44,721 nt of DNA from a virus, in the IMG/VR virus record IMGVR_UViG_3300024518_003042, positions 1 to 44,721 of that record; one strand, given 5' to 3'. Both the position numbers and the translations under genes were made by a program. Numbering within the stretch: position 1 is the first letter of the stretch; the number at the start of each line of letters is the position of its first letter. Positions 1 to 44,721 of this stretch are shown piece after piece. The notes beneath the pieces were generated by a model. It was not told where the DNA came from. It ran no database searches and was given only the letters and a program-made list of their open reading frames with translations.

Positions 1-157
1 AGTGAAAGTACAATTCGTGGAATGGATATTCCGGATTTGTTTTGTTTGGTACTATTCTGATTACTTGATTACCTGGTTCAGGTTTCCACAAATTGTCTTG
101 TTTTTGTGTTTTTGTTTGAAGTTTTTGTAACTTTTTTCTTACTGCTTCTAAATCCAT
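1..157 (-). CDS. gp32: gp32-like single-stranded DNA-binding protein (N-terminal part, cut by window edge)
   Basis: Only the first 52 residues are inside the window; the gene runs off the left edge. It starts at an ATG at 157 with a weak purine-rich leader. A basic, Lys/Gln-rich N-terminal segment (residues 1-20) is followed by DNLWKPEPGNQVIRIVPNK, which matches the start of the T4-type gp32 core (LWKPE...G.AVIRFLP) found in T4-like marine phages. In T4, gp32 coats single-stranded DNA in replication, recombination and repair and regulates its own mRNA. The leader of about 200 nt holds an early-type promoter at 207-238 and a two-box late-type promoter at 316-343, so dual-phase expression is likely. 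The fold call rests on a short segment but is fairly specific. Confidence 0.8.
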   Translation of the reverse strand, partial: MDLEAVRKKLQKLQTKTQKQDNLWKPEPGNQVIRIVPNKTNPEYPFHELYFH

Positions 158-206
158 AATGATTCTCTTTTTACTTGTTATTGATTAATTAATTATTTAT
201 TATTAC

Positions 207-238
207 TTAATATACAAAAGAATTTGTTAATATCCAAA
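207..238 (-). promoter_or_regulatory. Early-type promoter for gp32
   Basis: On the minus strand, TTTGG is followed by exactly 19 nt and then TATATTAA, about 50 nt upstream of the gp32 start. The spacing is identical to the early-type promoters at 5146-5178, 26286-26318, 26988-27020 and 37415-37447. It lacks the CTTTTAC palindrome seen in those copies. It fits the Bacteroidetes -33/-7 arrangement. Confidence 0.5.
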
Positions 239-315
239 TCTTTCTCGTTAATACTTATTTTTCAATTGTTAATTTTTAGTTGTGTTATTTGTTATTTGTT
301 ATTCTTTGTATGGTA

Positions 316-343
316 ATAAATATACAGTTATTTTTCAAACGTT
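316..343 (-). promoter_or_regulatory. Two-box late-type promoter far upstream of gp32
   Basis: The minus strand reads AACGTTTG, 12 nt, ATATTTAT. The same two boxes with the same 12-nt gap lie upstream of the sheath gene (30536-30563) and, with one change (AACGTTTA), upstream of the scaffold gene (40299-40326). At this site and the sheath site the upstream box extends to AAGTATAACGTTTG. Confidence 0.55.
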
Positions 344-356
344 ATACTTTTGGTAA

Positions 357-755
357 TTATTTTTTGTATTTTATTCGTTGTATAAAAAATATTTCTGTAT
401 CAATTCGTTTTAATCCTTCATCACCTGTAAGTAGTAAACAGTTTCTATATGTGTCCCAATCCACCACAAAACTTGTATCTAGTACTCCGTTGTTATGTAA
501 CTGTATTACCTCATTTAATGCGTTTATGCTGTACATAGTATTGGTGTCCTTCTTACGATGTACCAATATACTACCCGGTAAAAACTTCAAGTTTGGGTTT
601 ACCTCAATATTGTAACTACATATCACTTCGTGTGGAGTTTGTGTACTCAATACGAATATTTTGTCATACACAACATTGAAGCCATCTATAATAGTGTCTA
701 GGGTTTTATGTACGTCTTTTTTAGTTGAGAACGTACATATTAGTTGTGTTTTCAT
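357..755 (-). CDS. Hypothetical protein (132 aa)
   Basis: I do not recognise a family. The product is a compact, mixed alpha/beta-looking soluble protein of 132 residues with no signal peptide or membrane segment and a basic C-terminus (RIKYKK). It starts 10 nt after the stop of the 722-aa gene and is probably co-transcribed with the polymerase-like gene. The leader AGGAGCT before the ATG looks like a Shine-Dalgarno (SD) sequence. It is the last gene before gp32, so a replication-linked role is possible, but this rests on position only. Confidence 0.6.
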   Translation of the reverse strand: MKTQLICTFSTKKDVHKTLDTIIDGFNVVYDKIFVLSTQTPHEVICSYNIEVNPNLKFLPGSILVHRKKDTNTMYSINALNEVIQLHNNGVLDTSFVVDWDTYRNCLLLTGDEGLKRIDTEIFFIQRIKYKK

Positions 756-764
756 TCATAGCTC

Positions 765-2933
765 CTAATTTGATCTTCTTGTGTCTACTTTAGTAGAAAT
801 ACACTTTCGCATACTATCTCCATAACCACTCGCAACTTTTTGACTTGTACCGGCAGTTCTCCAAGTATCTGTACATATTGAATTTACTCCATCGTCACTA
901 TTCATAATTATAGCACCAGACTTTGAATCAATTTTACACGTTTGTCTTAAATGTTTTTTAAGTCCTTCTTTACCATCGATAGTTGTTACATCACCCTTGT
1001 ATCCGGTGTTGGATGCTAAGCAACCTCTTATGTCTTGTGGTTGAGCTCCTCGAATACCCATTTGTACAATCATTTTTCCATCTCCACCATCAATGTAGGA
1101 ATCGAAATGCATTGCGTCCATAACAGTACTAATATAACCTGAAACGTTTGGTCCATTTATTCCATCTTTCGGGAATCCTAAAACTTTGTCAGCATTTCTA
1201 ATAGAATTAACTACTTTATCGTGAGAAGAATTAACTGCTGTTTTTTCGTTGTGTTTAATATCAACACATTTTTTAACACTATGATCATCAAAATTTATAT
1301 CAGGATATTTAGTTCTTAGTTTTTTAGACGTAGATATTTCTCCTACTTTTGTCATGATTTTTCCATACGGTTCAAAAGCAGGCTTCTTATTGGAATCCAA
1401 TAATAGTTGAGAGTGTTCCTGCATTAATTTTACTTTTTCCTGTGTTGACAGTAACGTTATATCTTTCCCTTGTGATTTTAAATAATTATTATAACCTGTA
1501 TTGTTTTCTAGTTGATTCATATACTTAGACATTTCCGGTATATTAAGTATGGATATCATAGTATCGTCTATGTTTACTAAATTTGAACTTTGTACAGATT
1601 GTTGTTTTACATCTGATACTGTTTCGATAGCTGTGTCCAATGCCTTAGTAATTGTTGCCGCTGCCTCTTTTCCATATTGTTCTTTAATTACACCGAAACG
1701 AGATTTCGGTGTTGTATTATTATGTGGATCTTTTAAATTATCGTCTTTTTTATTTGATACAGATACTGTTGTTGTTCGTCCTCTGTCATCAACTCCAATT
1801 ACAAAAGTGTCATGATATTTTCTAAATTTCTTAAATGATTTTAATTCAGATTGATAATGTGTTATGTCGTCTTGATTTTTGTCTTTAGTCGCGTTTGCTA
1901 AAAGATTTGTAAGTTTACTCTGTACTTCATTATCAATATCTTTTTCCGATTGTAGTGTTGTGTGTGGTTTACTAGTATCAAGATTTGTGTCTTCAGCTAG
2001 AATTTTACGTGTTGATAATGTTCCATCGTACGCTACTCTAGCCCATTCTAAATATGGTTCGTCTTTTCCGTCAAATCCCTTTTTACCTTTTAGATAAAAT
2101 ACTGAGTTTGGTATGTTTTTTATTCTTTCAAGTTCATTCTGAGCAAATGCTTCTCGTATAGCAATATATTCAGCACCACTCGGATCAGTAGGTTCTATTC
2201 CAAGAGATCTCAATGTTACACTTTCAGCCGAAGTTGGAAACTTAGATCGACCTGATCTAGAATTCATTTGTTCCAATATTGAATTAATTTGTTCTTTATT
2301 GTGTTGTGTAAAAACTTTTACATCTAGTGAATTTAATGCACTACAATATATAGATTCACCCTGTGAAGCTATTGCCCCACCAGCTCCTGCGTCACCCATA
2401 TCTCGTTTCTGTTGAAGTTCTAATTGAGTTGTTTTATATTGTTGTTGTTCTATTTGTGGAGTATTAGAATCTTTTGCTTTTTTTATCGCCTTTTTTTCGA
2501 CCGGAAGTAATCCGGCTCCAGATGCCATTGTATTAGGTCGATCACTCTTTTCGTCGTCAGTTTCAGGATTGTACTTCGACTTTTCAGAGTCTTCCTTAGA
2601 TGTGTCGTCATCCTGTCCTTTTTCATCATCATTCTTGTCAGCTTTTTCGTAATTTGGTTTCTCGTCTACCGCTTTATCTCTAGCCTCTTCAGAGTTAAAA
2701 TCTATAAGTTCATCCGTTTCCGTATTTTTAGCATAAAACTTTTCTTCCTTTTCTGTGATTAGTGTAGGTCCGTCCATTAAGTTACCCACAAACTCATATA
2801 TAAAACTCTCCGGTAAATCATACTTTACTAACGAGTTAACCAACTCAGTAATATGTTCCGGGTTTTGTGGATTAGGTTGTCCATCGTCTACACGTTGTGC
2901 CCATTCCCTTAATATTGTATTTATAACTCTCAT
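765..2933 (-). CDS. Large protein of unknown function with acidic linker (722 aa)
   Basis: The start ATG overlaps the stop of the polymerase-like gene as ATGA, so the two are translationally coupled. Residues 1-60 form a helical region (INTILREWAQRVDDGQPNP) of a type I associate with large virion proteins of T4-like marine phages. A motif FYAKNTETDELIDF follows near residues 66-80. Residues about 80-150 are a highly acidic, Asp/Glu/Lys/Ser-rich disordered linker. The remainder is a long soluble domain with paired cysteines near the C-terminus (IRGCLASN, RQTCKID, SICTDTW, MRKCIS). ITE at residues 59-61 could be a prohead-protease-type site. A virion or injected protein is possible; enzymatic function is unknown. 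Confidence 0.65.
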   Translation of the reverse strand: MRVINTILREWAQRVDDGQPNPQNPEHITELVNSLVKYDLPESFIYEFVGNLMDGPTLITEKEEKFYAKNTETDELIDFNSEEARDKAVDEKPNYEKADKNDDEKGQDDDTSKEDSEKSKYNPETDDEKSDRPNTMASGAGLLPVEKKAIKKAKDSNTPQIEQQQYKTTQLELQQKRDMGDAGAGGAIASQGESIYCSALNSLDVKVFTQHNKEQINSILEQMNSRSGRSKFPTSAESVTLRSLGIEPTDPSGAEYIAIREAFAQNELERIKNIPNSVFYLKGKKGFDGKDEPYLEWARVAYDGTLSTRKILAEDTNLDTSKPHTTLQSEKDIDNEVQSKLTNLLANATKDKNQDDITHYQSELKSFKKFRKYHDTFVIGVDDRGRTTTVSVSNKKDDNLKDPHNNTTPKSRFGVIKEQYGKEAAATITKALDTAIETVSDVKQQSVQSSNLVNIDDTMISILNIPEMSKYMNQLENNTGYNNYLKSQGKDITLLSTQEKVKLMQEHSQLLLDSNKKPAFEPYGKIMTKVGEISTSKKLRTKYPDINFDDHSVKKCVDIKHNEKTAVNSSHDKVVNSIRNADKVLGFPKDGINGPNVSGYISTVMDAMHFDSYIDGGDGKMIVQMGIRGAQPQDIRGCLASNTGYKGDVTTIDGKEGLKKHLRQTCKIDSKSGAIIMNSDDGVNSICTDTWRTAGTSQKVASGYGDSMRKCISTKVDTRRSN

Positions 2934-4279
2934 TTCGGTATTTCCGTTTTATTTAATGTGTGATAATCAGTTCCTATACTTAGTGTAACCGGATATCCAC
3001 CTTGTTCCATTATCTTATTTATTTCTTGTATTGTTTCTTTTCCGTCTTCCACGTTGTAGTCGAATAGTAAAGAATCATATGTATATAACACCATCTTTGT
3101 TTTTTTATCCTGTAAATATGTGTGTAATTCGTCTAACATCAACATATTACGTTCAGTTTCCATATTTTGTAATAAATAGTTGAAAAGTTTATTTCTGTTA
3201 ATATCACTGAAGAAATGATGATGCATCCGTTTACTGAATATAGGTGTTGTTATGTATCCATCTTCTTTAAATGTGGCCCACAAATTGTCTATGAACTTTT
3301 TAGTTTGTTGAAAGTATGGTATGTGTTTATATTCGTCTTGTATCCCACCATATAATTGTCTGAAACTAATTGTCTTACTTTCATTGTACTGTTCTTCCGT
3401 TAATGTATCCGTGTCAAAATACTGTTTACCCAAATAAATATGTATGTTTTCTGTACTTGGAAATGTGTAACCGATTAGTGTAGCAATTAAACGTAAATGA
3501 TATGCGTCATAGTCAAAGCTCAACAGGAATCCGTCTTTTTCGTGTCTACTTATAAATGTTTTACGTGTTTCATCATCTTTCTTTAATGCTCCATAGTTTA
3601 TACCTGCGTGTCGGTTACTAGGTCTACCTGTGGTTGTGTATATGTTGTATTCTGAAAATGTTAAATTGTTTTCGAGTCCGTTTCTTCCAAAGGTATCTAT
3701 GAATTTTAAGTAGTCAACGAATAACCCTTCTGATTCTATTTTTTGTAGTCCTTCTATCACGTATTTATTGTAATCACGTATTGATTGACTAGTACCTAAT
3801 TCTACAGTTTTAAACTTTTCCCGTATCTCAACACATTTTTCATAATGTTTTGTAATTGGTACAACATCGTTGGCATCAGGATATGTTGACATTTGTCGGT
3901 ACAGAAAGTCGTGTGCTTTTGTGTCTGTACTGTTGGTATCAAGTGGTTTATTCGTTTGAAAGTAGTGTTGTAGGTCTAAATCGTACATTTCCTCACGTTG
4001 ATAAAAATATAGAAAAGCCTTCTTGTTTAGTACATACAATTTATCAGGTAACTCGAGAAAGTCCCTTAAATCGTACGAAACCTGTATTAAATCGTTGTTA
4101 TTGTACCCTATTATGTATTCTTCGTCTATTTCGGGATTGTAGATGTATATAAACGATATTCTGTTACGTGCGTAATGTTTGTAGATATCTGAGTAGAATG
4201 GAATTACTAGTGCATAAGGAGTTTCATCCAAGTCACCTTTCATTTTACTATATTCTTGTTCAGTCTCTACATAAACCAT
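2930..4279 (-). CDS. Divergent family A DNA polymerase-like protein (449 aa)
   Basis: All the core family A polymerase motifs can be placed in order. TTTGRPSN at 215-222 matches the TGRLSS region. FDYDAYHLRLIA at 255-266 is motif A, with D256 in the catalytic position. ESKTISFRQLYGG at 300-312 is motif B (K302, Y310, G311). NYLLQ at 367-371 corresponds to the N-x-P-x-Q segment. YTYDSLLFD at 399-407 is motif C, with D402. The usual DYSQIELR and HDE residues are changed (DYDAYHLR, YDS). The first 110 residues look like a degenerate exonuclease fold without a visible DxE. At 449 aa it is shorter than the Klenow fragment. It probably makes DNA, in replication or repair, next to gp32. T4 itself uses a family B polymerase, so this is atypical. 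Confidence 0.75.
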   Translation of the reverse strand: MVYVETEQEYSKMKGDLDETPYALVIPFYSDIYKHYARNRISFIYIYNPEIDEEYIIGYNNNDLIQVSYDLRDFLELPDKLYVLNKKAFLYFYQREEMYDLDLQHYFQTNKPLDTNSTDTKAHDFLYRQMSTYPDANDVVPITKHYEKCVEIREKFKTVELGTSQSIRDYNKYVIEGLQKIESEGLFVDYLKFIDTFGRNGLENNLTFSEYNIYTTTGRPSNRHAGINYGALKKDDETRKTFISRHEKDGFLLSFDYDAYHLRLIATLIGYTFPSTENIHIYLGKQYFDTDTLTEEQYNESKTISFRQLYGGIQDEYKHIPYFQQTKKFIDNLWATFKEDGYITTPIFSKRMHHHFFSDINRNKLFNYLLQNMETERNMLMLDELHTYLQDKKTKMVLYTYDSLLFDYNVEDGKETIQEINKIMEQGGYPVTLSIGTDYHTLNKTEIPK

Positions 4280-4303
4280 ATGTTAAATATACAACAATTT
4301 TCT

Positions 4304-5104
4304 CTATTTTACAACTTTCATTCCAATTACTTCGACAGTTTGTCGTTTAACAGTTTTCATCTCGTATTTACGAGTGTCGTCGTTCCATTGTTGGAATGTG
4401 TCCATTTCACCAAATGTAATGGGTTTCAACTTTAATTTGTAAGTCTTGTTTTTAATACGTTTTCCACTCTTTTTGTTACCCACTTTAATAACAGGAAGTC
4501 CGTATTCATGACCTGAATAGTAATAAACGTTAAAATGCTTAAATTGTAGTTCCAATCTTAAATCACCCATATTGTGATAGTAGTAAGCAACTCCTTCACC
4601 AACTGATAAGTTTCTTTCAAACGTAACTTCAACAGTTTCATCATATCCAACTTCTTTAATAGTTAAACTCTTAGTATCAATGTCAACCTTATCTTTAGCT
4701 AGTTTGTCAATCCAAAATTGAGATTTTTCAATGGTACCAACTATATTATTGTCGGCGTTTTCAACTAACCAATTAAAGTATTTAGCGTCTCTATCAAATA
4801 CTTCTTTAATTGTCCACTCACTATACTTACCAAATCCAACTACGGTATTTTCGCCGTTACAAACATATACCTTCTGTTTGTATCCGTTTTTAATCCAACT
4901 ACCAGAACCACGTACTGTTTCGTCTATTGTATAATTCTTACCATAAATTTCTTCAACTTTTTCAATGGCACGTTGTTTGTCCAATGCCAAGTTTTTGTGA
5001 AATGTGTAGTTCACATTGTAATACTTGTAAGGACCATTCCATTGTTCAACTTTTTCAATGTGCCACAATGTGTAATATTTATTAGCTTTTCCTATTGTTG
5101 TCAT
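4304..5104 (-). CDS. Protein with ExoX C-terminal-like motif (266 aa)
   Basis: Residues 91-116 (FGKYSEWTIKEV...YFNWLVEN) match the short FGKYKG-T--EV---YL-WLVEN motif of the exodeoxyribonuclease X-like C-terminal or DUF3820 family, often appended to nucleic-acid enzymes. The rest is unassigned. The C-terminal 100 residues are basic and beta-rich (KVGNKKSGKRIKNKTYKLKLK) and may bind nucleic acid. No catalytic exonuclease motif is visible, so I do not call it a nuclease. It has its own early-type palindromic promoter at 5136-5178 and the early leader TAAGAGTTATG, and leads into the polymerase-like gene. Confidence 0.6.
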   Translation of the reverse strand: MTTIGKANKYYTLWHIEKVEQWNGPYKYYNVNYTFHKNLALDKQRAIEKVEEIYGKNYTIDETVRGSGSWIKNGYKQKVYVCNGENTVVGFGKYSEWTIKEVFDRDAKYFNWLVENADNNIVGTIEKSQFWIDKLAKDKVDIDTKSLTIKEVGYDETVEVTFERNLSVGEGVAYYYHNMGDLRLELQFKHFNVYYYSGHEYGLPVIKVGNKKSGKRIKNKTYKLKLKPITFGEMDTFQQWNDDTRKYEMKTVKRQTVEVIGMKVVK

Positions 5105-5135
5105 AACTCTTATTATTAACTGTTAATCTTATTTC

Positions 5136-5178
5136 CTTTTACTTAGTAAAAGTACAACATTTTCACCACAAATCCAAA
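5136..5178 (-). promoter_or_regulatory. Early-type promoter with palindrome
   Basis: On the minus strand TTTGG is followed by 19 nt and then TACTTTTAC. The box is embedded in a perfect inverted repeat, CTTTTAC TAA GTAAAAG (5136-5152). Upstream sequence (AATAATTGCA...AAATTTGGATTTGTGG) is shared with the copy at 26276-26318, and more loosely with 26978-27020. It drives the ExoX-C-like, polymerase-like and 722-aa genes. The palindrome overlapping the -7 box suggests an operator or a 5' RNA hairpin. Confidence 0.65.
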
Positions 5179-5214
5179 TTTTATTGCAATTATTTTTCTA
5201 GCTTCGTAACAAAA

Positions 5215-5691
5215 TTACGAAGTGATTGAGTCAACGTGTTTATTAAAGATCTTACTTGGAATTCTATGTTCCATATTGGGTTCGTGTTTAATTTCTAGTA
5301 ATCCTGTATAATATAACGTGTTTTGGTCGGGATTGATGATTTCGTCTTTTCCACCTATAACAACGGTTCCGGTAATTTCTTCTTCACCAACACTTGTTTC
5401 AATGTCCAAGTTGTCATAGTATGTCCATTCGTTAATTGTTGACGGATTAAATAGCAGTAATTCTGTTTTTACGTGTGTTGCTAGTTTATGGGCAAAGTAG
5501 CCTCCCATACTTGACCCAACGATTAAGTCAGGTTTTAATTTGTCTACTATTTGTAGAGTTTCTTCGAATATAGTTTCCGGGTTTTCTTCATAATCCATAT
5601 AAGGAGCGTAAACTACTCCTTTAGTAGCTAAGTGTCTAACTTTCTTAACTCCTTTACTTTCAAATCCGTGAAGATATAATATTTTTTTCAT
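5215..5691 (-). CDS. Alpha/beta-hydrolase, UPF0227/YqiA-like esterase
   Basis: The 158-residue product begins MKKILYLHGFESKG, the typical first strand and oxyanion loop of small YqiA-type hydrolases. It has the nucleophile elbow GSSMGG at 59-64 (Ser61), an acidic candidate at D116 in VIGGKDEIIN, and a catalytic His at H142 in EHRIP. The whole fold appears intact. Substrate is unknown; YqiA-like enzymes hydrolyse short acyl esters in vitro. It stands alone behind an early-type promoter at 5708-5749, which suggests an auxiliary host-takeover or metabolic role rather than a structural one. Confidence 0.75.
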   Translation of the reverse strand: MKKILYLHGFESKGVKKVRHLATKGVVYAPYMDYEENPETIFEETLQIVDKLKPDLIVGSSMGGYFAHKLATHVKTELLLFNPSTINEWTYYDNLDIETSVGEEEITGTVVIGGKDEIINPDQNTLYYTGLLEIKHEPNMEHRIPSKIFNKHVDSITS

Positions 5692-5707
5692 AGTCAGTTC
5701 TTTAACT

Positions 5708-5749
5708 GTTTTACATAGTAAATGTACAACAATTAATTGGAAAAAACAA
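5708..5749 (-). promoter_or_regulatory. Early-type promoter, imperfect palindrome
   Basis: The minus strand has TTG, 20 nt, TACATTTAC, then GTAAAAC, so the palindrome arms are mismatched (CATTTAC TAT GTAAAAC). The following leader, ACAGTTAAAGAACT, is shared with the promoter at 37405-37447. It lies directly upstream of the hydrolase gene. Confidence 0.55.
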
Positions 5750-5771
5750 GAAAAAACTAATTTATTTTTTA

Positions 5772-6029
5772 TTAATCCTCAAATTCTTCTTCGTCGATGA
5801 AGTCTTGGTTTTCATCTATAAATTCTGAATCATACACATCAACCGAATCATCTTCGAAATTATCAATAGTTTCTCGCATTAAATTAATAAGCGAATCAAA
5901 CGTGGTTGTATCTTCTCCGTCTTCTGTCATTATAATTTTATCTAATTCTGATAAGTACCCATCCATTATACCAGAAAAGGACATAAATATATCGTGTAGC
6001 TCTTCTGCTCCTTTGTCTGTTAGTGCCAT
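5772..6029 (-). CDS. Small acidic protein (85 aa)
   Basis: The product is strongly acidic, especially its last 35 residues (DNFEDDSVDVYDSEF, then DEEEFED). Residues 1-50 are probably helical. The start overlaps the stop of the metallopeptidase gene by one base (TAATG), so it is the last gene of the internal-head-protein operon. I do not recognise a family. DNA mimicry or charge balancing of basic co-packaged proteins is conceivable but speculative. Confidence 0.6.
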   Translation of the reverse strand: MALTDKGAEELHDIFMSFSGIMDGYLSELDKIIMTEDGEDTTTFDSLINLMRETIDNFEDDSVDVYDSEFIDENQDFIDEEEFED

Positions 6030-6727
6030 TATTTTATACCTAATTTTTTAATATTCTTTTTTTCTTTTTTTGTTGTTCTGCTGTATGTAGCAGATGGATT
6101 GTTTAAAATTGTTCCTTCGTCAACTAGACCCATTTTTTTAGCTTCCCGTAACCACTTACCTTTTACTATTTGCCAATACTTGTCTTTACGGAAATTAGCT
6201 TTATTATTTTTGTGCCAAGCATCCATCACTTGTTCCATTGTTTTACCTGTGTGTTCCATTACAGTTTCAAACCCACGTAAGTAAGCCTGAATTTCGTTAC
6301 CTTGTAATAAGTATCCAACATAGTAAGCCGGATCGTTTGGATTACGTTTAACATACTTTACCCACTTGTCTTGAAATGCGTCTTGTGCTACGTGTTCTAA
6401 TTCGTGTCGGAACATTTCACGTAATTCGGATATTAAGTCTTTTAGTGCAGCTGGAAATTGGTGTGGATTGTATTGAATTAGTCCTACAATATTATCCTTG
6501 GTATCTTTTGCGGCGTTGATGTTAAATGACCATTTTAAATTCTTGATAGGGGTAAACTTAATTTTAACCGTTACATTTTGTGGACTTTCATCTTGGTCGT
6601 TTCGTGGAGGCTTTATTGTAAAATCCGGTGGAGTGAACATAAATGATTTCTTACTTGTCCACGATTTTTTAAATTGTAGTAACAAGTCATCTATCTCGGT
6701 TCTATATTCATATTCTTTTAATATCAT
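6029..6727 (-). CDS. Putative zinc metallopeptidase (HExxH)
   Basis: RHELEHVAQD contains an HExxH zinc-binding motif, H108-E109-L-E-H112, in a helix preceded by a strand-like segment, as in zincin peptidases. A third ligand may be Glu144 or a nearby residue in GNEIQAYLRGFE, a common Glu-zincin position. The C-terminus is very basic (KKEKKNIKKLGIK). No signal peptide is seen. It sits at the end of the operon of candidate internal head proteins, overlapping the preceding gene by 4 nt, so a protease injected with the DNA is plausible. The substrate is unknown. The motif is clear, the role is inferred. Confidence 0.65.
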   Translation of the reverse strand: MILKEYEYRTEIDDLLLQFKKSWTSKKSFMFTPPDFTIKPPRNDQDESPQNVTVKIKFTPIKNLKWSFNINAAKDTKDNIVGLIQYNPHQFPAALKDLISELREMFRHELEHVAQDAFQDKWVKYVKRNPNDPAYYVGYLLQGNEIQAYLRGFETVMEHTGKTMEQVMDAWHKNNKANFRKDKYWQIVKGKWLREAKKMGLVDEGTILNNPSATYSRTTKKEKKNIKKLGIK

Positions 6728-7110
6728 TTCTTTACCAATTTACCTTTTTGTGGATCTTTAGTTGGGTCGTCTGTGATGGTAGGTGTGTTGAATTTAGTGT
6801 CGTCTAAATCATCAATCTTTGTCCAATCAGGTAATACGTTTTTGTTTGTTCCATCTGAGTTAGACGTTGCTGCTAACTGTGATTTGATATCACTTACATC
6901 ATCACCATTAACAATACTACTTAAATCCGAATTCGGATGTCTTATCATTCCTTCAAGACTTTTATCAAATACCTTATTTAGTCTACTTGCTTCCCAAGAT
7001 TTAGCATAACTTGCTTTAGTAGCAAACGGCCATAGTTGATCTGCAGTTGTCATATCTGTAGAGTTTGTTCCCTCTTTAATAGCGTTATATATGTCACGAA
7101 GTTTAATCAT
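6724..7110 (-). CDS. Candidate internal head protein (128 aa)
   Basis: The N-terminus MIKLRDIYNAIKE-GT resembles the capsid-targeting peptide found on many neighbours: a basic amphipathic start ending in I-x-E followed by Gly, which could be a prohead-protease site at residues 11-13. The rest is polar and Thr/Asp/Lys-rich with little predicted order beyond residues 20-60. The family is unknown. It overlaps the metallopeptidase start by 4 nt and follows another MIKLRN protein, so the three look co-translated. Confidence 0.6.
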   Translation of the reverse strand: MIKLRDIYNAIKEGTNSTDMTTADQLWPFATKASYAKSWEASRLNKVFDKSLEGMIRHPNSDLSSIVNGDDVSDIKSQLAATSNSDGTNKNVLPDWTKIDDLDDTKFNTPTITDDPTKDPQKGKLVKK

Positions 7111-7494
7111 TTAAACATCAATTTTTTGGTTGTGTGTTTTAAAGTCTTTCTTCCTCATTACCGTTTTACTGATAAAGTCAAATTCCTTACCATCCCATTT
7201 TAACACAAATGGTACATTTACATCATTGTTCATATCGTGTAGTACTGCCTCTGCTTCGTGTCCTAGTTTAGGTATAGTTTTGCCGTACTTCTTATACGTC
7301 TGTTTAAATAGATGTATTAGTTCTGCTGTGTTAATTGGTTTGCCGTTACGTGAATCATTTACTCGGTCCATAAAATGTTTGGTAAAGTTAATATCAATAC
7401 CTACTTTACTAAACAGTTTGTCCGCATACTTTTCTACTGCATTTAAGTCGCCTTGACTAATGTCTTCAAATAATATGTTACGGAGTTTAATCAT
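7111..7494 (-). CDS. Candidate internal head protein (127 aa, MIKLRNILFED start)
   Basis: It starts MIKLRNILFEDISQ, like other proteins here with a proposed capsid-targeting peptide. The mature part is a compact domain: GIDINFTKHFMDRVNDSRNGKPIN, then LIHLFKQTYKKYGKTIPKL, then a C-terminal VPFVLKWDGKEFDFISKTVMRKK. This overall pattern (His-Phe-x-x-Arg-x-n-Asp, then VLxxD and TVM) recurs in T4-like marine phages and loosely recalls small RNase-type toxin folds. That comparison is weak. The start overlaps the last base of the polyprotein gene stop. Confidence 0.65.
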   Translation of the reverse strand: MIKLRNILFEDISQGDLNAVEKYADKLFSKVGIDINFTKHFMDRVNDSRNGKPINTAELIHLFKQTYKKYGKTIPKLGHEAEAVLHDMNNDVNVPFVLKWDGKEFDFISKTVMRKKDFKTHNQKIDV

Positions 7495-10400
7495 TATTTC
7501 TTTTTACTTGGTTTTAAACTTTGGTAAAATTTAGATATTATTTTGTGTGATTGGCTGTAAGCTCTATAATCCATATCCTTTAATTCACCATATAGTTTTT
7601 TCCAAGCCAATCTATCGCCACCCTTAATTTGTCCTATGATTTTACTAAGTTTTGGATTTTTAGTTAAGTATGATTCAATCTTACTCATATCAGCTGTTTT
7701 GAATATAGTGTCTAATCCTTTTACAAAATCCTTTTTAGCTAATTTAGGTCCTAATATAGGAACTCTCATTAATATAGCTTTTCCAAGTTTTTTAAGTTCT
7801 TGTACATCTGCGTTTGTAGTATATGCAATTTTGAACATTACGTATAATGCAAATAAACTACTTACGATTGTCGGAATACTCATTCCCCCAACTGACCCTA
7901 AATCTTCTTCAATTGCTTCGTTTTTACCTTTTTTACCTTTTTCGTACTTGTCTTTGATCTTACCAATTTCTTCGTGTCCTAAGTCTTTACCTGCAGCTGA
8001 TTGAATTTTAGTCATTCCCTCTTTACCGTACTTCTTAACACCTGCTTTGTACATTATTCCGTTCTCATTAACTGATTCCTTATTTAATAATTTTTGAACG
8101 ACAGCATCATATCGAATAACATAATCAAATTCGGATTTTACAATATCTTTTTGTTGTGTTGACATTTTTTTATTCAAAAGAGTTTTTAATTTCCACGATT
8201 TTTCTTTACCACGTTTAACATTATCAATCATACTCTTAATTTCGGGGTCTTGGGATAATTTGTTCATTATTTTTTTGGTTTTGGATTTCTTTAGGAATAT
8301 CTTTATCAATTTAATCCACCCAGCTGGAGATAATTTATTTCTTATTTTACTACTCTCAATTCCACTTACAACTAGTTCCCATACTAGCCAAATAAATGTA
8401 GCTCCAAAAGTCATAGCAAATATAAACCCGGGTATTCTCGGTAAATCAATAAATACTTCATTAACTGATTCTTCACTCATAGCTATTTTTGCTATAGCGG
8501 ATTTTTCTCTATCAGGATAAGATGTCCATTCTTTCTTTTTGGTTGCTAATTTTTGAGCTATTCGTTTTGGTAACCCTACTTCTATTGTTTCACCTGTTTT
8601 AGTATCAATTACTTTGAATTTATCTTGTGCTTCATTAACTGATTCAGCAACAAATGATTTTCCTTGTCCGTTTTCAACTGTGATCTTTGCACCCGGATGT
8701 TCTTTTTTTGCTTTCTCGTATAATGCTGGTATCATAGCCATTATCTTTGTTGGATATTGTCCTACTACTTTACGTTTATTAACATCGTTAGCAATTACTG
8801 TCCAAGTTCCACCTACGTTTAACTCACGTGCGTTTTTCATTATCTTGGTCCACTTGCCTTCATTGAGTTCACTTACAAATTTATCTACTTCTTCGTTGAT
8901 TATTCTGTTAATTGTTTCGTTGTTAACTGATTCTTTTACAATTATTAAATCCTTATCAATTTTTGCAAAATCACCATCCATGAAATAGACTTCATAGTGT
9001 CGACCCTTGTCCTTTATTTTTTTAACCTTTTCTGTATCACCTTTTTTATAAGGAGTAGGAAAATGACCATCACTACTCATATCCGGATAAATGTTTATTT
9101 CCGAGTGTTTTTTAAATGTAATAGTTGCTTCATTAACTGATTCCTTAATTGGCGTCATATAGTGACCCCGTTTAAGGGAGTTCCACGTTGATATCGGAAT
9201 TATCATATACTCACGTGTACTAAAATCATAATATTTAACACCTTTTTTATGGTCAATATCCTTTATTTTGATAGTAGTTTTCTTTTTACCTATTGTATAA
9301 ATATAATCTTTACCTACTTCTATTTGTCCACCTTTTGAATGTGCAAAGTTAGCTTCGTTTACATTTTCTGCATATGGTTCTCTCACGTCAATCTTTCCTT
9401 TGTTTAATAAAGCCTTTAATAAATTAATTTGACCAGGTCTTATTTTTGGCATATCTTTTCTCATTGGTGCACCGGCAGGTGGTCGTTTACTTTGTAGTTG
9501 TTTTAAACGTTTTGATAGAACGTCTTCTCCAATAGCCTCAAACCAAGCAATACTCTTTTCTTTGTCGTAATATTGTGCGGGTACGTTTTTACCTTTATAT
9601 ATTACATTTTTAATGTCGTCCATTGTAGCTTTGAATATGTTAACATCTCCACCTTTAGGTTCAACACCACGTTTGTTTTTCATTGCATCACCGACTGCAC
9701 GTAATACGGGAATTAAATCTCCAATGTTTAGGTTTGCTCGAACTCCACCTACACTTGCATTTGGATTGTTAAAACTTGTAGCGGCATATCTGTGATGTCC
9801 ATCTAGTATGTAGTTGTCTTTACTGATTACAGCTCCTAGATCTCCACCCTCAACACCACCTATAGCCATTGCTAATGTTTTACCTAGGTATATTGCGTCT
9901 TGACTTGGTTTAAGTTTTGATACTGCTATTTGTACGTCTTTGGTTGGTACAACATCATCATCTGCTTTTCCACCATCATTCTTAGGGTCTCCTTTTTTAA
10001 GAAATCCTTTTTTACTGCTTGGTAGTGGATTAGGAAATTCTTTTGGGTCAATTTCTTTAGTTGGTAAGTCTTCGTTAACTGATTCTACTATCTTAAATGT
10101 TTGGGTACGTTCACTTGTAGATGGATTATATTGTTTTTCAATTTGTTTATCTATTTTACTTTTTCTATTACTCTCATCAAATGTAGGTGAATATGATGTC
10201 TTAAATACCCAATCCATACCAAGTTTTTTATAAATGATATCCTTAATATCATTTATTCCCTTAGTAGCCATTTTAGGGCCGTATGTGGCTACTTTAATAG
10301 TTTTGCCCTCTGTTATACCGAGTCTTGTTTTCATTTGTTCTTCGGTAATTTCACCTACGTTATATTTACCTTCGTTTACTTTTCCTTCTATAATATCGTT

Positions 10401-11360
10401 TGCTTTTGCTACTTTAATCCATTCATCAATTAAACCAAGTAATTTCTTATCGTTGTTTTTCTTAGCAAATTTTTGTATAGCCATTATATTTGCTGGTTTT
10501 AAACCATGCCCTTGTTTACCTGTCATACCAACTTTACCGCCTCCGTGAAAACGACTAACACCTGGATTATGGTCTTTCGGATAATTCTTTTCAATGTGTT
10601 TCTCAATTGATTTATCAATATCTTTAGTTGATATTGCCTGACCGTAAGTAAGTTCTACACCCTTTTTCTTTTTGATTGAAGCTTCGTTCATTCCTGCCTT
10701 TAATAATTGCACTTGTTTTCCGTGTCTTGTGTATCCACCTTTCTTTAATAAGTTAACAAGTTTTTGTGGACTAATAGATTTAGTTTTATCATCGAATACG
10801 ATTTCATACATATCAGCCCATTTACGTACAACTGTAATACCACGTGCTATGTCTATCATACTACCTTTGTATCCAGCAATTTTTAATACTGCTTGATTTG
10901 GGGATTCTGATGAAACCTTTTTTAGTTTACTTAACATTGTTTTAGCGTGTTCAAGTGAAGTTTCTCTACCCGGAGACCAACTACCTACATAATAAGTATC
11001 ACCGTGTTCAACCAAGCCCCATTTACTTAAATATTTCATTGCTTTTAAGTCTTTGTTTGGGTCTACTTCTTTGAATAGTTTGTTAAAACCGTTTGGGTCA
11101 ATACCTTCAAATGCCTCGTAATTTGGGTTTGCCATTTCAACATTAATTTCTGTTGACCAGAACGGACCATCATCTCCTTGGACTTTTACTTTGGTTGGTT
11201 TACCTGTACTTATATATAATTCACCTTTAGTTATACGACCTGTGTCGGCTGTAAAAGTTTTTGTTGCAATATAAAACTTATCGTTTGGTCCAATTTTAGC
11301 TTCACTGAGTACTTTAGACTTTTCTTGTTTTACTATTTCTTCGAGTCTTTTTTTATTCAT
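7494..11360 (-). CDS. Putative internal-head polyprotein with repeated VNE cleavage sites (1288 aa)
   Basis: The start chosen is the ATG at 11360 (MNKKRLEEIVKQEKSK), just after the zinc-ribbon gene stop; an earlier in-frame start would overlap that gene. The N-terminus ends VLSE20-A, like a capsid-targeting peptide. Then (V/M/L)-N-E sites recur after residues 226, 330, 430, 669, 744, 834, 910, 968 and 1099, mostly written ESVNE and followed by A, G, N, D or V; a weaker KNE lies at 1148. They separate about eleven modules. One (431-669) has a ParB-like segment with LDGHHRYAA at 519-527. Two (969-1099 and 1149-1288) start with a hydrophobic segment and share a related basic helical C-terminal part. 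Module 1100-1148 is a small basic domain. I infer cleavage by the gp21-like protease in the prohead and delivery of the products with DNA. Confidence 0.7.
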   Translation of the reverse strand: MNKKRLEEIVKQEKSKVLSEAKIGPNDKFYIATKTFTADTGRITKGELYISTGKPTKVKVQGDDGPFWSTEINVEMANPNYEAFEGIDPNGFNKLFKEVDPNKDLKAMKYLSKWGLVEHGDTYYVGSWSPGRETSLEHAKTMLSKLKKVSSESPNQAVLKIAGYKGSMIDIARGITVVRKWADMYEIVFDDKTKSISPQKLVNLLKKGGYTRHGKQVQLLKAGMNEASIKKKKGVELTYGQAISTKDIDKSIEKHIEKNYPKDHNPGVSRFHGGGKVGMTGKQGHGLKPANIMAIQKFAKKNNDKKLLGLIDEWIKVAKANDIIEGKVNEGKYNVGEITEEQMKTRLGITEGKTIKVATYGPKMATKGINDIKDIIYKKLGMDWVFKTSYSPTFDESNRKSKIDKQIEKQYNPSTSERTQTFKIVESVNEDLPTKEIDPKEFPNPLPSSKKGFLKKGDPKNDGGKADDDVVPTKDVQIAVSKLKPSQDAIYLGKTLAMAIGGVEGGDLGAVISKDNYILDGHHRYAATSFNNPNASVGGVRANLNIGDLIPVLRAVGDAMKNKRGVEPKGGDVNIFKATMDDIKNVIYKGKNVPAQYYDKEKSIAWFEAIGEDVLSKRLKQLQSKRPPAGAPMRKDMPKIRPGQINLLKALLNKGKIDVREPYAENVNEANFAHSKGGQIEVGKDYIYTIGKKKTTIKIKDIDHKKGVKYYDFSTREYMIIPISTWNSLKRGHYMTPIKESVNEATITFKKHSEINIYPDMSSDGHFPTPYKKGDTEKVKKIKDKGRHYEVYFMDGDFAKIDKDLIIVKESVNNETINRIINEEVDKFVSELNEGKWTKIMKNARELNVGGTWTVIANDVNKRKVVGQYPTKIMAMIPALYEKAKKEHPGAKITVENGQGKSFVAESVNEAQDKFKVIDTKTGETIEVGLPKRIAQKLATKKKEWTSYPDREKSAIAKIAMSEESVNEVFIDLPRIPGFIFAMTFGATFIWLVWELVVSGIESSKIRNKLSPAGWIKLIKIFLKKSKTKKIMNKLSQDPEIKSMIDNVKRGKEKSWKLKTLLNKKMSTQQKDIVKSEFDYVIRYDAVVQKLLNKESVNENGIMYKAGVKKYGKEGMTKIQSAAGKDLGHEEIGKIKDKYEKGKKGKNEAIEEDLGSVGGMSIPTIVSSLFALYVMFKIAYTTNADVQELKKLGKAILMRVPILGPKLAKKDFVKGLDTIFKTADMSKIESYLTKNPKLSKIIGQIKGGDRLAWKKLYGELKDMDYRAYSQSHKIISKFYQSLKPSKKK

Positions 11361-11364
11361 CCTT

Positions 11365-11547
11365 TTATCCCCATTTGTTAACGAATCTTGTTCGTTGGTC
11401 TTCTTTAACATAATCAACTACATCGTGTTTACCACAATGTGGACAACTTAGTTTTTCAATAGATTCCGCTTCGTTTATTTTCCATTCTTCACTACAAGAG
11501 GAACACTTATAAATATACGTATGTCTAATAAATACTTTATGACTCAT
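11365..11547 (-). CDS. Small zinc-ribbon protein (60 aa)
   Basis: Two Cys-x2-Cys knuckles, CSSC near residue 15 and CPHC near residue 35, make a classic zinc ribbon within a 60-residue basic protein. No other domain is present. The start overlaps the preceding stop by one base (TAATG). It could bind nucleic acid or a protein partner. It is unclear whether it is a virion protein: no targeting peptide is visible, although it lies between two genes proposed to be internal head proteins. Confidence 0.65.
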   Translation of the reverse strand: MSHKVFIRHTYIYKCSSCSEEWKINEAESIEKLSCPHCGKHDVVDYVKEDQRTRFVNKWG

Positions 11548-12179
11548 TATTTCTTAGACCTCTTTTTTGTTATCCATATTAATTTTCCCAACATATCTGC
11601 TAGGTCTTTATATGTTTTAGGTACTGATACTTTCATTGACTGTGGTAATATCTTGTTAATAAACTCGTAACTGAACAATACATAGTTTTTAGAGTCTAGT
11701 ATTACTTCTCGATTTTTACTACGAGATAGTGATTTTTTATATCCCTTAATTATATCAACCGCTTCTTTGTTACTGTTAACATCACTACCAATATAGCCCA
11801 ATATATCGTCCACGTCTTTATGTTGAATTGCTTGGAATGTAGAAGTTGGTATTAATATATGTGGACTTCCAAAGAACTTTGCTTTATCCTTTTCAAACGT
11901 TGCAAATGTTGGAGTTTTACTTTTGAACCCAAAGTGTTTTGTTAGTGCTGTTATAACTTTATCCACTTTAGCATCCATTTTGCCTCGATAAGAACCACGG
12001 TCTTCAACTACATCATATATACCACCATAACCATTCAAATTCATTCCTCTCCATATTATTGGAGTACTGCCCAATTTACTTGAAATTGATTTTAATCTCT
12101 CAAGTTCTTTGATATATGGATTACCATCAACCTTTTCGTTGTCGAGTCGTACCAATGATTTTACGGATTCTGATATCAT
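11547..12179 (-). CDS. Candidate ADP-ribosyltransferase-like internal protein (210 aa)
   Basis: The order of motifs resembles an ADP-ribosyltransferase of the R-S-E type: IIWRGM with R44, then TPTFATFEKDKAKFFG at 89-104 (strand plus the A..FG helix), then NREVILDS with E158. The Ser of the STS motif is replaced by TFAT, and the glutamate assignment is uncertain. In T4 the ADP-ribosyltransferase Alt is packaged in the capsid, cleaved by gp21 and injected to modify host RNA polymerase. This gene lies in the internal-head-protein operon and begins MISESVKSL, with ISE-S at the start. The family call is tentative; the genomic analogy to Alt is the main attraction. Confidence 0.4.
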   Translation of the reverse strand: MISESVKSLVRLDNEKVDGNPYIKELERLKSISSKLGSTPIIWRGMNLNGYGGIYDVVEDRGSYRGKMDAKVDKVITALTKHFGFKSKTPTFATFEKDKAKFFGSPHILIPTSTFQAIQHKDVDDILGYIGSDVNSNKEAVDIIKGYKKSLSRSKNREVILDSKNYVLFSYEFINKILPQSMKVSVPKTYKDLADMLGKLIWITKKRSKK

Positions 12180-12187
12180 TTTGACTT

Positions 12188-12634
12188 TTAAGAACTTCGT
12201 TTAGTAATTTTCAAACGTTTCAGATCTTTTAAATATTCGTCAGTCATAACAACCATTCTACCTAACGTTTGGTCTTTTTTTCCTTGAGGCGATGGATTGT
12301 TCTTGTCAGCTTTTTTTGTTAATACTAATTTTGTTACTCTTGGATTTCTTGCATCTTTATGATTATTATAATATTGTGTTTGGTGTACAGAATATTTTTC
12401 TCCTGCAGGGTCTTCAAATTCGTGATATTGAACGTGTATAAACATTGGTGGTTTTTGTCCTTGACTTCGATCATAGTTTTTTAAAGCTTTATGAGCTTCC
12501 TTTTCACTTCTACTACCTTTTGGGAAAAATTCGCGAAATGCGTCGTAACCCTCTACAGGTAAATATTGTGGAATTGTTTCTTTACCAGAAAAATTCCTAT
12601 CTGTGTACTCTTTTAATAAATCTCTTAATTTCAT
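12188..12634 (-). CDS. Candidate internal head protein (148 aa, MKLRDLLKE start)
   Basis: It begins MKLRDLLKEYTDRNFSGKE, the same amphipathic start as several other proteins in this window. The rest is basic and soluble with FIHVQYHEFEDPAGEKYSVHQTQYY in the middle, probably a beta-sheet domain, and a Lys/Arg-rich C-terminus. No enzyme family is recognised. It sits 8 nt upstream of the ART-like gene and 4 nt after the 185-aa gene. A head-packaged DNA-binding protein is possible. Confidence 0.6.
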   Translation of the reverse strand: MKLRDLLKEYTDRNFSGKETIPQYLPVEGYDAFREFFPKGSRSEKEAHKALKNYDRSQGQKPPMFIHVQYHEFEDPAGEKYSVHQTQYYNNHKDARNPRVTKLVLTKKADKNNPSPQGKKDQTLGRMVVMTDEYLKDLKRLKITKRSS

Positions 12635-12638
12635 AATT

Positions 12639-13196
12639 TTATCCTTTTGGTTTTCCGTATAATCGTTTTGTTCGTTTTACGCCTTTAATAGCTCTTTCAT
12701 ACCAACCATCACCTTTCCAAGTAATGTCTTTCTTCAATGCTTTACGTACAACTTCTTCGTCGTCTATGTATTTTAATCCTGTTTTTGAAACTACGTGTTC
12801 CGGAGCTCCGGATAGTTCAGCGTAGTTACCTGATTTCTTTAACATTGTAACTAGTTTATTAATTAATTCTTTTTTTGCTTTACCACTTCCATCACTAGCA
12901 CCAGCAACAAACTTGGTTCCTGCAGGTTTTTTCTTTGTTCCCATAGCAACATCTGCATCCGGTTTATCGTCAACGTCTTCTAGTTCCCAATCAGGTGCCA
13001 ATTTCTTAATGTCTGCAGTTGATTTAACCATCATACCCGCACCGCCCGCTGCCTTGTAGGTTTGGTCTATCATTGCAACGATATCGTCTTCGTAATCCTT
13101 TAAATCTTGATCAGTTGCTTTCATCCACTTATTTTTAGGAAGTTTTTCCATTAATATTTTGGCAACTTCTTCTTTAATAATTTTTCTCAAGTTCAT
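12639..13196 (-). CDS. Candidate internal head protein (185 aa)
   Basis: The N-terminus MNLRKIIKEEVAKILME-K is a basic amphipathic helix ending in I-L-M-E, like a capsid-targeting peptide. The body has a conserved-looking stretch, ADVAMGTKKKPAGTKFVAGASDG at about residues 84-106, then a helical region and DITWKGDGWYERAIKG near the C-terminus. I have an impression that similar proteins occur in other T4-like phages, but I cannot name a function. It overlaps the end of the 217-aa structural gene by 4 nt and is the first gene of the internal-protein operon. Confidence 0.6.
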   Translation of the reverse strand: MNLRKIIKEEVAKILMEKLPKNKWMKATDQDLKDYEDDIVAMIDQTYKAAGGAGMMVKSTADIKKLAPDWELEDVDDKPDADVAMGTKKKPAGTKFVAGASDGSGKAKKELINKLVTMLKKSGNYAELSGAPEHVVSKTGLKYIDDEEVVRKALKKDITWKGDGWYERAIKGVKRTKRLYGKPKG

Positions 13197-13846
13197 AATA
13201 GCTCCTCACGAACGGCTTCATCCGTTAATTTATTATAAATACTAAATTCTTGTAAATCCGTTAGATAATTTGTTATTCCTGGCATTTTAGATTCATTGAA
13301 AAATAGTGTTCTTTTGTTTGTTTCCGGTATTCCGTATATTGTTACACTTCCATCCGTAACCGTTTCTATATCACCCGCAATTTTCCATCTTATGGAAAGT
13401 CCACTATATAGTGCACCATTAATTCCTGCACCCGTTTTTTGTAGTGTACTAAACTGTTTTTCGTCAATTTCAAGTATTGTTCCGTTTGGGTGATTTCTAC
13501 GTTTTACAAAATAACGATTAAACCATTGTAGTTTATAGTCATCCGGTTTCAGTGAACTTCTTGGATTGTAAGCTTGTGGTGCTATGTACTTGGTTACATC
13601 TTCCCCTTTACGTATGGTATCGTATATATTTTTTTCCGGGTTTTTTGATTGTTCCACGTAAGGTATTAAGTGTTCTGATAACGATTTATCATAACTACCT
13701 AGTGTCATTACTGTTCCGTCAACGTATTTATGATATCCTCCACTATATTCTTCTTTAGTATCTCGATACATCCATTCTTTACCTGCTGTGTAAAGTCCCG
13801 TTGTTATTTGGAATGCTGGATAATATATTTTTGCTCTTTTTGCCAT
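13193..13846 (-). CDS. Baseplate-region structural protein (217 aa)
   Basis: The N-terminus YYPAFQITTGLYTAGKEW followed by YSGGYHKYVDGTVMT matches a structural protein commonly found beside the baseplate hub in T4-like marine phages. The middle contains WFNRYFVKRRNHPNGTILEID, also typical of that group. No targeting peptide or catalytic motif is seen. The start overlaps the last base of the hub-like gene stop, so it is translationally coupled to it. The exact position in the tail is not known from sequence. Confidence 0.6.
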   Translation of the reverse strand: MAKRAKIYYPAFQITTGLYTAGKEWMYRDTKEEYSGGYHKYVDGTVMTLGSYDKSLSEHLIPYVEQSKNPEKNIYDTIRKGEDVTKYIAPQAYNPRSSLKPDDYKLQWFNRYFVKRRNHPNGTILEIDEKQFSTLQKTGAGINGALYSGLSIRWKIAGDIETVTDGSVTIYGIPETNKRTLFFNESKMPGITNYLTDLQEFSIYNKLTDEAVREELL

Positions 13847-15978
13847 TATACGGATAACCTACATACTGTTTCTAATTGTGTTGTCCAATCATTGTTCTGT
13901 ATTGAATGGTTTACTTTAGTTACCGTGAATACTGCTTTGAACTTACCACTTATTTTTTCTTTGTACTTTTTTGGTAGATAAGTAGTAGCTACAGTATCTC
14001 CAAATTTGAATCCATTAATACCGTCTATTGTTACTCCAAATTTAAGAGGTAACAATATATTTTGATTCCACTTGTCTAGGTCGTTATCTCCAAGTGTTTT
14101 GTATGTGTTTAGTGCATTTGCTATTGATTCTTGTTCCCCTAACAATTTGTGTACGAATACTTCGTCATAGTCTAGTTCTATACGTGTGTACTTATAATAT
14201 CCGAATAACACTTGTAAATGATTTTGTAGTTTCTGTGCTTTTACTGCATTTGATTTAACATAGCTCGGTCGATCTGCGTACCTGCCTCCAGCGGCAATAT
14301 GTTTTTCGTCGTCTAGTTGATCTTGTGTTTTAGTTTTACCACTTGTGTTGGTACCACATTGATTGGTAAATAAACCTGTAACAGGTTTGGGGTAAGATGT
14401 ACTTTGAACTCCGGAATTAGCTCCTCTTGTTGCTACGTATGCTTGTGTAGCCAATGCATCCGGAATTTGTGCTGATAGACTCATATCACGTACCACGGAT
14501 TGTGTACCAAATGGTTTAAATGATACTATTTGTTTTTCTAGACTTGAATGTGTAAACTTAGTATGATTTTTATTAACAATTAAGTTGTTGGTTGTGGTTT
14601 CATTTTCGGTAGGTACAATAGTTAAGTCATATACACCACCGGAACATTCTGATATTAAATTGAAAATACCTGTTAGTAATCCTTTTATTGTTGCAACGTC
14701 ATTTCGTTTACTAGTTAAACTGTTTTGTATTGATTGTAGTGTGTTTATATTTATTAATGTAGCTCCTAAATAGGCTTCATTGGTTTGTGATGTTCTAGCG
14801 AAATCCCAACTTTTTTTAACATCAAAATCAAGAGGTTGTTTATTAAATTGTAAAATATTTTCCTCAACGTCCTTATTAATTCCTTCTTTGTTTTCCGCAA
14901 CAAAAGCTTGTTGCAATTCAGATATGTTTACACCTGGGTTTGGGTTATTGGATAATCTTTTTATTTCTGTCCAAGTATAGTCTCCTTGATAAACACCCGG
15001 AAATATAATATGTTGTATTGCAGGAGATTTTATCCAAGGGTCTTTATATCCTAATGTAGTAGAACTATTACATACAAAGTCTGCTTTGTATTTTGTTTGT
15101 TTTTTTAGTTCACTGTTAATTAATTCAACTAGTTTATCTAAGGATATATACCATTGTAATCTATCTCCACCATCTTCCGATTTTTCTTCACCTTCTGCTA
15201 GTTCAATAGCTTTTAAATTTAATTGGAATACAGATAAGCCTTCTCCACTTGCACCGTGCGTTTTAAAAGCATCATCCTTTTCAAGTTTTGTTTTTATATT
15301 GGCCGCTATTTCTCCAAATCCCGTAAACGTTTTTTCCGCTATTCCATCCGGACTTTCTTTTTCTAGTTTTGTGTCACTACCTACTAGATGTGGATTTGTA
15401 CCTAACGTGAAATATCCCTCACCCACCGCATCAAATGAACAATCAAATCCACCTTCTTTGTTTAAGTTGTAACTGAAATTATACGTAATGCCGTTGAATT
15501 CTCCTTGATTTGGATCTTCTCCTTTTTTATGAGCTTTTGTGTTATTGTCGACACTCCATCCGTAATTAATTTTTACGTCTTGTCCAACTACTAAAATACT
15601 ACATTCAATATCTTCAAGTTGTTTTATACTATAAACTTTAAAAGTAACGGTTGCTCTTTGTAATGTACCATATTCTCCATCGTGTCGTACACTTATACTT
15701 GATAACGTTGGTTTTGGGATGATATTTCCTCCGTCAGTAGCTTCTGTACCACTATACAATGACCCAAATCCTTTTTGTGCTTTACCAAGTAATAATTCGT
15801 TTGCGCCATTTCTTATTGTGCCCCAAGCTGTTTTACCTGCTAGAAATGTATCGTGGTCTTTGGCACTTAGTTTTCCGGCACGAACTCTACTACCGTAAAT
15901 TGTTTCCCTACGTTCAATCTCAGTCTTAACCCAACTAAATGCCGGGTGCATAAATACTGCGTCGTTTGCTGTTGCCAT
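13846..15978 (-). CDS. Baseplate hub-like protein (710 aa)
   Basis: Residues about 90-140 (ISVRHDGEYGTLQRATVTFKVYSIKQLEDIE, VVGQDVKINYGWS) and the C-terminus (FGDTVATTYLPKKYK, VFTVTKVNHSIQNNDWTTQLET) fit a contractile-tail hub protein. The ending resembles gpD/gp27-type hub proteins, where a V-x-x-V-x-H-x-I strand precedes a T-x-L strand. It lies between a LysM-type wedge protein and another structural gene, in the order expected for a baseplate module. No lysozyme motif is seen. The assignment as hub rests on these end motifs and context. Confidence 0.6.
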   Translation of the reverse strand: MATANDAVFMHPAFSWVKTEIERRETIYGSRVRAGKLSAKDHDTFLAGKTAWGTIRNGANELLLGKAQKGFGSLYSGTEATDGGNIIPKPTLSSISVRHDGEYGTLQRATVTFKVYSIKQLEDIECSILVVGQDVKINYGWSVDNNTKAHKKGEDPNQGEFNGITYNFSYNLNKEGGFDCSFDAVGEGYFTLGTNPHLVGSDTKLEKESPDGIAEKTFTGFGEIAANIKTKLEKDDAFKTHGASGEGLSVFQLNLKAIELAEGEEKSEDGGDRLQWYISLDKLVELINSELKKQTKYKADFVCNSSTTLGYKDPWIKSPAIQHIIFPGVYQGDYTWTEIKRLSNNPNPGVNISELQQAFVAENKEGINKDVEENILQFNKQPLDFDVKKSWDFARTSQTNEAYLGATLININTLQSIQNSLTSKRNDVATIKGLLTGIFNLISECSGGVYDLTIVPTENETTTNNLIVNKNHTKFTHSSLEKQIVSFKPFGTQSVVRDMSLSAQIPDALATQAYVATRGANSGVQSTSYPKPVTGLFTNQCGTNTSGKTKTQDQLDDEKHIAAGGRYADRPSYVKSNAVKAQKLQNHLQVLFGYYKYTRIELDYDEVFVHKLLGEQESIANALNTYKTLGDNDLDKWNQNILLPLKFGVTIDGINGFKFGDTVATTYLPKKYKEKISGKFKAVFTVTKVNHSIQNNDWTTQLETVCRLSV

Positions 15979-15981
15979 TTA

Positions 15982-16284
15982 TTATCTATTTTCGTTTTGA
16001 TTTGTCCATTCTTTAGTAACTAGTTCGGCGTCATATGGAATACGTAATTGAATACCGGGTGTTGTTACCATTTCATATAAATTGTTAGCTGTTGCTAAAT
16101 ATGTCCATTTTGTTCTGTCACCATAATATTTACTTGCGAGTAAATCTAGTCTATCACCTTCACGTGTATAAATATATATGTCCTGTACATCTTTGTTAAT
16201 AGTTGGAGGAGTTGTTGTTGACAATCTACGTTTTCCGTTGTCATCTCTATTTACGTTTGCTATTTCGTATCTGTGTATTGCCAT
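15982..16284 (-). CDS. gp53: gp53-like baseplate wedge protein with LysM-type domain (100 aa)
   Basis: Residues about 33-85 (IYIYTREGDRLDLLASKYYGD, W.YLATANNL, PGIQLRIPY) form a LysM or tail-protein-X type domain, in which a short entry motif is followed by YYGDxxxW and a closing G-x-x-L-x-I-P strand. T4 gp53 and P2 gpX use this fold to link baseplate parts. Size and position, between the hub and the large repeat-bearing baseplate protein, agree. In the tail it should not act on peptidoglycan. Confidence 0.7.
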   Translation of the reverse strand: MAIHRYEIANVNRDDNGKRRLSTTTPPTINKDVQDIYIYTREGDRLDLLASKYYGDRTKWTYLATANNLYEMVTTPGIQLRIPYDAELVTKEWTNQNENR

Positions 16285-16292
16285 ATATTTCC

Positions 16293-19200
16293 TTATTTAG
16301 CTTTTTCTACGTCCTTATCATCTTCAGCTTGGGCAGTTTCTGACGTTGAATCAGTTAACCAATTTGTTTTGGTTGATTTGTTGTCTAGTCTTCCTCTGTC
16401 CGATAAACTATACATTCTTCCATTCCATTGTGGTCTGTAATCCATTAACATTGTAAGTTGCATTGACACATTTACTCCGTGTGGTAATTGTAACATTTCA
16501 TCGTCATTTTCCAAGTTAATTTCCCAAGGTGTATCTGTGTCGGTTGATATTGTTAGTCCACTGATAAAACAAGGTGTTTCTTGGAACATATTACCTAGTG
16601 TAAAACGTATATATCCACCTCTCATTACTCCACTTGAATAATTAGGTGCTGTCCAACTTGCTAAATAATTAAGTTTTCTCCACATTGGTTTCATTTCTTC
16701 ACGTGACGTTGCGTGTACTTTAAAATCAAATGATATACCCCTTCCCCACGTATTGTAGGTATGTACTGCATCAGCTCTACCTAGTATCTGTGTGGAATTC
16801 CAACTTGGACTGAATGTGTCTGTTACTTGTCCTACTGTATTTCGGAATACTAAGACTTCTTCTGTACCCTTATCTTGATTTGTACCTGTACCAATTTGTG
16901 ATGGACCTGTAAAGTAGAAGGGTATGAAATCTTTGGTTTCTTCACCACCTTGTATTAATTGATATATTTCACTGAATTTAGATAACCCGTCGTTGTCTCC
17001 AAACTTGCCACCTTTTATTTTTGCGTCAATTAAATTTACTTTGTCACCACGTGAGTCTTTTGGGTCTACTTTTGTTGAATAGTCATCTCTAAACACATCA
17101 GAAGTACCTTGGTCTCCAAAACCAAAATTATCACGTAAGTTGTTGTCTTTCCAATTAGCAGTTAAGCCTTGTCCACTACTATTTCTTTGTTCTGTATTTA
17201 GTCGGAAATCATGAAATTTTTCTTTTCCGTCTAAATTTGCTCCTTTTCTATCAGAGGAGTTTTTTGGTATTGAAGAATATGCTAGTGTACTATATGCTTT
17301 TATTCCTGTTTGAATTTCACTACTAGGTGTTGATGTTGGATTGGCTTCTGTTGGGCGTTCATTAAATGGATATTTATTTGATTTTCTTAGTTTTTCTTTT
17401 TCTTCTTCAAACTCATGGTTTCCACTAATACCCTTTGTATCTAATTCTTCTCTATTTTTTCCACCTGTTCCTGTTTTTTCAGGACTGTTTGATATTAGAG
17501 GTGTATATTGATTTCTAATATCATACTTATCTTGTCCTACTAATGGATTAATTGCTTCTTGAGCTTCATTATATCTACGTTCACCCTCTTTACCTCCACC
17601 AAGTAATTTAATGGCAGCGTCACGTGCTTTTCCTTTAAGTAAGGGTTTACCTATATCTGATTTATAAAAACGTGTATGTGTTGTTATTCCTAATCCGTAT
17701 GTTGAATTTGGACCTCCTTGACCACCCATAACTCCTAATGGATACTTAGCGGAAATTCCTAATGGTAATCCCACTAAACCTATAAGGTTGTCTGTTTTAT
17801 CTTTTATTTCGACTAGTCTATTCTTACCTGATATCTTTTCTAATCCTGAGTTTCCGTACGCAAGTTTTTTAGCTCGTTGTACAACTCCATAACTTGCAAT
17901 TTCGTTTGCAAATGGTATTCCGTGTGTTGTTATGTGTGCACCAAAAGCACTACCTGCTACAGATAGTAAACTAGTTACACCTGTATGAATTTTTGTTAAT
18001 TTAGGTCCTATTGATTCTACATTTGGGTTTGTTAACCCTAATCCAACTTGTTTTATGTTCCATAACAGTCCTGCAGGACTTGCCATAAACTTACCAATAC
18101 GTACTACGTCTAGTGCAGTTCTAACAGTTGCAGTTACCGCTCCGCCACGTATAAGTCCACCATCAGGACCACCTAGTCCAAAACGTTCTGGGTCATATCC
18201 CGCTTCTCCATTTTTCTGAATACCACGTAATATGTAAGGTTGTTTAATGTAGTAAGGATTGTATGCTTCGTCACGTACTTTGAACTTACTGTATGCAGCG
18301 TCTAGGAAACTTGGACTGTTCTTTTGTACGTACTGAAATCCTAATGCTGATAACTTTGATACACCTACTATTTCACTGTAATTTCGGTCTGTACTGTATC
18401 CTAAATCACTTGCAATCATTTTAACAGGATGTCCAACTATTGAACCTGCTCCAGGTACAAATGTTCCTTCTCCAAGTTGTGCACCTAGTTTACTGTTACC
18501 AACAGTATCTAAATCTGTGTAGTTTTGTATTGTAGTTGTACTTCCGGCAAACTGAACAAATCTACTTGATTCCCATTTATCATTGGTTCGTAAACCGCCA
18601 ATGCCCTCAACGAATCCATTTTGATTTCGTGTTGCGTTTGATAGTGGATTTCCATCTATGTCAAGTTGACTATGATTCACGTGGTGTGGATTATCGTGTA
18701 TTCCGTTTACTGATAAAGTATTTGAATATTTGTTATCGTCTATACTTGTTCCTGTTTCGTGTCTACCACCTAAAGGACTTGCATTTGTTACTTCTGTTCC
18801 GTCAGTATGTCGTCCTGATAATGGACTGGTATTTGGATTATCCACTCCGTTTGTATGTCTTCCGTCAAGTGGACTTTGGTTAACAGTATCAACACCATCC
18901 GTATGTCTTCCGTCAAGTTCTGATGTATTTGGATTGTCCACTCCCGTTGTGTGTCTTCCACTTAATGCGGATGTATTAGTAGTATCTACTCCTTCCGTAT
19001 GTCTGCCGGTTGGTGTTGTAGGTGGAACTGTTCCATCTATATTAAATCCACTATTGTCAGTTTCGTGTCGACCTGATATTTGACTGTTGTTTGATGTTTC
19101 TTTACCTTCTGTATGTCTACCAGAAATAGCACTACCATTATCAACTTCTTTACCTGTTGTATGTCTACCCTCAATAACACTATTGTTTTCAACATCAACA

Positions 19201-19607
19201 CCGTCACCAAGTCTTCCTGATAATGGAACTGTATTTTTCACTTCTTTTCCTTCTGTATGTCTGCCGTCAGGTTTAGTTCCTGTTACTTCTTTACCCTCTT
19301 CATGACGACCTTGTGGACTAGGAGCATTTACTACTTCTTTTCCCTCTGTATGACGTCCACTTGGTTTTGGAGCATTTACTACATCAGTACCTTTTGTATG
19401 TCTACCCGTTGGATTGGTTGTGGTTGCATTAATTCCTGTTTTTTGTGGTGTTTTAGGAATTTGACTTGTACCGGGTACAGCTCGTTCTGCTAATGGAGTT
19501 GTTTTCCAATCTTTGTTGGCACGTGGAGATTGTGCGGTTACAATAGGTGTAGTATCCAATGGTTTTCTGAATTTACTTAAATCTGATTTTAAATCTTTTA
19601 ATGCCAT
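16293..19607 (-). CDS. Large baseplate protein with 16-residue GRH repeats (1104 aa)
   Basis: Residues 1-67 are basic and Thr/Pro-rich. Residues 68-296 contain fourteen units of a 16-residue repeat with consensus GRHTxGxxVxNxSPLS (starts at 68, 84, 100, 115, 131, 147, 163, 179, 201, 217, 233, 249, 265, 281), each with one His. A long middle region includes Gly/Ala-rich hydrophobic segments. The last 200 residues (ILGRADAVHTYNTWGRGISFDFKVHATSREEM, YLASWTAPNY, GGYIRFTLGNMF, TPWEINLE, LPHGVNVSMQLTML) match the C-terminal domain of contractile-tail baseplate or tube-initiator proteins. The N-terminal repeat is unusual and could form a beta-solenoid or flexible stalk. Confidence 0.6.
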   Translation of the reverse strand: MALKDLKSDLSKFRKPLDTTPIVTAQSPRANKDWKTTPLAERAVPGTSQIPKTPQKTGINATTTNPTGRHTKGTDVVNAPKPSGRHTEGKEVVNAPSPQGRHEEGKEVTGTKPDGRHTEGKEVKNTVPLSGRLGDGVDVENNSVIEGRHTTGKEVDNGSAISGRHTEGKETSNNSQISGRHETDNSGFNIDGTVPPTTPTGRHTEGVDTTNTSALSGRHTTGVDNPNTSELDGRHTDGVDTVNQSPLDGRHTNGVDNPNTSPLSGRHTDGTEVTNASPLGGRHETGTSIDDNKYSNTLSVNGIHDNPHHVNHSQLDIDGNPLSNATRNQNGFVEGIGGLRTNDKWESSRFVQFAGSTTTIQNYTDLDTVGNSKLGAQLGEGTFVPGAGSIVGHPVKMIASDLGYSTDRNYSEIVGVSKLSALGFQYVQKNSPSFLDAAYSKFKVRDEAYNPYYIKQPYILRGIQKNGEAGYDPERFGLGGPDGGLIRGGAVTATVRTALDVVRIGKFMASPAGLLWNIKQVGLGLTNPNVESIGPKLTKIHTGVTSLLSVAGSAFGAHITTHGIPFANEIASYGVVQRAKKLAYGNSGLEKISGKNRLVEIKDKTDNLIGLVGLPLGISAKYPLGVMGGQGGPNSTYGLGITTHTRFYKSDIGKPLLKGKARDAAIKLLGGGKEGERRYNEAQEAINPLVGQDKYDIRNQYTPLISNSPEKTGTGGKNREELDTKGISGNHEFEEEKEKLRKSNKYPFNERPTEANPTSTPSSEIQTGIKAYSTLAYSSIPKNSSDRKGANLDGKEKFHDFRLNTEQRNSSGQGLTANWKDNNLRDNFGFGDQGTSDVFRDDYSTKVDPKDSRGDKVNLIDAKIKGGKFGDNDGLSKFSEIYQLIQGGEETKDFIPFYFTGPSQIGTGTNQDKGTEEVLVFRNTVGQVTDTFSPSWNSTQILGRADAVHTYNTWGRGISFDFKVHATSREEMKPMWRKLNYLASWTAPNYSSGVMRGGYIRFTLGNMFQETPCFISGLTISTDTDTPWEINLENDDEMLQLPHGVNVSMQLTMLMDYRPQWNGRMYSLSDRGRLDNKSTKTNWLTDSTSETAQAEDDKDVEKAK
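18719..19406 (-). repeat. 48-bp tandem repeats encoding GRH units
   Basis: Fourteen units of about 48 bp encode 16-residue repeats with an almost constant GRH core. One unit is a residue short (100 to 115) and one is six residues long (179 to 201). DNA identity varies between units while the amino-acid pattern is kept, so the array is under protein-level selection and is not a recent slippage product. One unit (residue 131) has GRL instead of GRH. Confidence 0.85.
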
Positions 19608-19608
19608 C

Positions 19609-21780
19609 TTATCCTAATCCTAAGTTGTTACCGATTCTAGATACGTTTTTTTGTCTTGTAAATAATCTTTCTCTAGGACCATCCCCAAAATCAACTAATA
19701 CTTCAACAGGTTGGGGTTGTGTAGATGAAGAAGATTCCTTTATCGCAGAAACTATGTGGTCTAACTTAGCATAAAATTCAGTTAATGGTACAACTGCTTC
19801 ATCTTGACCAGCTTCTGCTACAATAGTATGAACTCCACCTGGAGTTGCCTTTACCATAGCACCATCAGCTGCTTTCATTCCTGTTACAACTCGTATTGTC
19901 GATTCACCCTTTTCTCTTGATTCAATTTGACTTGCCGCGTTTCTCATACCAGAATCGGTTGATTTTTTAGCATTGGCCATTGCTTCTTTAGATTTAGCTT
20001 CTTTTTCTTCATCTGAACTAAAATCCTTAAATAACAATCCGGTCAATGAACCTCCTGATGCTAAGTATTCTCCTGCTTTAGCTAATTGGTCTAGTAACTT
20101 ACCCATACCGTTTGCAACTTTAGCTGTGAATTTTTCTTTTAATAAGTCGATCGACCTGTCAAAGCTTTCCATAGCACTTGCACGAGATTGTTCTTTAAGT
20201 GCTTCGTCAAATGCCATATCACCTTCAATACCGGCTTTCATTTTCAACTGTTTTAATTCTTCTTCTGCTCCTTCAATTCCGTTACGTCTAGCTTTCTCTG
20301 CTTTCATTAACGAATCCATCATATCATCTCGAACAATACTATTTAGTTTTCTAACTGTTAGAGATTTTTGTAATTCGCCAAGTTCCATACCGGAAGCTTC
20401 CGCAACTTTTTGTTTGGACTTCCAACTTAACTCATCCCAATTTGCAATTGATTCTACTTGATTAAGTATCTCATCTTGCATTCCCGCAAAATCTCCAGCT
20501 AATCCAAGTCCCTTTGCTTTATCAAAGTTTAATCGTGCACCTGTAAGTACATTGGCTTCCATTTGTGCACCAATACTAGTATCAATGTTTAATTGATTAT
20601 TAGCAGTTGACTGCATTTTATCTAGTGTAGTACCTAAACGTCTTGCCTCTAATACTTGTTTGGTTAGTTCTTCAGTATTACCTGAAAACATTGCTTGCAC
20701 ATTACTAGAAACATTGGCTATGTCATCTAATGTATCCTTTATATCAAACCCTAAGCCACGTTGTTTGTTGTACTCGTTAGTAGTATCATTAATAGTAGTT
20801 AATGTTTCTTTAGCTGTTTTACCGCTAGTTTTACCAACTATTGCAATCTTAGCAGCGTTTTCCGCGGATAATCCTAAATTAAATGTCGTACGTTCTAATA
20901 ACTTGAGTTCTTCAATGGATAATGTATTAATACTTCCCATTTCAGTTTTCCAGGCTGATAATATAGGAAGTGCATTTTTCATTGAAACTGCTAATTCACC
21001 TGTTGTTTTATCGGATTTATGTAAAGCTTTCTCTAACTCAATTGCCTCGGCCTTTGACATCGATAATCCTTTAGCCATTTCCGATATGTGTTTATCGGCT
21101 CCTGATGCCATTGCCATTAACGCAACCATTCCTGCAATTATGGCAGCTATCCAACCTACAATAGGTATTGACATAATAGCCATACCAACGGACCTCGCGG
21201 CACCAATACCCGCTTTTCCAAATGCTTTCATTCCGGAGGCACCAGCCTTACCAACACCAGACATATTCTTTCGCATATTTTTAATAACTTTGGCTTGAAA
21301 ATTTCTTTTTGTTTTATCAAATGATTTACTTAAGCTACCCTGTAACATATCGGCTGCTTTACCCCCGACAATCGGAATTTTACGAAGTGGTTCTGTAAAC
21401 CCTTCTAACGTGGATTTAATTTTATCCATTTTCTTTTGTGGATAAAGTTTGTCCGATGCTTCTTTTGCTTTTATTTTTAGTTGGTCAATAACTGCTAATC
21501 GTTTTGTTTCTACACGAGTAACATCTTCAGCGAGAGACATTTGTTCTTTAAGTCCCTTAACAATATCATTACTTAGATTTTTATTTTCTGCTATAAAGCC
21601 ACCTAATGTTTCTTGTATCTTTACGTTTTTCTCAGCGGCCGTGTTTGATTCCAGACTAAGACCAACTAATTCTTCACGTAGCTTCTTTTCTTTACCGAAT
21701 ATAGTAAGCTTATTTTCTAAAATAGAAGCTAAACTACTATGAAAATTTAATTCGTCTTTATGGTCCTCTTTTTTAGCCAT
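19609..21780 (-). CDS. Tail tape measure protein (723 aa)
   Basis: The protein is largely helical with coiled-coil-like segments at residues 20-130 and 240-330. A Gly/Ala-rich hydrophobic stretch (residues about 200-226, AIMSIPIVGWIAAIIAGMVAL) is the usual tape-measure membrane segment. The C-terminus has GGVHTIVAEAGQDEAVVPL, the VGEAGPEAVIPL-type motif characteristic of tape measure proteins. It sets tail length and is thought to help the DNA cross the host envelope. Position between the baseplate genes fits. At 723 residues it would correspond to a tail of roughly 100 nm by the usual 1.5 angstroms per residue rule. Confidence 0.8.
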   Translation of the reverse strand: MAKKEDHKDELNFHSSLASILENKLTIFGKEKKLREELVGLSLESNTAAEKNVKIQETLGGFIAENKNLSNDIVKGLKEQMSLAEDVTRVETKRLAVIDQLKIKAKEASDKLYPQKKMDKIKSTLEGFTEPLRKIPIVGGKAADMLQGSLSKSFDKTKRNFQAKVIKNMRKNMSGVGKAGASGMKAFGKAGIGAARSVGMAIMSIPIVGWIAAIIAGMVALMAMASGADKHISEMAKGLSMSKAEAIELEKALHKSDKTTGELAVSMKNALPILSAWKTEMGSINTLSIEELKLLERTTFNLGLSAENAAKIAIVGKTSGKTAKETLTTINDTTNEYNKQRGLGFDIKDTLDDIANVSSNVQAMFSGNTEELTKQVLEARRLGTTLDKMQSTANNQLNIDTSIGAQMEANVLTGARLNFDKAKGLGLAGDFAGMQDEILNQVESIANWDELSWKSKQKVAEASGMELGELQKSLTVRKLNSIVRDDMMDSLMKAEKARRNGIEGAEEELKQLKMKAGIEGDMAFDEALKEQSRASAMESFDRSIDLLKEKFTAKVANGMGKLLDQLAKAGEYLASGGSLTGLLFKDFSSDEEKEAKSKEAMANAKKSTDSGMRNAASQIESREKGESTIRVVTGMKAADGAMVKATPGGVHTIVAEAGQDEAVVPLTEFYAKLDHIVSAIKESSSSTQPQPVEVLVDFGDGPRERLFTRQKNVSRIGNNLGLG

Positions 21781-21783
21781 AAA

Positions 21784-21975
21784 TTAACCATTTTTCCTAG
21801 ACTCATAAGCTTTTAGTTTTATTCTCAACGCGTCAGACGAATCTTGATAGTCTTTAATAGCATCGTTTAATTCCGGGTCCTTTTTTAGTTGTTCTATTGC
21901 TTTGTTAAAACTGTTATTTGTTAATAAAGACAATATTTTACCAAACAACCCCTCTGATAATAAATGTTTACTCAT
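21784..21975 (-). CDS. Small candidate internal protein, MSKHLLSE start (63 aa)
   Basis: It starts MSKHLLSE-GLFGKI, with a possible L-S-E/Gly prohead-type cleavage site after residue 8. The body (AIEQLKKDPELNDAIKDYQDSSDALRIKL) is similar in length and pattern to the basic helical ends of two modules in the 1288-residue polyprotein (SQDPEIKSMIDN and TKNPKLSKIIGQ). It has its own late-type promoter at 21998-22005 and an AAGGAAG ribosome-binding site, and is followed 3 nt later by the tape measure gene. Confidence 0.65.
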   Translation of the reverse strand: MSKHLLSEGLFGKILSLLTNNSFNKAIEQLKKDPELNDAIKDYQDSSDALRIKLKAYESRKNG

Positions 21976-21997
21976 AATACTTCCTTGTTATTTAGTT

Positions 21998-22005
21998 ATA
22001 AATAT
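21998..22005 (-). promoter_or_regulatory. Late-type promoter box
   Basis: ATATTTAT on the minus strand (AATATTTATAAC), 22 nt before the start of the 63-aa gene and the tape measure operon. The same box occurs upstream of most structural genes here. Confidence 0.5.
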
Positions 22006-22021
22006 TGGGAAATAAGATTTA

Positions 22022-22231
22022 TTACTTTTTAGACCTAGCCTTTTCCTGAGCTTTGTTTTGTTCGTCGATGAATTGGTTGATTTTTTTAATATGGAAGCGT
22101 CTTAACCATACGGGCATATTATATACTCGCTCGTGCGTAAATCCTCCTTGTCCGTGGTACACTAAGTCGTGAATCTCAGCGTGTAGTACCGGTCGATAAC
22201 TACGACCTAGGCCAAAAAAACTCGACGTCAA
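22022..22231 (-). CDS. Small baseplate-associated protein (69 aa)
   Basis: The core EIHDLVYHGQGGFTHERVYNMPVWLRRFHIKKI matches a small protein that usually follows the gp26-type gene in T4-like marine phages, with the conserved VYNMPxWLRxF segment. The frame opens with a TTG codon that overlaps the last 32 nt of the gp26-like gene, and no ATG lies in the N-terminal part, so the exact start is uncertain. The C-terminus is a basic helix (DEQNKAQEKARSKK). It is probably involved in hub assembly; this is inferred from neighbours. Confidence 0.6.
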   Translation of the reverse strand: MTSSFFGLGRSYRPVLHAEIHDLVYHGQGGFTHERVYNMPVWLRRFHIKKINQFIDEQNKAQEKARSKK

Positions 22232-23060
22232 TGGGAATGTCTACTTTGTCGTTGTGTTCCATACATTCTGAACAACTATATTCAAACGACAAATCAACAT
22301 CAGGTTGAATATCTTTTACATACTCTCTAAATGCTCTACTGTCAATGGCAAATAGTTCGTTGTCTACAAAGTTTCTAACCGCTTGTTTACTATCATCTCC
22401 GTCTACTGATACAATTACGTATTTTAAACGGGTAGATAGTTCTTTATCAATTCCTGTTCGTGCAGTTACCTTTTTAAGTCCTTTTAGTTCTTCGGTTATT
22501 GCTTGTTCTAGTCCGTGTGTCAGTAATTGGAACTGTATGGTTCTTCCTGATTTTGGTAGAGTGTATGTAAATATGTTTTGGTGTGGTGTTAATAGTGTTT
22601 CGTCAACTTCTTTATCGGATACAGCAGTTAAATCAACGGATACTTTGTTTTTTTCTGAACAATGACCACACGCTACTTCTACATTGTAGTCTTTACCATA
22701 ACCTAGTACTCGAGCGGCAATCATAATAGCATTTTTATCACCTACCAACAAGTCTTTGTATGATACAGGAGTAATTATCATCGCTTCTAGTAGTTTGTCT
22801 ATAACAACACCTTGTTTAATAAGGTTTGCGGATGCAAGTATATCCTCTTCCTTAGCAGTCATATACTTCATTTCAATGGTTCCACCGGATAATGGGTGTC
22901 CTTCAGGATATAGTAGTCCTTTGCTGGGTAAATCAATTACTTCCGTTGGAAAGTCTGATTTCTTTACTTCTGTTTGTTTGTGTTGTGCTAGTAACGTAGC
23001 TTTTAATTGTTCTTCGTCTATTGGTTGGTTTTTACCTGGTAGGTCGTCTGTAACTTTCAT
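22200..23060 (-). CDS. gp26: gp26-like baseplate protein (286 aa)
   Basis: The segment VIDLPSKGLLYPEGHPLSGG, then EMKYMTAKEEDILASANLIKQG, then DLLVGDKNAIMIAARVLGYG is the hallmark of the T4 gp26-type baseplate family (Pfam T4 baseplate). Two Cys-x2-Cys pairs (CGHCSEKN near residue 130 and CSECM near 267) could bind zinc, as seen in many relatives. It lies with its small partner gene and the tape measure. A late-type box at 23091-23098 and an AAGGAA ribosome-binding site precede it. Confidence 0.8.
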   Translation of the reverse strand: MKVTDDLPGKNQPIDEEQLKATLLAQHKQTEVKKSDFPTEVIDLPSKGLLYPEGHPLSGGTIEMKYMTAKEEDILASANLIKQGVVIDKLLEAMIITPVSYKDLLVGDKNAIMIAARVLGYGKDYNVEVACGHCSEKNKVSVDLTAVSDKEVDETLLTPHQNIFTYTLPKSGRTIQFQLLTHGLEQAITEELKGLKKVTARTGIDKELSTRLKYVIVSVDGDDSKQAVRNFVDNELFAIDSRAFREYVKDIQPDVDLSFEYSCSECMEHNDKVDIPIDVEFFWPRS

Positions 23061-23090
23061 TGTATTCCTTTTGTTGTTTATAACTTTGTA

Positions 23091-23098
23091 ATAAATAT
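23091..23098 (-). promoter_or_regulatory. Late-type promoter box (gp26 operon)
   Basis: TATATTTATTAC on the minus strand, about 30 nt upstream of the gp26-like start and immediately after the terminator of the preceding cassette gene. Confidence 0.5.
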
Positions 23099-23106
23099 AA
23101 GGAAAT

Positions 23107-23138
23107 AAAAAAACCCGTTAATTGTTAGTTACGGGTTT
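23107..23138 (-). terminator. Rho-independent terminator of cassette gene
   Basis: The minus strand reads AAACCCGT, 12-nt loop, ACGGGTTT, then a T-run. It follows the 109-aa cassette gene. The loop sequence CTAACAATTA is shared with the terminator at 23532-23564. Confidence 0.8.
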
Positions 23139-23166
23139 AGTTTGATTTATGTTGATAACTAACTAG

Positions 23167-23496
23167 TTATTCAAATTTCTTATTTAGACGTTTTAAGTTT
23201 TTCCAATAGCTAGATTTTAAATGTTTACTGTCTACTGCTTCTGCGGAATCTCCATATGGTCCTTCATCGTATATATTTAATACATCGTCTCCCTCATATC
23301 CAAGTTTTACTTCAGTGTCACCAAATCTAAATCCAATTTTTTCGTATTTAATATAAGGGTCTTTGTCTGTAACGTTAAACGCTGTGAATCCATTTGATTT
23401 AGCTAAATTAGTTAATTTACTAATTGTTTGGTCGTTACTACCTTCTTGTAAAACGTATTTTCTTCTAAATTTTTCTGCTACTTCTTTACTGTTCAT
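23167..23496 (-). CDS. Cassette protein 1, shared N-terminus (109 aa)
   Basis: It begins MNSKEVAEKFRRKYVLQE-G, nearly identical to the starts of the 126-, 96- and 203-aa neighbours, then diverges into an unrelated acidic domain (KIGFRFGDTEVKLGYEGDDVLNIYDEGPYG). The shared leader ends in L-Q-E followed by Gly, which looks like a capsid-targeting peptide with a prohead-protease site at residue 18. The leader DNA, ribosome-binding site and promoter are identical over about 92 bp with the 203-aa cassette (23439-23530 against 24871-24962). The mature function is unknown. Confidence 0.7.
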   Translation of the reverse strand: MNSKEVAEKFRRKYVLQEGSNDQTISKLTNLAKSNGFTAFNVTDKDPYIKYEKIGFRFGDTEVKLGYEGDDVLNIYDEGPYGDSAEAVDSKHLKSSYWKNLKRLNKKFE

Positions 23497-23515
23497 AGTG
23501 TTTCCTAATTTGTAT

Positions 23516-23523
23516 ATAAATAT
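23516..23523 (-). promoter_or_regulatory. Late-type promoter box of cassette 1
   Basis: AATATTTATATAC on the minus strand, within the 92-bp segment duplicated at 24871-24962. The ribosome-binding site TTAGGAAAC follows. Confidence 0.5.
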
Positions 23524-23531
23524 TGTAAAAT

Positions 23532-23564
23532 AAAAAAACCCGTTAATTGTTAGGTAGTCGGGTT
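23532..23564 (-). terminator. Rho-independent terminator of cassette 2
   Basis: The minus strand has AACCCG, a 16-nt loop, CGGGTT and a run of seven T. It ends the 126-aa cassette gene. Confidence 0.75.
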
Positions 23565-23575
23565 AATGTAATTTA

Positions 23576-23956
23576 TTATGACCTCTCTGTAATATAAAAC
23601 CCTAAAAGAGATTCTAATTCGCTGTGTTTAATAGAGGATTTAATATCAATACCAATAGTCACATCTCCGTCACGTACATATACACTCGCGGTTTTATTTC
23701 CAACTTTTAATTCTTTAGGTAATTTTTTTGATACAGATAATAATTTTTTTTCAATAGCAACTAATTCCTTAACAGTATATTCTTCATTCCATTGGTTCCA
23801 CTCTAATATATAATCATTACCTCTAAGACGTGTTATGTAATAATACCTACCTAATAATGCTAGTTCGGCTTTACGTGACATTTCAAAATCAATATTTAAC
23901 CCTTCGTTTAAAACGTATTTTCTTCTAAACTTGTCTGATACTTCTTTACTGTTCAT
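23576..23956 (-). CDS. Cassette protein 2, shared N-terminus (126 aa)
   Basis: The start MNSKEVSDKFRRKYVLNE-G is the shared leader with two substitutions; L-N-E/Gly is the presumed cleavage site at residue 18. The body is different from cassette 1: GRYYYITRLRGNDYILEWNQWNEEYTVKEL, then a C-terminal segment with GNKTASVYVRDGDVTIGIDIKS. It is a soluble alpha/beta-like domain without a recognised family. Promoter (23976-23983) and leader are nearly identical to cassettes 1 and 4. A separate terminator follows, so it is an independent transcription unit. Confidence 0.7.
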   Translation of the reverse strand: MNSKEVSDKFRRKYVLNEGLNIDFEMSRKAELALLGRYYYITRLRGNDYILEWNQWNEEYTVKELVAIEKKLLSVSKKLPKELKVGNKTASVYVRDGDVTIGIDIKSSIKHSELESLLGFYITERS

Positions 23957-23975
23957 AGTGTTTCCTAATTTGTAT

Positions 23976-23983
23976 ATAAATAT
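23976..23983 (-). promoter_or_regulatory. Late-type promoter box of cassette 2
   Basis: AATATTTATATAC in a leader almost identical to cassettes 1 and 4. Upstream (23990-24020) is a decayed copy of the CCGTTAATTGTTAG terminator, with its stem lost. Confidence 0.5.
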
Positions 23984-24009
23984 TGTAAAAATTAAAAAAC
24001 CGTTAATTG

Positions 24010-24300
24010 TTAGGTAGTAGGATTAGCCCAATACTGTTTAAAGTCTTTTTCATTCTTTACGGGTTTATCCATCCATTCCGGCTTTAATGAAAATATTTGT
24101 GAATATAGTCCACTATATGTTTCCTTGTAGTATTTATCTAGACTTTTAGGTTTATCGTCTTCAAAATTTTCGTTCCACTTTACGGGTAAAAGAAATTTCT
24201 CTTTTCTACCATCGTTAGCTTTGTACTTCGGGGCTTCGTTTAGAACGTATTTTTTTCTAAACTTGTCTGCTACTTCTCTGCCTGATATTGGTTTTTTCAT
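24010..24300 (-). CDS. Cassette protein 3, diverged shared N-terminus (96 aa)
   Basis: The start MKKPISGREVADKFRKKYVLNE-A keeps the core of the cassette leader (REVADKFRKKYVLNE) with a different extreme N-terminus and L-N-E/Ala instead of Gly. The body is short and unrelated (LPVKWNENFEDDKPKSLDKYYKETYSGLYSQIFSL). The own ATATTTAT box is missing, and the leader is TACAAATAAGAATACT. It may therefore be read from the 203-aa cassette 17 nt upstream. The terminator downstream appears degraded. I do not recognise the mature domain. Confidence 0.65.
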   Translation of the reverse strand: MKKPISGREVADKFRKKYVLNEAPKYKANDGRKEKFLLPVKWNENFEDDKPKSLDKYYKETYSGLYSQIFSLKPEWMDKPVKNEKDFKQYWANPTT

Positions 24301-24316
24301 AGTATTCTTATTTGTA

Positions 24317-24928
24317 TTAGTTCCAGCCTATTTCATATGATAACTCATTAATATGGTTTAAAATACCTCTACTATCTGTTACTTTAAATGTTTTGTTCTT
24401 AACATCCATTTCATATCCATCATCACCTGATACCACTACCTTATCATCTTTTGATGTATATGTTATATCTATGGAAGTTGTTGGGTCTTCTTTTATATTT
24501 TTTAATGTTATAGTTAACATTTTTGGACTAGTACTACTCCACTCTGTTACTTTTATTATTTTTGGTAATTTACCCAATATAGTGGATTTAGTTTTATTCC
24601 ATTTTTCAAGTGTTTTTGGAGTATCTAATATACCTTCGTTTAATTTGTTTTTTGGTACCCACATTTGTCTTCCGTTCTTCTTGCCACCTGTAATTTTTTT
24701 ATAACCCGAATAAGGATATACTCTGTCGGTAGGTATAGATGTTCTTCGGTTATTGAATACCACTGTTTTACTGTTAACTTTAACAACTTCTGTTGGTTCA
24801 GTTTCTAAAAAGAAATCCGCACCTTGCATTGGTTTTTCTAAATATTTTACTTTGTCGCCTACTTTAATAGTACCTTCTTGTAAAACGTATTTTCTTCTAA
24901 ATTTTTCTGCTACTTCTTTACTGTTCAT
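24317..24928 (-). CDS. Cassette protein 4, shared N-terminus (203 aa)
   Basis: The first 19 residues (MNSKEVAEKFRRKYVLQEG) are identical to cassette 1. Residues about 20-95 are an SH3-like or KOW-like beta domain (VGDKVKYLEKPMQG, TEVVKVNSKTVVFNN). NKLNE-G at about 94-99 is a second possible prohead-protease site separating it from a C-terminal alpha/beta domain (KWNKTKSTILGKLPKIIKVTEWSS). So this looks like a two-module miniature of the polyprotein organisation. It has its own promoter box at 24948-24955. Confidence 0.7.
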   Translation of the reverse strand: MNSKEVAEKFRRKYVLQEGTIKVGDKVKYLEKPMQGADFFLETEPTEVVKVNSKTVVFNNRRTSIPTDRVYPYSGYKKITGGKKNGRQMWVPKNKLNEGILDTPKTLEKWNKTKSTILGKLPKIIKVTEWSSTSPKMLTITLKNIKEDPTTSIDITYTSKDDKVVVSGDDGYEMDVKNKTFKVTDSRGILNHINELSYEIGWN

Positions 24929-24962
24929 AGTGTTTCCTAATTTGTATATAAATATTGTAAAA
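24871..24962 (-). repeat. 92-bp direct repeat: promoter, leader and targeting peptide (copy of 23439-23530)
   Basis: The segment is identical by eye to 23439-23530. It spans the late-type box, ribosome-binding site, start codon and the codons for the first 19 residues of cassettes 1 and 4. A near-identical shorter copy serves cassette 2 (up to about 23988). Coding sequence diverges immediately after the putative L-Q-E/Gly site. Confidence 0.85.
24948..24955 (-). promoter_or_regulatory. Late-type promoter box of cassette 4
   Basis: AATATTTATATAC on the minus strand, 20 nt upstream of the start, inside the duplicated segment. Confidence 0.5.
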
Positions 24963-24963
24963 C

Positions 24964-24999
24964 TAAAAAAACCCGTAAACAGTTTAATATTTACGGGTT
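24964..24999 (-). terminator. Rho-independent terminator after bL12-like gene
   Basis: The minus strand carries a perfect 10-bp stem, AACCCGTAAA with TTTACGGGTT, then a run of seven T. It ends the small-gene island that finishes with the bL12-like protein. Confidence 0.85.
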
Positions 25000-25058
25000 C
25001 TCTGTTCTTCTGTCTATATGTGTTCTTAAGGTTACATTTCTATTATCATATTGTTTGT

Positions 25059-25379
25059 TTATAGTATTCGTTGGCCCTTTTCATCGATATTCCAACTTCC
25101 ATATTTTTCGTAATACTCGTAGGCGTGTTTCGCCTCTTTTAATCCTATACCTGTTGCATCTTTTACTGCTTTTACACCGGCAAGTTTCATTCCCTTCTTA
25201 TAATGGTCTTCCGCTTGTTGTGCCCACCAATGTTTCTTAGTTGGGTCTGTGTTTAAGTAGGTTTCCACTATGGTTTTTGCAACTTCTTGCCAAGTGCCTA
25301 TGTTTTCTGGACTACTACTCATACCGCGGATTACTAGTTGTACTAGGTCTGATTTTTTTAGTGTTTTAGTTTCCGCCAT
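25059..25379 (-). CDS. Protein with ribosomal bL12 C-terminal-like motif (106 aa)
   Basis: Residues about 64-88 (KLAGVKAVKDATGIGLKEAKHAYE) match the core of the bL12 C-terminal domain, where a VIK-x-VR-x-xTGLGLKEAK helix contacts translation factors. The remaining 60 residues are helical and include WWAQQAEDHYKKG. It is not a complete bL12, because the N-terminal dimerisation domain and hinge are missing. Together with the phage bS21 it suggests the phage touches host translation. The same motif also occurs outside ribosomes, so a different protein-binding role is possible. Confidence 0.6.
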   Translation of the reverse strand: MAETKTLKKSDLVQLVIRGMSSSPENIGTWQEVAKTIVETYLNTDPTKKHWWAQQAEDHYKKGMKLAGVKAVKDATGIGLKEAKHAYEYYEKYGSWNIDEKGQRIL

Positions 25380-25384
25380 ATTCC

Positions 25385-25732
25385 TTATATTAAACTGTTT
25401 ATAACTTGTTCCTTAGTAACCTTGTAACTTGCTCCTCTTGGACTTTCAATTACATACGGATATTTAGGTCTGTTACTTTTGTAATTTGTTATCGTGTATT
25501 TTGTTCCACGTAACAGAATTGTTTTTCCAATTAAAGTGTTTGGATTGTTGGTGTTAACCGTTGGATCAACTTTTCTGTTTCCCACGTTTGTACCAATTAA
25601 CTTGGTTCTGAAATCAGAACTATCAAAACTAATATTTCCCAACTCTAGTTTAATACCATATTTCTTTTCTAAGTCCTTCACTGTTTCAGTAAAATCTCCT
25701 CTAAACTCCTTTAACATTTTTTTATTTATCAT
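25385..25732 (-). CDS. Hypothetical protein (115 aa)
   Basis: The N-terminus MINKKMLKEFRGDFTETVKDLEKKYGIKLELGNISF is a helix-strand pattern I associate with a small conserved protein in many tailed phages; no function is known to me. The C-terminal half (GKTILLRGTKYTITNYKSN, YPYVIESPRGASYKVTKEQV) reads like an SH3-type barrel. It lies 5 nt from the next gene in the small-gene island that follows an early-type promoter. Confidence 0.6.
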   Translation of the reverse strand: MINKKMLKEFRGDFTETVKDLEKKYGIKLELGNISFDSSDFRTKLIGTNVGNRKVDPTVNTNNPNTLIGKTILLRGTKYTITNYKSNRPKYPYVIESPRGASYKVTKEQVINSLI

Positions 25733-25737
25733 AACTT

Positions 25738-26070
25738 CTATTTTAAACTTTTTTCAACTAATTTATTTAATTTTTCCACGTTTGATACTGCTATAATTTG
25801 TTTCCAATACTTAGGCATTTTCTTAGTTAAAATAACCATTTGTTTAGGACTCAAATATCCTTTAGTTTGGTATTGTGTAGCAAACGAAGAAAGTATATCC
25901 CCATCAACACCACTAAACCCAATGTCATTGTGTTTGGTTGTTCCACCATAATCTTGTTCATCTTCCGTCTGATTAGCATATATTGTTGTTAATCCTTTTA
26001 GTGTCCAAACTTTGTTGGTTTTTAACTGTTCCTTAACAAATTCCTTTGTTGCTTTTTTTGTAATTTTCAT
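25738..26070 (-). CDS. Hypothetical protein (110 aa)
   Basis: The pattern WTLKGLTTIYANQTEDEQ, then HNDIGFSGVDGDILSSFATQ, then LSPKQMVILTKKMPKYWKQI recurs in small proteins of many phages, often near DNA-metabolism genes, but I know no experimentally assigned function. The leader is TAAGAGTTATGA, shared with four other early-type genes in the window. The start MKITKKATKEFVKEQL is basic but ends without an L-x-E site. Confidence 0.6.
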   Translation of the reverse strand: MKITKKATKEFVKEQLKTNKVWTLKGLTTIYANQTEDEQDYGGTTKHNDIGFSGVDGDILSSFATQYQTKGYLSPKQMVILTKKMPKYWKQIIAVSNVEKLNKLVEKSLK

Positions 26071-26080
26071 AACTCTTATT

Positions 26081-26266
26081 TTATAAATTCATATAATAAT
26101 CCATCATCAGGTCGTTTTCCCGTTTGTCTTGTGCTGTAACAATAGGAGTAACACCTAATTGTTTGTTAGTACCAACACTCCAGGTACAAAGACAAGCAAT
26201 ACGTCTTAACTGTTCGTTACCAATCTTATCGGCAATTTCTATTTGTTTGTATAATAACTCTTCCAT
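26081..26266 (-). CDS. Hypothetical protein (61 aa)
   Basis: A short soluble protein (EIADKIGNEQLRRIACLCTWSVGTNKQ...RENDLMMDYYM). It is the first gene after the palindromic promoter at 26276-26318, with AAAGG directly before the ATG. The family is unknown. The strong promoter context and tight spacing to the next gene support it as real. Confidence 0.55.
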   Translation of the reverse strand: MEELLYKQIEIADKIGNEQLRRIACLCTWSVGTNKQLGVTPIVTAQDKRENDLMMDYYMNL

Positions 26267-26275
26267 CCTTTATCT

Positions 26276-26318
26276 CTTTTACTATGTAAAAGTACAACAA
26301 AAAAACCACAATTCCAAA
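26276..26318 (-). promoter_or_regulatory. Early-type promoter with perfect palindrome
   Basis: The minus strand has TTTGG, 19 nt, TACTTTTAC, with CTTTTAC ATA GTAAAAG (26276-26292). The upstream 40 nt are closely similar to the promoter at 5136-5178, including AATAATTGCA and TTCGTAAC-like (reverse GTTACGAA) segments. Confidence 0.65.
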
Positions 26319-26354
26319 TTTTTATGCAATTATTTTTCTTAGTTCGTAACAAAT

Positions 26355-26657
26355 TTATGAAGTTTCTATAATCCTTCCCCACTTATCAATCGGAACGAAC
26401 TTCATATCCTCAAATCGAAAACACCCATTCATCTTTCTTTTCAACCATAACATACTGAATTTAACATTAATGTGCCCTAGACTATCTATACCACCAATGT
26501 ATTCACTCGTAAATTTACACGCACCATATATAGACCTACATTCCCCTTCATCGTTAACGTACGCTCTGAACGTACTGTTACCCCAACTAGCACCGGGTAC
26601 GTAAAATGGTTCACCTTTTAAAAACTTCTCTCTGTTTACTTTTGCTTTTTTGTTCAT
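26355..26657 (-). CDS. Hypothetical protein (100 aa)
   Basis: A small protein rich in aromatic residues and with three spread cysteines (EGECRSIYGACKF, NGCFRFEDMKF). It ends in a conserved-looking VPIDKWGRI. No motif identifies a function. It follows the 98-aa gene by 5 nt with an AAGGAT leader and is separated from the next gene by the promoter at 26276. Confidence 0.55.
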   Translation of the reverse strand: MNKKAKVNREKFLKGEPFYVPGASWGNSTFRAYVNDEGECRSIYGACKFTSEYIGGIDSLGHINVKFSMLWLKRKMNGCFRFEDMKFVPIDKWGRIIETS

Positions 26658-26662
26658 ATCCT

Positions 26663-26959
26663 TTATTTTAATCGTTCGTAATTTCCTTTAGTTTTACTTT
26701 TTATTGTGAATGTACTGTCCATAACAACCTTACCGTCAGTTCCTTTAATGATTTCTCCTTTGTTAGCTGCGTAGAACTCTATTATCATCTCAGTCGTTAT
26801 TGTCATACTTAGTATAGTAAATCCATCAGTAACTAAGTACCCATTCTGTAATGGCCAAGCTTGTTTACTTAACAAGTTGAAAGCTTTCTGTTTCATTCGT
26901 CCTGTGATTGGTGCTTCTTGTATTTGAGTGTAAATCTCGTCGTAGTTCATAGTAGTCAT
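26663..26959 (-). CDS. Hypothetical protein (98 aa)
   Basis: A two-layer alpha/beta-looking small protein (NLLSKQAWPLQNGYLVTDGFTILSMTIT, then EIIKGTDGKVVMDSTFTIKSKTKGN). The start at 26959 could alternatively be the second methionine at 26950. It is first behind the promoter at 26978-27020, so it is likely expressed early. I do not recognise the family. Confidence 0.55.
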   Translation of the reverse strand: MTTMNYDEIYTQIQEAPITGRMKQKAFNLLSKQAWPLQNGYLVTDGFTILSMTITTEMIIEFYAANKGEIIKGTDGKVVMDSTFTIKSKTKGNYERLK

Positions 26960-26977
26960 ATCTCGTATCCTTTTTCC

Positions 26978-27020
26978 CTTTTACATAGTAAAAGTACAAC
27001 AAAAAAACCACATATCCAAA
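26978..27020 (-). promoter_or_regulatory. Early-type promoter with perfect palindrome
   Basis: TTTGG, 19 nt, TACTTTTAC on the minus strand, with CTTTTAC TAT GTAAAAG at 26978-26994. It starts the small-gene island after the tail tube terminator. Confidence 0.65.
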
Positions 27021-27065
27021 TTTATTTTTGTTGGGTCATAACAAACTTACGAACCGATTTATCAC

Positions 27066-27094
27066 AAAAAAAGTCCGGACGTTTACCCAGACTT
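27066..27094 (-). terminator. Rho-independent terminator after tail tube
   Basis: The minus strand has AAGTCTGG, 8-nt loop, CCGGACTT (one G-U pair in RNA), then a run of T. It separates late tail genes from the early-type island. Confidence 0.85.
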
Positions 27095-27120
27095 TTAAAT
27101 GTTTTATGTATGTTGTTCTA

Positions 27121-27609
27121 TCAAAATTGTAAAATTGCGTAGTCATATTTCAATGTCACGCCTATCTGTATTTCAGTATCAGTAGCCCAATCCATTCCAC
27201 CCATATCGACAGATGCAATATAAGCACCTTTCAACGTCCATTCTTCAACTTTGTCAGCTACAGGTCCAAGTGAATTAAATGTAATATCTTTTTTGTAAAA
27301 GTCACTATACCCATCTCTACCTGTTACAGATTCGTGTGATAGTCTTACCCATTCCATAACCGCTTGTGCTGCTGATGGAACAACCGGGTCATATAATGTA
27401 ATTGAAACGTCTTGCCAATCACCTTTACCTTTTAGTTTTCTCTTAACGTTGATGTGTTCTAGTACAACATCACCAAATGTAATACCTGGTCTATTTGCTG
27501 CTTTAATTAAGTATGCAGGAATACCCTCGATGTACATAATGAACCTGTTTGCTACTTTTGGTTCGAATGCTGTAAACATTACTTCCGTTGGGTCTAATAA
27601 TTCTGCCAT
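27121..27609 (-). CDS. gp19: Tail tube protein (gp19-like)
   Basis: 162 residues, the usual tube-protein length. FEPKVANRFIMYIEGIPAYLIKAANRP at 14-40 and the later WQDVSITLYDPVVPSAAQAVMEWVR match the T4 gp19-type tube of marine T4-like phages. The C-terminus (EIQIGVTLKYDYAIL) is a typical closing strand. It follows the sheath gene and a small membrane protein. The tube guides the DNA and is driven through the envelope on sheath contraction. Promoter box at 27643-27650 and ribosome-binding site AAGGAG. Confidence 0.85.
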   Translation of the reverse strand: MAELLDPTEVMFTAFEPKVANRFIMYIEGIPAYLIKAANRPGITFGDVVLEHINVKRKLKGKGDWQDVSITLYDPVVPSAAQAVMEWVRLSHESVTGRDGYSDFYKKDITFNSLGPVADKVEEWTLKGAYIASVDMGGMDWATDTEIQIGVTLKYDYAILQF

Positions 27610-27642
27610 TGTTTAATCTCCTTGTTGATTCTTTTGTTTATT

Positions 27643-27650
27643 ATAAATAT
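27643..27650 (-). promoter_or_regulatory. Late-type promoter box for tail tube
   Basis: GTATATTTATAATAAAC on the minus strand, 34 nt before the start codon. A strong AAGGAG follows. Confidence 0.55.
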
Positions 27651-27659
27651 ACGAAATAT

Positions 27660-27959
27660 TTATTTTTCTGTTTTTTCTTTATAATATAATACCTTGAACT
27701 CCAATAGTTCTTCTCTTAACTGTTCTCGTTTCGTTGCTTCTTCTTCTTTAAACTCCATAAACTTTTCAAACATTGTAAATTGCTTTTCAATGTCTGCGTT
27801 GTATTTACTCCATATATCCCTAAGTTCTCCGCTATGTTGTTCCTGTTTAGTATTCATAGCGTTAACTTGTGCACTTAATTCAATATATCCGTAAAATACG
27901 TAACCACACAATGAAGCGAGTATAGCCATTAAGATATCTTTGTATCCTATACTGCTCAT
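27660..27959 (-). CDS. Small membrane-anchored coiled-coil protein (99 aa)
   Basis: An N-terminal hydrophobic helix (residues 9-27, ILMAILASLCGYVFYGYIE) is followed by a long charged coiled coil to the C-terminus (QEQHSGELRDIWSKY, EKFMEFKEEEATKREQL). It sits between sheath and tube genes with its own promoter box and a strong AGGAG. The topology resembles small phage inner-membrane proteins such as spanin or holin-regulator candidates. No lysis function can be shown. Confidence 0.6.
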   Translation of the reverse strand: MSSIGYKDILMAILASLCGYVFYGYIELSAQVNAMNTKQEQHSGELRDIWSKYNADIEKQFTMFEKFMEFKEEEATKREQLREELLEFKVLYYKEKTEK

Positions 27960-27982
27960 ATCCTCTCCTAATTTATGTACTT

Positions 27983-27990
27983 ATAAATAT
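27983..27990 (-). promoter_or_regulatory. Late-type promoter box
   Basis: CTTATATTTATAAGTA on the minus strand, directly after the sheath terminator and 24 nt before the start of the membrane-protein gene. Confidence 0.55.
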
Positions 27991-28001
27991 AAGATTTTCA
28001 C

Positions 28002-28031
28002 AAAAAAAAGGGACTATTTCTAGTCCCTTTT
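28002..28031 (-). terminator. Rho-independent terminator after sheath
   Basis: On the minus strand a perfect 11-bp stem, AAAAGGGACTA with TAGTCCCTTTT, closes a GAAA tetraloop and is followed by a T-run. Confidence 0.9.
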
Positions 28032-28062
28032 AATTTTAATTGTATTTGTAATTTACTACGTA

Positions 28063-30489
28063 TTATGCATCAAATGTTGCACCGGTTGGTAGGATATTAA
28101 AATCCAAAACAATAAATTCAACAGTTTTTGCAGGCTGTATAAATATTTGTCCGTACATAATGTTTCTATCAATAACATCAGGTGTGTTATTACTCTCGTC
28201 CATTACCACTTTAAAGGCATATAAACCTTGTCTTTGTTGTACTGACTCTAAATAAGGATTAACAATGTTTAAGAATCTATTTCTAGTTACTGCTGTGTTG
28301 TTTTCAAACACCAAGTATCTTGAAGAACTTGCAATAAATTTCTTTAATGAAATTAATAGTCTTCTAACGTTAATTCTGTCTAGTGCACTTGGTTTAGCTT
28401 GTAGTGTCTTTTGACCCCACGCAACTACACCAGCATTAGGGAAACTTGCAATAGGATTAATTCTATTTTCATACAAGTCGTCTCGCTCACTATGTGTTAA
28501 ACGTGTGTAAGCTTCAATTGCTTCACTGATTCCGCCTCTGTTTAGTCCAGCTGGGGCAAACCATGGTTCAGAAACTTTGTCACTGTAAGCTATAATACCC
28601 GGCATTACTACACTAGGTGGTACCCACATTGGTTTGTTTCTATTAACATCTAGTGTTTTTACCCAAGGATAATACACTGCAGTATAATTACTATCAATAG
28701 TTTGTACTGTGCTTAATGCAGATGCAATGTTTGCGGTTAATGTAAAACCATCCATTAAATAGAATGTATCGTTTCTATCTTCACATACTTCAATTGCTCT
28801 TGCTGTTATTCCACTATGTAATTCTTGTAGAATACCTGGTGTTACTAACATATTGATATCAAATTCATCAGGATTACTAATTGCGGCTAGTGCTTTTCGG
28901 TAAGCAGTGTCACCCCAAGCTCCAGAAGTTAAATTGAACCCTTGTGAGTTAGTTGATGATATGTTAGAACCTACTAAATGTTGAGTATGAACTTTGTATC
29001 CGTCAAATCCACCTTGGAAAGGTACAATGAATTTTCTAGTATCAGTAGATGTATCACTAGTTACTCCAATAGAACCTGTGTATGGTGCTGTTGCTGTTGG
29101 TGTATTAGCACCTGCAGGTTGGTTAAAGTTACTTAACACAAAATCCACGTTACTTCCGTTAGTTGTTGTTGTTTTAAACGCGTCAACCGGAAGTGGTTTC
29201 AAATAATTGTAGTTGTCAACTAGATTATAATCAAAACCAAAAGGTTTCTTCTTGTTGTAAATACCACCAATATTTTGGTCAGTTACGTAAGTAGGATTAA
29301 TTGGTTGTGTAATACCTAATGGAACAGGACTAGTTAATTTTCTGAATCCAAATGGTATAAGTGTTGCACTTAATGCTCCAGCTATTACAGGATCGGCAAC
29401 TTCTACTCTTATATTAGCCGAATTGTTTGCGTAATCTCCGTTACTTGTTAATTTACCCACCGAATCTACCGTTATATACTTGTCACCAATTACTCGTTGG
29501 ATAAAGTTAGTTGAATCTGGGTTTAAGTTAACGTTTACAAATGTTTCTATTACATTTTGTCTACTATCACTATCATCTGTAGTGTATGGAGAACCATATA
29601 CGTTGTCTTGGTCAACTGCTCTAAGAATTACGTTAAAAGAACCATAATCAGAACCTGGTATTGTTCCAGCTGCCCTAATATTTTCTATTTGAACTTTAAA
29701 TTCGTAGTTAGTTGATGTACCGTGAGATAAGTGATGAAACTTAAATAAATTTTGTGAATTTCCACCAACTAGTTGTGATGTAATCCAAGGTGTGCTAGCA
29801 GCTGAATAATCATCGTTGAAATCCCATTCAGTTGTACCTGAACCTGTTGCTATTTCAAATACTGTTCCTGTATCTTCAGATAAACTTGCACTAGCGTTAG
29901 TACCAAATAATACATAGTTGTATGCTGGTTCAATGCCTGTTGGTAACTGACCGAATATATCACCTATGTATGCATTGTCGTTAGGGTCAATTGAACTACT
30001 ATATGCGGTACCGTTGTTATCAGTGTAACTTGAATCGGTTGTAAACGAACCTGATATAGTTAATACTGCGTCGCCTGCTGCTCCACCTACTGAAACGGTT
30101 GATGTTTCAAAATATGCTAGTGTGTCTGCGTTAGTAGTAACTTGAGTTGGATGTAAAACTGATATCAGTCTTTTTCCGTAACTACCTGAGGCTAATACAT
30201 ATAAAGGATTGATTACTTCGTAACCACCAATTCCTAGTGTTCTGACAATAGTTGCTTTTCCTGCGTTTTTTAAATAATTTTGTACAGCGTAAGGTGTGTA
30301 CATTGTTTCTTTTGTTGGTCCGAACTTCTGTACGAATTCGTTTCCTGACTCTACAACGGTAGGAACAAATGCTGGTCCTTTTACTGTTGGTCCTATAAAC
30401 GCCGCGCCAATTTCACCAATACCTTGTGGTAAGAAAGATAAATCTCTTTCATTGGTAAATACTCCGGGACTTACTATTTTTTCTGCCAT
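28063..30489 (-). CDS. gp18: Tail sheath protein (gp18-like, 808 aa)
   Basis: The N-terminus VSPGVFTNERDLSFLPQGIGEIGAAFIGPTVKGP and the C-terminal region (VWGQKTLQ-like VVAWGQKTLQAKPSALDRINVRRLLISLKKFIA, ENNTAVTRNRFLNIVNPYLESVQQRQGLYAFKVVMD) are diagnostic of contractile tail sheath proteins. The product is longer than T4 gp18 (about 659 aa); the extra length lies in the variable middle surface domains. It contracts to drive the tube. A two-box promoter (30536-30563) and GGAG leader suggest strong late expression. Confidence 0.95.
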   Translation of the reverse strand: MAEKIVSPGVFTNERDLSFLPQGIGEIGAAFIGPTVKGPAFVPTVVESGNEFVQKFGPTKETMYTPYAVQNYLKNAGKATIVRTLGIGGYEVINPLYVLASGSYGKRLISVLHPTQVTTNADTLAYFETSTVSVGGAAGDAVLTISGSFTTDSSYTDNNGTAYSSSIDPNDNAYIGDIFGQLPTGIEPAYNYVLFGTNASASLSEDTGTVFEIATGSGTTEWDFNDDYSAASTPWITSQLVGGNSQNLFKFHHLSHGTSTNYEFKVQIENIRAAGTIPGSDYGSFNVILRAVDQDNVYGSPYTTDDSDSRQNVIETFVNVNLNPDSTNFIQRVIGDKYITVDSVGKLTSNGDYANNSANIRVEVADPVIAGALSATLIPFGFRKLTSPVPLGITQPINPTYVTDQNIGGIYNKKKPFGFDYNLVDNYNYLKPLPVDAFKTTTTNGSNVDFVLSNFNQPAGANTPTATAPYTGSIGVTSDTSTDTRKFIVPFQGGFDGYKVHTQHLVGSNISSTNSQGFNLTSGAWGDTAYRKALAAISNPDEFDINMLVTPGILQELHSGITARAIEVCEDRNDTFYLMDGFTLTANIASALSTVQTIDSNYTAVYYPWVKTLDVNRNKPMWVPPSVVMPGIIAYSDKVSEPWFAPAGLNRGGISEAIEAYTRLTHSERDDLYENRINPIASFPNAGVVAWGQKTLQAKPSALDRINVRRLLISLKKFIASSSRYLVFENNTAVTRNRFLNIVNPYLESVQQRQGLYAFKVVMDESNNTPDVIDRNIMYGQIFIQPAKTVEFIVLDFNILPTGATFDA

Positions 30490-30535
30490 TTTTTCTCCAT
30501 AATTTTATAATGAGGGTTTGTTAATAATATCATTA

Positions 30536-30563
30536 ATAAATATTAAATAAATTTCCAAACGTT
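30536..30563 (-). promoter_or_regulatory. Two-box late-type promoter for tail sheath
   Basis: AACGTTTG, 12 nt, ATATTTAT on the minus strand, with the extended upstream box AAGTATAACGTTTG also seen at 336-349. Confidence 0.6.
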
Positions 30564-30567
30564 ATAC

Positions 30568-30828
30568 TTATTCAGTTTTATTTGGAATAAATTCACCTGT
30601 ATCTAAATTAATTGTACCATCACCATACTTACCTGTTAAATTATTGGCAAATTCTTTTTCCAATGTCTGAGTAGTAGAGTATATTGATAATTGGTTTTCA
30701 ATTTCTTGTTCAACTAAATGTTTTTGGATATTTAATTGACCTAAAGTAGCTGTAATCTGAGCATACTTATCTTGAATAGTTTTAATTTGATGAAGTTCGT
30801 CATCACTGAATTTAATTGGGGTTTGCAT
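30568..30828 (-). CDS. Small coiled-coil protein (86 aa)
   Basis: Residues 5-65 form a charged helix with heptad-like spacing (DDELHQIKTIQDKYAQITATLGQLNIQKHLVEQEIENQL), ending in a short beta-like tail (YGDGTINLDTGEFIPNKTE). Such proteins occur beside tail genes in T4-like phages, but I know no assigned function. Its 5' region (30829-30973) carries a possible promoter variant and an inverted repeat. Confidence 0.6.
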   Translation of the reverse strand: MQTPIKFSDDELHQIKTIQDKYAQITATLGQLNIQKHLVEQEIENQLSIYSTTQTLEKEFANNLTGKYGDGTINLDTGEFIPNKTE

Positions 30829-30843
30829 AACTTTTAGAATTCA

Positions 30844-30943
30844 CTTATATTTTTAGTTTATAAGTTTGATTGATTAATGTTTTTGTGATTGTATATTATT
30901 GTTTTAATATATAAATAACTATAAGAAAGTAATCCCAAACGTT
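30844..30943 (-). promoter_or_regulatory. Putative promoter and leader of the 86-aa gene
   Basis: The minus strand contains AACGTTTG at 30936-30943 and a TTATTTAT box at 30911-30918, but with 17 nt between them instead of 12. A 7-bp inverted repeat (ACTTATA...TATAAGT, about 30844-30866) lies near the start. This looks like a variant of the two-box promoter; it is the weakest copy. Confidence 0.3.
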
Positions 30944-30973
30944 AAGAATTTAACAAGTTTTTTTAGGTTATTA

Positions 30974-32521
30974 TTAATATAATGCGTATTTAGCATTTAG
31001 ATAATCCCTAACCACATCATGCTCTGCTTCGTTTAAAACTCTGTCATACGTAATTATTTCAGCTAGTTTCATACCACAAGGTGCCCCTCCCCCTCTTATT
31101 CCTATTGCTGCAGGTCCTCCATTAATTGGATTTCCAGGATTTGGATTCAAATTCATTAAAAAATTACCATTCCAATTTGCAGTTGTTTGAATACCAATTC
31201 TTTGATCCCAATCAAATAAATGTGGGTCTGTTACAGGTGTTGATGTAAAAGGGGAAACATCTGTATCTCCCGAACCAAACACTATTTGCATTTTATCTCC
31301 ACCATAACCAAGGGTAACCCAATGAACAGAGGCAAGAGATAATACCGTACCGCCAATGCCCGTTTTTTGTGCTACTATAAAAGCGGTATATGGAACAGTA
31401 AATCTTCCTTGCAAAGGAAAATGTAAACTATCATTGATACCATCAAATTCTATACAAGGCATATTGTTTGAACCAAAACCACTATCTCTATATATAGGTT
31501 GATTTAAAAGAGTACTTTGTTCAAAATCATATCCGTTACCAGCCAGATTTTCTAGAAAATAAACAGGGTCTGCATTTGTAGGTTCTCCGGTATTAACCCC
31601 ATCAGTAGCATTTACCCATAGTTGTACTCCTGTAACATCAGAAAAACTAAGTTTACAATTTACTTTAGGTGTTGCTTCTAACAATGAACCACTACCATAA
31701 CTTGTTATAGGTACATTATTTATGTCATCCACCACTTCAGTATTCCAAACAACTTTAGCAGGACTATAAAATTTAGTTGCGGTTGATTTATGACGTGCTT
31801 CTTTAGGAAGTAACCTACCTTGTAGTGTTAAATCAAACGTTGCTTTAACTAGTCTATCTTCACCTACATTGTTTGTTACTTCAAAGTTAGCACCATCAGT
31901 TTTAACTGTAAATTTAAAAGTTTCTCCCCAAGCAGTATGTGACCAATATAGTATTTGTTCAGCTAAGTGATTTACTTGAGTTGTGTAATCACACCATATA
32001 ATCATATTATAAGTTATGTCTACATAATCAGGTATGTCTACTGAAAAGTATTCTTCAACGGGTTTACTATTTGTTAGTATTGAAAAGGCATCGTAACGAT
32101 TAAATTGTGTATGTTTACGTTTAACTAATGATTGCATTTCTTTAGAATCACTAATCTTGTTAAATATCATTCCGTTACGTGACATACCTGTTCTGTTGAA
32201 TACAATAATAGGAGCTAATGTTTTACCTTTATCGTCTTTCATATATCCATCACGTTGTACACTTGCCCATTTCTCTGGACTTGCATACATTACAGGAACT
32301 TTTACATACTCACCATCTTGTTCTACGTATGGTTCTATGACATTGTCAATAAAACTTTTTATGGCGTGGTCTGTATGATATAATCCTATACTTGGACCTT
32401 TAACATTATCAGTATCTCTACGAGTTTCTTCGGCACGATTTATTTCAACGTCTTTAGAAAACGTTTGTTGTGTGAAGTCAATATCACGTAAGAATTTATT
32501 TACTTTTTCTTGTTTACTCAT
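30974..32521 (-). CDS. gp15: gp15-like tail completion protein fused to a ConA/LamG-like domain (515 aa)
   Basis: Residues about 95-255 (PIIVFNRTGMSRNGMIFNK, DIPDYVDITYNMIIWCDYTTQVNHLAEQI, FDLTLQGRLLPKE) match the tail sheath stabiliser and completion protein of T4-like phages (T4 gp15), normally about 270 residues. Residues about 285-515 form an extra domain with the laminin-G/concanavalin-like pattern (NMPCIEFDGINDSLHF, FTVPYTAFIVAQKTG, then LAEIITYDRVLNEAEHDVVRDYLNAKY). Such domains often bind sugars. The fusion would put a lectin-like domain at the neck of the tail. Start overlaps nothing upstream except the 1-bp junction. Confidence 0.7.
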   Translation of the reverse strand: MSKQEKVNKFLRDIDFTQQTFSKDVEINRAEETRRDTDNVKGPSIGLYHTDHAIKSFIDNVIEPYVEQDGEYVKVPVMYASPEKWASVQRDGYMKDDKGKTLAPIIVFNRTGMSRNGMIFNKISDSKEMQSLVKRKHTQFNRYDAFSILTNSKPVEEYFSVDIPDYVDITYNMIIWCDYTTQVNHLAEQILYWSHTAWGETFKFTVKTDGANFEVTNNVGEDRLVKATFDLTLQGRLLPKEARHKSTATKFYSPAKVVWNTEVVDDINNVPITSYGSGSLLEATPKVNCKLSFSDVTGVQLWVNATDGVNTGEPTNADPVYFLENLAGNGYDFEQSTLLNQPIYRDSGFGSNNMPCIEFDGINDSLHFPLQGRFTVPYTAFIVAQKTGIGGTVLSLASVHWVTLGYGGDKMQIVFGSGDTDVSPFTSTPVTDPHLFDWDQRIGIQTTANWNGNFLMNLNPNPGNPINGGPAAIGIRGGGAPCGMKLAEIITYDRVLNEAEHDVVRDYLNAKYALY

Positions 32522-32751
32522 TATTCAGCCGGGTCTGGAGGAAACCAATCCTCAGTTAATTCTACGCCATTATTGGTAACAGCTAATGGTCCATCATTAG
32601 TACAAGGAACAGCCCATCTATCTTCATTAGGGTGTTGAAATACATCAGAATATTTATCACCGATATATTTAGGTAAATCCTTTTTAAGGTTATACCATTC
32701 CAATTGCCTAGCATCAGCTTCTGCTTCTGTATTGTATATCTCAGCTATCAT
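32521..32751 (-). CDS. Small hypothetical protein (76 aa)
   Basis: I use the ATG at 32751, one base after the stop of the previous gene, rather than a TTG further upstream. The sequence is MIAEIYNTEAEADARQLEW, then a segment rich in Trp, Pro and Asn (RWAVPCTNDG, LTEDWFPPDPAE). It overlaps the stop of the gp15-like gene start by one base. The small size, acidic character and position before a fused lectin-like tail protein suggest an assembly partner, which is speculative. Confidence 0.55.
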   Translation of the reverse strand: MIAEIYNTEAEADARQLEWYNLKKDLPKYIGDKYSDVFQHPNEDRWAVPCTNDGPLAVTNNGVELTEDWFPPDPAE

Positions 32752-32752
32752 A

Positions 32753-33394
32753 CTATATGTTATCAATTTGTTTTAATAGTTCAGAAGATATTTTTATTCT
32801 TCTTCTTCCTATTTCACCCATTTTATCAGGTATATCTTCGTTAACTAACTTAATAGTATCACCACTCATTTCCCAAGGCCCCCAATGTTTTTTAGATACC
32901 ATAAATTTAACTGCTTGTTCTGCAGTGTAATATTTACAATCTTTGGGCGTAACGTTACCAACTTTATAATATAAAGCCTTTGGCATTTCTTGTTTTTTTC
33001 CGTTAGAATGGTCTATTACTTTGTTACCATATTCAACCCAACAATGCCCAAAACGAATACCGGTTAATGGTCCTTGACCATCTACCATACCGTGCACTAA
33101 TTTAGCTTTATTATCTCCAAAGAATTCGTAGATAAGTTTTCCGTTTGCTTGGTAACAATCACCTAATGTAGTTGCTTCTTGTAATGATTCATATCCTGTT
33201 TCAATATCACTTATTTTTTTTTCTTTTGCTCTTCCGGAACCAATTTTAGTTTCCTTACCTTTAGGTCCGTATTTCCAATCTTTACCTTTTTTAAATCCAC
33301 TACCTCCAAAGTCAGACCAACTATTTTTAGAACCAAACGACTGAACATTTTTATCTTCCATCAAGTCTTTTAATATGTCTTTCAGTCTAATCAT
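32753..33394 (-). CDS. Candidate injected cysteine-hydrolase-like protein (213 aa)
   Basis: The start MIKLRDILKDLMED is of the capsid-targeting type. LQE73-A is a possible second processing site. The mature domain has DCYQANGKLI (C80), LVHGMVDGQGPLTGIRFGHCWVEY (H101, H117) and VIDHSNG (D128), a Cys-His-Asp order as in papain-like or transglutaminase-like folds. LVNE-D near residue 184 is a further VNE site. I recall similar LVHG...GHAWVE proteins in bacteria and phages without assigned function. It lies among neck genes, which is unusual for an enzyme. Confidence 0.55.
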   Translation of the reverse strand: MIRLKDILKDLMEDKNVQSFGSKNSWSDFGGSGFKKGKDWKYGPKGKETKIGSGRAKEKKISDIETGYESLQEATTLGDCYQANGKLIYEFFGDNKAKLVHGMVDGQGPLTGIRFGHCWVEYGNKVIDHSNGKKQEMPKALYYKVGNVTPKDCKYYTAEQAVKFMVSKKHWGPWEMSGDTIKLVNEDIPDKMGEIGRRRIKISSELLKQIDNI

Positions 33395-33397
33395 CTA

Positions 33398-33931
33398 TTA
33401 GTCCTTTGGTAAATCTCTATCGTCTTTATTAATACCTGTACGTATTTCCACTAAGTTAATTCTACTACGTCTTGTTATATGTCCACTAAATACAATTGAT
33501 ACGTCCCAGCCCCAATTTTTATGAGTTTCTGTTAAATCAGTGTCAGGATTTTTACCTGAATGATATTGATTGTTAACCACACTATCTAATTCAAAGTATT
33601 CATTGTCCCAAACTATAATATCTCCTACCTCAACATATAAATCTATTAGTTTTAAGTCATCTCTAAGGAAAGCAAACGTTGCTTGACTTGTATAATCAAC
33701 TCCAAATTCATCACCATTCCAACTTTGTGGGTCTCTACCAACTAGTACCGGACATTTAACGGGTTTGTAATATACCTTAGCATCAGACTCACCATATAAG
33801 TTTTGTTCAGTTTCATCTAAAGCAAGTTTGTAAATACCACAATCTTGTTGTATCCACTTGTTTATGAGTTCACGGTTCATTGACCTCATAAAACTAACAT
33901 CTCGTCTACCGCCAAAGAGAGGAGGACACAT
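33398..33931 (-). CDS. gp14: Neck protein, gp14-like (177 aa)
   Basis: The pattern INKWIQQDCGIYKLALDETEQNLYGES, KVYYKPVKCPVLVGRD, then LYVEVGDIIVWDNEYFELDSV fits the second neck or head-completion protein of T4-like phages (T4 gp14), which joins the head vertex to the tail. It follows the gp13-like gene and one small protein, the T4 order. The ATG at 33931 is preceded by CGGAGGT, a strong ribosome-binding site, just after a perfect 12-nt palindrome. Confidence 0.65.
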   Translation of the reverse strand: MCPPLFGGRRDVSFMRSMNRELINKWIQQDCGIYKLALDETEQNLYGESDAKVYYKPVKCPVLVGRDPQSWNGDEFGVDYTSQATFAFLRDDLKLIDLYVEVGDIIVWDNEYFELDSVVNNQYHSGKNPDTDLTETHKNWGWDVSIVFSGHITRRSRINLVEIRTGINKDDRDLPKD

Positions 33932-33942
33932 TATAATACCTC

Positions 33943-33954
33943 CGTAACGTTACG
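33943..33954. repeat. 12-nt perfect palindrome in leader
   Basis: CGTAACGTTACG is a perfect palindrome in the leader of the gp14-like gene, just upstream of its ribosome-binding site. It could be an operator, a small RNA hairpin or chance. Confidence 0.35.
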
Positions 33955-33995
33955 AGTTAATAATAAATGGTTATATAAGTTTTCCCAATTAGGCA

Positions 33996-34292
33996 TTAGC
34001 TCGCTTTATCTATCCAAGTTTTCCAATATCCGGAAGCTTTGTCTAATTTGTCTTTAATACTATTTAATGATGTTTTAAACAAGTCTAATTCAGTAAAACC
34101 AATCCATAAATTCTGTTGTTGTTTGGGAAGTCCTGTTTTAGGTATTAACTTGTTTACCATATTATCAAGTTTGATAATATTAGCTTCTACGTTCCTAACA
34201 GATTTCTGTGTTATCTTAATCTGTTTGTCTAAAGTAAGTAAGTCTTTTACACTAATACCTTGATTTTCTTTTATTAGTTGTTTTAGTTTCAT
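33996..34292 (-). CDS. Candidate internal protein, MKLKQLIKE start (98 aa)
   Basis: It begins MKLKQLIKENQGISVKD, resembling the proposed capsid-targeting starts. The rest is helical (LDKQIKITQKSVRNVEANIIKLDNMV) and ends GYWKTWIDKAS. No family is recognised. It sits between the gp13-like and gp14-like genes with no gap to gp13. Its insertion into the neck operon parallels the 213-aa hydrolase-like gene nearby. Confidence 0.6.
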   Translation of the reverse strand: MKLKQLIKENQGISVKDLLTLDKQIKITQKSVRNVEANIIKLDNMVNKLIPKTGLPKQQQNLWIGFTELDLFKTSLNSIKDKLDKASGYWKTWIDKAS

Positions 34293-34295
34293 ATT

Positions 34296-35456
34296 TTACC
34301 CTATGTAAATCTTTAATGGAATTTTACTCATTTGGTCATTTAGGAACTGTGCTTCTTCCGATGCCTTTTCCATTTGGTTTCTTCTACTTAATGCTTCTAA
34401 ATCAGTTTTAAGTTGTTCTAACAATCTGTCTTTCATTGTCTGTGAATTACTTAATAAATCAGCTCCGTTTAATGTAATGTCTGCGTTTGGAATAGGAATA
34501 CTAGAATACTTACTACGTACCCAACCTAACATTTCCATTACACAAGCTAATCCATAGTCCCATATCCATCTTTGACCTACTGATGTAATACTTCCGTAAG
34601 GAATAAAGTCATATGGTACATTACTAGTATCAGATACTTGACTTCCACTAGTATTATATCGTAATGGGTTAGCTCGTTCTGATTTTAGTATGTATTCAAA
34701 ATGTACTTTAAAGTTTGTGACAGGAATAGGAAATAATTTTAGTCGGTTATCAATTATCTCCCATCCATAATGAGATTTTCTAACTGTATCATTTAATTCA
34801 ATTGCTTGTAGTCTTAATAAATCAGCATACATTGGCATCATTAAGAAAGTTACTGCCGGTGACATTCCACCAAAACCAAATCCTTCCAACATATTTTGTG
34901 AACCAGCTCCTGTATCTAAGAATGGGTCAAAATAACGTTTAATTGCCGGAGGAGCATTATGAAATACTCTTTTAATTTCTATATTATCGTCTGGATGTAG
35001 TGTATCACGGACTAGTTCATTTAAGTCGTAATCTTGTTGACCGGTAACTGCATTAATACTACCCGTTTGCCATTGAACTTGTCCACCAACACCTGCTTCA
35101 CCGCCATAATCTTGTGCTAACGTTACTACAAAGTCTAGATTGTTGGCAACTACTTTACCTGTTAAATCTGTACTTGTAGGAGCTCCGGTAACATACAATA
35201 TATTATCTTTAATATTGCTTTGGTTAACTAAACTACTATATTCTGATATAGCTTCTTCTAAACAAGTGTAAAAGTTTACATCTTGTAATTCTATATCAGT
35301 GATTGGATATCCCAATCTTTGAGCAGCAAAGTTTGCAAACTTATCTGCATCCGTAATAAACGATGCATCTGTATCATATAAACCAAAAGGTGTACTACCT
35401 GATGAAAAACTACTGCTACCAGGCCAGATTGGAATGTTATACTCAGTACCTGCCAT
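34296..35456 (-). CDS. gp13: Neck protein, gp13-like (386 aa)
   Basis: FGLYDTDASFITDADKFANFAAQRLGYPITDIELQ and the following FYTCLEEAISEYSSLVNQSNIKDN match the N-terminal signature of T4 gp13-type neck proteins in marine T4-like phages, usually 270-390 residues. The C-terminus (WVRSKYSSIPIPNADITLNGADLL, LEALSRRNQMEKASEEAQFLNDQMSKIPLKIYIG) also agrees. It seals the filled head for tail joining. Promoter box 35476-35483 and ribosome-binding site AGGAG. Confidence 0.8.
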   Translation of the reverse strand: MAGTEYNIPIWPGSSSFSSGSTPFGLYDTDASFITDADKFANFAAQRLGYPITDIELQDVNFYTCLEEAISEYSSLVNQSNIKDNILYVTGAPTSTDLTGKVVANNLDFVVTLAQDYGGEAGVGGQVQWQTGSINAVTGQQDYDLNELVRDTLHPDDNIEIKRVFHNAPPAIKRYFDPFLDTGAGSQNMLEGFGFGGMSPAVTFLMMPMYADLLRLQAIELNDTVRKSHYGWEIIDNRLKLFPIPVTNFKVHFEYILKSERANPLRYNTSGSQVSDTSNVPYDFIPYGSITSVGQRWIWDYGLACVMEMLGWVRSKYSSIPIPNADITLNGADLLSNSQTMKDRLLEQLKTDLEALSRRNQMEKASEEAQFLNDQMSKIPLKIYIG

Positions 35457-35475
35457 ATTAATCTCCTATTTAGTA

Positions 35476-35483
35476 ATAAATAT
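35476..35483 (-). promoter_or_regulatory. Late-type promoter box for neck operon
   Basis: AATATTTATTAC on the minus strand, at the very end of phoH and 20 nt before the gp13-like start. Confidence 0.5.
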
Positions 35484-36238
35484 TAAGATTTCTTATTTAC
35501 AGTTTCTTTTTCTTCTCGGATTCGTATATATTCCGTTAATATCTCGTCTACTATGCCGTGTCTATGATTCGTTTTTAAATGTACACTATCTAGTTGATTA
35601 ATTTTTCCAACCATTTCTAGTAATTCATTGAATCCGGAATCTTTTTTTCTTTTAAAATCGTTTTGAGCTTCGTCACCACATAGTATCATTTTACTACCTT
35701 TACCTAGGCGAGACAATATCATTTCTAACTGTTCATCTGTAACGTTTTGTGCTTCGTCTACAATAATACAACTATCCACAAAAGTTCTACCTCTCATAAA
35801 CCCAATAGGAACAATACTAATAACACCGTCTTTCAACATTGTGTCAATTTTTTCCTTTTTATACAACAAATGCATATTACCAATGATTGGTGCCATAAAA
35901 GGTTCCATCTTTTCAAATAAATCTCCGGGTAAAAACCCTATATCTTCTTTTGATACCGTACTACGGACTATTACAATACGTTCTATGTCTTTGGTAAAAT
36001 ATTGGTCCAATGCTACTTGACAAGCAACTAAAGTTTTACCACTACCCGCTTTACCTGTAAGAATAGTAATAGCATTTTGTAGTATTACTGCCTTAGCTTC
36101 TTTCTGTTCAGCATTTAATTGGATTTTAAACTTAATTGGGTTCTTAGGTTTTCTTTTGGATTTGTTGGTACCTACTACGTGTCGTACTTTATTATTCTGT
36201 ACTACATCAGTACCATTCAATTCGTGATTTGATTTCAT
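35483..36238 (-). CDS. phoH: PhoH-like P-loop ATPase (251 aa)
   Basis: The Walker A motif GKAGSGKT at 62-69 and Walker B DEAQN at 161-165, with IVRSTVSKEDIGFLPGD and a final KTNHRH, are typical of PhoH. PhoH-family proteins are common in T4-like marine phages; biochemical evidence in bacteria points to an ATP-driven RNA helicase or RNase-linked role, and the phage role is unclear. The N-terminal 35 residues are a basic extension. A late-type promoter box at 36261-36268 precedes it. Confidence 0.9.
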   Translation of the reverse strand: MKSNHELNGTDVVQNNKVRHVVGTNKSKRKPKNPIKFKIQLNAEQKEAKAVILQNAITILTGKAGSGKTLVACQVALDQYFTKDIERIVIVRSTVSKEDIGFLPGDLFEKMEPFMAPIIGNMHLLYKKEKIDTMLKDGVISIVPIGFMRGRTFVDSCIIVDEAQNVTDEQLEMILSRLGKGSKMILCGDEAQNDFKRKKDSGFNELLEMVGKINQLDSVHLKTNHRHGIVDEILTEYIRIREEKETVNKKS

Positions 36239-36260
36239 ATCTATACCTTAATTGTTTAGT

Positions 36261-36268
36261 ATAAATAT
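36261..36268 (-). promoter_or_regulatory. Late-type promoter box for phoH
   Basis: CTTATATTTATACTAAACAA on the minus strand, about 24 nt before the phoH start, with AAGGTAT as ribosome-binding site. Confidence 0.55.
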
Positions 36269-36286
36269 AAGAAAGTTGGAAACTTG

Positions 36287-36433
36287 TTACTTCTTGTGCT
36301 TTGTTTTACGTGAATACGTCTTGTCTGATTTGTGGACTTTATGTGTAGCAGTCCAATGCCCGTTTTGTTCCAATTCGATTTCTCGATTGATACGTTTGTT
36401 GTTGTTTAATATCTGTTGTTTAGTTATTTTCAC
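36287..36433 (-). CDS. Small basic protein, GTG start (48 aa)
   Basis: It starts at a GTG overlapping the stop of the 36-aa gene (GTGA), with GAGGAG upstream. The protein is MKITKQQILNNNKRIN, then EIELEQNGHWTATHKVHK, ending SRKTKHKK. It is strongly basic, likely RNA- or DNA-binding. Family unknown. The overlap and strong ribosome-binding site make it credible despite its size. Confidence 0.6.
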   Translation of the reverse strand: MKITKQQILNNNKRINREIELEQNGHWTATHKVHKSDKTYSRKTKHKK

Positions 36434-36540
36434 ACTATCTCCTCGTATATGTCGTACGGCTCGTTTACTCCGTCTGAGTTATAACGATTTACTGTTATTA
36501 CTTTATACCATACTCCGTCTATTTTTATTATATCGTTCAT
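36430..36540 (-). CDS. Very small protein (36 aa)
   Basis: The ATG overlaps the previous stop as ATGA and the stop overlaps the next start as GTGA, so it is tightly coupled on both sides. The protein reads MNDIIKIDGVWYKVITV, then DGVNEPYDIYEEIV. It is acidic and probably beta-rich. Function unknown. Coupling on both sides supports translation. Confidence 0.55.
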   Translation of the reverse strand: MNDIIKIDGVWYKVITVNRYNSDGVNEPYDIYEEIV

Positions 36541-36905
36541 ACCTCTCCGTTTAATACTTGAATATGTCTGTTAGTAAAATGTGTTAAACTTTCTAAACTA
36601 TGGGCTAACCTAATCGTATCATTAGATTTAAACGCTATTCCATATTGTTTAGTCCAATACTTAATCCTGTCTGTATAGTCCGATTTCCGTTTAGATGTAC
36701 TAACTAAACGTAAATGGGATTCATATACACCAGGATTTTGAGGACTAAGTCCTTTTGTAACAGGAAAATAACAAGGCTCACTAATATTAGCTTTAACACC
36801 ACCTATAACGAATTGTTTACCCAATTTCCAACCGGCACCTGTTACCGATGATGAATTTGAAATACATTCTACTTTATCACCTACTTTGTATTTTGTTTTT
36901 TTCAT
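36537..36905 (-). CDS. Hypothetical protein with SH3-like start (122 aa)
   Basis: Residues 1-70 (YKVGDKVECISNSSSVTGAGWKLGKQFVIGGV, then YFPVTKGLSPQNPGVYESHLRLV) read like an SH3-type beta barrel. Residues 75-122 are basic and helical. It belongs to the early-type island led by the promoter at 37405-37447, with the shared leader TAAGAGTTATGA. Family unknown; a regulatory or nucleic-acid-binding role would fit. Confidence 0.55.
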   Translation of the reverse strand: MKKTKYKVGDKVECISNSSSVTGAGWKLGKQFVIGGVKANISEPCYFPVTKGLSPQNPGVYESHLRLVSTSKRKSDYTDRIKYWTKQYGIAFKSNDTIRLAHSLESLTHFTNRHIQVLNGEV

Positions 36906-36910
36906 AACTC

Positions 36911-37189
36911 TTAATATTTTATATCAATTAAACTTCCGTAATTTGCTGTAAACTCAACTCCATTTTTAGTTAGAACTTCTTGTATCTTTTCAAAATTCTC
37001 TTTGTATCTAACTTCCAATGTGAAGTAGTTCATTCCTCTGCCCGTACTAACCGTGAAGTGACCTTTGTTGGCTTCTTGATACATAAACTTATCACTTCGT
37101 CCATCAAAGTATCTCTCGAAAGTTACTCTTATCAAACCGTTCTCTTTTAACAGTTTCATCGTTGGGCTTATTGTTTTTGTTTTTTTCAT
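36911..37189 (-). CDS. Hypothetical protein (92 aa)
   Basis: A small alpha/beta protein (LIRVTFERYFDGRSDKFMYQEANKGHFTVSTGRGMNYFTLEVRYKENF, ending NYGSLIDIKY). No recognisable motif. It starts at TAAGAGTTATGA directly behind the 63-aa gene, and the same MKKTK start as its downstream neighbour hints at local duplication of the leader. Confidence 0.55.
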   Translation of the reverse strand: MKKTKTISPTMKLLKENGLIRVTFERYFDGRSDKFMYQEANKGHFTVSTGRGMNYFTLEVRYKENFEKIQEVLTKNGVEFTANYGSLIDIKY

Positions 37190-37194
37190 AACTC

Positions 37195-37386
37195 TTAATT
37201 TACTTTAGTTAAATAATCTGAACCTATTGTTGTTTCCAAAATAGTCCAATCTGGAGTTGGAGAAAACTCGTCTTTAAGTTTTAATATTGTTTCTTTTGCT
37301 TCTTTTAATGTATAAAATACACCGCTAGTTCCATACTCAGTGTAACTTTCCATCATTTGTTCCCAATTTAAAATATATACTTTCAT
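37195..37386 (-). CDS. Hypothetical protein (63 aa)
   Basis: First gene of the island behind the palindromic promoter. The sequence (VYILNWEQMMESYTEYGTSGVFYTLKEAKETILKLKDEF) looks like a small alpha/beta domain of the type found in uncharacterised phage early proteins. Family not recognised. The leader is GAACTAGAGTTATGA. Confidence 0.55.
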   Translation of the reverse strand: MKVYILNWEQMMESYTEYGTSGVFYTLKEAKETILKLKDEFSPTPDWTILETTIGSDYLTKVN

Positions 37387-37404
37387 AACTCTAGTTCTTT
37401 AACT

Positions 37405-37447
37405 GTTTTACTATGTAAAAGTACAACATTTTTTTCACAATTCCTAA
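37405..37447 (-). promoter_or_regulatory. Early-type promoter with palindrome
   Basis: TTAGG, 19 nt, TACTTTTAC on the minus strand, with CTTTTAC ATA GTAAAAC (one arm mismatch) at 37405-37421. It follows the capsid terminator and starts the five-gene island. Confidence 0.6.
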
Positions 37448-37466
37448 TTTTTATGTGATTATTTTC

Positions 37467-37496
37467 AAAAAAAAAGACCCACCGAAGTGAGTCTTT
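37467..37496 (-). terminator. Rho-independent terminator after major capsid gene
   Basis: On the minus strand AAAGACTCAC, TTCG tetraloop, GTGGGTCTTT (one G-U pair in RNA), followed by nine T. A strong UUCG-type terminator suited to a highly transcribed gene. Confidence 0.9.
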
Positions 37497-37524
37497 AATT
37501 TTAATAGAATATGTAATCAAATGA

Positions 37525-39171
37525 TTATACGTTGTCTAGTCCTTCAACATACAACTTACCATAAAATTCTGGTCGGATCATCTTCTTAGCATAACGCGTC
37601 ATCACCCCTTTTCTCGGTGTGAAATTATTCGGGTCATAAACCAATGGAGTCATTATTAACGGAATATAAGGTGCATAAACAGCTCCCGTTTCAAGGAATT
37701 GACTTCCTCTGTATCCTGTTAATACTACGTTCTCTAACATATAAGGGTTCTTGTAAACTTGGAATCTTGAGTTAAGAGTTCCAACTTTTTGAACACCCAT
37801 TGCGAAACCGTTAGTTCCCCAAGCAGTACCATCAGTATCAGCAGCATAACCTGGAATTGATTCTAATATAGTTGCTACTTTTGGAGATACAACTACAAAG
37901 TTAGCACCACCACGCATCGTTTTCTGATGAATAGAGTTACTCAACGATTGTAATTTAGTTCCAAGTGTTTGGAACCAAGTACCTTGGTTGTAAGCTTGTC
38001 CGGCAATAGTTGCAGGAGTTTCAAACAAACCTGTTGATTTGTTGTATTGTCTACCAATAGTTGCTGACCAATACTCAGTTGTTACTGCATTTTGAATCAA
38101 CATATCAAGAATCTCTAAGTCAATCTCTTGTGAGATATATTCAGACAACATTGAAGTTAATTCGTTCTCAGCATCAATAGAGTGATAAGCGTTCAAATCT
38201 TGTGCAAATTCTGGAGTCCAGATTGCTTTCAATTTTCTCGTCTTAGCAACAATTGCTTCACTTCTCATTTCAATATTCAATTCAGGAATATTGATGTTAG
38301 TATCAATAGCGTTACCTGCTACCGGAACTTGTCCTGCTTCAAAATCACCTCTTGTAATATCAGTAGGTTGTTTTTGATATGTAATCAATCCACCTGGACT
38401 TGCTACTACTGAACCAGAAATTACAAACGTAATTTGCGTGTCAGCACTGTTTATTCTTGTGAATGCTGGGTAATAAGCAATAATACCTGAACCACTGATT
38501 TCAAAAGCTCTTACGCCTTCTGCATCAAACTCGGGTAAATCAGAAGTTAATACAGTAACAGTTTGTAATCCACCAGCTGACATAGAAGCACTATAATCAG
38601 AATCAAAGTTTACATCACTAATTGTTGCTGAACCTGTTCCCCATACACCGGCAACAGGTGTTGCTGCAGCAGTAAAACCACCACTTCCTGTTTCGTTGAT
38701 TGAATAACCAAATCTACCAGCACCATAAAGACCTTCGCTAGCAGCAGAAGTAGTGTCTGTAACACCAAATACTGAATCTAGTTGTGAATCTTTACCAGCA
38801 CCTGTTTCAAAACCTGGTTGAGCTGAACCATACTTGAAATCTAAGTAAAATACTAGACCTGATGGTAAGTTCATTGGTTGTACAGATACAAAGTCTTTTG
38901 CAGCTATTTCACTAAATACTCTTCGTACAAGTGGTAAAGCAACTCCTGACCATTCTTCTGATCCATCTGCAGTTCCTGTCCTAGAAGCTTCAGTTACTAA
39001 TTGTTTTGCTTGATTTTCAAGCATGATCGCCATTCCGTGTTTATCATAGTCAGTATCAATACCTTCTAGTAAACCCGTCTTCTGCCATTTTGAAACGATT
39101 TGTTTTGTTTCGTTCAATTGGTTTCTGTACGTAGCGTTCGTGTTTTCCATTATGTTTTTTATATTTGACAT
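37525..39171 (-). CDS. gp23: Major capsid protein (gp23-like, 548 aa)
   Basis: The N-terminal propeptide ends QLVTE61-A, matching T4 gp23 where the prohead protease removes about 65 residues at a (L/F)-x-T-E/A site. VRRVFSEIAAKDFVSVQPMNLPSGLVFYLDF at about 83-113 is the hallmark gp23 segment (VRR..PNLIAFDICGVQPMN.P.G). The C-terminus (TRYAKKMIRPEFYGKLYVEGLDN) fits as well. T4 gp23 is 521 aa. The region about 115-235 is Gly/Ser/Ala-rich and may form the insertion domain. It is downstream of the scaffold gene, and ends at a strong terminator. Confidence 0.95.
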   Translation of the reverse strand: MSNIKNIMENTNATYRNQLNETKQIVSKWQKTGLLEGIDTDYDKHGMAIMLENQAKQLVTEASRTGTADGSEEWSGVALPLVRRVFSEIAAKDFVSVQPMNLPSGLVFYLDFKYGSAQPGFETGAGKDSQLDSVFGVTDTTSAASEGLYGAGRFGYSINETGSGGFTAAATPVAGVWGTGSATISDVNFDSDYSASMSAGGLQTVTVLTSDLPEFDAEGVRAFEISGSGIIAYYPAFTRINSADTQITFVISGSVVASPGGLITYQKQPTDITRGDFEAGQVPVAGNAIDTNINIPELNIEMRSEAIVAKTRKLKAIWTPEFAQDLNAYHSIDAENELTSMLSEYISQEIDLEILDMLIQNAVTTEYWSATIGRQYNKSTGLFETPATIAGQAYNQGTWFQTLGTKLQSLSNSIHQKTMRGGANFVVVSPKVATILESIPGYAADTDGTAWGTNGFAMGVQKVGTLNSRFQVYKNPYMLENVVLTGYRGSQFLETGAVYAPYIPLIMTPLVYDPNNFTPRKGVMTRYAKKMIRPEFYGKLYVEGLDNV

Positions 39172-39204
39172 AATTGTTTTTCTCCGTTTTTTTAAATTAA
39201 TTAA

Positions 39205-40191
39205 TTACTTTTTTAAACCTGCAAGTTTTTGCATTCTATTAGAAAACTTATTACTCTCAGAAATTATTTGTTTCTTTGGAGCAGTTGTTCCTGTTACTCT
39301 ACTTGCGTTTTCGTTTACTTTACGTTTTGCTGGTCTTTTCATAGATTCAGCTAATGTAGTGTAAACTAGTTTTACTTCTCTTAAAGTCTGAGCTCTATCA
39401 AAGTTGTCAATAACGTTTAACTTTTGTGACTCGTTTAAGTCATAAGATTTAAACAGTTTGTTCGAAAACAAAAGTTTAGCGTTTAACAAGTTTGTTTCAT
39501 TTAAAGATTCTTTCATTACTTTAATAGTTTTGTAAGCTTCTTCTAATTCTTCAGCCATATCTTCTTCTTCTGTTGAAACCGCATCTGCATCACCATCTGG
39601 TAATCCATCACCACTCATAGAATCGTCTTCTCTTAGTGCTGCGATAATTTCATTGATATCAATGTCATCTTCATGCTCATCTTCAGTTAAGTCGTCGTCG
39701 TTTTCAATTTCTGATGATTCTAATTCTTCAGTCATTTCGTCTTCAACTTCATCTTCCATTTCAACTTCTGAATCCATATCATCTTCACCTTCTAGCTCTC
39801 TAATGATAGCTTCAAGTTCTAAATCTTCTTCATCGTCCATATCCATTTCTGCGTCTACTTCTGAATCCATTTCAACTTCGTCTTCTGCATCCATTTCTGC
39901 ATCCATTTCAACATCGTCTTCTGAATCCATTTCATCTTCGTCCATATCCATTTCTTCATCACCTTCTAGTGATTCTGAATCGTCCATTTCGTCGTAAACT
40001 TCGGCATCCATTTCTTCTTCTTCCCCTTCCATCTCTTCGTCATCCATTTCTTGCATCATTTTAGCAGAAATCATTGATTGTAGTTTTGGAGTGAAAGCTT
40101 CTTCTAAAGCTGCTTTTGCATTTAACAAAGCTGTAGATCTTACCGCTTTAGCATCTGCAATTGCCTCTTTTAACAATTTACTTTTTGACAT
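39205..40191 (-). CDS. gp22: Prohead core scaffold protein (gp22-like, 328 aa)
   Basis: The start MSKSKLLKE-A and the C-terminal third (LNETNLLNAKLLFSNKLFKSYDLNESQKLNVIDNFDRAQTLREVKLVY) match gp22 scaffolds of T4-like marine phages. Residues about 46-190 are a Met/Asp/Glu-only-like acidic repeat (units such as EMDAEMDAEDE). Several L-N-E and V-N-E sites (ESLNE-T, YDLNE-S, KVNE-N, IISE-S) agree with proteolytic removal of the core during maturation. It sits directly upstream of gp23 behind a two-box promoter and a hairpin-rich leader. Confidence 0.9.
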   Translation of the reverse strand: MSKSKLLKEAIADAKAVRSTALLNAKAALEEAFTPKLQSMISAKMMQEMDDEEMEGEEEEMDAEVYDEMDDSESLEGDEEMDMDEDEMDSEDDVEMDAEMDAEDEVEMDSEVDAEMDMDDEEDLELEAIIRELEGEDDMDSEVEMEDEVEDEMTEELESSEIENDDDLTEDEHEDDIDINEIIAALREDDSMSGDGLPDGDADAVSTEEEDMAEELEEAYKTIKVMKESLNETNLLNAKLLFSNKLFKSYDLNESQKLNVIDNFDRAQTLREVKLVYTTLAESMKRPAKRKVNENASRVTGTTAPKKQIISESNKFSNRMQKLAGLKK

Positions 40192-40298
40192 ATTATTGTC
40201 TCCCTTAATGTTTGTTTAGGAAATATACTTATTGAGAAGTATAATGTAATTTTAATTCTAGACCTTATATAGAGATAAGGTATTTGTGAAAGTCTAAT
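40192..40298 (-). promoter_or_regulatory. Long 5' leader of scaffold gene with two hairpins
   Basis: Between the promoter and the GGGAG ribosome-binding site there are two inverted repeats: ACCTTAT-ATAAGGT (about 40263-40282, 7 bp) and ATACTT-AAGTAT (about 40226-40243, 6 bp). They could protect the mRNA or regulate scaffold translation. Confidence 0.45.
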
Positions 40299-40326
40299 AT
40301 AAATATAAGAAAAAAAACTAAACGTT
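40299..40326 (-). promoter_or_regulatory. Two-box late-type promoter for scaffold and capsid
   Basis: AACGTTTA, 12 nt, ATATTTAT on the minus strand; the upstream box differs by one base from the other two copies. It drives gp22 and probably gp23. Confidence 0.55.
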
Positions 40327-40381
40327 TAAAATTATTGAAAAAAACTTGTTTATTATGTATTTTTTTTGTATATTTGTAGTA

Positions 40382-40783
40382 TTAACCAAAAATTTTATCG
40401 GCAAATGTAATTATTAACCCAACAACAATTTGTATGCCTACAATTATACCTAGAAATTTAGTCATTTGGTTCTTTTGCATATACACTTCGTCTTTAACTT
40501 GTTGCATCTGTTTAGGGGACCAAACCTCATTAACTTCTTGTATATGTTTTACTAATTCGTTTCTAATATCCTTAATATCCTTGGCTGCAGCTAGAAACGT
40601 TTTTTCGTCGACTTCACGATGCTGTTCTACTTCTTGTTGAACCAACGATATTTTTTTACTTAGTTCTGCAATTACTGATTCGTCTTTTTCTAAACTAGTG
40701 TTAAGACGTTCTAATTCATTTAATACAAGGCGTCCATACTCAGACCACCCATTTGTCGATATACTATCTTTATCGGTTTTCAT
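40382..40783 (-). CDS. C-terminal membrane-anchored coiled-coil protein (133 aa)
   Basis: I use the ATG at 40783, which overlaps the previous stop as ATGA and has AAAGG upstream. Residues 15-105 are a coiled coil (LVLNELERLNTSLEKDESVIAELSKKISLVQQEVEQH), and the C-terminus is a hydrophobic helix (FLGIIVGIQIVVGLIITFADKIFG). The arrangement resembles small phage membrane proteins such as XhlA-like proteins and holin partners, but also some cytoplasmic chaperone-like membrane proteins. No lysis gene is nearby. Confidence 0.55.
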   Translation of the reverse strand: MKTDKDSISTNGWSEYGRLVLNELERLNTSLEKDESVIAELSKKISLVQQEVEQHREVDEKTFLAAAKDIKDIRNELVKHIQEVNEVWSPKQMQQVKDEVYMQKNQMTKFLGIIVGIQIVVGLIITFADKIFG

Positions 40784-41028
40784 ATCGATACCTTTGAAAG
40801 AATACCAATAATAGTAGCACAAATTGATTCGTAATGTCTTATCTTTGCTTTAGGTTGTTTAAGATTACTGATAATTTCCTGTTCATTATCTATAACCCGT
40901 TGGATATCACTTAGTGTATTAGTGTAACCGTCGTCAGATGAGTGATTAGCTTCCAATACGTCAACTAATTTACGTATTTGTTGTAAGTTTGTAGACTGTT
41001 CTTTATTTGACGACGTTGTGTTTGGCAT
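40780..41028 (-). CDS. Small helical protein overlapping bS21 (82 aa)
   Basis: I use the ATG at 41028 (MPNTTSSNKEQ), which overlaps the end of the bS21 gene by 26 nt. Alternatives are an ATG at 41079 with a purine-rich leader (the leader also encodes bS21 Arg residues) or a TTG at 41106. The protein is helical and polar (LQQIRKLVDVLEANHSSDDGYTNTLSDIQRVIDNEQEIISNL). It is coupled to the next gene by ATGA. Function unknown. Confidence 0.5.
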   Translation of the reverse strand: MPNTTSSNKEQSTNLQQIRKLVDVLEANHSSDDGYTNTLSDIQRVIDNEQEIISNLKQPKAKIRHYESICATIIGILSKVSI

Positions 41029-41236
41029 CAAATATTGCTCTGTCTTTAAGTCTTCGTCTTTTTGCAGTAGGCTTTTCATATTCTCTTCTCTCTCTATACT
41101 GTTCAATTATTTCGTTGTCTTTAACTTTCCCTTTCCATACCCTTAACGCGTGTTCAATATCGTTTGGTTTTGGACCTAATACTTTTACTGCCATTCCATT
41201 ACCTGGAACTATTGTTTTTATGCTTCTTCCGTTCAT
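41003..41236 (-). CDS. rpsU: Phage-encoded ribosomal protein bS21 (77 aa)
   Basis: The core AVKVLGPKPNDIEHALRVWKGKVKDNEIIEQYRERREYEKPTAKRRRLKDRAIFDAKHNVVK is clearly bS21: the ALRxxKxKVxxxxxxxxxRxRxxYEKPxxKRxR signature is complete. bS21 sits at the small-subunit platform by the anti-Shine-Dalgarno sequence and is one of the ribosomal proteins most often found in phages. It lies in the head gene cluster, downstream of a structural-type gene, so late expression is expected. It may tune the host ribosome toward phage mRNAs that carry Shine-Dalgarno sites. A 14-residue N-terminal extension is present if the first ATG is used. Confidence 0.9.
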   Translation of the reverse strand: MNGRSIKTIVPGNGMAVKVLGPKPNDIEHALRVWKGKVKDNEIIEQYRERREYEKPTAKRRRLKDRAIFDAKHNVVK

Positions 41237-41304
41237 CTTTGTAACTTATTTTTTGTTTAATTATTTATTTCTTTTTAGGTTCATTTTTATAGATAGAAAG
41301 TTTC

Positions 41305-42528
41305 TTATTTAATATAGATCCAATAATGTTCTTCATCATCAAAGTAATCTTCTAACTCTGGATGTTTCTTAACAAGTCTATCTTCAATCTTTCCGGTACC
41401 ATCAAAAGTGAAGGTTGCTTTGCCTTTGAATTCTGGTAATCGTAATATAGTTCGACAATCCTTTGGAAAACTATCTGATCCTTCTTGTGAGAAATTAAAA
41501 GTATCTACTCCCATTAAATGTGGATGAACCATTTTGAATCGTAGATCTCGTTCTTCTACTTGAAAGCGGTTTGCTAATTTTTTACGAAAACTTTTAACCC
41601 AACTTGGGAATTTTATTTTTTTAGGTTCATTTTTATAGATAACTGATTCATCGATTGCTTTTAAATCGATGTCTGTTGCTTCATAAGTGTATGCTATTGC
41701 ATCCGATTCACTTACTCCAAATTTCTTAGCAAGTTTACGTATAATATCTTTTGTAATTTTACTTTCAGGTATTCTATCAAACGCTTTTGCGAATGGTGTA
41801 GGAACCGAAGTATTTTCGTGTAATTCGTCGATTGCTTTTGGATATGGAGTTTTCTTTGCTAAATCTAAAAGAACTTTTAAATCAGATGCTTTGTTTCTAT
41901 TGTATTTATCTGCATTCTTTTTATTTTTGAAAATAGCTGATACTTTCTTTCCGTTATCATCAATCATAATAATGATACCTTTTTTACCAACGTGTTTTTC
42001 ATCAGTTACAGATAATCCTTCATTTACTGATTCAGTAACGTCATATTTTTCTCCGTCAACTTCAAATGAATCATCACCATCTTTCTTAGCTTTACTTACA
42101 GCGGCACCAAATGCGTTTCCTTCCTCAACATCATTAATATCAAAGTACTTACCTAGTGTTCCACCCATATCTTCATAACAAGCTTCCATACGTTGTTGTA
42201 ATATAGACATTTCCTTTGCAGTCTTTTCAAATATTTTGTAGCTTTCACCTAACCCTTTCATATGACGACCAACGGTTACACCATCAAACCAATCACCTTC
42301 CTGTAAAGCAACGTGTTTAGCTTGTTCCAACATTTTACCGATAGATTCCGACATATCTTGAAAAGAGTTTTCTCTGTAAATTGATTCTCCAAAAGAATTA
42401 AAGTTTCCCACTGATTCTAAGAATGCTCGTTTGTCTTCGTTAGACATTTTAGGAGTTTCTTGTTCTCCCCAAGACTCGTTTAGTTTAATTTTTTTGTTTG
42501 TGCTGTTTAGTAAATCTCTTAGTTTCAT
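41305..42528 (-). CDS. Structural protein with targeting-like start and VNE site (407 aa)
   Basis: The start MKLRDLLNSTNKKIKLNE18-S is a capsid-targeting-like peptide. Residues about 41-135 (FNSFGESIYRENSFQDMSESIGKMLEQAKHVALQEGDWFDGVTVGRHMKGLGESYKIFEKTAKEM) form a helical domain that I recall next to the capsid genes of other T4-like marine phages. ESVNE170-G is the same site as in the 1288-aa polyprotein. A C-terminal half follows with an alpha/beta domain (GKKGIIIMIDDNGKKVSAIFKNKK, then PEFKGKATFTFDGTG, EHYWIYIK). It is probably a processed head protein. Confidence 0.7.
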   Translation of the reverse strand: MKLRDLLNSTNKKIKLNESWGEQETPKMSNEDKRAFLESVGNFNSFGESIYRENSFQDMSESIGKMLEQAKHVALQEGDWFDGVTVGRHMKGLGESYKIFEKTAKEMSILQQRMEACYEDMGGTLGKYFDINDVEEGNAFGAAVSKAKKDGDDSFEVDGEKYDVTESVNEGLSVTDEKHVGKKGIIIMIDDNGKKVSAIFKNKKNADKYNRNKASDLKVLLDLAKKTPYPKAIDELHENTSVPTPFAKAFDRIPESKITKDIIRKLAKKFGVSESDAIAYTYEATDIDLKAIDESVIYKNEPKKIKFPSWVKSFRKKLANRFQVEERDLRFKMVHPHLMGVDTFNFSQEGSDSFPKDCRTILRLPEFKGKATFTFDGTGKIEDRLVKKHPELEDYFDDEEHYWIYIK

Positions 42529-42536
42529 AGTATTCC

Positions 42537-42767
42537 TTAAAATTTGAAAATTATTTCGTTTGGACTAATGCCTTCTTTCTTCATTAACTTAATTAATGCT
42601 TCATATACTTTCATACCAATTTTTTCATTGGATTCTGGATTAGGTAATCCTTGTATTCTAATGTTAGTGTTTAACCCACGTGCATTAAATTCTTGTTTAG
42701 CTTCTGTAACTGATTTAGGAGCATCGAACTTACCGGTTGTTTTGTTGTATTTGAAGTTGTTGTTCAT
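42537..42767 (-). CDS. Small protein with FKYNK-TGK-APKS module (76 aa)
   Basis: The start MNNNFKYNKTTGKFDAPKSVTE-A shares FKYNKxTGKxxAP with the adjacent 162-aa protein, and SVTE-A is a possible prohead-protease site near residue 22. The rest (LNTNIRIQGLPNPESNEKIGMKVYEALIKLMKKEG) is a compact domain. It is coupled closely to its neighbours. Function unknown; a co-processed head protein is likely by position. Confidence 0.55.
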   Translation of the reverse strand: MNNNFKYNKTTGKFDAPKSVTEAKQEFNARGLNTNIRIQGLPNPESNEKIGMKVYEALIKLMKKEGISPNEIIFKF

Positions 42768-42769
42768 AA

Positions 42770-43258
42770 TTACTTTATAGACTTTTTAAGGTATCCAACA
42801 ATATAGTCTAATAGTTCCTTTTGAGCAGGTTTAATATCTCCCTTTTCTGTCAGTGGCCCTTCTTTCCATTTTAACCAAGCGTTCTTGATTAAAAATAAGG
42901 CTTTTCTAATTTTATCCGGGTCCATTACTTCAATGTACTCTTCGGTAAGTACATCTTCCCGTATAGTATCAATATTAATAACTTTGTTTTTACCTGAATC
43001 AGTTTTAACAGCGTATTTGTGATTTCCCATACGTTTTACAATAGTAGCAGAATCACCATCAGCTAAAGTAACGGAATCACCAATTTTCTTTTCTGTTGGC
43101 ATTCTTTCGGCAAGTTGATCTTCTATCTCTTCGTTAGTTGAATGTTTACCTGGAGCTTCATATTTACCTGTTGCTTTGTTGTATTTAAACATTTGAGAAC
43201 TTGGTAATTCCCCAAGTACTGATTCGTTTAATAAGTCTTTTAATTTAGTTCGTTTCAT
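42770..43258 (-). CDS. Candidate head protein, MKRTKLKDLLNE start (162 aa)
   Basis: The N-terminus MKRTKLKDLLNE12-S is another targeting-like peptide with an L-N-E/Ser site. FKYNKATGKYEAPGKHSTNEE at about 24-44 is shared with the next gene. Residues about 60-95 (GDSVTLADGDSATIVKRMGNHKYAVKTDSGKNKVI) form a small beta barrel, followed by a helical C-terminus. It follows the gp21 protease gene and has its own promoter box at 43277-43284. Confidence 0.6.
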   Translation of the reverse strand: MKRTKLKDLLNESVLGELPSSQMFKYNKATGKYEAPGKHSTNEEIEDQLAERMPTEKKIGDSVTLADGDSATIVKRMGNHKYAVKTDSGKNKVINIDTIREDVLTEEYIEVMDPDKIRKALFLIKNAWLKWKEGPLTEKGDIKPAQKELLDYIVGYLKKSIK

Positions 43259-43276
43259 TTTGTTCCTTTGTACTAT

Positions 43277-43284
43277 ATAAATAT
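43277..43284 (-). promoter_or_regulatory. Late-type promoter box
   Basis: GTATATTTATATAGTAC on the minus strand, about 19 nt before the start of the 162-aa gene, with AAAGGAAC as ribosome-binding site. Confidence 0.5.
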
Positions 43285-43288
43285 ACGT

Positions 43289-43996
43289 TTAATGTTTTTC
43301 AACTGATTCTTTACCTTCAAGTAAACAGCAACAAACACCGTTTACATCACATATAATTTCAGTTATCAAACTGTTTACCCGTGCAAATTTGTTTTCTGTG
43401 ATAAATTGTTTTGATTCGTTTAATACACCTTCTTTAACAACAGGTTGCCAAGCTTCTTGTGTACTAGGATTACTCACAAAGTCCCAACCTAGTAATTCAA
43501 AGTCATCTTCTACCACTACTGCTGGTTCACCATCGGATTCATCAACAATTTCTTTAACAGACCCCATACCACGTGAACTAATACCTACTTTGATACCGGC
43601 ATCAAGTAACGCTTTAAGTGTATTTCCTGCTGGAGTACCTTTAACACCACTTGGTAAGTCACATAGTACTTCAATGGTACCTACTAAGTCGTTACCTTCC
43701 CAATGTGCTTCCGTAATACAATGTGAAACGTTTTGTAGTGAGATAACACTACTGTCCGGATGATCTAATTCCCCTAATGCTCTACGTTCTTTGATAAGTT
43801 GTTGGTAATTTTTAACTTCGCGTTCTAATATGTCACTTGGATACCTACGTCTGTTTTGGTTTAAGGCTTCTTTACGTTGTAATATACCACGTGTCATTGG
43901 ATATCCACGTTGTGAAGATTTACCTTCCATTAGAGTACCGGGTACTATTTGAAAAAATCCATTGGCTCCTGCTGCGTCTACTAAATTCTGTTTCAT
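43289..43996 (-). CDS. gp21: Prohead core protease (gp21-like, 235 aa)
   Basis: LGELDHPDSSVISLQNVSHCITE contains the catalytic His (H79) and ISSRGMGSV at 139-147 the catalytic Ser (S140 or S141) of the T4 gp21-type peptidase (family U9). The whole length agrees with T4 gp21 (212 aa). It has L-x-E sites itself: TLME24-G, VLNE194-S, FITE201-N and LITE213-I, fitting self-processing. It should cleave gp22, gp23 and the internal head proteins listed here, many of which end a short leader in L-x-E or V-N-E. The last 15 residues are unusual (VCCCLLEGKESVEKH). Confidence 0.95.
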   Translation of the reverse strand: MKQNLVDAAGANGFFQIVPGTLMEGKSSQRGYPMTRGILQRKEALNQNRRRYPSDILEREVKNYQQLIKERRALGELDHPDSSVISLQNVSHCITEAHWEGNDLVGTIEVLCDLPSGVKGTPAGNTLKALLDAGIKVGISSRGMGSVKEIVDESDGEPAVVVEDDFELLGWDFVSNPSTQEAWQPVVKEGVLNESKQFITENKFARVNSLITEIICDVNGVCCCLLEGKESVEKH

Positions 43997-44005
43997 ATTA
44001 TATCC

Positions 44006-44359
44006 TTATTTTGCCCAAACGTTTTTCTTTTTATATAAGTCAAAGAATATACTAGCTATCTCTGCTCTAATGATTTCTCTTAACTCGATGTAATCTTCCG
44101 GTTCAAGTTCTTCTTTGATTACTGATTCTTTCTTTATGTTTCTTTTTTGTGCGACTAAGTTGTTAAGTTGTGAAAATAAGGCTGCAATATCTTTATTTAG
44201 TTTTTTTTCATCCGGAGACATCGGTGATTCGATATCCATTTTTGAATACAATTTTTTCTTTTTGTCAATAAGTGGACTAAGTTTTTTCCTTATAATTACT
44301 GACGCCTTTTCCAAATCCTTTAGGGTATCTTCGCTTATATGTTTTTTAGTTTTATGCAC
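44006..44359 (-). CDS. Small helical head protein, GTG start (117 aa)
   Basis: It starts at a GTG overlapping the previous gene by 8 nt. Residues 8-80 are a basic coiled coil (DTLKDLEKASVIIRKKLSPLIDKKKKLY, DEKKLNKDIAALFSQLNNLVAQKRN), then KESVIKEELEPEDY, then a helix. ESVIKE is close to the ESVNE site. In T4 the small prohead core proteins gp67 and gp68 lie just upstream of gp21, so this could be a functional counterpart. That is inferred from position. Confidence 0.55.
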   Translation of the reverse strand: MHKTKKHISEDTLKDLEKASVIIRKKLSPLIDKKKKLYSKMDIESPMSPDEKKLNKDIAALFSQLNNLVAQKRNIKKESVIKEELEPEDYIELREIIRAEIASIFFDLYKKKNVWAK

Positions 44360-44720
44360 TTAAATCCCTGAATTTATGAGCTACTTTTAAAATACGTTCT
44401 GAAATTTTACCTAAACGTGATTTTGTCGATTTCCAATACTGACCATTGTCAACACCCATTTCCTGTTTCAGTTTAACGTTTTGTGATACTAGTCTTTCTA
44501 TTTCAAATAGTTTACGATTAATCTCTTTGATAGCAGTATTTACTTTCTGTTTACTGTTCATTGATTCATCACGTTTGTAATCTTTGTAGGATGCTTCTGT
44601 TAAATGTAGTTCACTTGCTACTCGTTTAAATTCACTACCTTCAAAGTTACGATTACCAGCTGGTTCTTTTTTGTATCCAAGTACTTCAATGTGATCATCG
44701 TCTAAGTCATCTTCGTCTTT
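44352..44720 (-). CDS. Helical protein, 5' end cut by the window edge (at least 122 aa)
   Basis: The frame stays open from the right edge (44720) through an internal Met at 44561 to the stop at 44352, so the gene starts outside the window and the Met is probably not its start. The upstream part is acidic (DEDDLDDDHIEVLGYKKEPAG) and has LHLTE-ASYKDY, an L-T-E/Ala site. The remaining 69 residues are helical and basic (TAIKEINRKLFEIERLVSQNVKLKQE). It looks like a processed prohead core or head protein. Confidence 0.6.
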   Translation of the reverse strand, partial: KDEDDLDDDHIEVLGYKKEPAGNRNFEGSEFKRVASELHLTEASYKDYKRDESMNSKQKVNTAIKEINRKLFEIERLVSQNVKLKQEMGVDNGQYWKSTKSRLGKISERILKVAHKFRDLSA

Positions 44721-44721
44721 T

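Follow-up and report, generated by a model that had tools for sequence, protein, structure and literature searches.

A duplicated promoter and leader block joined to unrelated small proteins in a T4-like phage, with a probable role in capsid targeting

Four genes with related leaders in a variable island

The DNA analysed here is a 44,721-nucleotide IMG/VR virus fragment (IMGVR_UViG_3300024518_003042; hereafter the window) of a T4-like myovirus. Its major capsid protein is closest to those of Microcystis phage Mel-JY01 and Flavobacterium phage immuto, with that of Rhodothermus phage RM378 more distant, and the nearest cultured relatives indicate that the host is probably a member of the Bacteroidota. 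Between the tail tube and baseplate hub genes lies a variable island, delimited by comparison with relatives, in which open reading frames and alignment identify four small genes with related 5′ ends:

22200-23060: baseplate hub gene, border of the island
23061-27120, no strand: variable island of 4.1 kb
23167-23496, minus strand: 109-aa gene; leader codons 1-18 at 23443-23496; predicted cut LQE/G; cargo of 91 aa
23576-23956, minus strand: 126-aa gene; leader at 23903-23956; predicted cut LNE/G; cargo of 108 aa
24010-24300, minus strand: 96-aa gene; diverged leader at 24235-24300; predicted cut LNE/A
24317-24928, minus strand: 203-aa gene; leader at 24875-24928; predicted cut LQE/G, then two cargo segments
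23439-23530 and 24871-24962, minus strand: letter-identical copies of a 92-bp block (putative promoter, ribosome-binding site and leader) at the 109- and 203-aa genes
23901-24025, minus strand: third copy of a 125-nt terminator-promoter-leader repeat, 91% identical to 23441-23565
27121-27609: tail tube gene, border of the island

The 109- and 203-aa proteins both start with MNSKEVAEKFRRKYVLQE, the 126-aa protein with the variant MNSKEVSDKFRRKYVLNE and the 96-aa protein with MKKPISGREVADKFRKKYVLNE. The original prediction had estimated about 92 identical bp between the 109- and 203-aa genes, and the longest identical block is exactly 92 bp, extending from 34 bp 5′ of the start to one base beyond codon 19. 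The nearly identical segment predicted for the 126-aa gene is likewise present, with 88–89% identity over 100 bp (−40 to +60 around the start) and an identical run of 52 bp. For the 96-aa gene, in which a diverged segment had been proposed, the leader codons are shared with the other genes but the promoter and ribosome-binding-site block is absent; this gene starts 16 nt past the end of the 203-aa gene. A degenerate leader pattern has four matches in the window versus none in 100 shuffles. Similarity among the four genes ends at LQE/G, LNE/G or LNE/A, precisely where it had been said to stop, and DNA alignment of the four loci reveals the shared block and then nothing beyond L-[QN]-E/[GA]. This boundary fits the L/I-X-E cleavage motif of T4-type prohead proteases (PMC9026906), with the caveat for cut-site prediction that L-X-E is a weak motif.

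Promoter-like motifs and hairpins accompany the repeated segments:

23515-23522, minus strand: promoter-like motif TATTTATA, 26 nt 5′ of the 109-aa start
23975-23982 and 24947-24954, minus strand: the same motif at the same position before the 126-aa and 203-aa starts
23111-23138, minus strand: terminator-like hairpin 3′ of the 109-aa gene (−9.0 kcal/mol, z −2.8)
23537-23564, minus strand: terminator-like hairpin 3′ of the 126-aa gene and upstream of the 109-aa promoter (−6.2 kcal/mol, z −1.7)
24966-25003, minus strand: strong terminator upstream of the 203-aa promoter (−18.6 kcal/mol, z −5.5)

The proposal of a late promoter within the shared block holds for a promoter-like motif but not for the T4 late consensus itself, as the coding strand carries its reverse complement, TATTTATA. 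Across the coding strand of the whole window TATTTATA occurs 15 times versus a single TATAAATA, and it is enriched 5′ of genes both here and in several relatives. Terminators had been assigned to two of the four genes; the hairpin of the 109-aa gene is clear, that of the 126-aa gene is weaker, and only the former is clearly better than shuffles. The hairpin 3′ of the 96-aa gene has decayed, and the strong terminator before the 203-aa gene is additional to those predicted.

Among 80 relatives, the gap between tail tube and hub measures 82–171 bp in 58 and contains inserts in the other 22, with leader-like starts such as MKxxELRxLIxEEVxxxLxE in genes at about 10 of the 22 insert-bearing loci. 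Four relatives (L006, L014, L016 and L019) have at this site a gene starting like a sugar-nucleotide epimerase (RTxLVTGGxGFIGSNF). The product of a 106-aa gene in the window (25059-25379, minus strand) weakly resembles the C-terminal domain of ribosomal L7/L12 (E 1.8e-4, under the Pfam cut-off).

Unrelated bodies and leader reuse in relatives

Beyond the leader, the four proteins have no convincing relationship to one another. BLAST between every pair of bodies returned no significant match (best E 0.1), and comparison with shuffles gave no convincing score (28 pairs in each of two modes, lowest p about 0.02). Peptide-pattern searches of IMG/VR for the 203-, 126- and 109-aa cargos detected no relatives, and tblastn in phages, with the body of the 109-aa protein and the whole 203-aa protein as queries, produced chance-level matches only, none of them in T-even phages; the search for the 96-aa cargo covered Pfam, PHROGs and PADLOC as well as the loci retrieved from relatives. 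Homology of the bodies throughout, the outcome named in advance as contrary to the original prediction, was thus sought by BLAST, shuffles, pattern searches and tblastn and was not found.

The 203-aa protein contains a domain that occurs elsewhere under a different leader. An immuto-like contig (L139) encodes, at 8601-8900, a 99-aa protein that matches residues 22–91 of the 203-aa protein (42% over 71 aa, E 1.5e-11) and carries an FDLKKFL-type leader, not that of the window. The contig protein ends in MWVKI, where the 203-aa protein reads MWVPKNKLNE/G and continues into a second segment:

24632-24643, minus strand: internal LNE/G of the 203-aa protein (residues 96-99), where the domain in common with the contig protein ends by sequence comparison

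Read most simply, these sequences make the 203-aa protein a probable double cargo in which the internal LNE/G is an additional candidate cut site. We do not claim the internal LNE/G as a DNA-level remnant of the leader, the match being only 11 nt of common codons.

The original prediction called for a search of related phages for the same leader on other bodies. The exact leader of the window has no convincing further occurrence among the IMG/VR and GTDB genomes searched, from which very near records may be missing, whereas other leaders do stand before many unrelated bodies. The leader pattern also matched one Lentisphaerae MAG, and a match in one IMG/VR contig was rejected as the motif there belongs to another, unrelated reading frame. 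Flavobacterium phage immuto has three genes that start MEN(T)FDLKKFLVEN[KR]LT and have unrelated bodies. More widely, this second leader, FDLKKFLVENKLT..LxE (the FDLKKFL family), was recovered by a scan that yielded at least 120 stretches and at least 97 distinct proteins, and it is found on at least 55 BLAST-distinct body clusters. Among the matches listed, 126 of 131 occurrences are N-terminal, [LIVM]xE lies at the leader boundary in 54 of 55 body clusters, and conservation reaches the E of this motif and then collapses, with about 2.4 bits in the E column and less than 0.9 in those that follow, in an alignment whose columns 4–13 were set by the search patterns and columns 14–21 were free. 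Homologues of window or immuto proteins are present at 78 of the 81 FDLKKFL loci among those listed. A scan for RMQKLAG, the core of a third leader, RMQKLAGIIxE, gave 81 occurrences at C-termini and 25 at N-termini. In the latter position the element precedes 21 distinct bodies; IxE occupies the same position in every case, and its E lay outside the search pattern. Derivation of the window leader from the RMQKLAG family lacks significant support (shuffle p 0.02–0.05, with another window protein scoring higher).

Cargo and leader are also exchanged among relatives. Homologues with an N-terminus outside the same leader pattern exist for 41 of 96 FDLKKFL bodies among those listed and for 7 of 24 RMQKLAG bodies, some of these homologues being variant spellings of the same leader or fragments of open reading frames. 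Several others are clear leader swaps, such as those between L223 and L350, and between L142 and the MKKSELVKLIKEELN gene of Flavobacterium phage immuto.

A scaffold tail, head proteins and possible cargo functions

Homologues of gp23 and of the gp21-type protease are both encoded within the window, together with a scaffold-like protein recognized by its position before gp23 and its acidity:

39205-40191, minus strand: scaffold (gp22-like), ending in KKQIISE/SNKFSNRMQKLAGLKK, a tail that matches RMQKLAG leaders
43289-43996, minus strand: homologue of prohead protease gp21 (Peptidase_S77, E 2.7e-24), the predicted cutter

No family match was found for the scaffold-like protein. Its C-terminal tail KKQIISESNKFSNRMQKLAGLKK (39208-39279, minus strand) matches KKQILSEEFRRMQKLAGIITE, an N-terminal leader in other phages, and the C-termini of scaffolds have the RMQKLAG element preceded by an L-X-E of their own. 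Of the 81 C-terminal occurrences, 38 are followed directly by a gp23 homologue and another 14 reach the end of a contig or locus; the remaining 29 have no gp23 seen nearby, and those among them that were displayed have similar tails. As RMQKLAG is C-terminal before gp23 and the window scaffold has the same ending, one leader family matches the scaffold tail, including the preceding L-X-E. This resemblance between sequences hints at how such tags may dock. Elsewhere in the window, a 1307-aa protein (7494-11417, minus strand) has seven E[SN]VN[EN] junctions, and its segments past the first and sixth junctions match separate proteins of relatives; it looks like a polyprotein of head-internal modules.

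None of the four cargos has a significant match to a named family in Pfam or PHROGs. Weak Pfam matches (HA-17, colicin Ia and ProQ-C-like) fall under the curated cut-offs and were discarded, the ProQ-like match being absent from the contig homologue of the 203-aa protein. A model of the 126-aa protein has a low-confidence leader helix and an alpha/beta body mostly at pLDDT 67–88, for which Foldseek returned nothing below E 0.001; an AlphaFold model of the 203-aa protein gave no usable fold (pLDDT 40). Among leader-bearing cargos of relatives, one has an HD domain and another matches the anti-CBASS protein Acb1 just over the Pfam cut-off and contains two HxT motifs:

L343:4266-4829, plus strand: Acb1-like protein (Pfam) with an RMQKLAG leader; two further genes with similar leaders lie nearby

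T4 Ip1, Ip2 and Ip3 each inhibit one particular GmrSD restriction enzyme (Nat Commun 2025, PMC12373910), which makes counter-defence a reasonable guess for the cargos; by this analogy, they may act in counter-defence or host takeover.

Predicted capsid targeting, alternatives and significance

The closest known system is that of the T-even internal proteins (IPI, IPII, IPIII and their T2 and T6 relatives) with their capsid-targeting sequence (CTS), so the idea of such a tag is itself already published. T4 internal proteins are carried into the core by propeptides, are cut by gp21 behind the motif L/I-X-E and are ejected in their mature form (PMC9026906, PMC3012670, PMC12373910); the mature proteins diverge, and reviews state that the CTS allows T4-like phages to package diverse proteins (PMC9026906, PMC3012670). 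The window resembles this system in its small, non-conserved proteins at variable loci, their common N-terminal propeptide ending in L/I-X-E and a gp21-type protease in the same phage. It differs in a longer leader (18–22 aa) of different sequence, whereas the first 10 residues of T4 IPIII suffice, in hosts that are probably Bacteroidota, and in relatives whose reused leader families carry far more kinds of cargo, one family matching the scaffold tail. Neither leader nor cargo has sequence homology to T4 internal proteins (Pfam and PHROGs; tblastn of the 109-aa body and the 203-aa protein). The injected anti-restriction proteins Ip1–Ip3 (PMC12373910), each a cargo with a packaging signal, offer a model for the possible action of the four cargos, for which we infer the same arrangement, although these have no homology to any named family searched.

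We conclude that the shared N-terminus is very probably a capsid-targeting propeptide that loads unrelated cargo into the head, and that the block encoding it was copied onto cargo modules. Late in infection, three of the genes would be transcribed from their own TATTTATA-type promoter and the 96-aa gene by read-through from the 203-aa gene. The leader of 18–22 aa would dock each new protein into the prohead scaffold core, and the gp21-type protease would cut after L-X-E, so that the cargo would stay beside the DNA in the head and pass with it into the next host on ejection. Promoter activity, packaging, cutting and ejection are all predicted here. The promoter, ribosome-binding site and leader, with related terminators nearby, would have been copied as one block by recombination and joined to unrelated cargo modules. 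A duplicated delivery leader that captured new cargo, as originally proposed, remains the best reading of the unrelated bodies and of the leader reuse and cargo swaps in relatives, with delivery itself deduced from the T4 precedent. No virion proteomics for the window phage or its relatives was found in the open-access literature.

Whole-gene duplication, with bodies decaying fast while the N-terminus and promoter were conserved, could also produce genes that resemble one another only at their 5′ ends. The bodies are indeed small and fast-evolving, and genuine duplicates of this kind exist in a relative (G002/L018), where tandem genes at L018:5200-6783 (plus strand) have the same leader and bodies that are 47% identical. 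By contrast, the 109- and 203-aa genes share 92 bp at 100% identity but no detectable similarity in their bodies, body lengths differ more than twofold, and one domain of the 203-aa cargo stands under another leader elsewhere, as do swapped cargos in relatives; we consider this explanation very unlikely. T4-type phages are known to have mobile promoter/stem-loop cassettes, and the selected unit might instead be a regulatory cassette of terminator and promoter that spreads in the same way, with the leader hitchhiking. The repeat does hold related terminators and a promoter-like motif, and promoter and terminator hairpins recur between genes as in those cassettes. Unlike them, however, it enters coding sequence and stops at the predicted protease site, L-X-E; the 96-aa gene retains the leader without the promoter, and FDLKKFL arrays keep leader DNA at 80–91% identity under dissimilar upstream sequence (35–57% over 60 bp), making a regulatory cassette unlikely.

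A leader that directs proteins elsewhere, to the tail, baseplate or membrane, or that acts in translation, would suit an island flanked by tail genes, those of the tail tube and the baseplate hub. Against a destination other than the head stand the L-X-E boundary with gp21 in the window, the element of one leader family carried by the scaffold tail, and the leader-bearing genes that relatives also have away from the tail tube–hub island; this possibility appears quite unlikely.

For capsid targeting, a wider interpretation has our moderate confidence: T4-like phages of Bacteroidota would possess a general tag-based cargo system, in which several unrelated leader families serve unrelated proteins numbering many dozens, an Acb1-like one among them, and one family would be the C-terminal tail of the scaffold moved to the N-terminus. 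It seems somewhat probable, too, that the window captures a unit of this system just after a recent duplication, still including promoter and ribosome-binding site. The leader sequences, the scale of their reuse in Bacteroidota-type phages, the match between leader and scaffold tail and the recent duplication with promoter and ribosome-binding site are new in the sense that they were not found in the open-access literature, to which our search was confined.

The match between leader and scaffold tail suggests a possible mechanism of capsid targeting, mimicry of the core protein's own tail. If capsid targeting is correct, a short N-terminal tag marks proteins that are packaged into the head, and probably injected, in a large group of aquatic phages on which there are almost no experiments, and many orphan genes become candidate effectors of counter-defence or host takeover. 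If the general tag system also exists, the injected repertoire of these phages would be readable from sequence.
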